A stretch of DNA of 64,000 nucleotides from Microbacteriaceae bacterium MWH-Ta3 (GTDB lineage: Bacteria; Actinomycetota; Actinomycetes; Actinomycetales; Microbacteriaceae), in assembly GCA_003053925.1 (NCBI GenBank), contig QBKD01000001.1:1240001-1304000 (forward strand), written 5' to 3'. The notes beneath the pieces are model-generated. The model was not told the origin of the DNA. It saw only the letters and a list, made by a program, of their open reading frames with translations, and did no database searches. Positions 1 to 64,000 of the stretch are shown here, in pieces (the stretch's first letter is position 1; each line of letters begins with the position of its first letter). Position numbers and translations under genes: made by a program.

Positions 1-1073
1 GCCTGTCGTGCGGCCGTCCAACCCTTGCGTAATTCGCGAATACCGGGAATAAAGAGGACTGCGATAGCAGCAAAAATTGCCGTGTAATAGACGGGTTGCA
101 GCGAGGTTTCAGCCTGAGTCACCAGACTCGTTCCGGCGACGGCGAGGAATACCATCGCTGAACCGCCCAAAGCCTTGGGTATTCCCATTCTCGTGCCCTC
201 AAGAATCATCAGGGGAATCACGATAAGGGGCTCGAGGGCGTAGCCCTCGGGAATTGCGGCGCCGCCCCACCCGAATAGTGTGGCCCAAAAAAGCCCAAAC
301 CAGGACACGATCCCGCCCACGATAAAAATCGTGTACATCTGCTGACGTGGAGTGAGTGCCATCCGCGGCGTAATTTTGCGGAAAATCAGCGTGCCTATCA
401 AGGCGAAAGCAATCATGATCGCCAGGGACTCGGCGGTAGCAATCTCGAAAAGGAACAAGGTTCCAATGATTCCGGCCGAACCCACGCCCAGGCTCAGACG
501 TGCGGCGGCAGCCAGCAAGATGCAGACGATAATCAGCACAGGATCGTGGCCCGTGAACATGGGCGGGATTACATCACTGCCCAACTGGAAGTATCCGCTG
601 TTTTCAAGCCAAAGACGCAGCGGGATGAGTATTGCCAGCGTAATCGTGACAATCGCGGCGATGGCCCCCATGACCTTCACCCATCCTTCGCGCACAACAT
701 CGTATGCCGTCAGGCCATTTGTGACGTATAGCCCGGCCGTCAAGAGCATCGTCATTCCGCCGAAAACATCCATTGCGCCTAACGAATAGAGCGTGCCATG
801 AACAATGGCGGGCACGAGTATTCCGACGAAGAACATCCACTTTCGAGGCAAGGGCAGCACGCGTCCCACCGCGTAAATTGACGCCCAGCCGATAAAGGTC
901 AAGGCAAGCCATGCGGCGACATCGACGTAATCACCGATGAGGAGTAGATAGGCCAGGTAGCTTCCTGTTATTGCGCCGCCCGAGACCATTCGGAAGCGTT
1001 CATAGAACAGTGCGGTGATCACCATTCCGAGAATGAATGCACCACGTGCCATCTCAATGTACGGATCAAGCAC
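1..1073 (-). CDS. PgsC/CapC-like poly-gamma-glutamate synthesis membrane protein, tandem-domain, 3' end cut by window edge
   Basis: One open frame runs from a GTG at 1073 to the left edge, 357 codons with no stop. The GTG overlaps the end of pgsB by 8 bases, so the two are probably translationally coupled. The product is almost entirely hydrophobic helices. Residues about 1-160 resemble Bacillus PgsC (an early ERFRMVSGG-type turn followed by GSYLAYLL, then a second conserved part with GLTAYDVVREG), and the same plan appears again from about residue 175 (RLSLGVGSAG, later EGTRMGIPKALGG). Bacillus PgsC has about 150 residues, so this looks like two PgsC units fused. PgsC is the membrane partner of the PgsB ligase in making or exporting poly-gamma-glutamate. 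The assignment rests on residue pattern and the pgsB neighbour; the C-terminus lies outside the window. Confidence 0.75.
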   Translation of the reverse strand, partial: MLDPYIEMARGAFILGMVITALFYERFRMVSGGAITGSYLAYLLLIGDYVDVAAWLALTFIGWASIYAVGRVLPLPRKWMFFVGILVPAIVHGTLYSLGAMDVFGGMTMLLTAGLYVTNGLTAYDVVREGWVKVMGAIAAIVTITLAILIPLRLWLENSGYFQLGSDVIPPMFTGHDPVLIIVCILLAAAARLSLGVGSAGIIGTLFLFEIATAESLAIMIAFALIGTLIFRKITPRMALTPRQQMYTIFIVGGIVSWFGLFWATLFGWGGAAIPEGYALEPLIVIPLMILEGTRMGIPKALGGSAMVFLAVAGTSLVTQAETSLQPVYYTAIFAAIAVLFIPGIRELRKGWTAARQ

Positions 1074-2322
1074 GTCGCACTCCCTTCACGGGGTCCAGAA
1101 TCAATGTTTCGCCGTGTTCTTCGAGCATTGCGCGCAACGCATCGGCAGTGCCGTTGTGCACGTTTTCCAGTAATACAAGCGTGGGAATTCCTACCGAGAC
1201 GTCGGTTTCTTCGTGCAGAATTGACCCGAGTTCCGTGGGCGACGATGCCAACCAGGTGGACAATCCATAAATCGTGGCATCAGTGGAACTCGCCTCGGCA
1301 TGCCCGCGTGCTACCCAGCTGCGCAGCGTTCCTGTCACGAACGCCACTGGCGCGGCGCTTGTTCGGATGGCATGCACAAACGACAACGATCGTAGTGGGC
1401 GGTCCCAGCGATTAACAATGACGGGAATGAGGTTGGGGCTGAAATTTCGGATTCCTGAGGCATCGATGGCTTCCGCCGCAGATTGAGGGTCGTTGGCTCC
1501 GCCCAAATCGATGACGGCAAATTCGCGCGTGCGATCGGGGTATTCCGTGGGTGGCCAGATATGGATGGTCGCGGCCTCGGGCTCACGGCTGGCGGCACGC
1601 ATTCCCGCTTTCGCGTTCGCCGCAAGAACGCCGTAATGCCGGGCGACGCGCGTTGCAATGGCAATATTGACGGGATGGTGACCCAGAATTGCGGCGGCGG
1701 CTTTGGGCACCGTGACAAACTCAATGTCGATTCCCGCAGCCTCGCAATAGTGTTCATAGGCCAGGCGAATAGCCGGTTGCGTGATTGCCGTGATGATCAA
1801 GGCGGGACGCCCTACGGAATGCAGAATGTTCAGGGCAATCTCAAGTTCAGTGTGCCCCTCTTCTTCGAGGTGGTCCAGTCGAATCGTCGGAATAACGACA
1901 ACATCCGCCTTGACTAACTGATTTTGCACGAGATCGATGAGTGCAGGCGTGACCGCCATGCATTCAAAAACGGAAATCTCGGCGTCTTGCTGTGATGCGC
2001 GAAGAATCGCATCCCGAATCTCGGGTGTTCCATTTACGCCAATACGTACGGTTTCATGTTCGTTGCCGTGCGTGTCGAGTTCGACGGCAATTGTGCCCGT
2101 GATCTTTCCATAGGTGCGAAATCCGCCGCCTGTGAGGGCCGCGTGAATCAAGCGAACTGTTCCTGATTTGCCCCGTGAGCCGGTCACGAGAATTCGATGG
2201 GGTAGTCGCGCCCGTGCCCGGGTCACGCGCACACTGCGGGTGATGACCAAGATTCCGTAGATTACAACTCCGGCGAGCGAGGCCCAGCCGGGGCCCCACA
2301 GGGCGATGTCGAAGGTATTCAT
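1066..2322 (-). CDS. pgsB: Poly-gamma-glutamate synthase PgsB/CapB
   Basis: 418 residues. PgsB is a membrane-anchored amide ligase of the Mur-ligase type that joins glutamates through the gamma carboxyl using ATP. An N-terminal membrane helix (about residues 8-28) is followed by a P-loop GSRGKSGT (about 48-55) and the conserved stretch SVFECMAVTP (about 117-126) that marks the CapB/PgsB family. The ATG at 2322 is preceded by an AAGGA-type ribosome binding site. It overlaps the PgsC-like gene downstream, as expected of a pgsBC operon; a PgsA-like gene, if present, would lie beyond the left edge. The product may be a capsule or released polymer; the sequence cannot tell which. Confidence 0.85.
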   Translation of the reverse strand: MNTFDIALWGPGWASLAGVVIYGILVITRSVRVTRARARLPHRILVTGSRGKSGTVRLIHAALTGGGFRTYGKITGTIAVELDTHGNEHETVRIGVNGTPEIRDAILRASQQDAEISVFECMAVTPALIDLVQNQLVKADVVVIPTIRLDHLEEEGHTELEIALNILHSVGRPALIITAITQPAIRLAYEHYCEAAGIDIEFVTVPKAAAAILGHHPVNIAIATRVARHYGVLAANAKAGMRAASREPEAATIHIWPPTEYPDRTREFAVIDLGGANDPQSAAEAIDASGIRNFSPNLIPVIVNRWDRPLRSLSFVHAIRTSAAPVAFVTGTLRSWVARGHAEASSTDATIYGLSTWLASSPTELGSILHEETDVSVGIPTLVLLENVHNGTADALRAMLEEHGETLILDPVKGVRRA

Positions 2323-2346
2323 GGGGGTCCTTGGGGAAGGGGTGCG

Positions 2347-2832
2347 TTAGTGGGGAAGATGCGCCTCGATCAACGACACAATCGCTGAATCGTCGGGCTG
2401 TGTGGTGGGGCGGAATCGATGTACTTCGCCATTGGGCAGCACGAGGAATTTCTCAAAGTTCCACGCGACTCGGCCGGCGATTCCCAAAGAGTCGGGGTGC
2501 TGTGTGAGTTCCGCATACAGTGGGTGGCGATTTTTGCCATTGACTTTGATCTTGTCGAACATGGGGAACGTCACACCCCAGGTGCGCGAGCAGTATTCGC
2601 CGATTGCGTCGTTGCTTCCCAGTTCTTGCAGGAACTGGTTTGACGGGAATCCCAAGACCGTGAAACCCCGATCGGCATACTTTGTGTGAAGTTCTTCCAG
2701 CTTTTGGTACTGAGGCGCCAGGCCGCATCGCGACGCCACATTCACGATCAATATGACTTTGCCGCGGTATTGCTCCAGTGTGGTGGTCTCGCCAGCGAGG
2801 GTCACAACGTCAATCCCGTAAAGGTTGCTCAT
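2347..2832 (-). CDS. Glutathione peroxidase family protein (thiol peroxidase)
   Basis: 161 residues, normal for bacterial Gpx. Family motifs are present in order: NVASRCGLAPQY with the peroxidatic Cys near residue 36, GFPSNQF near 80, and WNFEKFLV near 123. The peroxidatic residue is Cys, not selenocysteine. The resolving-Cys position usual in thioredoxin-dependent Gpx (FPMF.KI..NG) carries no Cys, so the reductant is uncertain. The enzyme reduces hydrogen peroxide or organic peroxides in the cytoplasm. The promoter is leaderless in form (TAGGCT, six bases, ATG). The gene lies in the same direction as pgsB but has its own promoter. Confidence 0.85.
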   Translation of the reverse strand: MSNLYGIDVVTLAGETTTLEQYRGKVILIVNVASRCGLAPQYQKLEELHTKYADRGFTVLGFPSNQFLQELGSNDAIGEYCSRTWGVTFPMFDKIKVNGKNRHPLYAELTQHPDSLGIAGRVAWNFEKFLVLPNGEVHRFRPTTQPDDSAIVSLIEAHLPH

Positions 2833-2844
2833 ATCGGTAGCCTA
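2833..2844 (-). promoter_or_regulatory. Leaderless-type promoter of the glutathione peroxidase gene
   Basis: On the minus strand TAGGCT is followed by exactly six bases and then the ATG. No Shine-Dalgarno sequence fits between, so transcription probably starts at the A of the start codon. No convincing -35 box is seen. Confidence 0.55.
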
Positions 2845-2896
2845 TTGCGTTTCCGTCCCACCCCGCAGCACCTGGCGTGGAAACCGCGTGTATTCG

Positions 2897-3859
2897 TCAC
2901 TCCATTCGTGCGGGTGGCACCAGATCCGCGTCAACGACTCGGCCCGTTCGCGCAGTCTGCGCCAGGACAACTCCCGCCAGAACGAGTGCGGCACCAACAA
3001 GTTGCACGGTGTTGAGTGATTCGCCCAACAGCAGATAGGCCACAAGGAAGGCAAACAGAACTTCGCTGGTGGCAATGATTCCGGCGCGTGTCGATTTCAG
3101 ATATTTGATTGCGGTGAGGCTCAGCGTGAATGACAGGAATGTTCCCAACACGATGTTCGACAACATGGGCAGCCACACGGGCAACTGCGGTCCGTTCACA
3201 TCGCCCGTCACGGGAATCATGTCGAGGAACACCGCCGGGTCTACGGTCCACCATCCCGAGAGGAACGACCAGAAAATCGAGGCGACCAACATCGACCAAA
3301 ATCCCACGGCCAACGGGTGCAGCCTAGAGGTCTGGCGTTCGCCCATGACGTAATAGAAGGTCAGGCTCGCAGCCGCAGCGAAGGCCCACAGCACACCGAC
3401 AAATTCCAACTCGCTGGCCCAAATCTGCGCGACGATCGCGAGCCCTACCAACACGAGGACGATTGCCGTCCACAATCGAGACTTGACGTCTTCTTTATAG
3501 AAGACAAAAGCAATCACAGCGATCGCGGGCACGGCGGTGTATTCCAGCAAGAGCGCAATTCCGACGGGCAAAATCTGCACGGCGAACGCATAGGTTGCTT
3601 GCAACATTCCCACACCGACCACGCCCATCAAGGCGAGTGGCAGCCACCGCGCCCGGGCAATGCGGAAGCCTCGACGATCTACCACCGCAAGGGCGATACC
3701 CATCAGGATTGCGGTTCCCGTCACGCGATACTGCGTGATCTGGAATCCGGTGAATCCCGCGCCATCCATCAACAATTTAATGACAACGCCGTTGGCGCCG
3801 AATAGCAATGCCGCGCTCAGGCCAATCACATAGCCCAGCGCGGGAGAGCGCCGCGTCAT
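2897..3859 (-). CDS. EamA-type drug/metabolite exporter (DMT superfamily)
   Basis: 320 residues predicted as ten membrane helices in two five-helix halves, the EamA/RhtA plan. Characteristic pieces are ALLFGANGVVIKLL at the start, LEYTAVPAIAVIAFVF before the middle, and SEVLFAFLVAYLLLGE in the second half. Family members export amino acids or other small metabolites; the substrate here is unknown. The ATG at 3859 forms an ATGA overlap with the stop of the upstream aldo/keto reductase gene and is preferred over an ATG four codons earlier (3871). Coupling to the reductase suggests the two act together or are simply co-expressed. Confidence 0.85.
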   Translation of the reverse strand: MTRRSPALGYVIGLSAALLFGANGVVIKLLMDGAGFTGFQITQYRVTGTAILMGIALAVVDRRGFRIARARWLPLALMGVVGVGMLQATYAFAVQILPVGIALLLEYTAVPAIAVIAFVFYKEDVKSRLWTAIVLVLVGLAIVAQIWASELEFVGVLWAFAAAASLTFYYVMGERQTSRLHPLAVGFWSMLVASIFWSFLSGWWTVDPAVFLDMIPVTGDVNGPQLPVWLPMLSNIVLGTFLSFTLSLTAIKYLKSTRAGIIATSEVLFAFLVAYLLLGESLNTVQLVGAALVLAGVVLAQTARTGRVVDADLVPPARME

Positions 3860-4872
3860 TCGGTGAGCCACTTATCGACAAGACCGTGGATGGCATGAGG
3901 CTCGATAGCCGCAAGTTCCTCGGCCGTCAGCGGCGCGGCCAGCGCGGCATCGAGGTTTGCATCCAGTTGTGCAACGCTGCTGGCACCGATTAACGAGCTG
4001 GTGACTTCGGGGTGCCGAAGTGTCCAGGTGATGGCCAACTGTGCAAGGCTCTGCCCGCGACTCTCTGCAATGTCGTTCAGGGCGTGTGCGTGGGCGAGGT
4101 ACTCGGGGCTGACGACCGAATCGTCCAGCCAGTGAGTCAAGCGAATGCGTGAATCGTCGGGAATTCCGCGCAAATAGCGGTCGGTTGCAAGTCCCTGCGC
4201 CAGCGGCGAGTACACAATGCTGCCGATGCGGTTGTCGCGCAGCACGTCCAGCAGTCCGTCTTCCAGGCGCCGGTCAAAGAAGTTGTATCGAGGCTGGTGA
4301 ATCAGCAGCGGCACGCCCATGTCCGTGAGGATTTCGAGGGCTTCGGTTGTTTGCGCGGCATCGTAGTTCGATAAACCTATGTACAGCGCGCGACCACTGT
4401 CCAGCGCTGTCACCAGGGCACCCATGGTCTCTTCCATCGGCGTGTTCGGGTCGGGGCGGTGGGAATAGAAGATATCGACGTAGTCCAGACCCAGGCGCTT
4501 CAAGCTTTGATCGAGGCTCGCCAGAACGTATTTGCGCGATCCCCATTCGCCGTAGGGCCCGGGCCACATGTCGAAGCCCGCCTTCGAGGAAATGATCATC
4601 TCGTCGCGGTAGGAACCAAAGTCTTGGCGCAGGATCTCGCCGAAGTTCTTCTCGGCACTTCCCGGAGGCGGCCCGTAGTTGTTCGCCAGATCAAAGTGCG
4701 TGACACCGCGGTCGAATGCTCGGCGCACAATCGCGCGCTGCGTCTCGAAATCGCGGTCATCGCCAAAGTTGTTCCACAGTCCCAGCGACACCTTCGGAAG
4801 TAACAAACCGCTGTGTCCGCAGCGGACATAGGGCATCGAGGAATAGCGGTCATCGGCAGCGGTGTACGACAT
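3856..4872 (-). CDS. Aldo/keto reductase, L-glyceraldehyde-3-phosphate reductase (YghZ/Gpr) type
   Basis: 338 residues from the ATG at 4872; the frame stays open 60 codons further upstream, but that part would run into msrA on the other strand and has no family resemblance. The (beta/alpha)8 aldo/keto reductase pattern is clear: LGLWNNFGDD near the start, FDLANNYGPPPGSAE with the catalytic Asp and Tyr, SSKAG with the catalytic Lys, YSHRPDPNTP with the catalytic His, IGLSNY, and a C-terminal SSLIGASSVAQL cofactor-binding part. These match the YghZ group, which reduces glyceraldehyde phosphate or methylglyoxal with NADPH. It is divergent from msrA with only 35 bases between the start codons. 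Confidence 0.88.
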   Translation of the reverse strand: MSYTAADDRYSSMPYVRCGHSGLLLPKVSLGLWNNFGDDRDFETQRAIVRRAFDRGVTHFDLANNYGPPPGSAEKNFGEILRQDFGSYRDEMIISSKAGFDMWPGPYGEWGSRKYVLASLDQSLKRLGLDYVDIFYSHRPDPNTPMEETMGALVTALDSGRALYIGLSNYDAAQTTEALEILTDMGVPLLIHQPRYNFFDRRLEDGLLDVLRDNRIGSIVYSPLAQGLATDRYLRGIPDDSRIRLTHWLDDSVVSPEYLAHAHALNDIAESRGQSLAQLAITWTLRHPEVTSSLIGASSVAQLDANLDAALAAPLTAEELAAIEPHAIHGLVDKWLTE

Positions 4873-4895
4873 GCTTCCAGCGTAGCGCTCGGGCG

Positions 4896-4907
4896 TATGC
4901 TGACGGC
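4896..4907 (+). promoter_or_regulatory. Leaderless-type promoter of msrA
   Basis: TATGCT at 4896-4901 is six bases before the msrA ATG. There is no ribosome binding site. The site lies in the 35-base gap shared with the divergent aldo/keto reductase, so the two promoters must overlap. Confidence 0.5.
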
Positions 4908-5432
4908 ATGCAAACCTTTGTTTTGGGCGGCGGTTGTTTCTGGTGTTTAGACGCGGCGTATCGCGTCTTGAACGGAGTGCACGACGTGGTGTCGGGGTAC
5001 AGTGGCGGGCGCCGCGAGAACCCCACCTATGAGCAGGTCTGCACGGGTGCAACGGGTCATGCCGAGGTTGTCGCTGTGACTTTCGACGAAACGGTGATCC
5101 CCGCCGACGTCATCCTTGACGCCTTTTTCACCATGCACGATCCGCGGCAACTGAACCGGCAGGGCAACGATGTGGGAACGCAGTATCGTTCGGCGATGTT
5201 CCCCGTCGATGCGTCACAGCGGGAACTTTTCGAGGCCGCGATTGCGCGCGCGAACGAGTCATGGGGCGGCGGTGTGGTGACAACCCTCGAAGAAGGACAC
5301 ACCTTCTATCCCGCCGAGGACTACCACCAAGACTTTTTTGCCAAGAATCCCGGTCAGGGATATTGCCTCGCTGTTGCTGTGCCCAAGGTGTCTAAGGTGA
5401 GGGCTGGTTTCGCGCAGTATCTTCGCCCGTAG
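4908..5432 (+). CDS. msrA: Peptide methionine-(S)-S-oxide reductase MsrA
   Basis: 174 residues, typical length. It reduces methionine-S-sulfoxide in proteins using thioredoxin. The catalytic motif GCFWC is at residues 9-13, with the sulfenate-forming Cys at 10; YSGGRRENPTYEQVC and TGHAEVVAV follow, then the HDPRQLNRQGNDVGTQYRS block that lines the substrate pocket. A second Cys near residue 161 (GQGYC) is the likely resolving Cys. The ATG at 4908 is chosen because the family motif begins nine codons later; the frame extends upstream to 4716 only antisense to the reductase gene. The 3' end overlaps the convergent small membrane protein gene by about 40 bases. Confidence 0.93.
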   Translation: MQTFVLGGGCFWCLDAAYRVLNGVHDVVSGYSGGRRENPTYEQVCTGATGHAEVVAVTFDETVIPADVILDAFFTMHDPRQLNRQGNDVGTQYRSAMFPVDASQRELFEAAIARANESWGGGVVTTLEEGHTFYPAEDYHQDFFAKNPGQGYCLAVAVPKVSKVRAGFAQYLRP

Positions 5433-5688
5433 GGCCGTCGAATTCCGGTGCGTAATCGACCGGCTTGAGCGCTTCTTGAGTCTGCGGTGGCACGCCTAAC
5501 AGCGATGATTGGACGGCCATTGCGCTGGATATTGGGCGGGCAATTTTGCGGAGCGCCTCTGTGCGGTTGCGACTCAACAGCGCTTTCACGACACGAATAA
5601 GGACGACCGTGAAGAAAATCAGCGCGACCCCAATGGGGATGAAGGACGGCAAGGCTGCGAGAGCGTCGCCCCAATCTTGTGAGTTCAT
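5392..5688 (-). CDS. Small single-pass membrane protein of unknown function
   Basis: 98 residues from the ATG at 5688, which has a good AAAGGTGA ribosome binding site five bases upstream; this is preferred over the longer frame from 5763. A short acidic N-terminus is followed by one membrane helix (about residues 13-35, IPIGVALIFFTVVLIRVV) and a soluble tail that is basic just after the membrane and acidic at the end. I do not recognise the family. It is convergent with msrA and the last 40 bases of the two genes overlap, so each transcript is antisense to the other's end. Confidence 0.7.
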   Translation of the reverse strand: MNSQDWGDALAALPSFIPIGVALIFFTVVLIRVVKALLSRNRTEALRKIARPISSAMAVQSSLLGVPPQTQEALKPVDYAPEFDGPTGEDTARNQPSP

Positions 5689-5870
5689 GCCGTCACCTTT
5701 CGCTGAGAAATAATACGAATTGTTCTCCACACTATGAGCCGGGCGCGTTGTTGTCCACAACATTCATGGCCGTTTCTTGATGCCATCCGCATCACCCGCA
5801 CACTAATTCGTGGGTGCCGGGCGTAAGCGGCGCGATGGCTCGGCACCCGCCAATCATCGAAAGGATCGAC

Positions 5871-6290
5871 ATGAGCGACACCATCTGCATTACGGGCCTA
5901 ATCGCCACGACACCCCGACACGTTGTCACCAGTGAGGGCTTGCCCATCACGAGTTTCCGGCTTGCGTCGTCCCAACGACGTTTCGACCGCGCGACCGAAA
6001 AGTGGGTTGACGTGGACACCAACTGGTACACCGTGACCGCATTCCGTCAATTGGCGGTCAACGGGGTGGCCTCGTTGAACAAGGGCGAACGCGTGATGGT
6101 CTCGGGACGACTGCGCATTCGCGATTGGCAGACCGACGACCGATCGGGAACGTCCATCGAGATTGAGGCAGAGACCCTGGGGCATGACCTGTTTTGGGGA
6201 ACCTCGCAGTTTGAGAAGTCTGCGGTGCAGCAGTCCGACGGCGCTCAGCACGGCGGAGACCGCCCCCTCGATGACGCAGGTACTATCTAA
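5871..6290 (+). CDS. Single-stranded DNA-binding protein (OB fold)
   Basis: 139 residues. The start at 5871 follows GAAAGGA six bases upstream; earlier codons in the frame are not family-like. The OB-fold pattern of bacterial SSB is visible: ICITGLIATTPRHV, ITSFRLASSQRRFD, WYTVTAFRQLAVNGVASLNKGERVMVSGRLRIRDW, then IEAETLGHDLFWG. The acidic C-terminal tip of replicative SSB (DDxxF) is not well matched: the tail ends DRPLDDAGTI. It is therefore more likely an accessory SSB paralogue, as many actinobacteria have, than the replicative copy next to rpsF. Confidence 0.8.
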   Translation: MSDTICITGLIATTPRHVVTSEGLPITSFRLASSQRRFDRATEKWVDVDTNWYTVTAFRQLAVNGVASLNKGERVMVSGRLRIRDWQTDDRSGTSIEIEAETLGHDLFWGTSQFEKSAVQQSDGAQHGGDRPLDDAGTI

Positions 6291-6325
6291 ATGGCGTCAT
6301 AAAAATTCTCGCGAAGGGCCGATTC

Positions 6326-6778
6326 ATGAAATTCCGCACACGGATGTGGGCACTGTCCACGGCACTGGTGATTGCACTTGCTGGCTGTGCCGGTACGGCA
6401 GAACCCGTGGAGACGCCGTCGGCGACAGAATCGGCTCTTCCCGAAGTTGCGCCCACCTATTTCCCCGAGGGCTCGGCTAACCAAAACAAGGCATATTTTG
6501 ACTGGGTGATGATGAAGCACATCACCGAACAGCCGAAGGCCACCCACCTGACCATCGTCGACGCACTGGTTGCAGGCGGGTTCAATAAGAAGGCAATGGA
6601 AGTTACGCCGTCGAAGTCGGGAACAGGTAAGCCCGCGGACGCCATCATTGTGTCCGTCAAAATCAAGAAACTGTGCCTTGTGGGTCAGCGAATGCTGGAC
6701 GGCACCTACTATTCGTCGGTCGAACGCGTACTGGCAACCGGCAAGTGCCTGGTGGGGGAGACCGAGCCGATAAACTAA
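6326..6778 (+). CDS. Putative secreted lipoprotein
   Basis: 150 residues. A basic n-region (MKFRTRMW), hydrophobic core and lipobox LAGC (Cys near residue 21) indicate a lipoprotein anchored to the outer face of the membrane. A Ser/Thr/Glu/Pro linker follows, then a small domain of about 105 residues containing two Cys (KLCLVG, TGKCLVG) that could form a disulfide. The ribosome binding site GAAGGG precedes the ATG. It resembles small conserved lipoproteins I associate with this position next to ettA in Microbacteriaceae, but I cannot name a function. The stop is only four bases from the ettA start. Confidence 0.75.
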   Translation: MKFRTRMWALSTALVIALAGCAGTAEPVETPSATESALPEVAPTYFPEGSANQNKAYFDWVMMKHITEQPKATHLTIVDALVAGGFNKKAMEVTPSKSGTGKPADAIIVSVKIKKLCLVGQRMLDGTYYSSVERVLATGKCLVGETEPIN

Positions 6779-6782
6779 CCGC
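6771..6782 (+). promoter_or_regulatory. Leaderless-type promoter of ettA
   Basis: TAAACT at 6771-6776 overlaps the stop codon region of the lipoprotein gene and lies exactly six bases before the ettA ATG. There is no Shine-Dalgarno sequence. Confidence 0.5.
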
Positions 6783-8465
6783 ATGGCGGAGTTTATTTAT
6801 ACGATGATTCGCGCCCGCAAAACTGTGGGCGACAAACTGATTCTTGACGACGTAACGATGTCGTTCTTCCCTGGTGCGAAGATCGGTATGGTCGGCCCCA
6901 ACGGCGCCGGTAAGTCGACGATCCTCAAGATCATGGCGGGTCTCGACACTCCGTCGAACGGTGACGCCACGCTGAGCGCCGGCTACACCGTGGGAATTCT
7001 GATGCAGGAACCCAAGTTGGATGAAACCCGCACGGTTCTGGAAAACGTGCAGGATGGCGTGCGTGAAATGCACGACAAGATCACGCGCTTCAACGAGATT
7101 TCGGCTTTGATGGCCGACCCCGACGCCGACTTTGACGCGCTTCTGGCCGAGATGGGCGAACTGCAGGAACAGATCGACCACGCCGATGCCTGGGATTTGG
7201 ATTCACAGCTGGAACAGGCGATGGACGCCTTGCGGTGCCCGCCGTCCGACGCTCAAATCGAGCACCTGTCGGGTGGTGAAAAGCGCCGCGTCGCGTTGTG
7301 CAAGTTGCTGTTGGAGAAGCCCGACCTGCTTCTGCTGGACGAGCCCACCAACCACCTCGACGCCGAGAGCGTCCTGTGGCTCGAGCAGCACCTGGCCAAG
7401 TACCCCGGTGCCGTTATTGCGATCACCCACGACCGGTACTTCCTCGACCACGTTGCGCAGTGGATCGCGGAAGTTGACCGCGGACGCCTGTACCCCTACG
7501 AGGGTAACTACTCGACCTACCTCGAGAAGAAGGCCGAGCGCCTAGAGATTGCGGGCAAGAAGGATCAGAAGCTGGCCAAGCGCCTGGCCGAGGAACTGGA
7601 ATGGGTGCGGTCGAACGCCAAGGGTCGTCAGGCTAAGTCCAAGGCTCGTTTGGCCCGATACGAAGAGATGGCGGCCGAAGCAGAGCGCACGCGCAAGCTG
7701 GACTTCGAAGAAATTCAGATTCCGCCGGGACCCCGCTTGGGTCAGGTTGTGCTGGAGGTCTCGAAGTTGAAGAAGGGCTTCGGCGACCGCGTACTGATCG
7801 ACGACCTGTCGTTCTCGTTGCCCCGTAACGGAATCGTGGGAATCATCGGTCCTAACGGTGTTGGTAAGTCCACACTGTTCAAGACCATCGTGGGACTCGA
7901 GCCCGCCGATGGTGGAACGGTCAAGATCGGCGAGACCGTCAAGATTTCATATGTCGACCAGGGCCGTTCGGGAATCGATCCCGAAAAGAACGTGTGGGAG
8001 GTCGTATCCGACGGGCTGGATTACATTCAGGTTGGAAACGTGGAAATCCCGTCGCGCGCCTATGTGTCGTCGTTTGGATTCAAGGGCCCCGACCAACAAA
8101 AGAAGTCTGGTGTGCTGTCGGGCGGTGAGCGCAACCGTTTGAACCTCGCGCTGACTCTGAAGCAGGGGGGAAACCTATTGCTTCTTGACGAACCGACGAA
8201 CGACCTCGATGTCGAAACGCTGTCGTCGCTGGAAAACGCACTGCTTGATTTCCCCGGTTGCGCCGTGGTCATCACTCACGACCGGTGGTTCCTCGACCGC
8301 ATCGCGACGCACATTTTGGCGTACGAGGGCGACGAGGAAAACCCCTCGAAGTGGTACTGGTTCGAAGGAAACTTTGAATCGTACGAAGAGAACAAGGTGT
8401 CGCGCCTTGGTGCCGATGCTGCGAAGCCTCATCGTTCGACGTATCGCAAGCTGACGCGCGACTAG
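6783..8465 (+). CDS. ettA: Energy-dependent translational throttle protein EttA (ABC-F)
   Basis: 560 residues, the EttA length. It is a soluble twin-ATPase of the ABC-F class that binds the ribosomal E site and gates the first elongation step according to ADP/ATP ratio. Walker A motifs GPNGAGKST (38-46) and GPNGVGKST (about 356-364), signature motifs LSGGEKRR (about 162) and LSGGERNR (about 445), and Walker B stretches LLLLDEPTNHLD and LLLLDEPTNDLD are all intact. Between the domains lies the interdomain linker, rich in Lys, Arg and Glu, and an arm insert in the first domain (residues about 95-135). There are no membrane helices. The next gene begins inside its stop codon (TAGTG). Confidence 0.95.
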   Translation: MAEFIYTMIRARKTVGDKLILDDVTMSFFPGAKIGMVGPNGAGKSTILKIMAGLDTPSNGDATLSAGYTVGILMQEPKLDETRTVLENVQDGVREMHDKITRFNEISALMADPDADFDALLAEMGELQEQIDHADAWDLDSQLEQAMDALRCPPSDAQIEHLSGGEKRRVALCKLLLEKPDLLLLDEPTNHLDAESVLWLEQHLAKYPGAVIAITHDRYFLDHVAQWIAEVDRGRLYPYEGNYSTYLEKKAERLEIAGKKDQKLAKRLAEELEWVRSNAKGRQAKSKARLARYEEMAAEAERTRKLDFEEIQIPPGPRLGQVVLEVSKLKKGFGDRVLIDDLSFSLPRNGIVGIIGPNGVGKSTLFKTIVGLEPADGGTVKIGETVKISYVDQGRSGIDPEKNVWEVVSDGLDYIQVGNVEIPSRAYVSSFGFKGPDQQKKSGVLSGGERNRLNLALTLKQGGNLLLLDEPTNDLDVETLSSLENALLDFPGCAVVITHDRWFLDRIATHILAYEGDEENPSKWYWFEGNFESYEENKVSRLGADAAKPHRSTYRKLTRD

Positions 8466-9136
8466 TGGCGCGTTCACTCAGCCTGGTCTCGACGGATAGC
8501 CTGCGAGACCTCGGCACATTTGTGTCGCGATCGAACGCGCTGGCTAACGATGCCGTGCGCCTTGTCGCCGATGGCACGGTGTTGGCCGCCTTTGTTCTGG
8601 TGCTTGCGCCGCGTGGGTTCAACGACACCACGCCAACGGTCCTGGGAATGCGCGCGTTTGAACTCGCGGTGCCCGAAACGTTCGACATTGTTGTTCCGGC
8701 AGAGTCGTTGACGGCGCGTCTTAACGCCGCGATCACTGCCGAAACCGATGCAGATGCCGCGGCGCCACGGGAATTTGAACTGCCGCATGAAGCGCCATCG
8801 GTGCAGTGGCAGGTGGGGTTGCCTCCTCGTGAGGGATGGAGTGCTGCGGAATCCGTGGCCGATGTCGATCTCGAGCGGGTGTCAAAAGACGGGGTCGCCG
8901 AGATCAAAAAACTGGTGTCGGACGCCGCCGAGGAATATTACGTGCGCCGCGTGCGCAGTGCCGTGTGGGGCGCGTCTGTCAGCGATGCCATCACCCTGCC
9001 CGCAGGACTGGCATTCGCCGCGACCAGCCTGGGATTCCTGGGAGACGGCGAGGCGCGGGTGTCGGTTCGTGCACCATGGGTGCGCCTCGTAACCTCGCGA
9101 GGCAACGTCCTCGCAAAGACGTACGCGGTCGACTAG
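8465..9136 (+). CDS. Conserved hypothetical soluble protein coupled to ettA
   Basis: 223 residues. The GTG start shares one base with the ettA stop (TAGTG), so translation is likely coupled. The protein is mixed alpha/beta with no signal peptide, no membrane helix and no motif I recognise. A central acidic, Ala-rich segment (about 90-105) separates an N-terminal half (RSNALANDAVRLVADGTVLA) from a C-terminal half with a conserved-looking WGASVSDAITLPAGLAFAA stretch. Given the coupling, a role connected with EttA or general metabolism is possible but not shown. Confidence 0.75.
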   Translation: MARSLSLVSTDSLRDLGTFVSRSNALANDAVRLVADGTVLAAFVLVLAPRGFNDTTPTVLGMRAFELAVPETFDIVVPAESLTARLNAAITAETDADAAAPREFELPHEAPSVQWQVGLPPREGWSAAESVADVDLERVSKDGVAEIKKLVSDAAEEYYVRRVRSAVWGASVSDAITLPAGLAFAATSLGFLGDGEARVSVRAPWVRLVTSRGNVLAKTYAVD

Positions 9137-9145
9137 GGCGCGGCG

Positions 9146-9556
9146 CTACATCAGGCGCGTGCGGGTATCCGACGTGTCATCGCCAGTGTTGACCATGGCG
9201 GCGGCCGCGCGTTCGAAGTAATCGAGCATGGTGGCGTGATCCATGGGGGAGAGCGTCAACGAATCGAGCGCCTCGGTCATGTACCGCAGCCACCGATCCC
9301 GGGCATCAAAGGTCACCGGGAATGGACTGTGGCGCATGCGCAGGCGCGGGTGACCACGCTCGTCGCTGTATGTGGTGGGACCGCCCCAATATTGTTCGAG
9401 GAACGCCGTCAGCCGCCATTTCGCGCCCTCGAGCGAATCCTCCGGATACATTGGGCGCATGACGGGATCAACCGCAACGCGCTCGTAAAACGCATCGACG
9501 AGCGTCACAAAGGCCGCATGACCTCCCACTCGATCGTAAAAACCGTCCTCGATCAT
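9146..9556 (-). CDS. Truncated hemoglobin, group II (GlbO type)
   Basis: 136 residues. The signature of group II truncated globins is strong: YDRVGGHAAFVTLVDAFYERVAVDP at the start, then MYPEDSLEGAKWRLTAFLEQYWGGP, the GHPRLRMRHSPF block carrying the proximal His, and WLRYM containing the conserved Trp. The protein binds heme and oxygen or reacts with NO or peroxide. The ATG overlaps the stop of the mechanosensitive channel gene (ATGA), making it the third gene of a coupled pepN-mscS-globin operon. Globin next to pepN is a common actinobacterial arrangement. Confidence 0.92.
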   Translation of the reverse strand: MIEDGFYDRVGGHAAFVTLVDAFYERVAVDPVMRPMYPEDSLEGAKWRLTAFLEQYWGGPTTYSDERGHPRLRMRHSPFPVTFDARDRWLRYMTEALDSLTLSPMDHATMLDYFERAAAAMVNTGDDTSDTRTRLM

Positions 9557-10518
9557 TCGGTGGGAATGCCGTTCTTCGACAGTTCGGTGCGCACCAGTGA
9601 ATCAATTCCGTCGAACACCACACGGTTGAGGGTGGGCAACACGATGCCCTTCTCGTCCAGCGCAGCCTTGAGGCGCTTGCGCAGTTCGCGCGCAACATCC
9701 CACTGTTCGCTCGACCGCACCTTCAGCACCAACCGAATCACGAGGGCCTCGGCCGAAATGGACTCGATGCCCCAAATTTCGGGGTCTTCCAGAATCTTGC
9801 GGCGCCAGTCGGGGTCGTCGGCGAGGTCCTTCGCAACCGTCAGCATGGTCTCTTCGACCGCATCGATATCGGTGTTGTAGGGGGCGGGAAGGTCGAGAAC
9901 AACGCGTGCCCAGCCCTGCGACATGTTACCCACCCGCAGAATTTCGCCGTTGCGCACAAACCACAGTGTGCCGTTGACGTCACGCACCTTGGTGACGCGC
10001 ACACCCACTTCTTCCACAACGCCTGTGGCTTCGCCCAGGTCGACGACGTCGCCCACGCCCAGCTGGTCTTCAAACACCATGAACAGACCGTTCAGCAGGT
10101 CCTTGATGACGTTCTGCGCGCCAAAACCCAGCGCGGCTCCCAGGATTCCCGCCGAGGCAATCAGGCCACTGACCTCGAAGCCCAGTTCGCCCAACAACAG
10201 CATCGATGTCACCAACACCACAGACCAGGTCATGAGGTTGTTGAGTACGTTGCCCATCGTGCGGGTGCGCTGCACAACGCGAACGGCCAGCAGGGGCGAC
10301 GAATTGATTTCGACGGTGTGTTCGACGTTTTGGGTGCGCTTGACGCCAGCCACGATGCCTCGAACGACTCGGCGAATGAGGAACGACAGCACCCAGCGCA
10401 ACACCGCGGCCCCGACAACCAGCGTGACCACGCGGAAAAGCGTGGGGTTGGACTCGTACATGGCAACGAACCAGCCGCCAATCGAATCCCACATGGTTGC
10501 CTCGGCCGCGCGGAACAT
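9553..10518 (-). CDS. Small-conductance mechanosensitive channel, MscS family
   Basis: 321 residues. Two to three N-terminal membrane helices (about 20-45, 90-115 and 120-150) end in the pore-lining helix ASAGILGAALGFGAQNVIKDLLNG, the Gly/Ala-rich TM3 of MscS. The beta domain follows (VGDVVDLGEATGVVEEVGVRVTKVRDVNG), then a cytoplasmic alpha/beta domain. It opens under membrane tension to release solutes. The ATG sits in a TGATG overlap with the pepN stop; a second in-frame ATG eight codons on is an alternative start. Confidence 0.92.
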   Translation of the reverse strand: MFRAAEATMWDSIGGWFVAMYESNPTLFRVVTLVVGAAVLRWVLSFLIRRVVRGIVAGVKRTQNVEHTVEINSSPLLAVRVVQRTRTMGNVLNNLMTWSVVLVTSMLLLGELGFEVSGLIASAGILGAALGFGAQNVIKDLLNGLFMVFEDQLGVGDVVDLGEATGVVEEVGVRVTKVRDVNGTLWFVRNGEILRVGNMSQGWARVVLDLPAPYNTDIDAVEETMLTVAKDLADDPDWRRKILEDPEIWGIESISAEALVIRLVLKVRSSEQWDVARELRKRLKAALDEKGIVLPTLNRVVFDGIDSLVRTELSKNGIPTE

Positions 10519-13067
10519 CAGGCGCCTGCCTGCGTGTCGCGTTGCTGCGCGATGAGGGCGCGTTCAACGCCTGCCAGACCCTCGACGATCAATCGACGAA
10601 GTGCCGGGGCGGCGTGGGGATGAGCCGTCAGCCAGGTGCGGCTGGCCTGCGCCAGTTCCGTGTTCGCAAGTGCTGCGGGGTACAGGCCCTGCACGAAGTA
10701 CTCGGCGATCTTGTAGGAACGCGATTCCCAAATGCCTTCGATGGCGGCAAAGTACTCGTGCACCAGTCCGGCCAGCAGTTCGGGATCGTTGACGTGGCCG
10801 AAACCGATGGTGGTGTGGTTCACGATTGCGTTGGGCACGTCGTCGTTATTCAGCAGGTGAATGAACGTGGCGCGCTTTGCGGCAGCGGTGGGAATCGTGG
10901 CGCGCAGACGTGCCGCGGCCTGCTGGCCGTTGGCGGTCGTGTCGAGCGCGAGTGCCGCCTCGATTTCTGACTCGCCCGCAACACCCGTCAGAACCATGCC
11001 CTCCAGCAAATCCCACGACAGATCCGTGTCGATTTCGAGGCCGGCCAGGGCTTCCGCACCCGACCGAATACCGGCCAGGACTGCACCGTGTTCCGCGGTC
11101 ACCGCGATTTGGGCGAACGCGCGCAGGAACTGGAACTGAGCATCGGAACCGGCGGCCGCGTGTCGCGCAAGCTCCAACAGCGCATCGGCCGTGCGGGGCA
11201 GTAGCTCGGCCCGAGTCGCGGGGTCGGCATACATACGAATCGTCTGGCCAATTTGCGCCAACAGGGTGCGCAGAGTGGTGGATTCCGTCTCGGTCGCAAT
11301 GTTCGACAGGACAAGTCGCACGAAATCGCGGGCGGGAACCTCGCCGTCACGTGTGGCATCCCATGCGCTACCCCAGACCAGTGCGCGGGCCAGAGGGTCT
11401 GAAATCGAGGCCAGGCTTGCGATGGCGGTCTGGAGCGACACCTCATCCAAACGAATCTTTGCGTAGGCCAGGTCGTCGTCGTTCAAGAGAACGAGCGCGC
11501 CGCGGTGCTGACCGACAAGTTCGGGTACCTCGGTGCGTTCGCCCTCCACATCCAGTTCGACCTGCGTGGTGCGCACCAGCGCGCCATTGACGTGATCGTA
11601 GATACCCACGGCCAGACGGTGAGGCCGGATGGTGGGGTAGTCGGGGTGGGCCGACTGCAGAATGGCAAAGGATTCAATCATGCCGTCTGCGCCCACTGTG
11701 ATTTCGGGACGCAGAGTGTTGACACCAGAGGTCTCGAGCCACAGCGCGCCCCAGTTCGAGAGGTCGCGACCGCTTGCGGCCTCGAGTTCCACCATGAGGT
11801 CGGACAGTTCGGTGTTGCCCCACGCGTGCTTGCGGAAATATGCCGAAACACCGGCGAAGAAAGCCTCGCGACCCACCCATGCGTACAACTGCTTGAGGAC
11901 CGAACCACCCTTGGCATAGGTGATGCCGTCGAAATTGACCTGCACGTCCTCCAGGTCGTTGATTGTGGCGACGATGGGGTGAGTCGAGGGAAGCTGGTCC
12001 TGGCGATACGCCCAGCTCTTTTCCATGGCCTGGAAGGTGGCCCAGGCTTCGGTCCATTCTGTGGCCTCGGCAGTGGCAATCGTCGACGCCCATTCGGCGA
12101 ACGACTCGTTCAGCCACAGGTCATTCCACCACTTCATGGTGACGAGGTCGCCGAACCACATGTGTGCCAGTTCGTGCAAAATCGTGACGACGCGGCGCTC
12201 GCGGATGGCGTCGGTGACCTTCGAGCGGAACACATAAATTTCCGTGAATGTGACCGCACCGGCGTTTTCCATTGCGCCCGCGTTGAACTCGGGAACAAAA
12301 AGCTGGTCGTATTTTTCGAACGGGTACGGCACGCCGAAGGCGTTCTCGAAGTAGTCAAAACCCTTGCGCGTGATGTCGAAAATGTAGTCCGAATCCAGGT
12401 ACTGAGCCAGCGACTCACGGGCATAGATTCCCAGCGGAATGGTGCGGCCATCGGTGCTCGTGAGCTCGGAGTGAACGGACACATAGGGGCCCGCGATCAG
12501 CGCGGTGATGTACGACGAGATGCGCTGAGTGGGCGGAAATTCGTGCACGGCGATGTCGCCGTTGAAGACCGGCGTGGGAGTGGGGGCATTGCTCACGACC
12601 ACCCAGTCTGCGGGAGCCGTGACGCGGAAGGTGAACACGGCTTTGAGGTCGGGCTGCTCGAACACGGCGAACACGCGGCGCGAATCGGGAACCTCGAATT
12701 GTGAGTACAGGTACACCTTGCCGTCCACAGGGTCGACGAAGCGGTGCAGGCCTTCGCCCGTGTTGGTGTACAGCATGTCGGCGTCGACCACCAGGACGTT
12801 GTGCGCGGCAAGGTCGTCCAGCTGAATACGCACACCATCGGCAGCGGCGACATCCACGGGCGAGCCGTTCAGGGTGATGCTGTGAACCGTGTCGGTGATG
12901 GCATCAATAAAGGTGCTGGCGCCAGCCGTCGCAGAGAAGGTCACGGTGGTGACGGAACGGAACGTGGTGTCTGACGTTGTCAGATCCAGCGATACGTCAT
13001 ACGATTCCGTGTCGATGATGGTGCGACGTTCTGCCGCCTCGATTCGGGTGAGATTTTCTCCGGGCAT
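10518..13067 (-). CDS. pepN: Aminopeptidase N (M1 family zinc metallopeptidase)
   Basis: 849 residues, the usual size of the actinobacterial enzyme. It removes N-terminal residues from peptides in the cytoplasm. The exopeptidase motif GAMEN is at 264-268; the zinc site HELAH at 298-302 with the third ligand Glu at 321 (NESFAEW) is intact. The C-terminal half is the alpha-helical ERAP1-like domain. The ATG at 13067 has a GAAGGAG ribosome binding site. It heads a coupled operon with mscS and globin and is divergent from an FAD oxidoreductase gene. Confidence 0.95.
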   Translation of the reverse strand: MPGENLTRIEAAERRTIIDTESYDVSLDLTTSDTTFRSVTTVTFSATAGASTFIDAITDTVHSITLNGSPVDVAAADGVRIQLDDLAAHNVLVVDADMLYTNTGEGLHRFVDPVDGKVYLYSQFEVPDSRRVFAVFEQPDLKAVFTFRVTAPADWVVVSNAPTPTPVFNGDIAVHEFPPTQRISSYITALIAGPYVSVHSELTSTDGRTIPLGIYARESLAQYLDSDYIFDITRKGFDYFENAFGVPYPFEKYDQLFVPEFNAGAMENAGAVTFTEIYVFRSKVTDAIRERRVVTILHELAHMWFGDLVTMKWWNDLWLNESFAEWASTIATAEATEWTEAWATFQAMEKSWAYRQDQLPSTHPIVATINDLEDVQVNFDGITYAKGGSVLKQLYAWVGREAFFAGVSAYFRKHAWGNTELSDLMVELEAASGRDLSNWGALWLETSGVNTLRPEITVGADGMIESFAILQSAHPDYPTIRPHRLAVGIYDHVNGALVRTTQVELDVEGERTEVPELVGQHRGALVLLNDDDLAYAKIRLDEVSLQTAIASLASISDPLARALVWGSAWDATRDGEVPARDFVRLVLSNIATETESTTLRTLLAQIGQTIRMYADPATRAELLPRTADALLELARHAAAGSDAQFQFLRAFAQIAVTAEHGAVLAGIRSGAEALAGLEIDTDLSWDLLEGMVLTGVAGESEIEAALALDTTANGQQAAARLRATIPTAAAKRATFIHLLNNDDVPNAIVNHTTIGFGHVNDPELLAGLVHEYFAAIEGIWESRSYKIAEYFVQGLYPAALANTELAQASRTWLTAHPHAAPALRRLIVEGLAGVERALIAQQRDTQAGA

Positions 13068-13127
13068 TACGGCTCCTTCGCCACTAACAGTGGTTCCAGT
13101 CTATGCTGGCTCTAGGAGGTGGCAACG

Positions 13128-14540
13128 GTGCCGCAGACAGTATTTGACCGTAAACCCGCCAATGAGCAGGCCGCCGCACAATCGTGGACGAACGCCCGCG
13201 AGGAATCGTTTTGGCTAGCCGATGTGGGCCCAATTCCCTCGCAGGATGGCCCACGGTGGGACCGATCCCAGACCGCTGACCTGGTGGTGGTGGGCGGTGG
13301 ATTCACCGGATTGTGGACCGCAATTCGCGCGACAGAACGCTACCCCGACTGGACGGTGCTCGTTCTCAGCATGGATGCGACACTGGGCCAGCGCGCTTCG
13401 GGACAGAATGGCGGATTCCTTGAGGCGTCGCTGACGCACGGGCGATTGAACGGCGAGACGCGGTTCCCGCGGGAAATCGACCTGCTGGATGACATGGGCC
13501 GTGCGAACCTCGACGAGATTGCCCAGACCGTCGAACGATATGGCTGGGAGTGCGACTTTGAGCGCCCGGGAACGCTCACCGTCGCCACCGAACCGCACCA
13601 AATTGAGTGGCTCGAGGGCGATAACGTGCTCAATGATGTCGAGGTTCGGCGAGTCCTCAATTCGCCAACATTCCTCGCTGGAGCAATCGAACGCGGCGAA
13701 TCGGCGATGGTTCATCCCGGCAAGTTGGTTCGCGAAATGGCGCGCACGGCACGCGAACGAGGGGTGCGCTTCGAGCAGGCAACAGTGACGAAGGTGCGGC
13801 CTCGACCAGATGTTCTGGACATCCAGGTGGCAGACGGTCTGCCCTACCGCGGGCGCCGTGTAGCACTGGGTACCAACGTCTTTCCTTCGGTTTTGCGCCG
13901 GTATCGCTGGCACGTTGTCCCCGTGTACGACCACGTGCTGATGACCGAGCCGCTGACGGATGAACAGTGGGCTGCGATTGGCTGGAACGGTCGCGAAGGC
14001 GTTTCCGACATGGGCAATCAGTTCCATTACTATCGCCGCACCATGGATGGTCGAATCTTGTGGGGTGGGTACGACGCCGCGTACACGCCCGGTGCGGACC
14101 CGGATCGCACACGGTTTGCGAACAATCCCGCGGTCTTCCAGCTACTGGCGGAACACTTTTTTGTAACGTTCCCACAGCTGGAAGGTGTGCGGTTTACGCA
14201 TCGGTGGTCGGGTGCCATCGATACGTGCTCACGATTCAGCGTGTTCTTTGGACGTGCATATCGAGACCGCGTTGCGTACGCCGCGGGCTACACCGGTTTG
14301 GGTGTCGCCGCGACTCGATTTGCGGCGGACACCATGTTGGACATGGTTGCGGGGGAGTCCACTGAACGCACCGTGCTGTCCATGGTGCGATCGATGCCAA
14401 TTCCGTTCCCGCCCGAGCCGCTCCGGTACCCTCTCATCTCGATTGTGAAATGGTCCATGCGCCGCGCGGATCGCAACGGCGGTAAGCGCAATCTGTTGTT
14501 GCGCACTCTCGATGCGCTGGGTCTGGGCTTCGATTCTTAA
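13128..14540 (+). CDS. FAD-dependent oxidoreductase (DAO family)
   Basis: 470 residues from the GTG at 13128. A strong AGGAGGT at 13114-13120 sits eight bases before this codon and overlaps an earlier in-frame GTG at 13119, so the later start is chosen. The FAD dinucleotide motif VVGGGFTGLWTA is near residue 55, and the substrate domain includes GQNGGFLEASLTHGR and a C-terminal YTGLGVAATRFAAD that closes the FAD site. This resembles the DadA/PuuB/glycine-oxidase superfamily, which oxidises amines or amino acids; the substrate is unknown. It is divergent from pepN and ends at a bidirectional terminator. Confidence 0.85.
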   Translation: MPQTVFDRKPANEQAAAQSWTNAREESFWLADVGPIPSQDGPRWDRSQTADLVVVGGGFTGLWTAIRATERYPDWTVLVLSMDATLGQRASGQNGGFLEASLTHGRLNGETRFPREIDLLDDMGRANLDEIAQTVERYGWECDFERPGTLTVATEPHQIEWLEGDNVLNDVEVRRVLNSPTFLAGAIERGESAMVHPGKLVREMARTARERGVRFEQATVTKVRPRPDVLDIQVADGLPYRGRRVALGTNVFPSVLRRYRWHVVPVYDHVLMTEPLTDEQWAAIGWNGREGVSDMGNQFHYYRRTMDGRILWGGYDAAYTPGADPDRTRFANNPAVFQLLAEHFFVTFPQLEGVRFTHRWSGAIDTCSRFSVFFGRAYRDRVAYAAGYTGLGVAATRFAADTMLDMVAGESTERTVLSMVRSMPIPFPPEPLRYPLISIVKWSMRRADRNGGKRNLLLRTLDALGLGFDS

Positions 14541-14545
14541 TATGC

Positions 14546-14580
14546 GAAAGCCTCCCGCCTGCAAAAGGTGGGAGGCCTTC
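14546..14580. terminator. Bidirectional hairpin terminator
   Basis: A stem of about 11 base pairs (GCCTCCCGCCT against AGGTGGGAGGC, one mismatch) with a five-base loop lies between the convergent oxidoreductase and DivIVA-type genes. It is flanked by A-rich and T-rich bases on the two sides. Confidence 0.75.
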
Positions 14581-14600
14581 GAACGGATTCGAGTGAGGTC

Positions 14601-15689
14601 TTAGTCCTCGACGATTTCAGCCTGCTGGATACTACGCATGTCGTCAAACGCAGGAGCCGGCGAGGCATTGAGGGGGCCGAGGTTAATGTCGTTGGACACC
14701 AAACGCAGCTTGTGAATGTAGTCGGTCAGGGCAACCTGCTGACGACGCGATTCCTCAAGGCGGGCCTCGGCGTCGATCAGGAAGTTCGCCACGAAGTCGT
14801 CGGTCTCGCGCGAAATCTCGCGAGCCTGGGCCATGGTCGACTGAATGAGACTCTCGGCGTATTGGCGGGCCTCTTCGCGAATTTCGGCGGCACGAACCTG
14901 CGTATCCTCGAAGTGCGCTTCGGCTTCCTTCATGATGTTTGCGGCGCGCTGAACAGCGGATTCCACGTGGGCATCGGCCTGTTCGTAGGCGCTCGCTGCG
15001 TAGCGGTCGGCCTCATCGTGAATTGCGGTACGCGTGCGCTCGGCTTCGTCTAGTTCCTCGCGAATCTGTGCTTCGGCGGCAACCTTGCTCTCGCTTGCCA
15101 TGCGCAGGAATTCGTTGGCCTCACGCTTAAGGTCTTCGATGACGCGATTGTTGTCAGCGCGGGCATCAGCAATCTGCTTCTCCGCCTGGCTGATCATGTT
15201 GGCGGCAGCGCGCTCGGCGCGGGCGCGAACGGTTTCAGCCTTCGCGCGTTCGTCCGCGATGCGCTGACGTTCCTGGGCAACTTCACGTTCAGCTTCGAGG
15301 CGGAGCTCTTCGCTCTTCGCGCGAGCCTCGTCCATAATCTTGCGCGCTTCGCGTTCCGTGGTCTCGCGGATACGAGCGGCTTCGCCACGAGCCTGCGCCA
15401 ACTGCGCGGCCGACTCATTGCCGGCATCTTGAATCATGGCGGCAGCCTGCTGTTCGGCCAAACGCAGTGTTTCTTCGAAGGCGCTACCCAGCTCGGCGAA
15501 CGAGGGCTTTACCTTCGCAAGGCGGTCGTTCGTGTCGGACAGTTCGCGGCTGAGGCGCTGAATCGCGCGAACGTTCTCGGATTGGTCGCCTTGCAACTCT
15601 GCAATGCGCGCCTCGAGATCCGCGATATATCCATCAACCTCGGCGCTGTCGTAGCCACGTACAGCACGCTTGAATTCAGGAATAGCCAT
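14601..15689 (-). CDS. DivIVA-domain coiled-coil protein
   Basis: 362 residues from the ATG at 15689, which has GGAG ten bases upstream; the longer frame to 15833 has no support. The N-terminus (IPEFKRAVRGYDSAEVDGYIADLEARI) is the DivIVA lipid-binding motif, although it lacks the usual strong FPxxxRGYD start. Residues about 60-330 are a nearly unbroken coiled coil rich in Ala, Glu, Arg and Lys. Proteins of this build organise polar growth or cytoskeletal scaffolds in actinobacteria (Wag31, Scy and FilP types). It lies outside the division gene cluster, so it is probably a paralogue of Wag31, not Wag31 itself. Confidence 0.85.
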   Translation of the reverse strand: MAIPEFKRAVRGYDSAEVDGYIADLEARIAELQGDQSENVRAIQRLSRELSDTNDRLAKVKPSFAELGSAFEETLRLAEQQAAAMIQDAGNESAAQLAQARGEAARIRETTEREARKIMDEARAKSEELRLEAEREVAQERQRIADERAKAETVRARAERAAANMISQAEKQIADARADNNRVIEDLKREANEFLRMASESKVAAEAQIREELDEAERTRTAIHDEADRYAASAYEQADAHVESAVQRAANIMKEAEAHFEDTQVRAAEIREEARQYAESLIQSTMAQAREISRETDDFVANFLIDAEARLEESRRQQVALTDYIHKLRLVSNDINLGPLNASPAPAFDDMRSIQQAEIVED

Positions 15690-15832
15690 GTGACGGGTGC
15701 TCCAAAAGATAGGTAAGGGAAGTCTATTCCCCATACTAGCGGACGACGGGCGTATTTTGAGAAGCCTATTTCCGTTGAATCTCTTACAAATACTGGGAAG
15801 CGCTGCGCGTAGTTGGGCTCGCGCGATGCTCA

Positions 15833-15844
15833 TAGGATGGTGGC
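15833..15844 (+). promoter_or_regulatory. Leaderless-type promoter of rpiB
   Basis: TAGGAT at 15833-15838 is six bases upstream of the ATG, with no ribosome binding site in between. Confidence 0.5.
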
Positions 15845-16330
15845 ATGCGAATTCACATCGCCACCGACCACGCCGCGCTTGACCTTAGTCGCACAATTGC
15901 CGAACATTTGACCGGACGCGGTCACGATGTGATAGACCACGGGCCCGCCTCGTATGATCCGCTCGATGATTACCCGAGCTTCTGCATCAACGCCGCGCGT
16001 GCGGTGCGAGCAGACGAAATCGCGGGGCACGAAGCACTGGGGATCGTTTTTGGTGGAAGCGGCAATGGCGAGCAGATTGCGGCGAACAAGGTCGAGGGAA
16101 TTCGTGCGGCGCTGGTGTGGAATGAGTCCACCGCGGTTCTTGCTCGTGATCACAACAATGCGAACGTGTGTGCCATTGGTGCGCGTCAACATGACGAGAC
16201 CGAAGTCCTGCGCCTCATTGATTTGTTTGTTGACTCGCCCTTCACCGGAGAGGAGCGTCACGTGCGCCGAATCGCGCAACTTTTCGAATACGAGACCACG
16301 GGCGGTATCGCCGGATTCGAGATCGTCTAA
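15845..16330 (+). CDS. rpiB: Ribose-5-phosphate isomerase B
   Basis: 161 residues. It interconverts ribose-5-phosphate and ribulose-5-phosphate in the non-oxidative pentose phosphate pathway. Family pieces are seen in order: IHIATDHAALDL with the catalytic-site Asp and His, HDVIDHGP, GIVFGGSGNGEQIAANKVEGIRAAL with the phosphate-binding loop, and NDAN-like HNNANVCAIGAR. Position 71 is Ser rather than Cys, as in the actinobacterial branch (mycobacterial RpiB uses Glu as base). It ends two bases before the glycosylase start, so the two are co-transcribed. Confidence 0.92.
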   Translation: MRIHIATDHAALDLSRTIAEHLTGRGHDVIDHGPASYDPLDDYPSFCINAARAVRADEIAGHEALGIVFGGSGNGEQIAANKVEGIRAALVWNESTAVLARDHNNANVCAIGARQHDETEVLRLIDLFVDSPFTGEERHVRRIAQLFEYETTGGIAGFEIV

Positions 16331-16332
16331 CA

Positions 16333-17322
16333 ATGCCCGAGGGGCATTCCGTTCATCGCATTGCGGGCCAGTTTCGCCGCGCATTCGTGGGACAGACTGC
16401 GCAGTTGTCAAGCCCGCAGGGAAGATTCGGCGATGCCGCGCTACTGAGCGGTGCACGCATTCTCGACGCCTATGCCGTAGGCAAACATCTGTTCATGCCG
16501 TTTGATAACGGCGCGACGCTACACGTGCACTTGGGCATGTATGGGGCGTGGGACTTCGCGGGAAGCGTTGTTCTGGACGACACCGCGGCGTCAGCGCGCG
16601 GCCGAATGGGCCAGACCAACCAGCGTGGCACCGTTGTGGGTGCTCACGAGGATTCGCTGGCGTCGATTGGTGCGCCACGCCGAACTCGACTGCGGATGGG
16701 CGAAGACACGCGCTCCTCTGAAGATGTGTCCGGCGATATCGATACCAGCCCGACCTTCCCACCCGAGCCCATCGGCCAGGTGCGCTGTCGGATTCTCACC
16801 TCGAATGCCGTAGCTGATCTGCGTGGTCCCACGACCTGCGAAGTACTGGACGACGCGGGTGTCGCGCGGGTTCGCGCCAACCTCGGTCCCGACCCGCTTG
16901 TCGACACGGACGGCGGTGAACGATTTGCGCGCAACCTGGCGAAGACCCGTGTGGCGATCGGCCAGGCGCTAATGGACCAAAAGGTCGTTGCGGGTATCGG
17001 CAATGTGTACCGTGCCGAGATTCTATTTCGTGCGCGGATAAACCCGTATCGCGCCGCGAATGACCTGGACGCGACCATGGTCGGTGCGCTGTGGGCGGAT
17101 TGGGTTGCCCTGCTGCGGATTGGTGTGGACACAGGCCAGATGCTAACGATGGATGGATTGCTGGGCGATGACTACGCCCGCGCCTTGGCGAATCGGGCCG
17201 ACCGGCACTGGGTGTACCACCGGGCGGGGTTGCCATGCCGCGTTTGTGGAACGCCCATCGTGATGGATGTCGTGGCCACGCGAAAAATGTATTTCTGCCC
17301 AACCTGTCAGGGCGTCGCATGA
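16333..17322 (+). CDS. Fpg/Nei family DNA glycosylase (endonuclease VIII type)
   Basis: 329 residues. The mature N-terminus PEGHSVHRI supplies the catalytic Pro and Glu; the H2TH part contains IGQALMDQKVVAGIGNVYRAEILF, and the C-terminal zinc finger (CRVCG, then CPTC) is complete. It excises oxidised bases and nicks the strand by beta elimination. Compared with typical members of 265-300 residues, it carries an extra hydrophilic stretch of roughly 60 residues (about 85-145), between the N-terminal sheet halves, that looks disordered. The gene is directly downstream of rpiB. Confidence 0.9.
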   Translation: MPEGHSVHRIAGQFRRAFVGQTAQLSSPQGRFGDAALLSGARILDAYAVGKHLFMPFDNGATLHVHLGMYGAWDFAGSVVLDDTAASARGRMGQTNQRGTVVGAHEDSLASIGAPRRTRLRMGEDTRSSEDVSGDIDTSPTFPPEPIGQVRCRILTSNAVADLRGPTTCEVLDDAGVARVRANLGPDPLVDTDGGERFARNLAKTRVAIGQALMDQKVVAGIGNVYRAEILFRARINPYRAANDLDATMVGALWADWVALLRIGVDTGQMLTMDGLLGDDYARALANRADRHWVYHRAGLPCRVCGTPIVMDVVATRKMYFCPTCQGVA

Positions 17323-17335
17323 ACAAAGGGGTCTC

Positions 17336-18763
17336 ATGAATATTCGTAACGCCACGCTGGGCTCGCAGCGCGTGGACATCATCATCGAGGACGGGCGCAT
17401 CGCATCGGTGCTGCCCGCCGTGGGCGGAGACCACCCCGCCGATATCGACGCTCAGGGACGATGGGTGATACCCGGCCTGTGGGACGAACACGTGCACCTG
17501 GGAGTGTGGGCGCAGCATGCGACTCGATGTGACGTACTGGCCGCCGAAAACGCCGACGAGGCCGTGGCGCTGATGCGCGCGCACGTTGCCGGTGACGACG
17601 GTCCGATTGTGGGCACCGGCTTGCGCTATGCGCTGTGGGATGTTCAGCCGACCATGGCGAAACTTGACGAGGTATCGGCCGAACGTGCCGTCGTGGTGTT
17701 CAGTATGGACGTGCACTCGTGTTGGGTGAACAGCGTTGCCGCCCGCAGATACGGCGTGGTCGAACAGGCGGGCGAATCGGGAATCCTGCGGGAACACGAT
17801 TCATTCGCGCTCTTGACGGCACTGGCCCAGATTCCCGACGACGCCATGGATGCGCTCATTGACCGTGTGGCACAGTCGGCTGCGGCGCGCGGAGTCGTGG
17901 GCGTGACCAGCTTCGAAATGGAAGACCCCGCGCACTGGATTCGTCGTGTCGCCAACGGGTTCGACACCCTGCGAATCAACGCCAGCGTGTACCCGGATCG
18001 GTTGAGCCAGGCAATCGAGGCCGGTTGGAAGACGGGTGACACCATCGCGGGCGACGTGACCATGGGTTTCCTCAAGGTGATTTCCGATGGCGCAATCAAC
18101 ACCCGCACGGCCTGCTGCCACGACCCGTATCCCGACGGTTCGGGGTACGGCGTCATGAACATCGAGAATGCTGACTTGATTGATCTGATGTCGCGCGCAC
18201 GAGACGCCGGGATCGGCTCGGCAATTCACGCCATCGGCGATGCGGCCAACACACATGTGATTGATGCATTCGAGGCCGTCGGTGTCGCCGGTCGTATCGA
18301 ACACGCCCAAATGGTGCGGCGTTCCGATGTGACGCGCATGGCGCGCCTGGGTTTGGTGGCCAGCGTTCAACCCAAACATGCCGTGGATGACCGCGATGTT
18401 GCCGACGAATTGTGGCGCGGTCGCGACTGGGCCTATCCCATGGCGTCGTTGCGCGCCGCGGGCGTGCGGGTGATTTGTGGGTCCGATGCGCCGGTTGCGC
18501 CTCTGGATCCGTGGTTGTCCATTCAATGCGCCGTCACTCGCACGGCAGGGGACCGCCCTGCGTGGCACCCGGACGAGGCACTGACAATCGACGAGGCGCT
18601 GGACTGTTCCACCCGATCAACAGTGGCCGTGGGGCAACCCGCCGACCTCGTGCTGCTGGACCGCGACCCCTACGCCTGTCCCGGAACGGAATTGGCATCG
18701 ATGCCCGTGTCGCTGACCATGCTTGCGGGCCGTGTGACGTTTGACGCAAAGGCCACCGCATGA
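17336..18763 (+). CDS. Amidohydrolase family protein (YtcJ-like)
   Basis: 475 residues from the ATG at 17336, preceded by AAAGGGG; upstream codons overlap the glycosylase gene. It has the composite beta sandwich plus metal-dependent TIM barrel: an N-terminal part ending VIPGLWDEHVHLG (HxH metal ligands), the middle stretch GFLKVISDGAINTRTA, HAIGDAAN with a metal His, RIEHAQMV, and VICGSDAPVAPLDP with the catalytic Asp. The C-terminal GQPADLVLLDRDP closes the sandwich. YtcJ-type enzymes hydrolyse formamides or related amides; substrate unknown. It overlaps the cupin gene (ATGA). Confidence 0.88.
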   Translation: MNIRNATLGSQRVDIIIEDGRIASVLPAVGGDHPADIDAQGRWVIPGLWDEHVHLGVWAQHATRCDVLAAENADEAVALMRAHVAGDDGPIVGTGLRYALWDVQPTMAKLDEVSAERAVVVFSMDVHSCWVNSVAARRYGVVEQAGESGILREHDSFALLTALAQIPDDAMDALIDRVAQSAAARGVVGVTSFEMEDPAHWIRRVANGFDTLRINASVYPDRLSQAIEAGWKTGDTIAGDVTMGFLKVISDGAINTRTACCHDPYPDGSGYGVMNIENADLIDLMSRARDAGIGSAIHAIGDAANTHVIDAFEAVGVAGRIEHAQMVRRSDVTRMARLGLVASVQPKHAVDDRDVADELWRGRDWAYPMASLRAAGVRVICGSDAPVAPLDPWLSIQCAVTRTAGDRPAWHPDEALTIDEALDCSTRSTVAVGQPADLVLLDRDPYACPGTELASMPVSLTMLAGRVTFDAKATA

Positions 18764-19110
18764 CCGCACACGACCTTTTTACTGAGGAATACATCGAAGC
18801 GGCGCTGATGGCGCACGTCGAACTCGAACCGGTGTCGGCCGACCAGGTCGTTGCGGGCTCGCCGATGACAGGCGCGCAGGTTCTTGCAACGTTCGGCGAC
18901 AACGAGATTGGCGTCTGGGAGATGACCGTGGGAACCATGTGGGATGTTGAGGTCGACGAGACGTTTCTTGTTCTGGCGGGATCCGCACGGGTCACGCGTG
19001 GCGACGGTTCCGTAATGGAAATCGTGCCGGGCTCCTTCGTGACGTTGGTTGCGGACGAGCGAACTGAGTGGGTCGTGTCGGACTTCGTACGGAAGATTTA
19101 CTGCGCATAG
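18760..19110 (+). CDS. Cupin-domain protein
   Basis: 116 residues. The ATG overlaps the amidohydrolase stop. The second half has the RmlC-like cupin pattern VEVDETFLVLAGSARVTRGDGSVMEIVPGSFVTLVADERTEWVVSDFVRKIYC (quoted only as layout here: barrel strands with Glu at about 67 and no full His set). It resembles small cupins of the (S)-ureidoglycine aminohydrolase type (Cupin_3), which bind small metabolites or metals. Because it is translationally coupled to the amidohydrolase, it may act on a related compound. Confidence 0.8.
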   Translation: MTAHDLFTEEYIEAALMAHVELEPVSADQVVAGSPMTGAQVLATFGDNEIGVWEMTVGTMWDVEVDETFLVLAGSARVTRGDGSVMEIVPGSFVTLVADERTEWVVSDFVRKIYCA

Positions 19111-19170
19111 TCGGCTCTGGCCTCGCGCACCCGTTTCCCTGCAAAAAATTTGCTCCTCGTTGCGCAGCAA

Positions 19171-19245
19171 CACGAAAAATTGCAACCAATGGGGTTGAAA
19201 GGGGCGGAATCGAGGTTTCACCTCGATGCGTTGTTATTTTTCGCG
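19171..19245. repeat. Intergenic AT-armed palindromic element, copy A
   Basis: Left arm CACGAAAAATTGCAACCAAT (19171-19190) and right arm GCGTTGTTATTTTTCGCG (19228-19245) are imperfect inverted repeats. Between them is an inner perfect hairpin of 8 base pairs (ATCGAGGT, loop TTC, ACCTCGAT; 19209-19227). It lies in the 220-base gap between the cupin and lysE-type genes and shares sequence and layout with copies at 20001, 21372 and 26808. The rest of this gap holds only a short palindrome GCAAAAAATTTGC at 19141, possibly an arm remnant. Confidence 0.8.
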
Positions 19246-19331
19246 AACATGATGGGTGGCGAGGTCGGTATGTAACGCGACGTGGTGGGGCACGCGAGGT
19301 GCGGCCGCGCCGACTGTGACAGGCTAAACAC

Positions 19332-19958
19332 ATGTCTGTCGAACTGCTGCTGGCCTATTGGGTTGTGTCGTTCCTGTTGACCATCACCCCTGGTGCCGAC
19401 TGGGCGTTCGTGATTGCGGCGGGTCTGCGCGAAAAGTCCGTCGTGCCGTCGGTTGCCGGGCTTCTGGTGGGGTACACGGGCCTCACCGCAGTCGTTGCGG
19501 CGGGCCTCGCGGTCATCGTGTCGCAATCCGAGCTGGCCATGCTGGCGTTGTCCGTATCGGGCGGCGTGTATCTGCTGTGGCTGGGTTTCACGACTCTGAA
19601 AAATCCCACCGTGCCGACCGACGACGACGATGCGCCGCGCGGTTCGGCGTGGACGCGTCTGTGGGTGGGGGCCGGAGTGAGCGGCCTGAACCCCAAGGCA
19701 CTGTTGCTGTTTGTCGCACTACTGCCACAATTCGTCGATTCGGACGGTGCGTGGCCCATTGGGCTACAGCTTGCACTGTTGGGCCTCATTCACATGCTGA
19801 ATACTGCCGCGGTGTATTCGCTGGTGGGCGTTTTTGCCGCACGAATTTTGCGGTCGAGGCCGGCAACTGCGGTGTTCGTGAGCCGCCTGTCGGGTATGTC
19901 GATGGTGCTGATCGGCCTCGTGCTGCTGGGCGAAAAGGTCTGGGAAATGATGGCGTGA
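19332..19958 (+). CDS. LysE/RhtB family amino-acid exporter
   Basis: 208 residues with about six membrane helices. The N-terminal signature LLTITPGADWAFVIAAGLREKS is the LysE/RhtB motif (usually PGP), and the GLNPKALLLFVALLPQFV block near residue 120 is the second conserved motif. The family exports lysine, homoserine, threonine or similar. The gene stands alone, flanked on both sides by copies A and B of an intergenic repeat in the same orientation, which could have moved it. No strong ribosome binding site is seen. Confidence 0.88.
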   Translation: MSVELLLAYWVVSFLLTITPGADWAFVIAAGLREKSVVPSVAGLLVGYTGLTAVVAAGLAVIVSQSELAMLALSVSGGVYLLWLGFTTLKNPTVPTDDDDAPRGSAWTRLWVGAGVSGLNPKALLLFVALLPQFVDSDGAWPIGLQLALLGLIHMLNTAAVYSLVGVFAARILRSRPATAVFVSRLSGMSMVLIGLVLLGEKVWEMMA

Positions 19959-20000
19959 CCTGCGGTCACTCCGAATAATGACAACCAGCGGCGCGATCCC

Positions 20001-20074
20001 GGCGAAAATTTACAACCGCGTGGTTTGAAAATGCGGAAATCGAGGCTTCGCCTCAATCTGTTGTAATTTTTCGC
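20001..20074. repeat. Intergenic AT-armed palindromic element, copy B
   Basis: Left arm GGCGAAAATTTACAACCGCG (20001-20020), right arm CTGTTGTAATTTTTCGC (20058-20074), inner hairpin GAGGC-TTC-GCCTC. It aligns with copy A over most of its right two thirds (shared GAAATCGAGG and CCTC-AT-TTGT-ATTTTTCGC), in the same orientation. Confidence 0.78.
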
Positions 20075-20105
20075 AATCGGCCACTGCAGAAAATTGCACA
20101 GAAGT

Positions 20106-20117
20106 TAGGCTGGCTGC
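20106..20117 (+). promoter_or_regulatory. Leaderless-type promoter of luxS
   Basis: TAGGCT at 20106-20111 is six bases before the ATG; no ribosome binding site is present. Confidence 0.5.
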
Positions 20118-20588
20118 ATGTCTGATGCACCCACGATGAACGTCGAATCCTTCAATCTCGATCACCGCGCAGTCGCGGCGCCGTACATTCGGGTGGCTGA
20201 CCGCAAAACACTCCCGCACGGCGATGTCATCACGAAGTTCGACGTGCGTTTCACCCAGCCCAATGTGGCGTATCTCGACATGCCGGCAATCCATTCGTTG
20301 GAACATCTGTTTGCCGAGAAAAGCCGCAACCACTCGGACGCCATCATCGATTTTTCGCCCATGGGCTGCCAAACCGGTTTCTATCTGATCGTCCGCGGCG
20401 AACCCACGTTTGACGACATCGCCAATCTTGTCGAGCGCACATTGCGCGACGTCCTGGTGGCGACCGAGGTTCCCGCGGCCAATGAGGTTCAGTGCGGCTG
20501 GGGTGCGAACCACTCGCTCGAGGGTGCGCAATCTGCCGCATCCGATTTTCTTGCGGCACGTGCCTCGTGGTCACAGGTTATGGCGTGA
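20118..20588 (+). CDS. luxS: S-ribosylhomocysteine lyase LuxS
   Basis: 156 residues. LuxS cleaves S-ribosylhomocysteine to homocysteine and DPD, the precursor of autoinducer-2. The metal ligands HSLEH (His59, His63) and Cys126 (EVQCGWG) are present, as are the catalytic Cys84 (PMGCQTGFY) and the substrate-binding N-terminus SFNLDHRAV. The gene overlaps the nucleosidase gene (GTGA), so both enzymes that recycle S-adenosylhomocysteine are made from one message. Confidence 0.95.
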
Positions 20589-21304
20589 GCACAGACACCG
20601 CTTGCGTGGTCACCGCTACACCGACCGCCATCGTCATCGTGGCAATGGACGACGAGGCCGTGCCGTTCCTGGACATGGCTGACTCGGTCACCGAGATTGT
20701 CGCTGGCGCCGCCTTCACTGCCCGTTCCCTTCTGTTCGGACAGCGTTCTATTGCCCTGATTGTTGCGGGAATTGGGATGGTCAATGGCGCACACGCGGCG
20801 ACACAAGCAATCGTGCGCTGGGGCGCGCACGTTCCGTTGATTAGTGCAGGCAGCGCGGGCGGGCTCGGTGGCGATATTCGCGTCGGCGAGGTGATTGTGA
20901 GTTCGGCCCTGGTGAACCTCGATGCCGATGTGCGTGCATTTGGCTACGCTCTGGGCCAGGTGCCCGGAATGCCCGCCGAATACGAAGCCTCGGTGGAACT
21001 TCGAGGCGCGGCGCTCGCCGATTCGTCGACATTCGTCGTGCGCTCTGGAGTTATCGGTTCGGGCGACCGATTCGTGACCACCGACGTGGCGCACCAGATA
21101 CGCCAGGATTTCCCGGCGATCTCGGCTGTGGATATGGAATCCGCGGCAATCGCCCAGATTGCTTTCCGCCACGATGTCCCATTTGTGTCGGTCCGTGCGA
21201 TTTCGGACCTCTGCGCGCCCGACGGCGACGAATTTCTGACGCACATCGACGACGCCGCACGGAATTCGGCGGCTGTGGTGGTGGCGGCGCTCGCGCGGCT
21301 GTAG
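20585..21304 (+). CDS. mtnN: 5'-methylthioadenosine/S-adenosylhomocysteine nucleosidase
   Basis: 239 residues from a GTG at 20585 that shares bases with the luxS stop. The enzyme removes adenine from S-adenosylhomocysteine, giving the LuxS substrate, and from methylthioadenosine. The nucleoside phosphorylase fold is visible: VIVAMDDEA at the start, the SAGSAGGL loop, the SGDRFV substrate part and the [13 protein letters not shown] motif with the Met-Glu that binds ribose, followed by VRAISDLC with the catalytic Asp. The frame is open further upstream within luxS but without family resemblance. Confidence 0.93.
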
Positions 21305-21371
21305 TCGCGCCTCGCCTGGCCCAATCGTCAGCGCACCCAATCACCGCGTTTCACCTGCTGCGCGCGCGTTC

Positions 21372-21450
21372 TTCGCAAAAAATTACAACGCACCGAGGTG
21401 GCAGCCACCTTTTACGCATTTGGGGCTGGTTGGTTGCAATTTTTCGAACG
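21372..21450. repeat. Intergenic AT-armed palindromic element, copy C (inverted orientation)
   Basis: Left arm TTCGCAAAAAATTACAACG (21372-21390), right arm GGTTGCAATTTTTCGAACG (to 21450) and an inner 7-base-pair hairpin AGGTGGC-A-GCCACCT (21396-21410). Read on the minus strand it has the same order of parts as copies A and B. It lies between mtnN and tRNA-Gly. Confidence 0.75.
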
Positions 21451-21517
21451 AAATCCCCGCATAACCACTGTCAAAATGCGGGAGGAATGCGAAATCCCCG
21501 CCGAACCACTGCAAAAT
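21450..21517. repeat. Two imperfect 27-28 base direct repeats
   Basis: 21450-21477 and 21491-21517 share GAAATCCCCGC, AACCACTG and CAAAAT at matching spacing. The first also forms a hairpin (CCCGCAT against ATGCGGG, 21456-21482). They lie downstream of tRNA-Gly on its strand and may be decayed terminators. Confidence 0.55.
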
Positions 21518-21529
21518 CCTCCGGGGAAC

Positions 21530-21559
21530 GCAAAAGCCCCGGCGCGAACGCCGGGGCTG
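21530..21559 (-). terminator. Intrinsic terminator of tRNA-Gly
   Basis: On the minus strand a GC-rich stem AGCCCCGGCG with CGCCGGGGCT and a short loop is followed by TTTT, directly after the tRNA 3' end. Confidence 0.8.
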
Positions 21560-21633
21560 TGGAGGGGATGACGGGAATCGAACCCGCGTGATCAGTTTGG
21601 AAGACTGAGGCTCTACCATTGAGCTACATCCCC
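21560..21633 (-). tRNA. tRNA-Gly (anticodon TCC)
   Basis: On the minus strand a full cloverleaf is formed: acceptor GGGGATG with CATCCCC, D arm with GCTC/GAGC, anticodon loop CTTCCAA (anticodon TCC), T arm GCGGG-TTCGATT-CCCGT, discriminator T and an encoded CCA end. 74 bases including CCA. Confidence 0.95.
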
Positions 21634-21640
21634 ACAGGGG

Positions 21641-21669
21641 AGTCTAATACACAAATTCTGATGCTCGAA
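21641..21669 (-). promoter_or_regulatory. Promoter of tRNA-Gly
   Basis: On the minus strand TTCGAG, a 17-base spacer and TAGACT end about eight bases before the tRNA. A second TAGACT on the plus strand at 21692-21697 could serve tRNA-Pro and tig in the other direction. Confidence 0.5.
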
Positions 21670-21746
21670 ACACCTCGCGCCGTGGCATGGTTTTCACCCG
21701 CTAGACTTGGGGAGCCTCGTGTGCGTGTTCGCGCGCCACGAAAGCC

Positions 21747-21821
21747 CGGGGCGTAGCTCAGCTTGGCTAGAGCGCCCGCTTTGGGAGCGGGAGGTCGCAG
21801 GTTCGAATCCTGTCGCCCCGA
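21747..21821 (+). tRNA. tRNA-Pro (anticodon TGG)
   Basis: Cloverleaf with acceptor CGGGGCG/CGCCCCG, anticodon stem CCCGC/GCGGG, loop TTTGGGA (anticodon TGG), T arm GCAGG-TTCGAAT-CCTGT and discriminator A. The CCA end is not encoded. It lies 28 bases upstream of the trigger factor start, so both probably share a transcript. Confidence 0.94.
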
Positions 21822-21849
21822 CGGTTACAACACACCAAGGAGATATGTA

Positions 21850-23202
21850 GTGCCTACCAACACAGTTGAGCGTCTTAACCCCACTCGCATCAAGTTGACG
21901 ATTGAGGTGACTCCGGAAGAGCTCAAGCCCTCGCTCGACCACGCCTACAAGCACATCGCGGAATCGGTGAACATTCCCGGTTTCCGTAAGGGCAAGGTTC
22001 CCGCCCGCATGATCGACCAGCGCGTTGGTCGTGGCGAAGTTCTCGCTCACGCTGTGTCGGAAGGCATCGACGGTTTCTTCCGTGACGCCGTCAAGGCCGA
22101 GAACATCAAGCCCCTCGGTCGTCCCGAGGTTACCGACACCGTCATGCCCAACGAGGCTGACTTTTCGGGCAACCTGGTTCTCACCATCGAAACCGACGTG
22201 CGTCCCGAATTCGACCTCCCCGCCTACGAGGGCCTCAAGGTCACCGTTGATGCAGCGAACGTCAGCAAGGCCGAGGTCGAGGCAGAGCTCGAGTCCGTGC
22301 GTACCCGCTTCGGCACTCTGGTCACCGTTGACCGTCCCGTTACCAAGGGTGACTTCGTCACCATCGACCTGTCGGCCACCATCGGCGACAAGGTCATCGA
22401 CACCGCCTCGTCGATCTCGTATGAGGTTGGATCGGGCGAACTGATTGACGGCATCGACGAAGCCATCGACACGCTCACCGCAGGCGAATCGACCACCTTT
22501 GAATCGAAACTGCTGGGCGGCGACCACGCCGGCGAGATGGCACAGATTGCTGTGACCGTCACCAGCGTGAAGGTTCGCGAACTGCCCGAGGCCGACGACG
22601 AATTCGCGCAGGTCGCCAGCCAGTTCGACACCATCAAGGAACTCCGCGAGGACCTCAAGACCCAGCTCGAGAATCGCAAGGTTTACGAACAGGGCGCTCA
22701 GGCTCGCACCGTCCTCGTTGACCTTCTTCTGGAGAAGACGAAGATCGAGGTCCCTGCCGGAATCATCGAAGACGAGGTCACGCGTCACCTCGAGGGCGAA
22801 AACCGCCTCGACGATGACGCACACCGCGCTGAGGTTCAGGAATCGACCGCAAAGTCGTTCCGCCTGCAGATTCTGCTGGACGCCATCGCCGAGAAGGAAG
22901 AAGTTCAGGTCGGTCAGGACGAACTTCTGTCGTACCTCTTCCAGTCGGCTCAGCAGTACGGCATGGAAGCCAACGAATTCATCAAGATCCTGTCGCAGAA
23001 CAACCAGATTCCCGCCATGGTGGGCGAGGTTGCACGCTCGAAGGCCATCGCGCTCGTACTGAGCAAGGCCGAGGTCGTCGACTCGAAGGGCAAGGTCATT
23101 GACCTGTCCGAGTTCACCGCTTCGGCGTCGGCTGCAGTCGAGTCGCCGATCGATGCTCACGAGGGCCACGACCACGACGACCACGCAGGTCACAACCACT
23201 AA
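21850..23202 (+). CDS. tig: Trigger factor (ribosome-associated chaperone and peptidyl-prolyl isomerase)
   Basis: 450 residues from a GTG with AAGGAG at 21837-21842. The ribosome-docking loop is FRKGKVP (around residue 45), followed by the FKBP-type domain ([15 protein letters not shown] to GDHAGEMA) and the helical C-terminal chaperone arms. The last 15 residues are His- and Asp-rich ([15 protein letters not shown]), a possible metal-binding tail. The frame upstream of 21850 runs through tRNA-Pro and is not coding. It precedes clpP1-clpP2, as in most bacteria. Confidence 0.95.
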
Positions 23203-23245
23203 GTAGTGGTTTTTCGGAAATGGGCTGCTTCGGCAGCCCATTTTC
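23194..23245 (+). terminator. Tandem hairpin terminators after tig
   Basis: A 7-base-pair hairpin AACCACT/AGTGGTT (23194-23211) overlaps the tig stop codon and is followed by T residues. A second, TGGGCTGC-TTCG-GCAGCCCA (23221-23240) followed by TTTT, lies ten bases on. Together they separate tig from clpP1. Confidence 0.75.
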
Positions 23246-23320
23246 TTTGCCCTTGGCGAATATGGCCCAAGCCCGCTAAGTGCTTGGGTACTCTGGCACA
23301 GAACCCTAAAGGAGTGTGTG

Positions 23321-23908
23321 ATGAGCGATTCGATGTTCCCACCGAACGTCTTCGACCGTCTGTTGAAGGACCGCATTATTTGGTTGGGCAGTGAAGTCCG
23401 CGACGATAACGCCAACGAGATCGCAGCCAAGCTGTTGCTTCTCGCTGCGGAGGATCCCGAGAAGGACATTTACCTGTACATCAACTCGCCCGGTGGTTCG
23501 ATCACGGCCGGTATGGCCATCTACGACACCATGCAGTTCGTGCCCAACGACATCGTCACGGTGGGAATCGGTATGGCCGCGTCGATGGGTCAGTTGCTGT
23601 TGACCGCCGGCACAAAGGGCAAGCGATACATCACGCCGAACGCGCGCGTGCTCTTGCACCAGCCCCACGGTGGATTCGGTGGTACCGCCTCGGATATTCA
23701 AACCCAGGCCCAGCTGATTTTGTCCATGAAGCAGCGTCTGGCGGAAATCACCGCCGAAGCGACGGGCAAGACTGTCGAACAGGTCAATGCCGATGGCGAC
23801 CGTGACCGTTGGTTTACCGCGGAAGAGGCGCTTGCCTACGGTTTTGTCGACCACATTCGTGCCAGCGCGACCGACGTCATTGGCGGCGGCGGAACGAGCG
23901 GAAAGTAA
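23321..23908 (+). CDS. clpP1: ATP-dependent Clp protease proteolytic subunit ClpP1
   Basis: 195 residues from the ATG at 23321, preceded by AGGAG; a GTG one codon earlier is possible. Catalytic triad: Ser88 in GMAASMGQ, His113 in HQPHGG, and Asp158 in NADGDRDRW. The axial-loop and strand motif YINSPGGS is at 53-60. It forms the chamber of the Clp protease; actinobacteria typically need a mixed ClpP1P2 tetradecamer. The gene is five bases upstream of clpP2. Confidence 0.95.
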
Positions 23909-23913
23909 ACACC

Positions 23914-24561
23914 ATGAACTACACATTCGATGGCCGTGCGCCGATTGCAATGCCCGAGTCGCGCTACATCCTTCCCGATTTCGAAGAGCGTACCTCGTAC
24001 GGTGTGCGCTCGCAGAACCCCTATTCGAAGCTGTTCCAGGACCGCATTGTGTTCCTGGGCGTGCAGGTCGACGACGCATCGGCCGATGACGTCATGGCGC
24101 AGCTGCTCGTTCTGGAAAGCCAGGACCCCGAGCGCGACATCGTCATGTACATCAATTCGCCCGGTGGATCCTTCACCGCGATGACCGCAATTTACGACAC
24201 GATGCAGTACATCCGCCCCCAGATTCAGACCGTTGTTCTGGGTCAGGCGGCATCCGCTGCCGCCGTGTTGTTGGCCGGTGGAACGCCCGGCAAGCGCCTC
24301 GCGCTTCCCAACGCACGCATTCTGATTCACCAGCCCTCGACGGGCGACGCGGGCCGCGGCCAGGCGTCGGACATCGAGATTCAGGCGCGCGAAATCGCTC
24401 GCCTGCGCGAATGGCTCGAGGTCACGTTGTCGGATCACTCGAACAAGTCGATCGACGAGGTTCGCCGCGACATCGACCGCGACAAGATCCTCACGGCTGC
24501 CGAGGCCTTGGAATACGGTCTGATTGACCAGGTTCTGACCAGCCGTAAGACGGTCAAGTAG
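23914..24561 (+). CDS. clpP2: ATP-dependent Clp protease proteolytic subunit ClpP2
   Basis: 215 residues from the ATG at 23914; codons upstream overlap clpP1. The triad is Ser114 (GQAASAA), His139 (HQPSTGD) and Asp186 (RRDIDRDK). The N-terminus (about 20 residues before [13 protein letters not shown]) is longer than in ClpP1 and may be a propeptide, as in mycobacterial ClpP2. It partners ClpP1 and is fed by ClpX or ClpC. Confidence 0.95.
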
Positions 24562-24576
24562 TACCCAGGTTGTGAC

Positions 24577-24607
24577 GAAGCGGGTGGGCCATGTGTCCAC
24601 CCGCTTC
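24577..24607. terminator. Bidirectional hairpin between clpP2 and the CopC-like gene
   Basis: A perfect 11-base-pair stem GAAGCGGGTGG/CCACCCGCTTC with a nine-base loop sits between the convergent genes. There is no clear T run. Confidence 0.65.
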
Positions 24608-24650
24608 TGTCGTTAAGCCGTGCGTAACCCCTGCCAGGTCGTGCACATTG

Positions 24651-25277
24651 CTAGGACAGGTGGTCTTCGCTTTCACGCGAACCCAGGAGTCGAATCAGTA
24701 ACCAGATCGCGCCAATAAGCACGGGAATGGTGGACAGGCCAATCCATACGGGCAGCCAATCGGGTTCCGATTCGGTGCTTGGCCCGGGCACGCCCGGGCT
24801 GGGGGCCTCGGTGGGCTCCACGGTTTCTTCGCCGACGGGCGTTTGCGACTCACCGCAGATGGGAATGTTCGAGTACGCGGGGCCTTGATCGGCGTCTTCG
24901 GCTGGCGCCCACTCAAAGCTGAATTCGCCCGAGATTGTGTGACCATCGCGGGACACCACTTGATATTGCACGGTGTACGTGCCCGGGCCGCCCAGTGCGG
25001 CGTGTGTCGAGGCCTCGGATCCCATGACGTCCACGCACCCGTCGCCGTAGTACAGGCCTGCCTCATCGTGAACGACAATGGCAAAGCCGCCTCCCGCACC
25101 ACCCATATCGAGCAACTCGTCGTTGGTGTACACGGTGATGGCGGGAATGTTCGACACCGTCTCGCCATCAGCGGGCGTCGAACCCACGATGGAGTTGTGC
25201 GCGGTCGCGGGGGAGGTGCCCACAAGTGTAACGGCGAAGGCAAGGGTGATGGCGCTGGCTGCGCCTCGAATGGTCAT
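24651..25277 (-). CDS. CopC-domain copper-binding protein, membrane anchored
   Basis: 208 residues. A signal peptide ends near TSPATA-HNS, leaving an N-terminal His that would be a copper ligand, as in CopC. The domain follows the family order: VGSTPADGETVSNIPAITVYTN, then GPGTYTVQYQVVSRDGHTISGEFSF with the second His. An acidic Pro/Glu/Thr linker leads to one C-terminal membrane helix (LPVWIGLSTIPVLIGAIWLLIRLL) and a short cytoplasmic tail. It probably binds copper at the outer face of the membrane. Convergent with clpP2 and divergent from clpX. Confidence 0.85.
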   Translation of the reverse strand: MTIRGAASAITLAFAVTLVGTSPATAHNSIVGSTPADGETVSNIPAITVYTNDELLDMGGAGGGFAIVVHDEAGLYYGDGCVDVMGSEASTHAALGGPGTYTVQYQVVSRDGHTISGEFSFEWAPAEDADQGPAYSNIPICGESQTPVGEETVEPTEAPSPGVPGPSTESEPDWLPVWIGLSTIPVLIGAIWLLIRLLGSRESEDHLS

Positions 25278-25289
25278 GTTTATAGAGTA
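25278..25289 (-). promoter_or_regulatory. Leaderless-type promoter of the CopC-like gene
   Basis: On the minus strand TACTCT is followed by six bases and the ATG. TGAACA, 18 bases upstream of the -10 box, is a possible -35. Confidence 0.5.
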
Positions 25290-25376
25290 CGCGCCACGCC
25301 GCGGCGCTTCTGTTCATAATGTGCAGGGCGTATTCGCAGGCCGCGTTAGGCTTATCGGGTACACGAAGGAGGGGCC

Positions 25377-26651
25377 ATGCCGCGCATTGGCGATAGCACC
25401 GATCTGCTGAAGTGTTCCTTCTGTGGGAAAACCCAAAAGCAGGTGCAGCAACTAATTGCCGGACCCGGCGTGTACATCTGCGACGAATGCGTCGAGCTGT
25501 GCAACGAGATCATTGAGGAACGCCTGACCGAGGCGAAGTCCGACGAGGTTATCGATTTCGACCTGCCGAAGCCCCGTGAAATTTCGGCTTTCCTTGACGA
25601 ATACGTCATTGGTCAAGACGCGGCAAAACGAGCACTCTCGGTAGCCGTGTACAACCACTACAAGCGGGTTCGCGCCGCCGACGGCCCGCGTTCGGCCGAA
25701 CAGATTCACGACGAAATCGAAATCGCGAAGTCGAACATTCTGCTGATCGGTCCTACGGGTTGCGGCAAGACGTACCTGGCGCAAACGCTGGCACGCCGTC
25801 TGAACGTGCCGTTTGCTGTGGCCGACGCTACGGCGCTGACCGAAGCCGGTTACGTCGGTGAAGATGTCGAGAATATTCTGTTGAAGCTTCTGCAGGCCGC
25901 CGATTTCGACGTGGCGCGTGCACAGACCGGCATTATCTACATCGACGAGGTCGACAAGATTGCGCGCAAGGCGGAAAACCCGTCCATCACCCGCGACGTG
26001 TCGGGCGAGGGTGTGCAGCAGGCTCTCTTAAAGATCTTGGAAGGCACAGTCGCCAGCGTTCCTCCGCAGGGCGGCCGCAAACACCCTCATCAGGAATTCA
26101 TTCAGATCGACACGACCAATGTGCTCTTTATCGTGGCGGGCGCATTTGCTGGCCTGGAAGAGATCATCTCGCAGCGCGTCGGTCGTCATGGAATCGGATT
26201 TGGCGCGCCACTGCAGGCCAAGCGCGACGACCAGGCATTATTCGGCGAGGTCCTGCCCGAGGACCTGCACAAGTTCGGACTGATTCCCGAGTTCATCGGC
26301 CGTCTGCCCGTCGTGACCTCGGTTTTGCCGCTGGACCGCGATGCGCTCATCGACATTTTGACCGGCCCCAAGAACGCGCTCGTTAAGCAGTATCAGCGCA
26401 TGTTCGAACTGGATGGCGTGTCACTGGAATTCGAACGCGATGCACTCGAAGCCATCGCCGACCTCGCGGTTGTGCGCCAGACGGGCGCGCGCGGACTGCG
26501 GGCGATCCTCGAAGACGTCTTGGGTCCCGTGATGTTCGACGTTCCCTCGGTCGATCACATCGACACGGTCATCATCACGCGCGACGCCGTTGTCAACGGA
26601 GCCGCGCCCACCTTCATCGAGCGCACCGAGCGTACCGAAAAGTCCGCCTAG
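25377..26651 (+). CDS. clpX: Clp protease ATPase subunit ClpX
   Basis: 424 residues. ClpX unfolds substrates and threads them into ClpP. The N-terminal zinc finger has Cys13, Cys16, Cys35 and Cys38; Walker A GPTGCGKT is at 125-132, the pore loop GYVG follows TEAG, Walker B is IYIDEVDK near 190, and the IGF-type ClpP-docking loop region contains GIGFGAP near 278-284. The ATG has a GAAGGAGG ribosome binding site. It is separated from clpP1P2 only by the inserted minus-strand CopC-like gene. Confidence 0.96.
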
Positions 26652-26660
26652 TCTTACGTC

Positions 26661-26685
26661 GACCGACTTGCGTCGCTAGTCGGTC
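26661..26685. terminator. Hairpin after clpX
   Basis: GACCGACT (26661-26668) pairs perfectly with AGTCGGTC (26678-26685) across a nine-base loop. The right arm is part of a duplicated end of the M3 peptidase gene, so this was probably once a bidirectional terminator between two adjoining genes. Confidence 0.5.
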
Positions 26686-26701
26686 AGGCCGCGGCGCGTC
26701 A
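26678..26701 (-). pseudogene. Duplicated 3' tip of the M3 peptidase gene
   Basis: 24 bases match 27080-27103, the true end of the M3 peptidase gene, with two mismatches. Read on the minus strand it encodes ALTRRGLTD and a TAG stop, against LLKRRGLTD and TGA in the intact gene. It marks the left border of the repeat block. Confidence 0.65.
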
Positions 26702-26723
26702 GCGCCGAATTTGGTGGTGTCAT

Positions 26724-26830
26724 CGCGAAAAATTGCAACTAATCGCGTCCGCGCACTCGTGTCACCGCGAAAAATTGCAACCAATCACGTCCGCGCACTC
26801 GTGTCACCGCGAAAAATTGCAACCAATCAC
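26724..26830. repeat. 42-base tandem repeat carrying element arms
   Basis: Two full units (26724-26765, 26766-26807) and a partial third start with CGCGAAAAATTGCAAC, the left arm of the intergenic element. Units differ at only a few positions. No unique spacers are present, so this is not a CRISPR array. Confidence 0.85.
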
Positions 26831-26880
26831 GTCCAAAGTCTTGTTTGTGGGGTTTGAGGCCCGTTGGTTGTAATTTTTCT
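26808..26880. repeat. Intergenic AT-armed palindromic element, copy D
   Basis: Left arm CGCGAAAAATTGCAACCAAT (from 26808) and right arm GTTGGTTGTAATTTTTC (26863-26879) enclose about 35 bases that include GGGGTTTGA, similar to copies A and B. It is the last unit of the 42-base tandem array. Confidence 0.78.
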
Positions 26881-26950
26881 GCACGCTGCACGCTGCACGC
26901 TGTACGCTGCACGCTGCACGCTGCACGCTGCACGCTGCACGCGGCACGCG
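26881..26950. repeat. 7-base tandem repeat, ten units
   Basis: GCACGCT is repeated eight times with one variant (GTACGCT), followed by two GCACGCG units. It begins directly at the end of element D. Confidence 0.9.
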
Positions 26951-26992
26951 GCAGCTACGGTTGCACCACCGTTCCGGCTCCCTGCGACGCTC

Positions 26993-27048
26993 GCCTGTCG
27001 GCCTGTCGGCCTGTCGGCCTGTCGGCCTGTCGGCCTGTCGGCCTGTCG
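26993..27048. repeat. 8-base tandem repeat, seven units
   Basis: GCCTGTCG is repeated seven times without a mismatch. The 42 bases between this and the 7-base repeat (26951-26992) show no feature. Confidence 0.92.
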
Positions 27049-27051
27049 GCC

Positions 27052-27083
27052 AGTCAGTCAGTCAGTCAGTCAGTCAGTCAGTC
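27052..27083. repeat. 4-base tandem repeat, eight units, entering the M3 peptidase stop codon
   Basis: AGTC is repeated eight times. The last unit and a half form the stop codon and final Asp codon of the convergent M3 peptidase gene (27078-27083). Confidence 0.92.
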
Positions 27084-29108
27084 GGTCAGTCCGCGGCGCT
27101 TCAACAGAGCAGCGAGGTCGGCGTCACGACCGCGCAGTTCACGGTAGGCCTGCAAGGGGTCGCGTGATCCGCCAAAGCCCAGCACGTGGGCGCGGAACGC
27201 ATCGCCGTTGGAGCGCGTTGCCCCGCCGTTCTCGGTGAACCATTCCACGGCGTCTGCATCCAACACCTCGCTCCAGATGTATGCGTAATACTGTGCGTCG
27301 TACCCACCGCCAAACGAATGCTGGAAAAAGCTGGACGAATATCGAGGCGGAACCGCCGCCATCAGCAGCCCGTGACGTTCCAGAACCTCCGACTCAAACG
27401 CGGCCACGTCGGTCACGGCGGCGGCCTCGTCCGCACTCAACATGTGCCACTCGTGGTCGATCAGCGCGGCGGCCAGGTACGACGCCGTCGCGTATCCCTC
27501 TCCCCACTGCTGGCTGGCACGGATTCGGTCGATGATGGCGGTGGGCAGCGCCTCGTTTGTTTCATGATGTCGCGCGTAGTTTTCCACGATGCTGGGCCAG
27601 AACATCCACATTTCGTTGACCTGGCTGGGGAATTCCACATAGTCGCGATACACGTTGGTGCCGGATTGGCTGGGGTAACGCACCCGCGCCAGCAGGCCGT
27701 GCAGAGTGTGACCGAACTCGTGGAACAGCGTGTTGACTTCGTCAAAGTTCAGCAGCGTGGGCATTCCCGCGGCGGGCTTTGCAACATTGAGGTTGTTGAC
27801 CACAACCACGGGCATATCCAGAAGGGTGTTCTGCGCCACCAGTTCGTTCATCCACGCGCCGCCGCGCTTGGTGTCGCGGGTGTAGAGGTCGTACACGTAC
27901 AGCCCGATGGGTGTGCCGTCTTCCTCGAAGACTTCAAAAATCCGCGTGTCGGGGTGGTATCCCACGAGGTCCGTTCGTTCCACGAACGTGATGCCGTACA
28001 AGGCGGTGGCCGCGAAGAAGACACCGTCGATCAACACGCGCTCGGCCTCGAAATAGGGACGAAGAGCCGTCTCGTCCACGTCGAAGTCGCGCAGTCGCAC
28101 GAGGTCGGAATAGTAGGCCCAGTCGTAAGAGGCAATATCGTGACCAGCTTCGGCAACCAGGCGGTCGTGTTCGCGGCGCACGCTGCGCGTTGCGGCCTCG
28201 GCGAGGTTGGTCAATCGCTCCCGAATTGCCGCAGCTGTCTGAGCCGTGTTACCGGCTGCAATGAGTTCCTGGTGGTTCGCAAACCCCAACAGTTCGGCAC
28301 GCTCGGCACGAAGTCGCACGATCTCGAGCAGCGTCTCGCGGGTGTCGTGCTCGCCGCCTCGTCGCCCACGGGCCGCCTGCGCGGACATAATGCGCTCGCG
28401 CGATTCACGGTGCGACATCGAGGCGATGACCGGGTTGTTCGCGGGCAATACGAGCGTGACGAGATACTTTCCCTCGTGGCCGCGCTCGGTTGCTGCTGAT
28501 GCCGCGGCGGACAATTCACCCGCCGATAGCCCGGCAAGTTCTTCGGCGGTGTCGAATAACACGGCGAGGTCGTTGGCATCGGCCTGCAGTTTGTTGTCAA
28601 ACTGGGTTTCCAGTGTCGAGAGGCGCCCATTGATTTCCGAGAGCCGCGACTTGGCGTCGGCAGACAACGCCGCACCGCGCAACACCATGTCGTGGTGGGT
28701 GCGCTCCAGCAAATACAGTTGATCGGCGTCGAGGTTCAGCTCGTGCCGTGACTCGAACAGGGCAGCGACCCGCGCGAATAGCCCGGCATCCAGAATGATG
28801 GTGTCGTGGTGAGCGGCAAGAAGTGGCGCAAACGCGGTGTCCAACGCGATGACGTCGTCGGTGGCGTCAGCGCTCGATGCATTAGCCAGCACGATGTGCG
28901 CGCGCGACAGGATCTGTCCGCTGCGTTCCCACGCCTCCATGGTGTTTGCAAAGGTCGGTGCCTCGGTGTTGTCTGTAATCGCCCGAATTTCGGCGCGTTG
29001 TTCCTCCATGCCCGCCAACAATGCCGGCCCGATGTCGGCTACCGCAATTTTCGCGAAGTCCGGTAGTTGATACGGCAGTGTGCTGGGGGCATCGAAGGGG
29101 TTAGGCAT
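27078..29108 (-). CDS. M3 family oligopeptidase (peptidyl-dipeptidase Dcp / oligopeptidase A type)
   Basis: 676 residues from the ATG at 29108; eleven upstream codons lack support. A large helical N-terminal half precedes the zinc site HEFGHTLHGLL (near residue 455) and the downstream Glu about 25 residues later. The C-terminal substrate-binding pieces YDAQYYAYIWSEV and GGSRDPLQAYRELRGR are typical of Dcp. It degrades short peptides in the cytoplasm, likely products of Clp proteolysis. The last codons lie in an AGTC tandem repeat. It is third in a valS-acetyltransferase-M3 operon. Confidence 0.93.
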   Translation of the reverse strand: MPNPFDAPSTLPYQLPDFAKIAVADIGPALLAGMEEQRAEIRAITDNTEAPTFANTMEAWERSGQILSRAHIVLANASSADATDDVIALDTAFAPLLAAHHDTIILDAGLFARVAALFESRHELNLDADQLYLLERTHHDMVLRGAALSADAKSRLSEINGRLSTLETQFDNKLQADANDLAVLFDTAEELAGLSAGELSAAASAATERGHEGKYLVTLVLPANNPVIASMSHRESRERIMSAQAARGRRGGEHDTRETLLEIVRLRAERAELLGFANHQELIAAGNTAQTAAAIRERLTNLAEAATRSVRREHDRLVAEAGHDIASYDWAYYSDLVRLRDFDVDETALRPYFEAERVLIDGVFFAATALYGITFVERTDLVGYHPDTRIFEVFEEDGTPIGLYVYDLYTRDTKRGGAWMNELVAQNTLLDMPVVVVNNLNVAKPAAGMPTLLNFDEVNTLFHEFGHTLHGLLARVRYPSQSGTNVYRDYVEFPSQVNEMWMFWPSIVENYARHHETNEALPTAIIDRIRASQQWGEGYATASYLAAALIDHEWHMLSADEAAAVTDVAAFESEVLERHGLLMAAVPPRYSSSFFQHSFGGGYDAQYYAYIWSEVLDADAVEWFTENGGATRSNGDAFRAHVLGFGGSRDPLQAYRELRGRDADLAALLKRRGLTD

Positions 29109-29110
29109 GG

Positions 29111-29557
29111 TTACTCCGCGGTGAGCTCGTAGGTGACCCACCGGGCGCGGGTCGCGATTTTGTCATACACGCGCTGGGCCGTGAGGTTGTCGTCGGCGGT
29201 AATCCACGAGATCGTGCCGCCTCCGTTCGCATCGGCGTGCGCGCGCAACGCACCGATGATTCCCGTGGCAACGCCGTGCCCGCGTGCGGCGGGCGAGGTG
29301 TACAGGTCGTCGAGATACCAGGCCGGTCCGCCGGTGAAGGTGTCGCTGTGGCGGCGCAGGTGCCCGAATCCCACCAGGTTGCCGTCCAGTTCCGCCACCC
29401 ATGCCGCATGTGGATGCTTGGGATCCATAAGCCACCCCCACACGGCTTCGATCTGAGGCGCGGTGAAGGTGGTCTCATAAAACACGCCGTAAGCGGTAAA
29501 CAGATCCACCCACTCGTCGTGATCCCGTGCCTCGATGGGCCGAATGTGTGCAGACAC
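29111..29557 (-). CDS. GNAT family N-acetyltransferase
   Basis: 148 residues. The GTG start shares one base with the valS stop (TAGTG) and the stop is two bases from the M3 start. The GNAT fold is evident: IRPIEARDHDEWVDLF at the start, WVAELDGNLVGFGHLRRH, DLYTSPAARGHGVATGIIGALRAHA with the acetyl-CoA loop, and a C-terminal NLTAQRVYDKIAT. The substrate is unknown; it could acetylate a small amine or a protein N-terminus. Confidence 0.87.
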   Translation of the reverse strand: MSAHIRPIEARDHDEWVDLFTAYGVFYETTFTAPQIEAVWGWLMDPKHPHAAWVAELDGNLVGFGHLRRHSDTFTGGPAWYLDDLYTSPAARGHGVATGIIGALRAHADANGGGTISWITADDNLTAQRVYDKIATRARWVTYELTAE

Positions 29558-32127
29558 TATTCGGCCGCCTCTTCCAGTTCGATGCTGACGACAGCCACGG
29601 TGTCGGCCTCTCGAAGTTCGAGGTTCATGATGCGACCCACGGCGGCGAGGTCGGCGTGGGCATCGGCAAGAAGCGCGGGGCCTTCCACGACGGCGTTCGT
29701 TACGACGGTTTTCTGCGAGGCCTTGGCTTCGGTCTTTGCGCCACGGATTCCGACAAGCGCGGTGCCGCAGAGGTCCAGCAGGCCACTGGATGCGCCGGTG
29801 ACGGGCAGTTCGTCAACGGTGGGCCAGGTGCTCGTGTGAATCGAACCGTCGTGTGTCCAGCGCCATACTTCTTCCGTGGCGAAGGGCAGCACAGGTGCCA
29901 ACAGGCGCAGGAAGACGTCGATTGCCAATCGCAGCGCGGCGACGGCGCTGGCCTGGCCATCGGTGCCGGCCTCGCGGTATGCACGTTCCTTGACCAATTC
30001 CAGGTAGTCGTCGGTGAACGTCCAGAAGAACTGTTCCGTTACCTCAAGTGCACGCGCGTGGTCGAAGGTGTTGTACGAATCTGTCGCGATACGCACCACC
30101 TCGGCCAATCGGCGCAGCATGTCGATATCGAGCGCTTCGGTGACGGGGGCGCCGTCGGTGTACGCGAACGAGTACACGAACTTTGCGGCATTCAGGACCT
30201 TGATTGCCAGACGGCGACCAATCTTGATTTGCTTCGGGTTTTCGGGGTCGAACGCCGCGTCGGTGCCCAGGCGGCTCGAGGCCGCCCAGTAACGCACGGC
30301 GTCGGATCCGTGTTCGTCCAACATTCCCTGCGGTGTCACGACATTGCCCTTGGACTTCGACATCTTCTTGCGGTCGGGGTCAACGATAAAGCCCGAGATT
30401 CCGGCGTTTGCCCAGGGTGCCTGACCGTGCTCCAGCTCGGCGCGCAGCACCGTCGAGAACAGCCAGGTGCGGATGATGTCCTGGCCCTGCGAGCGCAGCG
30501 AATAGGGGAATACGAGGTTCCACAGTTCGTCATCTTCCGCCCAACGCCCCGCAATCTGGGGAGTGAGCGACGAGGTTGCCCAGGTGTCCATGATGTCCAC
30601 TTCGCCTTGGAAACCTCCGGGCACGCCGCGCTGCGATTCGTCATAGCCTGGTGCGGCCTGCGACGACGGGTCAACGGGCAACGAGGCCTCGTCGGGAACG
30701 ATCGGCGAGTCGTACATGGGGTTGCCGTCGGCGTCTAGCGGGTACCACACGGGGATGGGGACACCGAAGAAGCGCTGGCGCGAAATGAGCCAGTCGCCGT
30801 TGAGGCCCTCGACCCAGTTTTCATAGCGCACGCGCATGAAGTCGGGGTGGAACGCCACCTGCTTGCCACGCTCGAGCAAACGCGACCGCAGGCCCTCGTC
30901 CTTGGCACCGTTGCTGATGTACCACTGGCGAGTTGTCACGATTTCGAGGGGCTTGTCGCCCTTTTCGAAGAACTTGACGGGGTGCTGAATGGGGCGTGCG
31001 TCGCCTACCATTTCGCCCGATTCCTTCAGCAATTCCACAATGCGAGCCTTAGCGCTGAACACGGTCTTCCCTGCAAGCTCGGCATAGAGTGCGCGCTGTT
31101 CGTCGCTGTCAATTCCTGCGGGCGGTTCGGACATGATGCGTCCGTCAAAGCCCATGATTGCGCGGGTCGGTAACTGCAGTTCTCGCCACCAGGTGACGTC
31201 GGTGGTGTCACCGAAGGTACACACCATGGCGATACCCGTTCCCTTGTCGGGCTGGGCAAGGTGATGAGGCATGACGGGGACTTCGACACCAAACAACGGC
31301 GTGCGCACAGTCTTTCCGAACAGGGGTTTGTAGCGCTCGTCCTCGGGGTGCGCCACGAGGGCAACACACGCGGGCAACAGTTCGGGGCGTGTGGTGTCGA
31401 TCGTGATGTCGCCCGCCTCGCCGTGGAACACGATCGAGTGGTAGGCGCCGGGCATGTCCTTGTCCTCCAGTTCCGCCTGGGCGACGGCCGTGCGGAAGGT
31501 GACATCCCACAGGGTGGGTGCGTCGGCCTGGTAGGCCTCGCCGCGCTGAAGGTTCCGCAGGAAGGCTCGCTGGGCGACGCGCTGTGATTCGTCACCGATG
31601 GTGCGGTAGGACTGCTTCCAGTCCACCGACAGACCCAGGGTGCGCCAGAGGTCCTCGAACTGCTTCTCGTCTTCGACGGTCAGGCGCTCGCAGAGTTCAA
31701 TAAAGTTGCGGCGCGAGATGGGCACCTGGTCGGCTGCCTTCGACGACTTGTTGTCGCCGCCTTCAAACGGAGGTTGGAAACCCTCGACATACGCCAGAGT
31801 GGGGTCGCACCGCACGCCGTAATAGTTCTGCACGCGGCGCTCAGTGGGCAGGCCGTTGTCGTCCCAGCCCATGGGGTAGAAGATGACCTTGCCGTTGAGG
31901 CGCTGGTAGCGCGCGGCCAGATCCATGTGCGTGTAGCTGAACACGTGACCGATGTGCAGCGAACCCGATGCGGTGGGCGGGGGAGTGTCCACAGAGAATA
32001 CCGAGTCCTTGCCCAGAGCGATGGCCCGGTCGCGATCGAACGAGTACGTTCCTTCGGTTTCCCAGGTTTCACCCCACTTTGCTTCCAGTCCTTCAAGGGC
32101 GGGCTTTTCGGGGATTTCGTGGGACAC
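29557..32127 (-). CDS. valS: Valyl-tRNA synthetase
   Basis: 856 residues. Class I synthetase with HIGH at 58-61 and KMSKSKGN near 588. PPPTASGSLHIGHVFSYTHMD and MGWDDNGLPTERRVQNYYGVRCDP are diagnostic of ValS rather than IleS or LeuS. The editing domain (about 190-380) is present. The C-terminal coiled coil seen in many ValS enzymes is not obvious, in line with the shorter actinobacterial form. It leads an operon with the acetyltransferase and M3 peptidase. Confidence 0.95.
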   Translation of the reverse strand: MSHEIPEKPALEGLEAKWGETWETEGTYSFDRDRAIALGKDSVFSVDTPPPTASGSLHIGHVFSYTHMDLAARYQRLNGKVIFYPMGWDDNGLPTERRVQNYYGVRCDPTLAYVEGFQPPFEGGDNKSSKAADQVPISRRNFIELCERLTVEDEKQFEDLWRTLGLSVDWKQSYRTIGDESQRVAQRAFLRNLQRGEAYQADAPTLWDVTFRTAVAQAELEDKDMPGAYHSIVFHGEAGDITIDTTRPELLPACVALVAHPEDERYKPLFGKTVRTPLFGVEVPVMPHHLAQPDKGTGIAMVCTFGDTTDVTWWRELQLPTRAIMGFDGRIMSEPPAGIDSDEQRALYAELAGKTVFSAKARIVELLKESGEMVGDARPIQHPVKFFEKGDKPLEIVTTRQWYISNGAKDEGLRSRLLERGKQVAFHPDFMRVRYENWVEGLNGDWLISRQRFFGVPIPVWYPLDADGNPMYDSPIVPDEASLPVDPSSQAAPGYDESQRGVPGGFQGEVDIMDTWATSSLTPQIAGRWAEDDELWNLVFPYSLRSQGQDIIRTWLFSTVLRAELEHGQAPWANAGISGFIVDPDRKKMSKSKGNVVTPQGMLDEHGSDAVRYWAASSRLGTDAAFDPENPKQIKIGRRLAIKVLNAAKFVYSFAYTDGAPVTEALDIDMLRRLAEVVRIATDSYNTFDHARALEVTEQFFWTFTDDYLELVKERAYREAGTDGQASAVAALRLAIDVFLRLLAPVLPFATEEVWRWTHDGSIHTSTWPTVDELPVTGASSGLLDLCGTALVGIRGAKTEAKASQKTVVTNAVVEGPALLADAHADLAAVGRIMNLELREADTVAVVSIELEEAAE

Positions 32128-32282
32128 GATTCACTCTTTCGCTATCGGCGGCATCGCGTGGTGATGCCTCAAATGTGTTGTGCCCAATCTACCAATGTTT
32201 CGGTGGCATCGGCTGGCGCGACGGGTGCCGTGCAGCCCCGCGGTACAGTTGCGATGACCGCTTCACGGGAAGAGATTCGCGC

Positions 32283-33527
32283 ATGACCACACCCCTCACT
32301 CGCGCTGCCGCGTGGCGTGTTGTGGTGGGCTTCGGTCTTGTAAGCCTGGCCGTCGATATGGTCTCGGATGGCGCCCGGTCGATTGCGGGTCCTCTGCTGG
32401 GCGAATTGGGGGCAACTGCACTGATTGTGGGCCTGGTGACAGGAGTCTCCGAGGCGCTGGGCTTTGTTTTGCGTCTGTACACCGGTCCGCGCGTCGACCG
32501 TTCGCGACGGTACTGGGGTTTCACGATGGGCGGGTATGCCCTCACCGCCGTCTGTGTTCCGCTGTTGGCGCTGACGCCGTTCCTGGGTTCGATGGCGTTG
32601 GCGGCGGCCTCGATGTTGATTGTGGCGGAACGCGTGGGCAAGGCCGTGCGTAGTCCGGCCAAGACCGTTTTGCTTGCCCATGCGGCCGGTGTTGTGGGCC
32701 GCGGCCAAGGTTTTGCCGTGCACAAGATGCTCGATCAGGTTGGCGCGTTTTCGGGGCCAATCCTGGTTGCCGCGGTTATTGGCGCCACGGGTGCGCTGTG
32801 GCCGGCATTCGTGGTATTGGTGATTCCAGGCATCGCGGCGCTGTGGTTGTTGCTGGCTTTGAAGCGTCGGGTGCCCGCGCCTGACGGCCTCGATGCACCC
32901 GATGGCGTCGACAGCGCTCCGCGCGGACGCCTCGCAAATTCCCGCGCCGCCCAGCGATTCCCTGTTGCCGCCGCGTTGCCGGCCTCGTTTTATTTATTCG
33001 CGACATCGACGGCTCTGACCACGTTGGGGTTGGTGGGATTTGGCGTGATGTCCTTCCACATGGCCGAATCGGGAATGGTGTCGCTCGCGGCCATCCCTCT
33101 GGTATTTGCGCTGGGCATGATCGCTGCGGCCGTCGCCGCGCTCGTCAGCGGTCGTGTCTACGATCGCGTGGGGTCGGTGGTGTTCCTCGCGGTTCCGGTC
33201 ATTGTGTTGGGAGTTCCCGAACTGTCGCTCTCGGACAACCTCATCGCGGCACTCGTGGGTGTGTCGCTGTGGGGCTTTGCCTCGGGCATACAGGATTCCA
33301 CAGTGAAAGCTTTTGTGGCCGATCTGGTGTCGGTTCATCACCGCGGCTTGGCCTATGGGATCTTTGCCACCTTCCAAGGCACGGGCACGCTCGTAGGTGC
33401 AGTCCTTGCCGGCGCGCTCTACGGACACCTGCCGACACTCTTGACCATTGCGATTCCCGCGCAAGTGGCCGCATTCGCGGTGATGGCCTTTGCCGTGTCG
33501 CGCGCGCGACGCATGGAACAGCCTTAA
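32283..33527 (+). CDS. MFS transporter
   Basis: 414 residues with about twelve membrane helices. The ATG at 32283 follows GGAAGAG; the frame extends upstream only antisense to valS. An N-terminal LVSLAVDMVSDGARSIAGPLLGELGA and the central GRGQGFAVHKMLDQVGAFSGPIL resemble a conserved group of bacterial MFS permeases of unknown substrate. The loop between the halves is short and contains a DGLDAPDGVDS stretch. It is divergent from valS and ends at a terminator shared with the next gene. Confidence 0.85.
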   Translation: MTTPLTRAAAWRVVVGFGLVSLAVDMVSDGARSIAGPLLGELGATALIVGLVTGVSEALGFVLRLYTGPRVDRSRRYWGFTMGGYALTAVCVPLLALTPFLGSMALAAASMLIVAERVGKAVRSPAKTVLLAHAAGVVGRGQGFAVHKMLDQVGAFSGPILVAAVIGATGALWPAFVVLVIPGIAALWLLLALKRRVPAPDGLDAPDGVDSAPRGRLANSRAAQRFPVAAALPASFYLFATSTALTTLGLVGFGVMSFHMAESGMVSLAAIPLVFALGMIAAAVAALVSGRVYDRVGSVVFLAVPVIVLGVPELSLSDNLIAALVGVSLWGFASGIQDSTVKAFVADLVSVHHRGLAYGIFATFQGTGTLVGAVLAGALYGHLPTLLTIAIPAQVAAFAVMAFAVSRARRMEQP

Positions 33528-33530
33528 CGC

Positions 33531-33573
33531 CGACGTCCGGCGGTGTATCGCGAAGACACACAGCCGGACGTCG
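33531..33573. terminator. Bidirectional hairpin between two MFS genes
   Basis: CGACGTCCGGC (33531-33541) pairs perfectly with GCCGGACGTCG (33563-33573) around a 21-base loop, between convergent genes. Confidence 0.65.
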
Positions 33574-33600
33574 AGAACTGCGAATGGGTTCCTGCGCGGT

Positions 33601-34872
33601 TTACGCGCGGCGCGCCATTCGGTGTGCGGCCACGGCGGACACCAGAGTGAGGGCCGATAGTCCGGTCAGAACCAGACCCGGGTGCCACCACGCGTTGTCC
33701 GTCGAGGTTGCTGCCAGCGTCAGGAAGAACGGCAGCGTCGCGGCCAGAGCGGCAGCGATGTTGTATGCCATGGCCAGAGCGGTCAGTCGAACCCGCGCGT
33801 CAAACAGGGTTTCCATCGTTCCGCCGAGTCCGGCCCACGCGGCGGTGGGAAGAATGCCACCGATCACCATGATTCCAATCAGCAGCGCAAAAGAGCCGTC
33901 TTGAATCAGCCAGTACATCGGGAATGCGGCGATTAGTGTGCCGGCCGCACCCCACGCAACAACCCGCGCCGAACCGATGCGGTCCGCCCAGACACCAAAC
34001 AGCGGAATCGCCACCAGCTGCACGACACCACCGATGGTCAACGCCAACGTCATCTGCATGTAGTCGTGCCCCAGAACCCCCGCGCCATAGTTCAGTGTGT
34101 AAGTGTTCATGACGGTGTACGAACCGTGGCCCAGCAGTGCGGCGCCGATTGCCACCAGGAATGCCAGAGGCGCGTGCCGCACGATTGCGGCCAGCGGAAT
34201 CTTTGTGGTGGTGCCAGCTGCCTTCATGGCCTCGAATTCGGGGCTTTCGGGCAGGTTCCAGCGCAGGTACACCGAGACTAACAACAACGGAAGTGCGGTC
34301 AACAGCGGGATGCGCCATGCCCATTCGGCAATCTGTTCGTACGGCACGAAGGTGAACAGTGCCAGCCACACGCCGTTCGACAGAATGCTGCCGATGGGGG
34401 AACCCAGCTGGGGCATCGAGGCCGCGAACCCACGTTTCGTGGTGGCGTGCTCAGCGCTCATGGTGACGGCACCGCCCCACTCGCCACCCAGCGACAGACC
34501 TTCGACCAAGCGCAGTCCCACCAGGATGATGGCGCCGGTCCAGCCGCCTTGCGCGTATGTAGGCAGCAGGCCCACCAGTCCAGTGGCGAGGCCAATCATG
34601 GTGACGGTGGTGATCAGTGTTACGCGTCGTCCGAAGCGGTCGCCGATATATCCGAACACCAGACCGCCCAGCGGCCGAACGATGAACGTAACGCCAAAGG
34701 TGGCGAAGGCGGCGAGCGTTCCGCCCACAACGCCGAGTGGCTCGAAGAACAGCGGGCCGACAAAGAGTGCGGCCAGCCAGGCGAAGACGTATTGGTCATA
34801 GGATTCGAGCGCGGTTCCCACCAGGGTTGCGGTGGAAACTCGGCGGCTCGTGGTGCGTGGTGTTGTATTCAC
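33601..34872 (-). CDS. MFS transporter, metabolite:H+ symporter (MHS) type
   Basis: 423 residues, twelve helices. The MHS order of motifs is present: GTALESYDQYVFAWLAAL at the first helix (family form GTTxEWYDF), VRPLGGLVFGYIGDRFGRR, and LRLVEGLSLGGEWGGAVTMSAEHA. Relatives include shikimate, citrate and proline/betaine symporters; the substrate is not predictable. The GTG start is 74 bases from the divergent TetR gene, whose product is the likely regulator. Confidence 0.87.
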   Translation of the reverse strand: MNTTPRTTSRRVSTATLVGTALESYDQYVFAWLAALFVGPLFFEPLGVVGGTLAAFATFGVTFIVRPLGGLVFGYIGDRFGRRVTLITTVTMIGLATGLVGLLPTYAQGGWTGAIILVGLRLVEGLSLGGEWGGAVTMSAEHATTKRGFAASMPQLGSPIGSILSNGVWLALFTFVPYEQIAEWAWRIPLLTALPLLLVSVYLRWNLPESPEFEAMKAAGTTTKIPLAAIVRHAPLAFLVAIGAALLGHGSYTVMNTYTLNYGAGVLGHDYMQMTLALTIGGVVQLVAIPLFGVWADRIGSARVVAWGAAGTLIAAFPMYWLIQDGSFALLIGIMVIGGILPTAAWAGLGGTMETLFDARVRLTALAMAYNIAAALAATLPFFLTLAATSTDNAWWHPGLVLTGLSALTLVSAVAAHRMARRA

Positions 34873-34914
34873 GGCGTACTTTCGGTGAGTATTAGGAGTA
34901 TTGATTCAAGAACC

Positions 34915-34929
34915 CAGTTTTCTGAACTG
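34915..34929. promoter_or_regulatory. Possible TetR operator
   Basis: CAGTT and AACTG form a short inverted repeat with a five-base spacer between the divergent MFS and TetR genes. The arms are short, so this could be chance. Confidence 0.25.
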
Positions 34930-34946
34930 AGTACGGAAAATATCTT

Positions 34947-35489
34947 ATGACACGAAACGCAGTGCGCGGTCGCCCGCGTGCCTCATCGCGCGCCACACTC
35001 GAAGATGCCGCCAACGAGCTCTTTCTCGAGCGCGGTTACGACGCCACGAGCATCACCGACATCGCCACGCGCGCCGGAGTCAGTCGCACCAGCTTCTTTT
35101 CCTACTTTCCCACCAAGGCCGATGTGCTGTGGAGTCCCATCGATGATCACCTCAGTGCGTTAGAGGCCCGAGCCGCCGCCGGCGCAACCCTCCACGAGGC
35201 CATCACCGCCGAATTCGCGCACGACACCAACTCCACGGCTTCCGTTGGCCTGTTGTTTAGCGACACGATCGGCGCACACGACGAAATTCTGGCCAGCGCC
35301 ATGCCGCGACTGGTGCGATTGGCGCACGTGGTTGCGACATTCGAGGGTCTTGAAGGAACACTCGCGGTCGCCGATCGCGCACGGGTCTACGCGATTACCG
35401 GGGAGCTGGTCGCCGGCTGGCGCGAATGGCTTAATGCGGGGTTCGGTCGTGGTCCGCTTGCGGATTACGTGGTGGGGCCGTTGCGCTGA
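34947..35489 (+). CDS. TetR family transcriptional regulator
   Basis: 180 residues. The N-terminal helix-turn-helix (about 12-58: ATLEDAANELFLERGYDATSITD, then AGVSRTSFFSYFPTKADV) is a clear TetR DNA-binding domain. The C-terminal ligand domain is short and unassigned. Divergence from the MHS transporter suggests it controls that gene and itself. No strong ribosome binding site is visible before the ATG. Confidence 0.88.
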   Translation: MTRNAVRGRPRASSRATLEDAANELFLERGYDATSITDIATRAGVSRTSFFSYFPTKADVLWSPIDDHLSALEARAAAGATLHEAITAEFAHDTNSTASVGLLFSDTIGAHDEILASAMPRLVRLAHVVATFEGLEGTLAVADRARVYAITGELVAGWREWLNAGFGRGPLADYVVGPLR

Positions 35490-35497
35490 CATCATTC

Positions 35498-35523
35498 AGC
35501 GATTAGAGTGATTTTTAATCGCT
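35498..35523. promoter_or_regulatory. Perfect 8+8 inverted repeat before an unknown membrane protein gene
   Basis: AGCGATTA and TAATCGCT are separated by ten bases and end 12 bases before the GTG of the next gene, just upstream of its ribosome binding site. It could be an operator or a weak terminator of the TetR gene. Confidence 0.5.
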
Positions 35524-35534
35524 AAGGGGGCGTC

Positions 35535-36596
35535 GTGCCGAAACTTGGTCAACGTAATTTCACCGGATTCTGTGGGCTTCGACTGCTCTTCGCGTTTGTC
35601 GTGTTCATTGGCATTGGCGCGTCGCTGGAAATTATTCTCAGCCCTTTGTTTTTTATTGACCGCTGGTTTATCACGCCGACGATGCCGCTGTATGCAGGGT
35701 ATTTGTATGTTGCCGAGTTCGCGCGTTACCCTCTTTCGCTGGTTGCGCTCGGTGCTACGGCGTATATTTGGGCAGTAATTGGCTCGAATAATGGACAACT
35801 TGTAACGTGGCTACGCGAACGAGCGCTTTTCGTCGTATTCGTGCTTGCGGCGATCTGGAGTATTGGTATTTTTCAGTTCGTCATGGTGACTGCAGCGGAA
35901 GACGGTGTGTATCCTCAGACGGCGCTGCATGCTTTGATTACCGCGATTATCGGCGGTGTGGTGCTGATTGCGACATGGGGTGCGTGGAATTCCGCATCGA
36001 AGAATTTCCGGCTCGCCACATTACCTCAGGAGGAGCGCGCTACCCCGTCACCGAAATACGGTGAACTAACGGGCTGGTTGCGCTCAGCCATACCCACATC
36101 TGCCTTTTTGGCGCTTGGGCTCGTTGTGGAATTGCTTTTAATCACCGCAGATCAAGCCACGTATGCCTCGATTTCCGATGAAGTCTCGCCCGCTTTTGAG
36201 CTTAATCGCGCGATTGCTATTTCGCCCTTTCTCATGGCCGTGAACACTGTCGTAGTGCCGCTGGGCATGCTCGGTGTCGTCATCGCCCTTCTCACTGCGT
36301 CCGCTGCTCTTAGTGGCAAAGGTAAGGTCGCGGCGCTTCTGCGTGTTCGCGAATCGCCGAAACGCTCGATTGCTGCTCTCGCTGTCGCGTTGGGTTTAGC
36401 GGCGCTGCAATTCCTTGTCTCGGCGTCCGTCGGATTCATGTTCACCTATGACCTTCCGCGCGTGATGTTCATCGTTTCGCATGTAATCGTGTGGGTCGGT
36501 GTGGCGCTCGTGAGCGTGCAGTGGCGAAAGCGGCGTGAAAGCTCACGCCGCAACAGGTCAGGCATGGAGCCCGCGGCGCCCCACTATGAAAATTAA
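35535..36596 (+). CDS. Multi-pass membrane protein of unknown function
   Basis: 353 residues, GTG start with AAGGGGG just upstream. About eight to nine membrane helices are seen (for example 12-40, 60-85, 98-120, 130-155, 185-207, 228-258, 278-300, 310-330). There is a charged loop after helix four (NFRLATLPQEERATPSPKYGE) and a basic C-terminal tail. I recognise no family. The gene uses more A and T at third positions than its neighbours, and together with the next gene may be a late acquisition. The next gene begins inside its 3' end. Confidence 0.7.
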   Translation: MPKLGQRNFTGFCGLRLLFAFVVFIGIGASLEIILSPLFFIDRWFITPTMPLYAGYLYVAEFARYPLSLVALGATAYIWAVIGSNNGQLVTWLRERALFVVFVLAAIWSIGIFQFVMVTAAEDGVYPQTALHALITAIIGGVVLIATWGAWNSASKNFRLATLPQEERATPSPKYGELTGWLRSAIPTSAFLALGLVVELLLITADQATYASISDEVSPAFELNRAIAISPFLMAVNTVVVPLGMLGVVIALLTASAALSGKGKVAALLRVRESPKRSIAALAVALGLAALQFLVSASVGFMFTYDLPRVMFIVSHVIVWVGVALVSVQWRKRRESSRRNRSGMEPAAPHYEN

Positions 36597-37020
36597 CGCT
36601 GTCCTCACGGTCGGGCTTGTGACATGGGTGTTGAGTCTCGTGGCTGGCGTTATTACCGCAACGTTCGTCAATGAGTCACTCACAATTGCCGCGTTCTGGT
36701 ACGTGATTGTCGCGAGTTTCCTTGTGCCGTTTTCCATGTGGCAGGTTTCGGTCAGCGCTCAGGTGCTGGTGGTCGCGTGCTGGGTCGGCCACTTCCTCGT
36801 CTCCGGGGCTCCCTCGCCAACGAGGTCGAGACGGGTGGCGTGGATTCGTGGACTTGCCTTCATCCTCATCGTGTCTGTTCTGCTTGTCGCTGCGCTGGTT
36901 GACTTCAAGACCGCTTTTGCCGGTTCTGCGGATGTCTTTATCGTCACCGTCGCGGCAATCTTGGCGGTGGCCTCGGTGGCGACAATTCTGCGCGTCAGCC
37001 GCTCGCTCCTGCGCCCATGA
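36586..37020 (+). CDS. Small four-helix membrane protein of unknown function
   Basis: 144 residues from the ATG at 36586, overlapping the preceding gene by 11 bases. Four hydrophobic helices (about 5-27, 33-52, 57-70 and 87-104, with a last one at 114-135) and a short basic loop (PTRSRRVAW) after the third. No recognised family. Overlap and shared composition tie it to the upstream membrane protein; the two may form a complex. Confidence 0.65.
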   Translation: MKINAVLTVGLVTWVLSLVAGVITATFVNESLTIAAFWYVIVASFLVPFSMWQVSVSAQVLVVACWVGHFLVSGAPSPTRSRRVAWIRGLAFILIVSVLLVAALVDFKTAFAGSADVFIVTVAAILAVASVATILRVSRSLLRP

Positions 37021-37104
37021 TGCGGAAACAAGGGCGTCACGCGCGTGCATGAAGCCCACACGGATTTTGTGGATCATCGTGGGGTAACTGCGCTAAAAGC
37101 CTCG

Positions 37105-37110
37105 TACAAT
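37105..37110 (+). promoter_or_regulatory. -10 box for the T-box leader
   Basis: TACAAT lies just upstream of the leader; no good -35 is seen. Transcription would begin near 37117. Confidence 0.4.
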
Positions 37111-37116
37111 AAGAGC

Positions 37117-37297
37117 AACGACTGTGATCCGGCAATCACCGGTGAGTCCGCGGAAGAACGGCGCAAGCCCAGTAGACCCGCGCGGGTGCGCCCGTCATCG
37201 CGTTCAATGAGTGGCCGGATTCTTTCGGCAAGCGGGGTGGTACCGCGTGAGGTCAGAATGTGGCTTCGCGTCCTCGTGACACCAATTCAGGAGAGTC
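37117..37297 (+). ncRNA. T-box riboswitch controlling ileS
   Basis: The leader contains the T-box core GCGGGGTGGTACCGCG (37232-37247), whose GGTGG/TGGT part pairs with the CCA end of uncharged tRNA. A specifier region with GTGATCCGGCAATCACCGG lies at about 37124-37142; ATC inside it is the expected isoleucine codon. Stem I is short, as in actinobacterial ileS leaders that act on translation, and no intrinsic terminator with a T run follows. The ileS ribosome binding site CAGGAGAG is 40 bases downstream of the core. Uncharged tRNA-Ile should therefore raise IleS translation. Confidence 0.88.
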
Positions 37298-40200
37298 ATG
37301 ACCTACCCCAAGCACCGTCCCGGCACCGATGTGACGCCCTCGCCTCGATTCCCCGATATCGAGCGCGACGTTCTGCAGTCCTGGAAGGACGGCGACACGT
37401 TCCGCCGTTCCGTCGCACAGCGCGAAGGCTGCGATGAATGGGTGTTCTATGACGGCCCTCCGTTTGCCAATGGTTTGCCGCACTATGGCCACCTGCTGAC
37501 GGGATACGCGAAGGACCTGTTCCCGCGCTACCAAACGATGCGGGGCAAGCAGGTTCACCGTCGTTTCGGTTGGGACACGCACGGACTTCCCGCCGAGCTC
37601 GAGGCCGAGCGCCAGTTGGGCATTACCGACAAGAGCCAGATCGAAGAGATGGGCATTGCGGCGTTCAACGCGGCAGCCCGCGACAGCGTGTTGAAGTACA
37701 CCAAGGAATGGGAAGAGTACGTCACTCGCCAGGCCCGCTGGGTGGACTTCGAGAACGACTACAAGACTCTCGACATCACGTTTATGGAGAGCGTCATCTG
37801 GGCCTTCAAGCAGTTGCACACGAAGGGACTCGCCTATGAGGGCTACCGCGTGCTGCCGTACTGCTGGCGCGACCAGACCCCGTTGTCCAACCACGAACTC
37901 CGCATGGACGATGACGTCTACAAGATGCGTCAAGACCAGACCGTCACCGTGACGTTCCCGCTGTACGGCGAGAAGGCCGAGTCGCTGGGCCTCGCCGGCG
38001 TGAACGCCCTCGCCTGGACAACCACACCGTGGACGCTTCCCACGAATGCGGCGCTCGCCGTTGGCCCCGACATCACCTATGCAGTTCTGCCGGCCGGTCC
38101 GAGTGGCGCCGTGACAACAGGCGATGCCTTCTTGCTGGCGGCCGACACCATCGGCAACTACGCCAAGGAATTGGGTTACGCCGATGCGGCGGCTGCCCGC
38201 GAGGCCGTCACGCGCACCGTGCAGGGTGCGGAACTCGAGCACATCACGTATCAGCGCCTGTGGGATTACTACGCCGATCACGAGGGCATGCAAAATGCCT
38301 GGAAGATCCTGGTCGCCGACTATGTCGCGACGGGCGAGGGCGCCGGTATCGTCCACCAGGCACCCGCCTATGGTGAAGACGACCAACTTACGTGTGCCAA
38401 GTACGACATCCCCGTGATCGTCTCGGTCGATGATTCGGGTCGTTTCCTGTCCGAGGTCACCGATGTTGCGGGCGAACACGTTTTCGACGCCAACAAGCCG
38501 CTGACACAGAGGATCAAGGCCGACGGCCGACTGGTTCAACAAAAGTCCTATGAGCACTCGTACCCGCACTGCTGGCGCTGCCGCAACCCCCTGATTTACA
38601 AGGCCGTGTCCTCGTGGTTCGTGCGCGTGCCGGAATTCCGCGACCGCATGGGCGAACTGAACCAGGACATCAACTGGGTTCCCGACAACGTCAAGGACGG
38701 CCAATTCGGCAAGTGGGTCGGCGGCGCTCGCGATTGGTCGATCTCGCGAAACCGCTACTGGGGCAGCCCCATTCCCGTGTGGAAGAGCGACAACCCCGAA
38801 TACCCGCGCATCGATGTCTATGGGTCCTTGGACGAGCTCGAAGCGGACTTTGGTGTGCGTCCCACGGATCTGCACCGTCCCTTTATCGACGAACTCACGC
38901 GTCCGAACCCCGACGACCCCACGGGTCAGTCCACCATGCGCCGCATCACCGATGTTCTCGATGTGTGGTTCGATTCGGGTTCGATGCCGTTCGCGCAGGT
39001 TCACTATCCCTTCGAGAACCGTGAGTGGTTCGACACACATAACCCCGCGGACTTCATCGTGGAATACATCGGTCAGACTCGAGGCTGGTTCTACACGTTG
39101 CACGTGTTGTCCACCGCATTGTTCGACCGTCCGGCATTCAAGAACGTGATTTCGCACGGAATCGTGTTGGGCAACGACGGCCAGAAGATGTCCAAGTCGT
39201 TGCGCAATTACCCCGATGTGTCCGAGGTATTCGACCGTGACGGCGCCGACGCCATGCGCTGGTTCCTCATGTCATCCAGCGTGATCCGAGGCGGCAACCT
39301 CGTTGTCACCGAAGAGGGAATTCGCGAAGGCGTGCGCCAGTTCCTGCTGCCGCTCTGGAGCACCTATTACTTCTTCACCCTGTATGCCGGCGACCTCACG
39401 CCCGTGTGGCGCACCGATTCATCCCATGTTTTGGACCGCTATTTGCTGTCCAAGACGCGCGAGCTCGTTGAATCGGTTACCACGCAACTCGACGCACTGG
39501 ACAGCCCAATGGCAGCGGCGCAATTGCGCGACTTTGCCGATGTCCTGACCAACTGGTACGTGCGACGCTCACGCGATCGGTTCTGGTCGGGTTCCGATCA
39601 CGACGCCGTCGACACGCTCTACACGGTTCTGGAAACGGTGTGCCGTGTGGCTGCGCCGTTCGCCCCGCTGGTGACCGAGGAGGTCTGGCGCGGCCTCACG
39701 GGTGGCGACAGCGTGCACCTCACGGACTGGCCCGACGCCCAGTCGTTCCCCAAGGACGAGGCGCTGGTGGCGGCAATGGATGGCGTTCGCGAGATCGCAT
39801 CGAGCGGTTTGGCCTTGCGCAAGTCCCAGGGGCTTCGTGTGCGCCTGCCACTGGCCGCCATGACCGTGGTGGTGCCCGATGCCGCGCGCGTTGCCGAATT
39901 CACCGACATCCTTCGCGATGAGTTGAACGTGAAGAGTGTCACTGTTGTGGAACTGCGCGAAGAATCGATTGGCGAATACGGGATCACCCGCAAGCTGACG
40001 GTCAATGCGCGAACCCTCGGCCCTCGAATTGGAGGCCAGGTGCAGCAGGTCATTGGTGCCACCAAGAACGGTGTGTGGTCTATCGATAATGGTGTGGTCA
40101 CCGCGGGCGGAATCGAATTGCTCGAGGGCGAGTACACCCTTGACCTCGATGTCTCGGATGTGGCCGTTGCCGTGTCATTCCTGTCCACCGGTGGTTTCGT

Positions 40201-40483
40201 TGTTCTCGACACGGTGGTCACGCCGGAACTGGCCGCCGAGGGCCTCGCGCGCGATGTCGTGCGTGCCGTTCAGCAGGCACGAAAGGATGCGGGCTTCGAT
40301 GTGTCAGACCGCATTCGCCTGTTGATCGAGGGCGACGCGAATGCCGTTGCCGCCGTGCGCGAACACCAGGATCTGATTTCCTCAGAGACCCTTGCGCTGG
40401 AACTGGAAATCGCCGTGAGCGCGCGGGGCACCGTGCCCGTCGGCGATGATTCCGCCGTGTGGATTGGGGTGGAAAAGGCATGA
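37298..40483 (+). CDS. ileS: Isoleucyl-tRNA synthetase (eukaryote-like, IleS2 type)
   Basis: 1061 residues, longer than the 930-940 of the E. coli type. Class I signatures HYGH (62-65) and KMSKS (630-634, followed by LRNYPD) and the [10 protein letters not shown] and WGCHGLP-like [11 protein letters not shown] blocks are clear. The [11 protein letters not shown] form and length match the IleS2 group found in actinobacteria and eukaryotes, which tends to bind mupirocin poorly. The editing domain is present. Expression is governed by the upstream T-box. The stop overlaps the folC start (ATGA). Confidence 0.95.
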
Positions 40484-41820
40484 CCGATTACGCCGCACAG
40501 GCCGCACGTGTGTACGAATCCCTGCTGAGCCGCATCGGGGAATCCGCACCGCAGCCGCGCCTGCACGCCACCCGGCGAGTGCTCGAACTTCTGGGCGACC
40601 CGCAGCAGATGTACAAGATCGTGCACATCACCGGCACCAACGGTAAAACGTCGACCGCGCGCATGATCGAGTCGCTTATCCGCGCATACGGGCTGCGTCC
40701 TGGTTTGATGACCAGCCCGCACCTCGTGAAGGTGAACGAGCGCATCCTCATTGACGGTGAACCCATCAGTGACGAAGCATTCGTCTTTAACTGGAACGAC
40801 ATCGAGCCCTACGTGCTGATGACCGACGCCGAACTGGTTGCGAACGGTGAAGAACCCTTGACCTATTTCGAGGCCCTCACCGTCCTGGCATTTGCGGCGT
40901 TTGCCGACGCTCCGGTGGACGTTGCGGTACTAGAGGTGGGCATGGGCGGTGAGTGGGATTCCACGAACGTTGCCGATGCGGATGTTGCGGTGTTCACGCC
41001 GATTGGCATTGATCACGCCGAGCGCCTGGGGTCCACTATTCGCGAAATTGCCCGCACCAAGGCCGGAATCATCAAGCCCGGGTGCACCGTGGTGACCGCT
41101 GCGCAGACTACGGACGCACTGAACGAAATCATCGAGGCCGCTGAGCACGACGAAGCTGAACTCTTTGTCGAGGGCGTGGCCTTCGAGGTCGTTTCCACGG
41201 TTCCTGCGGTGGGCGGCCAGGTGGCGACCATTCGCGGCCGAGCCGCAACGTATCCCGATGTCGCCGTGTCGTTGCACGGCGAACACCAAGCGCACAACGC
41301 AGCCCTCGCAATTGCCGCAGTGGAATCATTGTTGGGCGCGGGGGAGCACCCCATTCCCAGCGATGCTATGGACGAGGCACTGGGCAGCGTGACAAGCCCC
41401 GGCCGCCTTCAGTACCTCGGTTCGCAGCCGGCGCTCATCGTCGATGCGGCACATAATCCGCATGGCGCGGCCTCGTTGGCACGTGCGATTGTCGGGTGGC
41501 TGCCTTTCGACCGCGTGTGGCTTGTGCTGGGCGTGTTGTCCGACAAGGATGCCCGCGGAATCGTCGAGGCGCTGGATTCGGTGGTCGCAGGCTTCATTGT
41601 CACCCAGTCCGCATCGGAACGTGCACTGCCGGCCCACGAATTGGCCGACATCGTGGTGTCGATTGCCGGACCCGATCGCGTGCGCGTCGAACCCGAACTG
41701 AGCGAAGCGCTCGAGGTGGCGCGCGACAGCGTGAACGACGGCGAGGCAATCGTAGTGACCGGTTCCATCACTCTGGTGGGTGACGTTATTGCAACAACAG
41801 AAGAGAGGGGTTGGCGATGA
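40480..41820 (+). CDS. folC: Bifunctional folylpolyglutamate synthase / dihydrofolate synthase
   Basis: 446 residues from the ATG overlapping the ileS stop. It joins glutamate to dihydropteroate and folates with ATP. P-loop GTNGKTS is at 52-58, followed by [12 protein letters not shown], then [13 protein letters not shown] and the [24 protein letters not shown] stretch, and the C-terminal [14 protein letters not shown] motif. Part of the ileS-folC-DUF4233-ndk run, each gene overlapping the next. Confidence 0.95.
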
Positions 41821-42200
41821 CCGACTCACCTGACACTGCGGGCCAGCAGAAGCCCCGCCGCCCCCGCCGCGTGCGTACCGCCAGCGAATCGCTGCTGTCG
41901 ATTGTCATAGTCATGGAAATCATCACGATGTTCTTCGTGATGCTGACGCTGTCGGGATTGCACCGCGACCAGGTGGTCGTGACCGTGGTGTCGTGCACAC
42001 TGCTGATTGCATTCCTGCTGCTGGCCAACGCCACCCTCAAGCGCGGCGTTCACCCGATCGCCCACGTGTCGCAGGCCGCGCTGGCGCTGCCGGCCGCCAT
42101 CGATCTTGCCTACGCATTTGTGTGGGTACTGTTTGTAATTTTCTGGATTGCGTGTTTCGTCAAGGGCGCGCAACTCGATGCTCGAAAGGACACCGCATGA
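41817..42200 (+). CDS. DUF4233-type small membrane protein
   Basis: 127 residues, ATG overlapping the folC stop (ATGA) with GAGAGGGG upstream. A basic, Pro/Arg-rich N-terminus is followed by four membrane helices (about 22-44, 51-70, 78-98, 99-115). This small protein between folC and ndk is conserved in actinobacteria and I believe it is the DUF4233 family; its function is unknown. Its own stop overlaps the ndk start. Confidence 0.8.
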
Positions 42201-42625
42201 CCGCTCACGACACTCTCGTTCTGATTAAGCCCGATGGAACGGAACGCAACCTGATCGGCGAAATTCTGCGCCGAATCGAGGCCAAGGGATACCAGATCAC
42301 CGATCTGCGCATGCTGACGCCCACACGCGAACTTCTGACCGCACACTACGCCGAACACGAGGGCAAGCCCTTCTTCGAGCCGCTGCTGGAGTTCATGTCG
42401 AGTGGCCCTGTCGTCGCTGTGCGTGTACACGGTCATCGTGCCATCGAGGGCTTCCGTGCGCTGGCGGGAACGACCGACCCCACGCTGGCCGCACCGGGAT
42501 CGATCCGCGGCGACCTGGGCCGCGACTGGGGACTCAAGGTTCAAAAAAACCTGGTGCACGGCAGCGACTCGCCTGAGTCTGCAGACCGCGAACTTGCGCT
42601 GTGGTTCCCTGCCGCCTGCTGCTAA
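42197..42625 (+). CDS. ndk: Nucleoside diphosphate kinase
   Basis: 142 residues. It equalises nucleoside triphosphates through a phosphohistidine. The active-site His121 is in NLVHGSDS; other family pieces are [35 protein letters not shown] and the [16 protein letters not shown] block. The start overlaps the upstream gene. It is followed by a strong bidirectional terminator. Confidence 0.96.
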
Positions 42626-42640
42626 AACATCGTTAATGCC

Positions 42641-42671
42641 GGAGGGGCCTGCGCATCGCGCAGGCCCCTCC
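42641..42671. terminator. Strong bidirectional terminator after ndk
   Basis: A perfect 14-base-pair stem GGAGGGGCCTGCGC/GCGCAGGCCCCTCC with a three-base loop lies between convergent ndk and the VKOR gene. Confidence 0.85.
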
Positions 42672-42694
42672 AATTTGTTAATGCGGTGTGACCG

Positions 42695-43300
42695 TTAGCC
42701 GTTCAACAGCAACGGCAGCAAGAGCGGGAACTGGGCAATGATGGACAGAGCAATGACCGCGAGGTTGACGACAACGAACGCCCAGCTGAAGGGCAGTACC
42801 GCGCCACCGATGCGACGGGCGCGATCCGAATCGAACAACAGTCCGTGCTTCAGTAGCCACGGCAGCAGCACCCACACCATGATGGTCGTCGTGATCCAGA
42901 CCACCATGCAGTAAAGGCACAGGAAGCCAATCTCGAAAACGGCCTCGGTGAACAGCCACATCAGGAAGCCCCAGGCGGCGAAAAGGCCGATGATGAATGC
43001 GCGCCAGAACCACCGCGCGAACGTTGCGCCGGCCAATACGGCAGCGCCCACCGTTCCCACAATCGCATAGCCCGTCATGCCAAAGAACTGATTGGGGATT
43101 CCCCAGAAGGCGCGGGCCTCATCCGATTGCATCACGTTGCCGCAGCTAAAGAACGGGTTGATATTGCATGACGGTTGTGTGCCGTCCTTAATCAGGTAGT
43201 AGCCCTCGACGCCCAAGGTGATTGCGGCCAACCACGAAATCAGGGCGAATGCAACAATGAACAACCCGATACGGGTGCGGTGAGTGAAGTCAATGGTCAC
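42695..43300 (-). CDS. Vitamin K epoxide reductase (VKOR) family protein
   Basis: 201 residues from the GTG at 43300. Four to five membrane helices. The loop pair Cys45 and Cys53 (SCNINPFFSCGNVM) and the active-site CLYC (Cys128, Cys131) are complete. The family re-oxidises DsbA-like thioredoxins in the cell envelope using quinones, supporting disulfide formation. The longer frame to 43513 has no signal or family resemblance. A GATACT box lies six bases before the GTG, so the message may be leaderless. Confidence 0.9.
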   Translation of the reverse strand: MTIDFTHRTRIGLFIVAFALISWLAAITLGVEGYYLIKDGTQPSCNINPFFSCGNVMQSDEARAFWGIPNQFFGMTGYAIVGTVGAAVLAGATFARWFWRAFIIGLFAAWGFLMWLFTEAVFEIGFLCLYCMVVWITTTIMVWVLLPWLLKHGLLFDSDRARRIGGAVLPFSWAFVVVNLAVIALSIIAQFPLLLPLLLNG

Positions 43301-43642
43301 ACCATAAGTATCGCAGGTGAGATTTTCGGCTGTTCGGACTTTTGGCCCAGTATTTGCCCAGAAAGTGGGTGTGTGCCTCGATATTGTGTCAGATTTATGG
43401 GTATCAGGCCCCGAGCAGCACACGTTCGGTGTCGGGGGCGGGTATAGTGAAAGTGCGCGTTCAATCGTGCACAGCTTTACCGGGTACACCGGGCAGGGAA
43501 CCGTAAGGTTCATGCGGATAGCCAGTTCCGCGCGTAGTGAGAGTGCGCAAGAGCATCACCCGATGCCACGAATACACAAAATTTTCGGCGAATTTCGCCA
43601 CAAGTTTCAGCCTTTTCGAAGGCTACGAGAGGTACGCCAGTA
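43301..43642 (+). promoter_or_regulatory. Long intergenic leader upstream of rne
   Basis: This 340-base gap has no credible gene. A candidate -10 TATAGT is at 43443-43448, which would give an rne leader of nearly 190 bases. Close to the ribosome binding site are two hairpins: GGCGA/TCGCC (about 43587-43599) and AGCCTT-TTCG-AAGGCT (43609-43624). At the left end GATACT (minus strand, 43307-43312) may serve the VKOR gene. Long leaders of this kind are known targets of RNase E self-regulation, which is an inference here. Confidence 0.4.
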
Positions 43643-45823
43643 ATGGTGAAGAAGACTAAAAACGACGTTCCCGCTGTTTCAGAACAGCCCGAAGAAATCA
43701 TCGACGAGAATTCGGTCGACACGGTTCTCCTGGACGTTATTGCCGACGAGGCAACCGAATCGACCGAATCGACGGAGTCCGACGAATCGGCCGACGCAGC
43801 CGAAGCAGCCGACGCAACCGAGGCCGACACCGCTGTTGTGGAGGCTGAAGTCGCAGCCGATGCCGCGCCCTCGAAGCCCGAATTCGAACCGATTGTGCTG
43901 GAATCGCCCACTCAGTTGGTATTCCGTGCGCCGGATCTGCGCTTCATCCCGGTCAACCCCGTGCGAGTCGACGAAGACGACACGCGCCAGGTGCGCCGTC
44001 GCGAGCGCAACCGTAACGATCGTCAGCGCACCGAACGCCGCGAACAGATTGCGGCCGAGGTAGAACTTCCCACCGAACCCACGCGCATCAAGGGCTCCAC
44101 CCGCATCGAGGCGAAGCGTCAGCGTCGTCGCGACAACCGTGAAATTGGCCGCCGTCGTCCCGTGGTTACGGAAACCGAATTCCTTGCCCGCCGCGAGAGC
44201 GTCGACCGCGTGATGGTTGTTCGGTCGAAGGATGGCCGTATCCAGATTGGTGTTCTCGAGGACAAGGTCCTTGTCGAACACTATGTTGCACGCTCGCAAG
44301 AAGCCAGCCTTATTGGCAACGTCTACCTCGGCAAGGTGCAGAACGTTCTGCCCTCGATGGAAGCCGCATTCGTCGATATCGGCCGCGGCCGCAACGCCGT
44401 GCTGTACTCGGGTGAAGTGGACTGGGATGCCGCGAACGAGGGCAACAGCAGCAACCAGCCTCGTCGTATTGAATTGGCGCTGAAGTCGGGCGACCAGGTT
44501 CTGGTGCAGGTCACCAAGGACCCGGTGGGGCACAAGGGTGCACGTTTGACCAGCCAGGTCAGCCTGCCCGGCCGCTATGTCGTCTACGTACCCAGCGGTT
44601 CCATCAACGGCATTAGCCGCAAGCTGCCCGATTCCGAGCGTTCGCGCCTCAAGGGAATCCTGTCGACCATCCTCCCCGAGACCGCGGGCGTTATCGTGCG
44701 CACTGCTGCCGAGGGCGCTACCGAAGAACAGCTCACACACGATGTCAGCCGTTTGACCGCACAGTGGGATGCAATCCAGAAGAAGGTCGAGGGCGGAAAC
44801 GCTCCCACCCTGCTGCACTCCGAGCCCGACCTCCTGGTCAAGATCATTCGCGACGTGTTCAACGAAGACTTCAAGAACCTTGTAATTCACGGTGAAGACG
44901 CCTACAGCGTTATCAGCGACTACTTGGCGCAGGTTGCACCCGATCTGTTGGAGCGCATTATTGTGCACAACGACGGCACGGATCCCTTCGATTCGTACCG
45001 AATCAACGAACAGATCGTCAAGGCACTGGACCGCAAGGTGTGGTTGCCCTCAGGCGGTTCGCTGATTATCGACCGCACCGAGGCCATGACCGTCATCGAT
45101 GTAAACACCGGCAAGTTTGTGGGTTCGGGTGGAAACCTCGAAGAGACTGTCACGAAGAACAACCTCGAGGCCGCGGAAGAAATCGTGCGTCAGTTGCGAC
45201 TGCGCGACATCGGTGGAATCGTCGTTGTGGACTTCATCGATATGGTTCTGGAGTCGAACCGCGATTTGGTGCAGCGCCGCCTGATCGAATGCTTGGGTCG
45301 TGACCGCACCAAGCACCAGGTTGCCGAAATCACCAGCTTGGGCCTGATCCAGATGACTCGTAAGAAGTTGGGTCTGGGCCTTTTGGAAACGTTCAGCGAG
45401 GCGTGTGACGTCTGCGCTGGTCGCGGAATTGTGGTTCACCACGAGCCCGTCGGCAAGGCTCGTTCGGTGGATTCCGAACAGCCGTCGTCGAACAACTCAC
45501 GTCGTCGTAAGGGTAATTCGAACGGTTCCGCAAAGCAGTCCGCGAACCACAACGGCACGCACGAGATCACCGATAGTGCGCGCAACGCGCTGGCCGCAAT
45601 TGCCGCCAGCACGGTGCATGCTGTCGATGATGTCGCCAAGACTGTGGAAGGCATTGCAGGAACGGTTGTCGATGAGGTCGCTCGCGACCTGGACAGCCTG
45701 ATGGCACGTCTTCCGGAAGCGCCCACGACGGGCGAGCGAACCGCTCGCCGCCCGCGCCGTGCGCGTTCGAAGCAGGCGCCGACCTCGGCACAGGCTTCGT
45801 CGAGCGAGACACGCAGCGAATAA
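43643..45823 (+). CDS. rne: Ribonuclease E/G family endoribonuclease
   Basis: 726 residues. An acidic, Ala/Glu/Ser/Thr-rich N-terminal extension (about 1-85) and a basic Arg-rich stretch (about 112-180) precede the catalytic core: S1 domain with LIGNVYLGKVQNVLPSMEAAFVDIGRGRNAVLY near 215, then 5'-sensor and DNase I-like domains (IDRTEAMTVIDVNTGKF, VVVDFIDM with the metal Asp residues), and the zinc-link Cys pair CDVCAGRG near 588. A low-complexity basic/Ala tail ends the protein. This build, with the core in the middle, is the actinobacterial RNase E. It heads the rne-rplU-rpmA-obg cluster. Confidence 0.94.
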   Translation: MVKKTKNDVPAVSEQPEEIIDENSVDTVLLDVIADEATESTESTESDESADAAEAADATEADTAVVEAEVAADAAPSKPEFEPIVLESPTQLVFRAPDLRFIPVNPVRVDEDDTRQVRRRERNRNDRQRTERREQIAAEVELPTEPTRIKGSTRIEAKRQRRRDNREIGRRRPVVTETEFLARRESVDRVMVVRSKDGRIQIGVLEDKVLVEHYVARSQEASLIGNVYLGKVQNVLPSMEAAFVDIGRGRNAVLYSGEVDWDAANEGNSSNQPRRIELALKSGDQVLVQVTKDPVGHKGARLTSQVSLPGRYVVYVPSGSINGISRKLPDSERSRLKGILSTILPETAGVIVRTAAEGATEEQLTHDVSRLTAQWDAIQKKVEGGNAPTLLHSEPDLLVKIIRDVFNEDFKNLVIHGEDAYSVISDYLAQVAPDLLERIIVHNDGTDPFDSYRINEQIVKALDRKVWLPSGGSLIIDRTEAMTVIDVNTGKFVGSGGNLEETVTKNNLEAAEEIVRQLRLRDIGGIVVVDFIDMVLESNRDLVQRRLIECLGRDRTKHQVAEITSLGLIQMTRKKLGLGLLETFSEACDVCAGRGIVVHHEPVGKARSVDSEQPSSNNSRRRKGNSNGSAKQSANHNGTHEITDSARNALAAIAASTVHAVDDVAKTVEGIAGTVVDEVARDLDSLMARLPEAPTTGERTARRPRRARSKQAPTSAQASSSETRSE

Positions 45824-45835
45824 CCGCCGCGTAAT

Positions 45836-45864
45836 TTGCTCTGGCCCGAACTTTGGGCTATTCT
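45836..45864 (+). promoter_or_regulatory. Candidate promoter of rplU
   Basis: TTGCTC, a 17-base spacer and TATTCT lie between the rne stop and rplU. Both boxes match the consensus only partly. Confidence 0.35.
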
Positions 45865-45927
45865 TGACCTTTGGTGTGAACACGCAATTTTCGTGTCCGC
45901 CGACATGCTTTGTTGAAAGGGATAACC

Positions 45928-46236
45928 GTGGTTTACGCAATTGTGCGCGCCGGTGGGCGACAGGAAAAGGTGGAGGTCGGCTCCATCATTACCGTCGACC
46001 GCATTCAGGCGAACAAGGACGGCAACATTGAACTGCCCGCCGTGCTTCTCGTTGATGGCGACAAGATCGAGGCAAACGCTGCCAAGCTCGCGAAGGTCAC
46101 GGTAACCGCAGAGGTCCTGAACGACCTCCGTGGACCCAAGATCATCATCCACAAGTTCAAGAACAAGACTGGCTACCACAAGCGTCAGGGTTTCCGTGCG
46201 GACCTGACTCGCGTGCAGATCACCAGCATCAAGTAG
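45928..46236 (+). CDS. rplU: 50S ribosomal protein L21
   Basis: 102 residues from a GTG with GAAAGGG upstream; a start six codons earlier lacks a ribosome binding site. The sequence [17 protein letters not shown] to [20 protein letters not shown] is characteristic L21. It is followed after 15 bases by rpmA, the invariant bacterial pair. Confidence 0.97.
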
Positions 46237-46251
46237 TCGAGGAGCTGACTA

Positions 46252-46506
46252 ATGGCACATAAAAAGGGAGCGTCGTCCACTCGTAACGGACGTGACTCGA
46301 ACCCCCAGTACCTCGGCGTGAAGCGCTACGGTGGCCAGGTCGTCAAGGCCGGCGAAATCATCGTGCGTCAGCGCGGCACCCACTTCCACCCCGGTGAGGG
46401 CGTCGGACGCGGTGGCGACGACACTCTGTTCGCTCTTGTTGCTGGTGCAGTCAAGTTCGGCCAGAAGGGCGGCCGCAAGGTCGTCAACATCGTCGAAGCT
46501 GCGTAA
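46252..46506 (+). CDS. rpmA: 50S ribosomal protein L27
   Basis: 84 residues. [28 protein letters not shown] is the conserved L27 N-terminus that reaches into the peptidyl transferase centre. There is no N-terminal extension of the kind cleaved by Prp in Firmicutes. GAGGAG precedes the ATG. A hairpin terminator follows. Confidence 0.97.
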
Positions 46507-46517
46507 TTAGTTTCAGC

Positions 46518-48077
<1,560 letters not shown>

Positions 48078-48079
48078 CC

Positions 48080-48871
48080 ATGCGCCATGAAGTTGTGCAG
48101 TCTCGGCGCATCGTCGTCAAGGTGGGGTCGTCGTCAATCAGCGGCGATAACGCGGGCAACATTCACCTGATTGTCGATGCCCTGGCGGCCGCGCATCGGG
48201 CCGGTACACAGGTGGTTTTGGTCACCAGTGGGGCCATCGCAACGGCTCTGCCGATTCTGGGCCTGACCGCTCGTCCCGACGATTTGCCCGGCCAGCAGGC
48301 TGCGGCAGCCGTGGGCCAGAACATGTTGATGAACCGGTACCAGGACAGCCTGAACCGCTTCGATATTGTCGCAGCACAGGTTCTGCTGACGGCGGGCGAC
48401 CTCGATCATCCCGCCAATCGCCAGAATGCGCACATGGCGCTTGATCGATTGTTGGACATGCGGATGTTCCCGATTGTCAACGAGAACGACACCGTTGCGA
48501 CCGCCGAAATCCGTTTCGGCGACAACGACCGTCTTGCAGCCTTGGTTGCCGAACTGGTGGGCGCCGATCTGTTGGTGCTGCTGTCCGATGTCGATGCCTT
48601 GTACACCAAGCCGCCGCACGAGCCCGGCGCGCAGCGCATCGACTATGTAACGGCGGGCGATGACTTGAGCGGCGTCGAAATTGGTTCTATCGGTTCCGCC
48701 GGTGTGGGTACCGGTGGCGCATCGACGAAGATTGCCGCGGCAAAGTACGCCAGCTCGGAAGGTATCCCCGTGATTCTGACAGCAACGGTGAACATCGCCG
48801 AGGTGCTGCGTGGCGACGAGGTCGGCACCTGGTTCGAGCCCGTAGAACGCCAGGCTCCCGCCGTAGACTAA
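48080..48871 (+). CDS. proB: Glutamate 5-kinase (no PUA domain)
   Basis: 263 residues. First step of proline synthesis. The amino-acid kinase fold is complete: VVKVGSSSI, VTSGAIA, NENDTVAT, FGDNDRLAALVA, LLSDVDALYTKPP and GTGGASTKIAAAKYA. The C-terminal PUA domain of the 367-residue E. coli enzyme is absent. It lies directly between obg and proA, giving the standard obg-proB-proA order. Confidence 0.94.
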   Translation: MRHEVVQSRRIVVKVGSSSISGDNAGNIHLIVDALAAAHRAGTQVVLVTSGAIATALPILGLTARPDDLPGQQAAAAVGQNMLMNRYQDSLNRFDIVAAQVLLTAGDLDHPANRQNAHMALDRLLDMRMFPIVNENDTVATAEIRFGDNDRLAALVAELVGADLLVLLSDVDALYTKPPHEPGAQRIDYVTAGDDLSGVEIGSIGSAGVGTGGASTKIAAAKYASSEGIPVILTATVNIAEVLRGDEVGTWFEPVERQAPAVD

Positions 48872-48875
48872 CGGC
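48864..48875 (+). promoter_or_regulatory. Leaderless-type promoter of proA
   Basis: TAGACT at 48864-48869 overlaps the end of proB and is six bases before the proA ATG; no ribosome binding site is visible. It would allow proA to be made apart from proB. Confidence 0.5.
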
Positions 48876-50135
48876 ATGACACGCACTGCCGACGGTTTTC
48901 AGACGATTCTTGACGACGCCCGCGAGGCCTCGATTGTTCTTGCCCGCGCGACAACCACGCACAAGAACGCTGCGCTGGAATCCATTGCGGCAGCGCTAGT
49001 GGCCAACACCGACCGAATCGTCGAGGCCAATGGCCGCGACCTCGAACGCGGTATTGCCAAGGGCATGCCCGCCGGGCTGCAGGACCGACTCACGCTGACT
49101 CACGACCGTGTGCAGGCGCTGGCGGCCGCGGTGCGCGCAATCATCGAATTACCGGACCCCGTGGGCGGCGTGGTTCGCGGTGGCACCCTGGCCAACGGTT
49201 TGCAACTGACCCAGGTGCGGGTTCCCTTTGGTGTTGTGGGTGCGATCTACGAGGCTCGTCCCAACGTGACCGTCGACCTTGCCGCCATTTGTCTGAAAAG
49301 TGGAAACGCGGCGGTTTTGCGCGGCGGCAGTGACGCCGAGGAATCGAACAAGGTGCTGGTGGATGTGATTGGGGGAGCGCTCGAGGCGGCAGACCTGCCG
49401 CGTGCGAGTGTGGCCTCGATCGATGCCTATGGGCGCGATGGTGCGCAGCGCCTCATGAATGCTCGCGGGTACGTGGATGTCCTGGTTCCCCGAGGCAGCG
49501 CCGGATTGATCAACGCAGTGGTGAACGATTCCAGCGTGCCGGTCATTGAAACAGGTGCGGGTGTCGTGCATATTTTCCTTGACGAAACTGCCGATCTAGA
49601 TATGGCAAACGACATTGTGCACAACGCTAAGACTCAGCGTGTTGGCGTGTGCAACGCGGTCGAGACGCTGTTGGTACATCGACATGCGGTTGACAGGCTC
49701 CTGCCCGCCATTTTGCAGCGCCTGCACGATTCAGGCGTGGTCATTCACGCCGACGAAGACGCGCGCGCGACGTTCCCCGCGGCTACTGCGGCAACCGACG
49801 AGGACTGGGGCCGAGAATATCTGTCGATGGATATCGCGGTACGAGTTGTCGCCGATGTCGATGCGGCAATCGCCCACATTCGTCGTCACTCCACGCATCA
49901 CACCGAATCGATCATTACCAACGACATGGCCAACGCCGAGAAATTTTTGGCCGAGGTGGATTCCGCTGTTGTCATGGTGAACGCCTCGACTCGTTTTACC
50001 GACGGTGGCGAATTCGGGTTCGGTGCCGAGGTGGGAATTTCTACCCAGAAGTTGCATGCGCGTGGGCCGATGGGCCTGCCGGAATTGACGAGTTCCAAGT
50101 GGATTGTGCGTGGAAACGGGCAGTGGCGGCGGTAG
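48876..50135 (+). CDS. proA: Gamma-glutamyl phosphate reductase
   Basis: 419 residues, normal length. Second step of proline synthesis, NADPH-dependent. The catalytic Cys259 lies in RVGVCNAVETLLVH. The N-terminal VPFGVVGAIYEARPNVTVD and LKSGNAAVLRGGSDA and the late ASTRFTDGGEFGFGAEVGISTQKLHARGPMG block (in part) are diagnostic. It lies five bases after proB. Confidence 0.95.
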   Translation: MTRTADGFQTILDDAREASIVLARATTTHKNAALESIAAALVANTDRIVEANGRDLERGIAKGMPAGLQDRLTLTHDRVQALAAAVRAIIELPDPVGGVVRGGTLANGLQLTQVRVPFGVVGAIYEARPNVTVDLAAICLKSGNAAVLRGGSDAEESNKVLVDVIGGALEAADLPRASVASIDAYGRDGAQRLMNARGYVDVLVPRGSAGLINAVVNDSSVPVIETGAGVVHIFLDETADLDMANDIVHNAKTQRVGVCNAVETLLVHRHAVDRLLPAILQRLHDSGVVIHADEDARATFPAATAATDEDWGREYLSMDIAVRVVADVDAAIAHIRRHSTHHTESIITNDMANAEKFLAEVDSAVVMVNASTRFTDGGEFGFGAEVGISTQKLHARGPMGLPELTSSKWIVRGNGQWRR

Positions 50136-50177
50136 GCTGGTAATGCACACAGTGCACCACCGTCTTTAGGAGTTTTC

Positions 50178-50354
50178 ATGGTCTTGGCATCGCTTCTCGC
50201 TTCCGAAGAGCTCGCGCCCCTCATCATGCCCGCAGAGGTGTGGGCTGGCGTCTTCGCGTTGGGCTTCGTTCTTCTTGCTGTTGCTGCTCTTGCGAACCGC
50301 GACGTTGCCAAGCGCAACGCCCGCCGCGAGTCGGCTGGTGCAGATCACCACTAA
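50178..50354 (+). CDS. 58-residue single-pass membrane protein between proA and nadD
   Basis: An ATG at 50178 with AGGAG five bases upstream opens a 58-codon frame ending at TAA 50352-50354. The product starts [20 protein letters not shown], has one membrane helix (about 21-40, [19 protein letters not shown]) and a basic tail ([13 protein letters not shown]) ending ADHH, so the tail is probably cytoplasmic. I do not know a function. It fills the gap between proA and nadD and is too short to appear in a 60-residue cut-off. Confidence 0.8.
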
Positions 50355-50362
50355 GGCTGGGT

Positions 50363-50962
50363 GTGACTGAAACGACCACCCGCCGGCGCATCGGCGTCAT
50401 GGGTGGAACGTTTGACCCCATTCACCACGGTCACCTTGTGGCGGCCAGTGAAGTTGCCCAAAGCTTTGGGCTAGACGAAGTGGTGTTCGTGCCCACCGGG
50501 CAGCCCTACCAAAAGCGCGATGTGTCGCCCAGCGAACACCGCTATCTGATGACGGTCATCGCCACCGCATCGAATCCCCGTTTTACCGTGTCCCGTGTGG
50601 ACATCGATCGCACTGGTCCCACCTACACCGTGGACACCCTTCGCGACGTGCGTGCTGCGCATCCCGACGCAGACCTGTTCTTTATCTCGGGCGCAGACGC
50701 CATCACCCAGATCATGGAGTGGAAAGACGTCGACCAACTCTGGGATTACGCCCACTTCGTTGCCGTGACACGCCCCGGACATCCGCTGTCGGTCTCGGGG
50801 ATTCCGGAAGAACACGTGACGCGCCTCGAGGTTCCGGCTTTGGCTATTTCATCAACCGACTGCCGAGCCCGCGTGGCCGCCGGTTCACCCGTGTGGTACC
50901 TGGTGCCGGACGGCGTCGTGCAGTACATTGCAAAGCACTCGTTGTATCGTAGAGGGTTATGA
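50363..50962 (+). CDS. nadD: Nicotinate-nucleotide adenylyltransferase
   Basis: 199 residues from a GTG at 50363; the frame is open upstream but overlaps the small membrane protein gene. It makes deamido-NAD from nicotinate mononucleotide and ATP. The nucleotidyl transferase motif [11 protein letters not shown] (near 15-25), [18 protein letters not shown] and [11 protein letters not shown] are present. Its stop overlaps the next gene (ATGA). Confidence 0.95.
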
Positions 50963-52350
50963 CTTCCGAGAATTCGCCCCAATTCCTCACGCGCGCCGAG
51001 CGCCGTGCGGCGGAACAGGCGATGCAGAAATCGGGATTTTTCGGAGGCGCGGCTCAGCCTGCTCCTGAACCCGTTGTTCCCGACGCAGAGCCCGTAGTTG
51101 AAACCGTTGCGGATGCGCCGGTTGCGACCCCCGACAACATGGGTTTCTCGGGTCCTGTTTCCGATTTGCAGCACTATGTCGCCTCGGCGGCACCGGCCCA
51201 GCCGCTGACCCGCCGTGAACGACGGATCATGGAGCAAACAGGGCAGTTGCCCACGCTGCCCAAGCCCGTCGAGGCGTTTGCCACGCCTGTTGCCGAAGAG
51301 CCCGCAACCGACGAACCCGCTATCGAGCCAGCGGCCGAACCTACGTCTGAGCCCGTTGTCGAAGTGCCTGTGCTCGACGAACCTGTGATCGATGAATCTG
51401 TGCTCGACGCTGAAGAAACCCCCGAAGTTGCGGCCGAATCGCCGGCTGATGACGACGCCAACATCGACGCGTGGTTGCCGTCAACAATCGACGCGCCGTC
51501 AAATTCCACGCCCCTGACCTGGGATTTGGGCTTGCCCGTTGCCGAGCCGGTTGCGCCCGAAGAACCCGAGCCAGTCGCGGAACCCGAGGTCGTGCCTACC
51601 GAGCCCATCGCGGAAACGGTAGTCGAACCTGAAGCCGAAATCGAGCCCGCATCGGAACCTGCTTTCGAGGACTATGAAGCGGACACTATTCCTGCCGTTG
51701 ATCTGCACGAGGTTCCCGAGGCTCACGTCGAGCCCAATGATTACGCGAACCGTGAAATTAACATTCACCCCATCGACGATGGTGACTTCGAACGTGAAAT
51801 TGTCGAACCCGAAATCCCGGAAATCGATGTTCCGGACCCCAACCCCGAAGGGTATTCGCCCGCCTCGATTCCCGATGTTGCCGAACTGACCAAGCCCATT
51901 GAACTTCCCACCGAGGGCGGTTGGCGCGAACAGATGGAACAGGGCGACGACGAAAGCATCGCAGCATCGCAGGGTGTGGGGGTCTCGAATGCCGGTGTCA
52001 CGGCCAATGTCCTGACCCTCGACGAAACACCGTCATGGGATCTCACCAGCCCCATTCACGAAACCGGCGAAATTCTGCTGACCGGCCCGATCACCACCAT
52101 TAACAAGACTTTCGATACATCGCCGCTGTTTGTCGATGAGCCCATTCCTGTGGCGGAATCGCAGCCCGAGGTGCTCATGATTCCCCGCCGCGCACACGAG
52201 GCGCTGTCGATTGTGGGACGCGCGCCCGTCGAAGACGACATCACCATCATCCCCGACGTCAACAAGCCCCTGTACTTGGGCGTTGGTGCGTTCCTGGGGC
52301 TCTCCATCATTGCTGTGGGCGCTATCGCGCTCTTCACCGACATCCTGTAG
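50959..52350 (+). CDS. Acidic, repetitive protein with a C-terminal membrane anchor
   Basis: 463 residues, coupled to nadD by an ATGA overlap. The N-terminus [18 protein letters not shown] and a second [16 protein letters not shown] are similar basic ERR motifs; between and after them is a long low-complexity region rich in Pro, Glu, Val and Ala (about 35-280). One membrane helix lies near the C-terminus (about 438-460). The topology would leave the long acidic part in the cytoplasm. I recognise it only as the unknown gene usual between nadD and rsfS in related actinobacteria. Confidence 0.8.
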
Positions 52351-52361
52351 AAAGGGACCCC

Positions 52362-52754
52362 GTGACTACATCCGCCGAAACCCAGGCACGCGTCGAACTC
52401 ATCGCTCGCGCAGCTGACTCGATGCAGGGCTTCGACATCGTTGCACTTGACGTGTCGAACCCCATGCCGATTGTTGACGCGTTCGTCATCATTACGGGTC
52501 GCAACGAGCGCAACGTGCAGGCAATTGCCCGCGAAATTGAAGACAAGATCTCCGAGGCCGGCGGCAAGACGCTGCGCCGCGAAGGCCGTGCGGAAGGTCG
52601 TTGGATTCTCTTGGACTTCGGTGACGTCGTGGCACACATCTTCCACGAGGAAGAGCGCATGTACTACGGCCTCGAGCGCCTGTGGCGCGATTGCCCCGAA
52701 ATTCCCTTCACCATCGAGGCCGCCTTAAGCGCTTCTGCGGCCGACTCGGAGTAA
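52362..52754 (+). CDS. rsfS: Ribosomal silencing factor RsfS
   Basis: 130 residues, GTG start with AAAGGGA. RsfS binds L14 and blocks subunit joining in stationary phase. Family stretches: DIVALDVSNPMPIVDAFVIITGRNERNVQAIA, and GRWILLDFGDVVAHIFHEEERMYYGLERLWRD in which DxxDVVVHxF-type residues are conserved. The position downstream of nadD is standard. Confidence 0.95.
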   Translation: MTTSAETQARVELIARAADSMQGFDIVALDVSNPMPIVDAFVIITGRNERNVQAIAREIEDKISEAGGKTLRREGRAEGRWILLDFGDVVAHIFHEEERMYYGLERLWRDCPEIPFTIEAALSASAADSE

Positions 52755-52767
52755 TTTCTGCCTCGTT

Positions 52768-52796
52768 TTGGTTACAGGGCGAAAACCTAGTAATCT
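52768..52796 (+). promoter_or_regulatory. Promoter of tRNA-Ala
   Basis: TTGGTT, a 17-base spacer and TAATCT lie just upstream of a small hairpin GTTGC-TTCG-GCAAC (52803-52816) and the tRNA gene. Confidence 0.6.
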
Positions 52797-52819
52797 AAAT
52801 AAGTTGCTTCGGCAACGAT

Positions 52820-52895
52820 GGGCCCGTGGCGCAGTTGGTAGCGCACCTGCATGGCATGCAGGGGGTCAGGGGTTCGAATCCCCTCGGGTCCACCA
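52820..52895 (+). tRNA. tRNA-Ala (anticodon GGC)
   Basis: Cloverleaf with acceptor GGGCCCG/CGGGTCC, anticodon stem CCTGC/GCAGG, loop ATGGCAT (anticodon GGC), T arm AGGGG-TTCGAAT-CCCCT, discriminator A and encoded CCA; 76 bases. Confidence 0.96.
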
Positions 52896-52930
52896 TCACG
52901 CAGTTTCTTTCTTCCCTCGGAAGGCCACCA

Positions 52931-54259
52931 ATGTCGGTATCGGAAAACACTCACATCGAGTCGGCAGCGGGCTGGAAGCGCAATATCGCCATCTTCATGA
53001 CCAGCCAGACAATCTCGATGTTTGGCTCGTTCCTGGTGCAGTACGCCATCATGTGGCACCTCACGTTGACCACCAAGTCGGGTCTTGTTCTCGCGTTGGC
53101 GGCAATCTTTGGGTTCTTGCCGCAGGCGATTGTGTCCATCTTTGCCGGCGTTTGGGCCGACCGCATGAACCGTCGCATGATGATTCTTATCTCGGATTCC
53201 GCCATTGCGCTGTCCACGCTGGGTCTTGCATTCTTCATGATGTCGGGTGTCACTGACTTGTGGCTGATCTATCTGGTGATGGCTGTGCGCTCGATTGGTG
53301 CCGGCGTGCAGATGCCCGCGGTCTCGGCACTGTTGCCCCAGATTGTGCCTGCCGATCAGCTGATGCGCATCAACGGAATCAACAGCACGATCCAGTCGGC
53401 GATGGGTCTGTTGGCGCCGATCGCTGCGGCAGCCGTGTACGCATCCATGAGCATCGTGGCAATCTTCTATATCGATGTTGTTACCGCCGTCATTGGTATT
53501 GCGTTGCTCATGTTTGTTGCCGTACCCACGCTGGAACGCGCACAGGCAGGGGCCGAGAAGCCGTCGTACTTCGCCGATCTTGCCGACGGCATTCGCTACA
53601 TCGTCACGCACGAAGTCGTGCGCTGGGTGATGGTGATCTTCGCGCTGGTATTCCTTATTGCGGTCGCGCCCTCGAACCTCACGCCGCTCATGATTGCGCG
53701 CACATTCGGTACCGAGGTCTGGAAGCTGACGGTTGGTGAAATCATTTTCAGTATCGGTATGGCTGCCGGTGGGGCTCTGCTGGCCACCGTCGCCGCAAAG
53801 ATCAGCCGTGTGAAACTGATTGTGGGCGCCTCGATTCTGTTCGGTGTGCTGTCGATCGGCATGGGCCTGTCCACCAACCTGTGGGTGTTCTACGGTTTCT
53901 TCTTCCTGATCGGCCTGGCCGTTCCCGCATTCTTCACCTCGGCAATGACCATGCTGCAAGAAACGGTCGAACCGGAACGCCAGGGTCGCGTGTTCGGCTT
54001 CGTGGGAATCGTCATCGCCGTCGCAATGCCCATCGGCATGACCGTTCTGGGGCCGTTGGCCGACATCATCAGTGTCGAGTCGCTGCTCATGATCTCGGGC
54101 GCTGTCATGATTGCGGTCATCGTGATTGCGGTCGTGCTGCCGAGTGGCCGCCGAGCGGTTGCCGCGGTGACGGCGGCCGAGGCCGCGCGTGCCGACGAAG
54201 CCGCCGCGACTGCAGCTGATTCCGCATCGGAGCCGTCGGAAGATTCCGCCGCGAAATAA
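52931..54259 (+). CDS. MFS transporter (EntS/MFS_3 type)
   Basis: 442 residues, ATG at 52931 after GGAAGG; the frame upstream runs through the tRNA and is not coding. Twelve helices. The N-terminal WKRNIAIFMTSQTISMFGSFLVQYAIMWHLT and the loop GVWADRMNRRMMILISD are typical of the MFS_3 (enterobactin exporter-like) group, which includes drug and siderophore exporters. The C-terminus is an Ala/Glu/Ser-rich tail. It is 35 bases downstream of tRNA-Ala and may share its transcript. Confidence 0.87.
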   Translation: MSVSENTHIESAAGWKRNIAIFMTSQTISMFGSFLVQYAIMWHLTLTTKSGLVLALAAIFGFLPQAIVSIFAGVWADRMNRRMMILISDSAIALSTLGLAFFMMSGVTDLWLIYLVMAVRSIGAGVQMPAVSALLPQIVPADQLMRINGINSTIQSAMGLLAPIAAAAVYASMSIVAIFYIDVVTAVIGIALLMFVAVPTLERAQAGAEKPSYFADLADGIRYIVTHEVVRWVMVIFALVFLIAVAPSNLTPLMIARTFGTEVWKLTVGEIIFSIGMAAGGALLATVAAKISRVKLIVGASILFGVLSIGMGLSTNLWVFYGFFFLIGLAVPAFFTSAMTMLQETVEPERQGRVFGFVGIVIAVAMPIGMTVLGPLADIISVESLLMISGAVMIAVIVIAVVLPSGRRAVAAVTAAEAARADEAAATAADSASEPSEDSAAK

Positions 54260-54317
54260 ATCATCATCTTGCCGTTGCGGTTTCGGATAGTCTGGAGGCA
54301 ACGGAAACGAGGATGTT

Positions 54318-54749
54318 ATGCCGCAGATTGTTTGGCTTGTCGCCGGTGGCGCATTGCTGTTGATTGAAATGTGGACTGCCGATCTGTTGTTCGCGTCGCT
54401 GGGCGTATCGGCTTTGCTTGCCGGGGCTTCCGCGTTGGCGGGCGCCGACTGGTTGCTGTCGTCGATCGTGTTCGCCGCCTCGGCCATGATCACGCTCCTG
54501 CTGCTGCGCCCGCTGGGTCTGCGCGTACTGCGGCGCAATGCCGCTGATTCGGCCACCAACATCGACGCACTGATTGGTGCAGAGGGCGTTGCGACCTCGG
54601 ATATCACGGGCGATTCCGGAAACATCAAACTTCGTGGGGAACACTGGTCGGCCATTACCGAGGGCGACCCCATTCCCGACGGCACTCGTGTGACACTCAC
54701 ACGAGTTAACGGAGCCACCGCCGTGGTGGTTCGAAAGGAAGGTGACTGA
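54318..54749 (+). CDS. NfeD-like membrane protein with OB-fold domain
   Basis: 143 residues. Two to three N-terminal membrane helices (about 4-60) are followed by a C-terminal OB-fold (about 85-140: ALIGAEGVATSDITGDSGNIKLRGEHWSA and VTLTRVNGATAVV). This is the short NfeD form without the protease domain. It overlaps by one base the SPFH gene, with which NfeD proteins are almost always paired. Confidence 0.9.
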   Translation: MPQIVWLVAGGALLLIEMWTADLLFASLGVSALLAGASALAGADWLLSSIVFAASAMITLLLLRPLGLRVLRRNAADSATNIDALIGAEGVATSDITGDSGNIKLRGEHWSAITEGDPIPDGTRVTLTRVNGATAVVVRKEGD

Positions 54750-55639
54750 TGTCGAATCTGCTGTACCCGTTCCTGCAAAACATCGGTGCCATCATCGTCG
54801 TTGTTGCGGCGTTGATTATCGTTTTCCGCAGTTTCCGTATTGTGCCGCAGGCCAGTTCCGCGATTGTGGAGCGCCTGGGTAAATACCACCGCACCCTGGG
54901 CGCCGGACTGAACTTTATTGTTCCCTTCATCGACCGCCTGCGGCCGCTGATCGACATGCGCGAGCGCGTGGTGTCGTTCCCGCCGCAGCCCGTGATCACG
55001 CAGGACAACCTGGTGGTCTCGATTGACTCGGTGGTGTTCTTCCAGGTCACCGAGCCCAAGAGCGCAACCTACGAAATTCAGGACTTTGTCCGAGGCATCG
55101 AACAGCTCACCGTCACCACCCTGCGAAACCTGGTGGGTGGCTTGGATCTGGAACAGACTCTGACCAGCCGCGACTCGATTAATGCTGCCTTGCGCGGTGT
55201 TCTGGACGAGGCCACGGGCAAGTGGGGCGTGCGCGTAAATCGCGTGGAACTGAAGGCGATTGATCCGCCCCCCAGCGTGCAGGAATCGATGGAGAAGCAG
55301 ATGCGCGCCGAGCGCGAGAAGCGTGCCACGATTCTGACGGCCGAGGGCGAGAAGCAGAGCCAGATCCTCACAGCCGAGGGAGCCCGCCAGTCGGACATCC
55401 TTCGTGCCGAAGGTGAAGCTAAGGCCGCGGTGTTGCGTGCCGAGGGCGAGGCCGAAGCAGTGGGCAAGGTCTTCCAGGCTGTGCACGCCAACAACATCGA
55501 TTCCGACGTGCTGGCCTACCTGTACATGCAGCAGTTGCCCCAGATTGCCAACGGCACGGCGAACAAGGTGTGGATGCTTCCCGCCGAGCTGTCGGGTGCC
55601 ATGGACAAGATTGCGGCGGCCTTCAAGCCCAGCAAGTAG
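54749..55639 (+). CDS. SPFH/Band 7 protein (QmcA/stomatin-like)
   Basis: 296 residues. An N-terminal membrane helix (about 10-30), the SPFH domain (FRIVPQASSAIVERLGKYHRTLGAGLNFIVPFID through the TLRNLVGG stretch), and a coiled-coil segment of Ala-Glu-Gly repeats (AEGEKQS, AEGARQS, AEGEAKA). Such proteins form membrane microdomain scaffolds and work with NfeD. The neighbouring nfeD-like gene confirms the pairing. A terminator follows. Confidence 0.92.
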   Translation: MSNLLYPFLQNIGAIIVVVAALIIVFRSFRIVPQASSAIVERLGKYHRTLGAGLNFIVPFIDRLRPLIDMRERVVSFPPQPVITQDNLVVSIDSVVFFQVTEPKSATYEIQDFVRGIEQLTVTTLRNLVGGLDLEQTLTSRDSINAALRGVLDEATGKWGVRVNRVELKAIDPPPSVQESMEKQMRAEREKRATILTAEGEKQSQILTAEGARQSDILRAEGEAKAAVLRAEGEAEAVGKVFQAVHANNIDSDVLAYLYMQQLPQIANGTANKVWMLPAELSGAMDKIAAAFKPSK

Positions 55640-55646
55640 TGCGATT

Positions 55647-55686
55647 AACGCCTGCGTACGGTATCCCCGTGCGCAGGCGTTTTTCT
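55647..55686 (+). terminator. Intrinsic terminator after the SPFH gene
   Basis: AACGCCTGCG (55647-55656) pairs with CGCAGGCGTT (55672-55681), followed by a run of T. Confidence 0.82.
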
Positions 55687-55732
55687 TTGTTGCGTAAAAT
55701 GTGACGCGATCGTGTTAAACTTGTATCAACCA

Positions 55733-55763
55733 CCCGGCGTCTTAGACGCCGGGCTTTTTCTTT
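55733..55763 (+). terminator. Second intrinsic terminator upstream of the uridine kinase gene
   Basis: CCCGGCGTC, loop TTA, GACGCCGGG (55733-55753), followed by CTTTTTCTTT. It stands about 50 bases after the first terminator and ends about 30 bases before the kinase start, so it could also act as an attenuator. Confidence 0.8.
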
Positions 55764-55791
55764 GCCACGACAACCGCGGAAGAATGGTGCC

Positions 55792-56376
55792 ATGAGTCAA
55801 CTGAGTTTCGCCGCGTTCGCGAAGACGATCATCGCGGTGCCGCCGCAGGGTGAGCGCCTGGTGGTTGGAATCGATGGCCCGGGCGGTTCGGGCAAGTCCA
55901 CGTTCGCCCGTGCGCTGGGCCAGGTGATGGGCGCCACGGTGATTTCGATGGACGAGTTCTATTTGCCCCGGCACCGCCGCCCATCGGACGGCGACCACGG
56001 TTTTCAGTTCGACATTGAACGCGTGCGCGACGAGGTCCTGTGGCCCGCACAAGACGGCGATCCCATTCGATATCAGCGGTATCGCTGGGACGACGAATCG
56101 CTGATCGAATGGGTTGATGTGGTCGACGACGACAGTCCCATCATCGTGGAGGGCGTGTATGCCTTGGTGGCGCCTCTGGCCCGTTTTTATGACTACACAA
56201 TGTTGGTGGACTGCGACGACGCCGTGAGGCTGGAGCGCGGCGTTGCCCGTGACGGCGAAGAAATGCGCGAGAAGTGGCTCGAAGAATGGATGCCGCTAGA
56301 GCGTGCGTACTTCGCCGATGCGCGCCTGGCCGAGGTTGTCGATTTTTCGATGAACACGACAGGCGGCAATCGCTGA
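55792..56376 (+). CDS. Uridine kinase-like P-loop NTPase
   Basis: 194 residues from the ATG at 55792. Walker A GPGGSGKST is at 29-37; SMDEFYLPR supplies the substrate-site Asp, and DSPIIVEGVYAL the next strand; DCDDAVRLERGVARDG is the lid region. It resembles the short actinobacterial uridine kinase/phosphoribulokinase-type proteins more than full E. coli Udk (213 residues). It probably phosphorylates a nucleoside; the exact substrate is not certain. The next gene starts within its stop (TGATG). Confidence 0.82.
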   Translation: MSQLSFAAFAKTIIAVPPQGERLVVGIDGPGGSGKSTFARALGQVMGATVISMDEFYLPRHRRPSDGDHGFQFDIERVRDEVLWPAQDGDPIRYQRYRWDDESLIEWVDVVDDDSPIIVEGVYALVAPLARFYDYTMLVDCDDAVRLERGVARDGEEMREKWLEEWMPLERAYFADARLAEVVDFSMNTTGGNR

Positions 56377-56618
56377 TGGAATGGGCAATTCTGGCGGCGA
56401 TCGTGGCGATTGTGGTGTGGCTATGGGGGCGCGAGATGAAGCGCTATCGTCGCACCGGCAAGCGGCCGGGGGGTTCGGCGGCTGGTGCGTTCGCTGTGAT
56501 GAACGAGGTCTTTCAACCGAATGCGCACGAGGTGTCGATTGTGAAAGAGGCCGAGGCCGAAGCCGCAGTGGAACTGCCGGGCTCGCCCGACAAGCTGAAA
56601 CCCGGAACCGACGCATAG
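56376..56618 (+). CDS. Small membrane-anchored protein of unknown function
   Basis: 80 residues, ATG sharing a base with the kinase stop. One N-terminal helix (MEWAILAAIVAIVVWLWG) is followed by a basic stretch (REMKRYRRTGKRPGG) and an acidic, Glu-rich tail. The positive-inside pattern puts the tail in the cytoplasm. No family recognised. Confidence 0.7.
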   Translation: MEWAILAAIVAIVVWLWGREMKRYRRTGKRPGGSAAGAFAVMNEVFQPNAHEVSIVKEAEAEAAVELPGSPDKLKPGTDA

Positions 56619-56625
56619 GGTATCG

Positions 56626-56660
56626 TTGAGTTTCATGAAAGATTAGATAACATATCTTTT
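56626..56660 (+). promoter_or_regulatory. Leaderless promoter of the HTH-nucleotidyltransferase gene
   Basis: TTGAGT (56626-56631), a 16-base spacer and TAACAT (56648-56653) end seven bases before the ATG. No ribosome binding site is present. Confidence 0.6.
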
Positions 56661-56667
56661 ATGAAAC
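56630..56667. promoter_or_regulatory. Palindromic operator overlapping promoter and start codon
   Basis: GTTTCATGAAAGAT (56630-56643) and ATCTTTTATGAAAC (56654-56667) are inverted repeats matching at 13 of 14 positions, with a ten-base spacer holding the -10 box. The ATG lies inside the right arm. A bound protein would block both RNA polymerase and initiation, most simply the product of this gene. Confidence 0.75.
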
Positions 56668-57257
56668 CTTCAGTGCCTCTTACCGCACCAATTTTTCGTT
56701 CACAAACACAGGCCCAAGTGTTGGCGATGCTCGTGCTGTTTCCCGACCTCGAGCGCACGTCGTCGGAGTTATCACGGGCGGTGGGTGTCTCATTGCCGAC
56801 CGTAGTTCGCGAGGTAGATCGACTGGTCGAAGCCGGGGTGTGTGTTGACAGGGTTGTTGGCCGCAATCGCCTGGTGCGCGTGAATCCCGAAAACCCCTAT
56901 GTGCGTCCTCTTGCGGAAATTCTGGCGCGAACGAATGGGCCCATTGCGCTGGCCCCCAAACTTATTGCCCCGATCGCGTCAGTGACGCGCGCATACATCT
57001 ATGGAAGCTGGGCAGCCCGATATCAGGGTGTTCCTGGCGCTGACCCCACAGACATCGATATCGTTCTTGTCGGTAATCCCGATCGGTCTCATGTGGCACA
57101 CGTTGCGGACGAGTGCCGTGCTCAATTGGGCCGGGATGTCAACCTGCGGATAATTTCCGAGGCGGAATGGGCGAATCCCGCAGAGTTTTTCACGATGAAC
57201 ATTAAAAAGCAACCTTTGGTGCAGATCCTTCCTGCGGAACCTGCCGGCAAACCATAG
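56661..57257 (+). CDS. Winged-helix and nucleotidyltransferase (MNT-type) fusion protein
   Basis: 198 residues. Residues about 15-75 form a winged helix (TQAQVLAMLVLFPDLERTSSELSRA, then LPTVVREVDRLVEAGV). Residues about 105-180 hold a minimal nucleotidyltransferase core: GSWAARY (115-121) and DIDIVLVG (131-138) give the Gly-Ser and the two metal Asp residues. Such fusions are found in actinobacteria and resemble antitoxin or self-regulated MNT proteins, but no HEPN partner lies next to it. The palindromic promoter suggests autoregulation. Confidence 0.8.
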   Translation: MKPSVPLTAPIFRSQTQAQVLAMLVLFPDLERTSSELSRAVGVSLPTVVREVDRLVEAGVCVDRVVGRNRLVRVNPENPYVRPLAEILARTNGPIALAPKLIAPIASVTRAYIYGSWAARYQGVPGADPTDIDIVLVGNPDRSHVAHVADECRAQLGRDVNLRIISEAEWANPAEFFTMNIKKQPLVQILPAEPAGKP

Positions 57258-57266
57258 GATTTTTCC
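57255..57266 (+). promoter_or_regulatory. Leaderless-type promoter of the 118-residue protein gene
   Basis: TAGGAT at 57255-57260 overlaps the upstream stop codon and lies six bases before the ATG. There is no ribosome binding site. Confidence 0.5.
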
Positions 57267-57623
57267 ATGAGCCTTGCAGCGAAAATGTTTATCAAGCCCG
57301 AAACGACCGTGGCGGCAATCAATTTGCCGTCCGATGTGAACCTCGACGACATTGTCGTGGGGGATGGCCCCGCGGACGATGCCGATGTCGTGCTGTGGTT
57401 TGTCGAGAACTCCGAGGCGCTAGCCGCCCAGATTCCGCTGATGAAGCCGCGCTGGGATGCCCAGAAGATCTTCTGGGTGTTTTATCCCAAGAAGCCGCAC
57501 CTGGGCACCGACTTGGGCCGCGACGCCACGTGGAAGCAGATGGGCGCCGCCCGCATGCGGGGGACCCGCCAGGTGGGCATTGACGACCTCTGGTCGTGTA
57601 TGTACTTCGTGAACAAGGGTTGA
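57267..57623 (+). CDS. Hypothetical protein (DUF3052-like)
   Basis: 118 residues, soluble, with no signal or membrane helix. The pattern KMFIKPETTVAAINLP at the start, ADDADVVLWFVENSEALAAQIPLM and IFWVFYPKKPHLGTDLGRDATWKQM recalls the actinobacterial DUF3052 group, but I cannot confirm membership. Its own leaderless-type promoter suggests it is expressed apart from the upstream nucleotidyltransferase gene. Confidence 0.7.
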   Translation: MSLAAKMFIKPETTVAAINLPSDVNLDDIVVGDGPADDADVVLWFVENSEALAAQIPLMKPRWDAQKIFWVFYPKKPHLGTDLGRDATWKQMGAARMRGTRQVGIDDLWSCMYFVNKG

Positions 57624-57625
57624 CG

Positions 57626-57826
57626 CTACTCGCGGTCTAAATCCACGTCGTTCAAAGCGTCAACTTCCATCGCCGTTCGGCGTGCCGGCGCACCACCGCG
57701 CACGGTGAATTCCGACATGGCCCTCTTCCAAATCTCTGTCGCCACCGCACGGATCTGGTCGTCGGTCATGGGCGGGATTTCGGGTGGGGTATCACCGTCG
57801 GTCGGTGGGGTGGTGTTGGTTGACAC
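57626..57826 (-). CDS. Small acidic hypothetical protein
   Basis: 66 residues from a GTG that has AGGAG five bases upstream, which argues that it is real. The N-terminus is low complexity (STNTTPPTDGDTPPEIPP), followed by a helical part (DDQIRAVATEIWKRAMSEF) and an acidic end (DVDLDRE). No family recognised. It is convergent with the preceding gene with two bases between the stops. Confidence 0.65.
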   Translation of the reverse strand: MSTNTTPPTDGDTPPEIPPMTDDQIRAVATEIWKRAMSEFTVRGGAPARRTAMEVDALNDVDLDRE

Positions 57827-57904
57827 GGTGTCTCCTGTGGTTGGCCGAAGGTCGTTCGGGTTTTGCTCAGGTTATGCCGCACCTCTGACAGTGAATATGG
57901 GCAC

Positions 57905-57940
57905 ACAAAACCGCCCGGCTTCGTGATGAAACCGGGCGGC
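57905..57940 (-). terminator. Terminator of the doxX gene
   Basis: On the minus strand a perfect 8-base-pair stem CCGCCCGG/CCGGGCGG with a 13-base loop is followed by TTTTGTG. Confidence 0.78.
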
Positions 57941-57954
57941 GAGGTGTGCGTGCT

Positions 57955-58362
57955 TTACGGCGCGAGCAGGGCGTCGATCGAGTACGCTCCGGCGCCGGTG
58001 AGGGCAATACCCACGGCAACCAGTGCGATGATCCAGTTCAGTTCCGAACCACCGTTGGTGTTCCAGAAGCCCTTGCCCTTGTGGGCGGTGGCGATGGCCA
58101 CGAACATGGTGGCAACCAGGCCAACTGCGGCAAGAGCGGTGAGGAAGCCGGCAGCAAAGGCGATACCACCCGCGAATTCGGCGAAGCCAGCAACGAATGC
58201 CCAGAACTTGCCGTTCTTGATGCCCATCGATTCCAGCCAGCCGCCAACGCCTGCGAGGCCGTAGCCACCGAACCAGCCGAACAGCTTCTGCGCGCCGTGT
58301 GCAGCCATGGTGAGGCCGATGACGAGGCGGATGATCAGCAGACCGAGGTCAAGAAGTTCCAT
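57955..58362 (-). CDS. DoxX family membrane protein
   Basis: 135 residues from the ATG at 58362. Four membrane helices. The DoxX pattern LLIIRLVIGLTMAAHGAQKLFGWFGGYG at the start and GFAEFAGGIAFAAGFLTALAA are clear. DoxX proteins are small redox-related membrane proteins, often linked to thiol or quinone stress. It is divergent from an HxlR regulator with palindromic sites between them, so HxlR probably controls it. Confidence 0.9.
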   Translation of the reverse strand: MELLDLGLLIIRLVIGLTMAAHGAQKLFGWFGGYGLAGVGGWLESMGIKNGKFWAFVAGFAEFAGGIAFAAGFLTALAAVGLVATMFVAIATAHKGKGFWNTNGGSELNWIIALVAVGIALTGAGAYSIDALLAP

Positions 58363-58408
58363 TGTTGTAGTGTCTTTCTCATACGTGGGCGAGGCCCTGG
58401 TGTCACAC

Positions 58409-58425
58409 ACTTACGTGTGGTAAGT
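58409..58425. promoter_or_regulatory. HxlR-type operator between doxX and hxlR
   Basis: ACTTAC and GTAAGT form a perfect inverted repeat around GTGTG. An overlapping GTAAG-TTG-CTTAC follows immediately, and a GTTACACATGGTAAGC at the hxlR start looks like a further half-matched site. Confidence 0.65.
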
Positions 58426-58475
58426 TGCTTACACAACGTATCGCACCCTACTTACGAAAGTCAAGTTGGTTACAC

Positions 58476-58829
58476 ATGGTAAGCACCGATAGCGCAACAC
58501 CCGACGACAACGGTCGTGTGTGCGAGAATTTCCACTCGGCAATCGAGCTCATTGGCCGTCGGTGGAGTGGCGCCATCATTGCCGCAATGCTGGGCGGTGC
58601 ACAGCGCGCGTGCCATATCCGCGAGGCGATTCCGGGGCTGAGCGACCGCCTGTTGACAGAACGCTTGCGCGAACTTGAAGACGAAGGCATTGTGGTGCGT
58701 TCGGTCACCGACGATCGCCCGCCGGCCGTGCATTACGAACTGACGGAACGCGGCCGCGCATTAGAAAACGTATTCAGCTCGTTAGAGCAGTGGAGTGCCG
58801 AGTGGTCGGCCGCGAAGGCGTCGGCCTAA
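58476..58829 (+). CDS. HxlR family transcriptional regulator
   Basis: 117 residues from the ATG at 58476. A single Cys near the N-terminus (VCENFHSAIELIGRRW, about residue 14) matches the redox-sensing Cys of YodB/HypR-like members. The winged helix with LSDRLLTERLRELEDEGIVVRSV is the DNA-binding part. It probably represses doxX and itself when the Cys is reduced. The start codon is inside one of the TTAC/GTAA motifs. Confidence 0.88.
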   Translation: MVSTDSATPDDNGRVCENFHSAIELIGRRWSGAIIAAMLGGAQRACHIREAIPGLSDRLLTERLRELEDEGIVVRSVTDDRPPAVHYELTERGRALENVFSSLEQWSAEWSAAKASA

Positions 58830-59374
58830 AGAGCGTTACGGTCGGCGACACCCAGCGTTTGTGCCCACGACAGTACTTTGTCGGGTAGCGCGGGGGATGG
58901 CATATCGGTGCCCGTCAGGAGTGTGACGACATCGGCGGGGGCGATGCGTTCGCCCTTCGGGCCCAGGAAGCGTCCGGCAATGAAGGCCTGTGCGTACAAC
59001 GTGCCGTTGCGCACGACATCTTGTTCGATGTAGTTCATGCGGCCATCCCAGCCCAACAAGCGGGTGTGAATTTCGAACTTTTGCCACGGCAACAACGACT
59101 TCCGGTATCGCACGGTGTTTGCGGCAACCACCGGATACCAGCCCTTGGCGCGCAGAGGCGCAAGCCCGCCAATCTCGGCCATCCAGTTTGTGCGGGCCAC
59201 GTCCATCATCTGCAGGTACGACCCATTGTTGACGTGCATATAAAAGTCGAGGTCAGTGGGCCAGACACGCATCACGGTCACGGAATCTTCGAGCATGAGT
59301 GCGGCCGCGTCGCCTGTGCGCAGGCGGGGTCGGGGAAGGAATGTCGATCGAATGAGGTGCAACTGCCGAGCCAT
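58826..59374 (-). CDS. Acyl-CoA thioesterase (hotdog fold)
   Basis: 182 residues. The motif TDLDFYMHVNNGSYLQMMDVART is the 4HBT-type active-site region with the catalytic Asp, followed by WQKFEIHTRLLGWDGR and YAQAFIAGRFL. It hydrolyses acyl-CoA. A GTG at 59383 is an alternative start, but a TAGTGT box seven bases before the ATG at 59374 favours the later, leaderless start. The 3' end overlaps the hxlR stop by four bases. Confidence 0.85.
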   Translation of the reverse strand: MARQLHLIRSTFLPRPRLRTGDAAALMLEDSVTVMRVWPTDLDFYMHVNNGSYLQMMDVARTNWMAEIGGLAPLRAKGWYPVVAANTVRYRKSLLPWQKFEIHTRLLGWDGRMNYIEQDVVRNGTLYAQAFIAGRFLGPKGERIAPADVVTLLTGTDMPSPALPDKVLSWAQTLGVADRNAL

Positions 59375-59387
59375 ATCAGTCACACTA
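59375..59387 (-). promoter_or_regulatory. Probable leaderless promoter of the thioesterase gene
   Basis: On the minus strand TAGTGT is followed by seven bases and ATG (59374). The -10 match is modest. Confidence 0.35.
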
Positions 59388-59570
59388 TGTCAGAATTCCT
59401 CGACTGCGAAATTCGTGTCGAAAATCAGGACATACGCACAAAAAGTTGCCACCTTTCCGCGATTTTCTTGAAATACCTCTGTCGTTGAGGGTTTTAGCGC
59501 GCGCGAGTGGTCCGCCGTCTGCCAGAATGGTCATATCGCAACGATGCGCACTCGACTACAGGAGCCACTG

Positions 59571-60740
59571 ATGGTGTACACCTCTCGTACCGAAGAAATT
59601 ATGGGCCTCGACGCCCTGCTGACCGCCGATGAAATCGCCTGGCGAGACAAGGCTCGCACGTTTTCGCTTGAGCGCATCCAGCCCCAGATTGACGAAGACT
59701 TCGAAATTCAGCGCCTGCGCGAAGAACTAATCCCCGAACTGGGTGAGCTGGGCATGCTGGGCATGCACATCAACGGCTATGGCTGTTCCGGTGCCAACGC
59801 TGTGTCCTATGGTCTGGTCTGCTACGAATTGGAAGCCGTCGACACCTCGTGGCGCACGCACGTGAGCGTTCTGGGTTCGCTGGCCATGTCGTCGATCGCA
59901 AAGTTCGGTTCGGAAGAACAGAAGCAGGAATGGCTGCCCGCCATGGCGCGCGGCGAAAAGGCCGGCTGCTTTGGCCTGACCGAGCCTCACGGCGGTTCCG
60001 ACCCGTCGAACATGAAGACCACTGCCGTGTTGGACGGCGACGAATGGGTGATCAATGGCGCCAAGCGCTGGATTGGTATTGCAAACATCGCCGATGTCGC
60101 CATCATCTGGGCGCAGACCGATGACGCCGTGCGTGGCTTCATCGTTCCGACCTCGACTCCCGGTTATGTTGCAACACCCATTGCGGGCAAGTTGTCGATG
60201 CGCGCCTCGATTCAGTGTGCAATTGAGCTGACCAACGTGCGCATTCCCAAAGAGAACATGCTGCCGTTGGCAAAGGGTCTGGGTGCGCCGTTTAAGTGCC
60301 TGACCGAAGCCCGTTACGGAATCATTTGGGGTGTGATGGGTGCCGCACGCGCCGTCATGGATGTGGCCATCGAACGGTCGCAGACCCGCGAGGTGTTCGG
60401 CAAGCCCATTGGGGCCATGCAGATCACGCAGGCCAAGCTGGCCGATGCCTTCCTCGAATACGAAAAGGGCATGCTGTTGTCGCTGCACATTGGCCACATG
60501 AAGGATGCGGGCACACTGAAGCATGAACAGGTTTCGGTGGGCAAGCTGAACAACGTGCGCGAGGCGATCGGAATTGTGTCCAGCATGCGGTCGATCATGG
60601 GTGGCGATGGCGTCACGAACGAATTCCCCATGATGCGCCACATGATGAACCTCGAATCGGTGCGCACCTATGAAGGAACCGACGAAGTCCACGCGCTTGT
60701 TGTGGGCCGCGCGCTGACCGGCATCGAGGCGTTCCGCTAG
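59571..60740 (+). CDS. Acyl-CoA dehydrogenase, glutaryl-CoA dehydrogenase-like
   Basis: 389 residues from the ATG at 59571, preceded by AGGAG. FAD-binding and substrate motifs: CFGLTEPHGGSDP, VINGAKRWIGIANIADVAIIWAQ, the long helix with RSQTREVFGKPIGAMQITQAKLA, and the catalytic base Glu368 in RTYEGTDEVHALVVGRALTG, the arrangement of glutaryl-CoA dehydrogenases. The true substrate may be another short acyl-CoA. The gene stands alone and converges with the hut operon, the stops overlapping by four bases. Confidence 0.88.
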   Translation: MVYTSRTEEIMGLDALLTADEIAWRDKARTFSLERIQPQIDEDFEIQRLREELIPELGELGMLGMHINGYGCSGANAVSYGLVCYELEAVDTSWRTHVSVLGSLAMSSIAKFGSEEQKQEWLPAMARGEKAGCFGLTEPHGGSDPSNMKTTAVLDGDEWVINGAKRWIGIANIADVAIIWAQTDDAVRGFIVPTSTPGYVATPIAGKLSMRASIQCAIELTNVRIPKENMLPLAKGLGAPFKCLTEARYGIIWGVMGAARAVMDVAIERSQTREVFGKPIGAMQITQAKLADAFLEYEKGMLLSLHIGHMKDAGTLKHEQVSVGKLNNVREAIGIVSSMRSIMGGDGVTNEFPMMRHMMNLESVRTYEGTDEVHALVVGRALTGIEAFR

Positions 60741-61633
60741 ACGGAACGGGTTCCGAGGCCGGCGAGGGCCTCGAGAACGACCTGTGCACACAGGCGAACG
60801 GTGCGACCATCGGCGGCGTCGGTGCGTGCATCGACCTCGGCGAGGTCAATCGTGCGCACGCGGGTGTCGGCGGCGAAGAGTCGTGCGAAACGGCGCATCT
60901 GCCACGCACTGAGGCCGCCGGGAATCGAGGCGGGGCACGCGGGTACCACCGCGCGATCACAGGCATCGATATCGAGGTCAACGTGGATAGGACCGCCTGC
61001 CGCGCCCGCTATGTCGAGTGCCTGAGCCACCACGTCGTCGACACCACGACGTTCGACTTCGTCGCGTGAAATTACCGTGACACCCCAGCCGCGCACGCGG
61101 TCAAGATATGCGGTGGAGTTGGCGAAATCGGCGATGGCGATTTGCACAATGCGCGTGGGGTCGATGCCGTCTTCGTCCACCAATCGGCGAACGGGCGAAC
61201 CGTTCGAAATGCCGTCGCGCACGTCCAGGTGCGCATCAACCGTGATGAGTCCCGCGGTACCCACCGAATCGCCCCAGCAGGCTCGCGCGACGGGCACGGT
61301 CAAGGCATTGTCGCCGCCCAGCGCCACAACAAGTCGGCTGGCCGCAACCGCATGCTGAATCGCAACGGTGGCATCGGCCTCGAACGAATCGGGGTCGGTG
61401 ACATCGCCCCAGTCGGCCACCGAGAGTGCACCCAGGTCGGTTCCGTCGGTGAGAACCGCGCTGTACCGCTGCAGCGCCTTGCGGATCGCAGCGGGCGTTT
61501 CGAAGGCGTGCCCGGGCGAAAGCGACGTGCTGTAGGTGGGCACACCGATGATTCCGAAGTCATAGGTGTTGCCGGCAATCGGTGTGGGCCAGGATCCGGC
61601 GCGTGGCCAGAGCGGGTCGTGTGCAAGTGCCAT
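60737..61633 (-). CDS. hutG: Arginase-fold formimidoylglutamase (probable HutG)
   Basis: 298 residues from the ATG at 61633. Ureohydrolase fold with metal motifs DAHLDVRD (133-140) and DLDIDACD (219-226). The first motif, usually GGDH, reads GGDN (106-109), so one metal ligand is changed. Directly downstream of hutI and hutU, it most likely hydrolyses formiminoglutamate to glutamate and formamide, the last step of histidine breakdown. Agmatinase or guanidinobutyrase are alternatives by fold alone. Confidence 0.8.
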   Translation of the reverse strand: MALAHDPLWPRAGSWPTPIAGNTYDFGIIGVPTYSTSLSPGHAFETPAAIRKALQRYSAVLTDGTDLGALSVADWGDVTDPDSFEADATVAIQHAVAASRLVVALGGDNALTVPVARACWGDSVGTAGLITVDAHLDVRDGISNGSPVRRLVDEDGIDPTRIVQIAIADFANSTAYLDRVRGWGVTVISRDEVERRGVDDVVAQALDIAGAAGGPIHVDLDIDACDRAVVPACPASIPGGLSAWQMRRFARLFAADTRVRTIDLAEVDARTDAADGRTVRLCAQVVLEALAGLGTRSV

Positions 61634-61643
61634 GAGTTCCTGC

Positions 61644-62807
61644 CTAAAAGAAGAGGGGAGTCGTGAGGTGCGTGCCCGGGCGATATGCCAGGTGAATGTG
61701 CGAGGGCGCCGACAGCGCGGTAAAGAGTGCCTGAGCGCCGGGGCGAATGACGCCCACGTCGTCACGGCGCAGTGCGCGTGCGCCACCCGCGGTTGCCGCC
61801 CACACGGCCTCGGCCGGGGTCATGCCCATCTCGCGTACCGCCAGAGCGATACAAAACGCCATCGATGCGGTGTACGACGAACCGGGGTTGCAGTCGGTGG
61901 AAATCGCCACGGTGATACCGCGGTCGATCAGATCACGGGCGTTGGGGTAGGGGTGCTTCGTCGAAAATTCCACGCCGGGCAACACGGTGACGACGGTGTC
62001 CGATGCTGCGAGCAGTTCGATATCCGAATCGGTCAGGTACGTGCCGTGATCTACCGAGGCGGCGCCCAACTCGACCGCAAGGGCAACGCCCTCGCCCGCC
62101 TGAAGCTGGCTGGCGTGAATTCGGGGACGAAGCCCGGCGGCGATTCCCGCCTGCAGAACCCGGCGCGACTGTTCCACGGTGAAGGCACCCGTTTCGCAAA
62201 ACACATCAATCCATTTGGCATAGGGGGCGCAGGCGGCCAGCATCTCGGTGCAGACCAGTTCCACATAGTCATCTTCGCGGCCCGCATATTCGGCGGGAAC
62301 TACGTGCGCACCCAGGAATGTGACCTCGTCGGTGAATTCCTTCGCCAACCGGCACAACCGTGCCTCGGTTTCGACGTCCAGCCCGTACCCGCTCTTGATT
62401 TCGACGGTAGCGGTGCCGTGGTTCGCCAATTCCTCCATGGCCACCACGAGGTTCGCCCGCAGTTGGTCGTCGGTAGCCGCCCGAGTCGCTGCCACCGTAG
62501 AACGTATTCCGCCCGCGGCATATTTTTCGCCACGCATGCGGGCAGCGAACTCGTCGGCGCGGTCGCCGGCAAATGCGATGTGGGTGTGCGAATCAACGAA
62601 TGCGGGAATGATGGCCTGGCCATAGGCATCGATAACTTCGTCGGCCGCCGCTTCGCGGGCCGTAGCCTCGGGGTCGGAATCTAGTCCCACCCAGGTGATG
62701 ACGCCGTCCGATTCCTCGACCGCGGCACCGTGAATAATCCCGAACCGGTCACCCCAGGTGGGGTCGTTCGTGAATAGTTCGCCGATGCCGCGGATGAGGG
62801 TGGTCAT
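61644..62807 (-). CDS. hutI: Imidazolonepropionase
   Basis: 387 residues. Third enzyme of histidine degradation. Metal ligands in FVDSHTHIAFAGDRADEF (His74, His76), the substrate Tyr/His region EIKSGYGLD, LGAHVVP with His, and HASQL; late STDCNPGSS carries the catalytic Asp. It lies 13 bases after hutU but also has its own leaderless-type promoter overlapping the hutU stop. Confidence 0.95.
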   Translation of the reverse strand: MTTLIRGIGELFTNDPTWGDRFGIIHGAAVEESDGVITWVGLDSDPEATAREAAADEVIDAYGQAIIPAFVDSHTHIAFAGDRADEFAARMRGEKYAAGGIRSTVAATRAATDDQLRANLVVAMEELANHGTATVEIKSGYGLDVETEARLCRLAKEFTDEVTFLGAHVVPAEYAGREDDYVELVCTEMLAACAPYAKWIDVFCETGAFTVEQSRRVLQAGIAAGLRPRIHASQLQAGEGVALAVELGAASVDHGTYLTDSDIELLAASDTVVTVLPGVEFSTKHPYPNARDLIDRGITVAISTDCNPGSSYTASMAFCIALAVREMGMTPAEAVWAATAGGARALRRDDVGVIRPGAQALFTALSAPSHIHLAYRPGTHLTTPLFF

Positions 62808-62819
62808 GCCGAAAGCCTA
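62808..62819 (-). promoter_or_regulatory. Leaderless-type promoter of hutI inside the hut operon
   Basis: On the minus strand TAGGCT begins two bases after the hutU stop codon and is followed by six bases and the hutI ATG. No ribosome binding site is present. Confidence 0.5.
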
Positions 62820-62820
62820 T

Positions 62821-64000
62821 TTAGATTTCCCACATGGGAACGCGCAGTCCGCGTTCGCGAGCAACCTCTTCGGCGCGCTCGTAGCCGGCGTCGACATGGC
62901 GCATGACACCGGTTCCGGGGTCGTTCACCAGAACACGCGACACCTTCTCGGCGGCGAGGTCGGTGCCGTCAACGACCAGCACCTGACCGCAGTGAATGGA
63001 TCGGCCGATTCCCACGCCACCACCGTGGTGCAGCGACACCCAGGTGGCACCCGACGCGGTGTTCAGAAGAGCGTTCAGCAGCGGCCAGTCGGCAATTGCA
63101 TCCGAGCCGTCCTTCATTGCCTCGGTTTCACGGTACGGAGAGGCGACAGAACCCGAATCGAGGTGATCGCGACCGATGACAATCGGTGCCGAGACCTCGC
63201 CGTTCTTCACCATCTCGTTGAAGCGCAGACCCGCCAGGTGGCGTTCCTTGTAGCCCAACCAGCAGATGCGGGCCGGCAGGCCCTCGAAGTGCACCTTCTC
63301 GCCGGCCTTGGTGATCCAGCGCTTCAGGTGCTCGTCGTCGGGGAACAGCTCGAGCATGGCCTTGTCGGTCGCGGCGATGTCGGCGGGGTCACCCGAGAGC
63401 GCGACCCAACGGAACGGACCCTTGCCCTCGGCGAACAGGGGGCGGATGTACGCGGGAACGAAGCCAGGGAAGTCGAATGCGCGGTCATAGCCGCCCAGTT
63501 CGGCCTCGCGTCGGATCGAGTTGCCGTAGTCAAACACTACGGAACCGCGGTCCTGGAATTCCACCATGGCCTTGACCTGCTTGGCCATCGCGGCGCGCGA
63601 ACGGGTCGTGAAGTTTTCGGGGTTGGCGGCGGCGTCGGCCAACCACGCCTCGACGGTCTCGTTTTCGGGCAGGTACGACAGCGGGTCGTGCGCGCTGGTC
63701 TGGTCGGTGACAATATCCATGTGCACGCCGCGGTCCAGAATTTCCGTGAACACGGTGGCGGCGTTACCGACAAGGCCCACCGACAATGCGCGGCGCTCGG
63801 CCTTTGCTGTCAAGACGCGCTCGAGAGCGACATCCAGGTCGTGCGTCATTTCATCGAGGTAGCCGTGGTCCACGCGGCGCTGCAGGCGATCGGCATCGAC
63901 ATCAACGATGAGGACCGCGCCGTCGTTCAGCGTCACGGCAAGGGGCTGTGCGCCACCCATACCGCCGCAACCACCCGTCAACGTGACGGTGCCGGCCAGT
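62821..64000 (-). CDS. hutU: Urocanate hydratase, 5' part outside window
   Basis: The frame runs to the right edge without a start; 392 codons of a protein usually about 550 long are present. It adds water to urocanate using a tightly bound NAD. The NAD site [14 protein letters not shown] is at the very 5' end of the visible part, and later [19 protein letters not shown] contains the conserved Cys of the active site. It is the promoter-proximal visible gene of the hutU-hutI-hutG operon; hutH and a regulator, if linked, would lie to the right. Confidence 0.95.

What the first reader, a model, noticed from the sequence alone, without database searches (positions are those of the whole stretch)
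19171..26880. A family of intergenic palindromic elements with conserved AT-rich arms
Four loci (19171-19245, 20001-20074, 21372-21450, 26808-26880) share a layout: a left arm close to CGCGAAAAATTGCAACCAA, 35-45 inner bases usually containing a small hairpin, and a right arm close to its reverse complement ending ATTTTTCGC. All are in gaps between genes, within 8 kb. Copies A and B also align internally, so this is homology, not just AT-rich bias. They contrast sharply with the GC-rich surroundings. They could be non-autonomous mobile elements (MITE or REP-like), a structured RNA, or protein-binding sites. I know of no named family with this arm.
Basis: seen in the sequence. Interest (0 to 1): 0.75.

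Follow-up and report, generated by a model that had tools for sequence, protein, structure and literature searches.

The report
Palindrome family paired with nuclease gene
These short paired DNA motifs between genes are copies of a genome-wide repeat family that also brackets a single nuclease-like gene, and many related bacteria carry the same arrangement with different motifs, which points to an unrecognised, REPIN-like partnership between repeats and a DNA-cutting protein.

Summary
The four loci belong to a family of 28 dyads in this 1.56-Mb genome: a 19-bp arm (CGCGAAAAATTRCAACCAA), 37 bp, and the inverted arm, arm starts 56 bp apart. Extra direct arms lie mostly 41-42 or 51-52 bp further out. 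Arms vary without compensatory pairing, so they look like double-stranded DNA protein sites, not an RNA stem. Two dyads bracket the genome's only DUF559/MTES_1575 (Vsr-like PD-(D/E)XK) gene. DUF559 genes elsewhere in the order are often bracketed by dyads with arms of their own: 10 of 30 loci (own one included) in the family and 8 of 21 in other families, against 0 of 255 and 0 of 215 control ORFs. Arm sequence partly follows the protein tree. In two sister species dyads share 7 positions with identical arms; elsewhere one species has empty sites, one lacking the whole dyad-gene unit. Best reading: a REPIN/RAYT-like two-component system with an unrelated enzyme whose protein reads the arms. 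Binding, cutting and copying are inferred, not shown. Main counter-evidence: a genome with 14 dyads has no DUF559 gene. My literature searches found no description.

The parts
19171..19245 (+). dyad copy A: arm 19171-19189, 37-bp centre, inverted arm 19227-19245
20001..20075 (+). dyad copy B: arm 20001-20019, centre, inverted arm 20057-20075
19970..19988 (+). weak extra direct arm 31 bp left of copy B (5 mismatches; uncertain)
21374..21448 (-). dyad copy C: arm 21374-21392, centre, inverted arm 21430-21448
26724..26742 (+). lateral direct arm of copy D (84 bp left of its core arm)
26766..26784 (+). lateral direct arm of copy D (42 bp left of its core arm)
26808..26882 (+). dyad copy D: arm 26808-26826, centre, inverted arm 26864-26882

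Best explanation
The loci are members of a 28-copy dyad family that forms one half of a two-component, REPIN/RAYT-like system. The other half is the DUF559/MTES_1575 protein P0001 (276 aa) encoded outside the window at G000:C1:163851-164681, between two dyads. Its Vsr-like PD-(D/E)XK nuclease C-terminus is matched directly; an AbiEi-like winged-helix N-terminus is inferred from weak matches of relatives. Proposed mechanism: the protein binds the arms as double-stranded DNA. Two molecules on inverted arms 56 bp apart form a core complex, and lateral arms about 4, 5 or 6 helical turns out add further sites. The nuclease domain then nicks or cuts at dyads, so that repair or recombination copies, moves or deletes elements and keeps arms intact, while the protein may also control its own bracketed gene. 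Shown here: the family, the fixed geometry, lack of stem covariation, statistical bracketing of DUF559 genes by dyads in other genera and families, partial agreement of arm and protein similarity, conserved arms at shared positions, and presence/absence of gene and elements between species. Inferred: binding, nicking, dissemination, benefit to the host.
For: Fixed spacing: all 29 facing arm pairs closer than 87 bp are at 56 bp; of 53 same-strand neighbour spacings up to 110 bp, 31 are 41-42, 17 are 51-52, 2 are 62-63, 1 is 31 and 2 are other (98, 110); 122 arm hits in 257,611 bases against 2 after one mononucleotide shuffle (matrix built from arms of 27 cores). Arms do not covary: 82.1% of cells paired against 82.7% in shuffles. 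The only PF04480 match of the genome lies between two dyads. Strict test (matching dyads of equal length on both sides): 10 of 30 family loci, own one included, and 18 of 46 with loci added from dyad-bearing genomes, against 0 of 255 control ORFs; other families of the order 8 of 21 against 0 of 215. All strict loci hold a confirmed DUF559-like ORF. The arm GAAATGCAGGA brackets a DUF559 gene in 7 of the 10 genomes that carry its dyads, and none of the 13 other DUF559 loci fetched there. Arm similarity versus protein identity: Mantel r 0.50, 2 of 5000 permutations. Empty sites for the dyad-gene unit and for one dyad array.
Against: G095 (99% complete) has 14 exact-arm dyads and no DUF559 homologue at E up to 0.001; its arms are not decaying (12 fixed-gap dyads with 0 mismatches, none with 1-3). 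G010 has facing arms and no match to P0001, though it is a 94%-complete draft. Twenty of 30 DUF559 loci fail the strict test and some show no flank repeat beyond chance. Without 5 of 6 GAAATGCAGGA loci the Mantel r falls to 0.29, 100 of 5000 permutations. Interiors are only 0.38-0.55 identical at six shared non-coding positions, which recent copying of whole elements does not predict. P0001 and its genus relative have ETHG where most aligned relatives have E-x-D-G or E-x-D-S, so activity is uncertain. AbiEi_4 matches are below Pfam's cut-off in three relatives, absent in the fourth and absent for P0001 at E up to 0.001. In the A/T profile the peak at 23-24 bp is out of the 10-bp phase.
Confidence: 0.6

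Rival explanations
1. The dyads are binding sites of a different, conserved chromosome-organising or regulatory protein. DUF559 genes are passengers or parasites that settle between such sites.
For: G095 and G010 carry dyads without a detected DUF559 gene. Arms are all-or-none in G163 and G095 and identical at 7 shared positions. A/T-rich positions near 0, 10, 19 and 30 bp from the dyad centre.
Against: Arms change from genus to genus, partly together with the DUF559 clade; paralogues in one genome have different arms of their own. The genes scanned around the dyads show no common function.
Confidence: 0.22
2. Classical MITE: non-autonomous transposon copies cut and pasted by a transposase that recognises terminal inverted repeats.
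For: Dispersed inverted-arm elements of fixed length in intergenic gaps; presence/absence between sister species.
Against: Interiors little alike between copies while arms are intact; arms identical at shared positions whose interiors have diverged; no evident target duplication at two empty sites (by eye); lateral arms at helical steps.
Confidence: 0.08
3. True REP/REPIN family served by a RAYT (HUH tyrosine) transposase.
For: Two inverted arms with a diverse spacer and a single companion gene, as described for REPINs (PMC8049555, passages read).
Against: The bracketed gene is DUF559, not a Y1 transposase; the arm has no GTAG tag (recalled as a REP feature; the tag is in the title of PMC3733652) and, by eye, no hairpin of its own. 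Presence of a RAYT elsewhere in the genome was not tested.
Confidence: 0.05
4. Structured RNA or transcription terminator whose arms pair in the transcript.
For: Arms are complementary and the right arm holds a T run.
Against: No covariation above shuffles; consensus fold only -2.3 kcal/mol; arms differ by A-tract changes such as AAAAATT against AATTTTT that break the stem; no Rfam match on the window's copies.
Confidence: 0.04

Closest known systems
REPIN/RAYT system (REP doublets with REP-associated tyrosine transposase)
   Same: Short inverted arms with a diverse spacer, many dispersed copies, a single-copy vertically inherited companion enzyme, repeats also found in genomes that lack the enzyme (passages of PMC8049555). 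That RAYT genes are flanked by REPs is recalled.
   Different: Companion is a DUF559/MTES_1575 Vsr-like PD-(D/E)XK protein, not HUH. Arms are not self-hairpins and lack GTAG. Dyad length is nearly fixed within a genome and lateral direct arms sit at about 3-6 helical turns.
MITEs / IS-derived miniature elements
   Same: Inverted arms, small size, dispersed, presence/absence between species.
   Different: No evident target duplication at two empty sites, interiors little alike, arms identical at shared positions, no transposase with such ends found.
BIMEs (mosaic arrays of REPs; recalled)
   Same: Arrays of arms in fixed orientation and regular spacing.
   Different: Layout is (+)n, one inversion point, (-)m; no REP sequence.
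Type IV toxin-antitoxin antitoxin AbiEi
   Same: Relatives of the companion protein have a weak AbiEi_4-like N-terminus; from memory, AbiEi binds inverted repeats upstream of its own operon.
   Different: The genes on either side of the DUF559 gene are a pyridine-nucleotide oxidoreductase and an M16 peptidase, not a toxin; the nuclease domain is fused; sites are spread over the genome.

Membership tests
REPIN/RAYT | two inverted arms separated by a short diverse spacer | tested here: met
REPIN/RAYT | companion gene is a RAYT (HUH Y1 transposase) | tested here: not met
   the bracketed gene is DUF559/MTES_1575; a RAYT elsewhere in the genome was not searched for
REPIN/RAYT | arm is itself a small hairpin with a GTAG-type tag (recalled definition) | tested here: not met
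   arm consensus CGCGAAAAATTRCAACCAA read by eye
REPIN/RAYT | elements duplicated by the companion enzyme | not testable with these tools
   only presence/absence between species seen
MITE | target-site duplication | tested here: not met
   none evident by eye at two empty sites, L176/L271 and L174/L270; sequence beside the elements is diverged, so a short old one could be missed
MITE | copies alike along their whole length | tested here: not met
   arms conserved, centres weakly alike in G000 and little alike in G163 and G085 apart from local duplicates
MITE | autonomous relative with transposase and same ends | tested here: inconclusive
   DUF559 gene between dyads, but it is not a known transposase
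Structured RNA | compensatory changes in the stem | tested here: not met
   27 sequences, 19 pairs
DUF559/MTES_1575 proteins (P0001) | Pfam DUF559 and MTES_1575 matches above cut-off | tested here: met
   34.3 and 41.8 bits against cut-offs 20.6 and 38.2
DUF559/MTES_1575 proteins (P0001) | conserved nuclease residues | tested here: inconclusive
   E177, Q194, D203, E213, H220, D229 invariant in 8 aligned proteins including P0001, but P0001 has ETHG instead of E-x-D-G/S; activity not shown

The most novel reading that the evidence does not exclude
An unrecognised, order-wide class of two-component genome repeats: each lineage's Vsr-like DUF559 protein co-evolves with its own population of double-stranded, helically phased dyads, brackets its own gene with them, and copies or repairs the arms so that they stay perfect while spacers drift. 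This would be a REPIN-like system invented independently with a restriction-type nuclease and dsDNA recognition.
Probability: 0.5. Interest if true: 0.9.

Novelty: new variant of a known kind. Interest (0 to 1): 0.8.

Why it matters
DUF559 nuclease-like genes of this type were found in 105 of 150 genomes of the family and 123 of 149 of the order, and I know of no function for this architecture. If they are the readers of dispersed dyads, a widespread protein family gets a target, up to dozens of intergenic repeats per genome get an owner, and there is an independent replicate of the REPIN/RAYT question: how a population of short sequences persists in a bacterial chromosome and what, if anything, the host gains.

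Tried and rejected
RNA structure: rejected after no covariation, a weak consensus fold and no Rfam hit on the window's copies. The arm as a widespread repeat: the dyad pattern was found in 1 stretch of genome contigs, a Spirochaetales contig (that search may leave out records near the window's genome), and in 0 viral contigs; outside G000 at most 2 single arms per genome in 59 relatives. A common function of neighbouring genes: none seen in 40 genes at or near dyads. Contig C2 as source of a mobile enzyme: no such gene among 5 ORFs scanned. HNH protein next to two dyads: a generic HNH protein, not followed further. One search was superseded, because minus-strand genes had been read on the wrong strand. 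MAFFT output for L163/L183 was cut off; one search replaces it. Pairs L166/L182 and L167/L180 were dropped from the count of shared positions because their dyads lie on opposite sides of the shared block.

Literature, PMC open library only: 'DUF559 palindromic' (2 papers), 'MTES_1575' (4), 'REPIN RAYT' (18, 12 listed), 'DUF559/Vsr/repeat' (2,293 with two of three terms, 15 listed), 'DUF559 transposase' (3), 'AbiEi DUF559' (0), and two general repeat searches (63 and 121 papers, 10 listed each). Nothing in the rows listed described such repeats; unlisted rows were not seen. Only passages were read, of PMC3710099, PMC3733652, PMC12907096 and PMC8049555.
Full report
Observation. The four loci are there, with cores at 19171-19245, 20001-20075, 21374-21448 and 26808-26882. 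The arm occurs 5 times in the window with up to 3 mismatches against 0.01 expected. The window is G000:C1:1240001-1304000 of a 1.56-Mb genome in 2 contigs, G+C about 0.61. No name is given; a small-genome Microbacteriaceae-like actinobacterium is my guess from recall.

Family. The genome holds 72 arm matches with up to 3 mismatches, the reversed pattern none. A sequence-only model built from 27 cores finds, by my count, 28 full-length or nearly full-length dyads at E below 1e-9, the 28th at 931083-931156, and one weak one at 1312673-1312745. In the 27 cores and the 28th dyad the arm starts are 56 bp apart. In 12 stretches (257,611 bases) a weight matrix made from the arms of the 27 cores gives 122 hits against 2 after one mononucleotide shuffle. 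All 29 facing pairs closer than 87 bp are at 56 bp. Of 53 same-strand neighbour spacings up to 110 bp, 31 are 41-42, 17 are 51-52, 2 are 62-63, 1 is 31 and 2 are 98 and 110. The values are too few to fix the period: 10.0 to 11.0 bp fit about equally well. The layout is (+)n, one inversion, (-)m. None of 27 cores examined overlaps a gene predicted by my own codon-usage script. The 40 genes scanned at or near dyads share no function.

DNA, not RNA. Named pairs of the arms are standard in 82.1% of cells against 82.7% in shuffles, covariation score 0.084 against 0.088. Many arm variants keep an A/T tract of seven and change its order (AAAAATT, AAAATTT, AAATTTT, AATTTTT), also on one side only. A/T content peaks at 0-1, 8-10, 19-20 and 27-33 bp from the centre, with a further, out-of-phase peak at 23-24. 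That is how double-stranded, perhaps curved, protein sites behave, not a stem.

Distribution of this arm. Outside G000 at most 2 single arms per genome in 59 relatives, no convincing model hit in 39 other genomes (9 with E up to 1, best 0.011), and one dyad, in a Spirochaetales contig, in the genome-contig scan. So the sequence appears lineage-specific.

Companion gene. One gene of low codon score, G000:C1:163851-164681, lies between the dyads at 163618 and 164848 and encodes P0001, a DUF559/MTES_1575 protein. It is the genome's only PF04480 match. Homologues occur in 105 of 150 genomes of the family. Repeats of other sequence lie on both sides of many of them. Taking the 30 loci returned, own one included: a shared flank match of score 16 or more in 16 of 30 against 0 of 79 control ORFs of 20 of the same genomes, and a looser dyad score of 10 or more in 12 of 30 against 1 of 79. 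Strict dyad test: 10 of these 30 (18 of 46 with 16 loci added from genomes chosen for carrying dyads) against 0 of 255 control ORFs. In other families of the order: strict 8 of 21 loci, from six families, against 0 of 215 control ORFs of 15 of the same genomes; shared flank match 13 of 21 against 2 of 215; 3 of 8 further loci of the own family are strict. Two of the 8 (L234, L235) come from one genus and share an arm, so they are not independent. A profile check confirms 71 of the 76 ORFs used as DUF559-like; the five that fail (L095, L205, L207, L224, L226) are all among the non-strict loci.

Arm families. The GAAATGCAGGA dyad is present in 10 of 150 genomes (35, 20, 14, 11, 7, 5, 3, 3, 1, 1 copies), control pattern 0 in all rows, with nearly fixed length per genome (79 bp in all 20 of G085). 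It brackets a DUF559 gene in 7 of the 10 (G163, G112, G066, G143, G085; G023 with one-mismatch arms; G166 with a broken gene and an incomplete side). None of the 13 other DUF559 loci fetched in these genomes is bracketed by it (one search lists more matches than were fetched), but some have arms of their own. CAATTCAGCAGA dyads: 19 copies in G169 alone of 150, where the gene at C7:230387 is bracketed. In the window's own genus TTTCTGCAGACA arms form facing pairs mostly 52-54 bp apart with laterals at 31-32 bp, and G014's DUF559 gene lies between such arms, although this locus fails the strict test. Arm similarity follows protein identity: Mantel r 0.50, 2 of 5000; with 5 of 6 GAAATGCAGGA loci removed r 0.29, 100 of 5000.

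Evolution. Between sister species G163 and G095, 9 pairs of dyad regions share homologous DNA. In 7 the dyads occupy the same position and the 11-bp arms are identical; in 2 (dropped) they lie on opposite sides of the shared block. At six of the 7 the interiors are 0.38-0.55 identical, little above what I would expect by chance in such GC-rich DNA; the seventh lies inside a 271-codon reading frame and its interior is 0.81 identical. With a fixed 56-bp gap and up to 3 mismatches, G163 has 30 dyads with 0 and 3 with 1 mismatch, G095 12 with 0, and neither any with 2-3, so the perfection is not an effect of searching for exact arms; G085, whose own spacing is one base longer, gave three hits with 3 mismatches. 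Two sites are empty in G095: about 1.5 kb with three dyads and the DUF559 gene (about 33 bp left between the homologous ends) and a dyad array of about 370 bp (about 59 bp left), without a target duplication that I could see. A third G163 dyad (L169) has no counterpart, but only one side aligns. Of ten G095 stretches fetched by predicted position, four gave any match, one of them weak, so these sites are not a sample of all.

Against. G095 has no DUF559 gene yet keeps perfect arms, and G010 carries arms without a detected gene. Either loss is recent, or arms have another reader. REPINs likewise persist in E. coli genomes without a RAYT (PMC8049555, passages), which shows that such a state is possible, not that it applies here. 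Most DUF559 loci fail the strict test.

Mechanism, as I would bet: the DUF559 protein binds arms as dsDNA (inferred), a pair bridges the dyad (inferred from fixed spacing), lateral arms add cooperative sites (inferred from spacing steps of about 10 bp), and nicking by the nuclease domain drives copying, loss and upkeep of arms (inferred). Compared with known systems it works like REPIN/RAYT but fails two defining features (HUH enzyme, REP hairpin with tag), so I do not file it there. The literature searches named in Tried and rejected showed no description of these repeats.

Noticed in passing
window 26879-27091: Three tandem arrays stand next to copy D: about 11 x CTGCACG, 8 x GCCTGTCG, 10 x CAGT. 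Some other copies also have simple GC-rich tandem repeats beside them.
   Followed up: no
window 21451-21541: A 41-bp tandem repeat (2.2 copies) abuts copy C.
   Followed up: no
L179 2412-2490 and L189 2407-2485: A GAAATGCAGGA dyad lies at the same place in G163 and G095 inside a 271-codon reading frame (L179 2052-2867), arms identical, interior 81% identical.
   Followed up: partly
G169 dyads (L130-L139): Many listed dyads carry a second inner inverted pair, GACACGCCG/CGGCGTGTC, possibly a second class of site.
   Followed up: no
L207 (G166:C3:46937-47804): The DUF559 gene between GAAATGCAGGA arms appears broken into two frames.
   Followed up: no
L056 (G000:C2): The 10.9-kb second contig encodes a PA14/RHS-repeat protein, an ABC ATPase and an MFS protein; no dyad match was listed on it.
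   Followed up: partly
L177 1316-2522 against L188 1919-1932: G163 has about 1.2 kb with an extra dyad where G095 has about 12 bp between homologous blocks.
   Followed up: no
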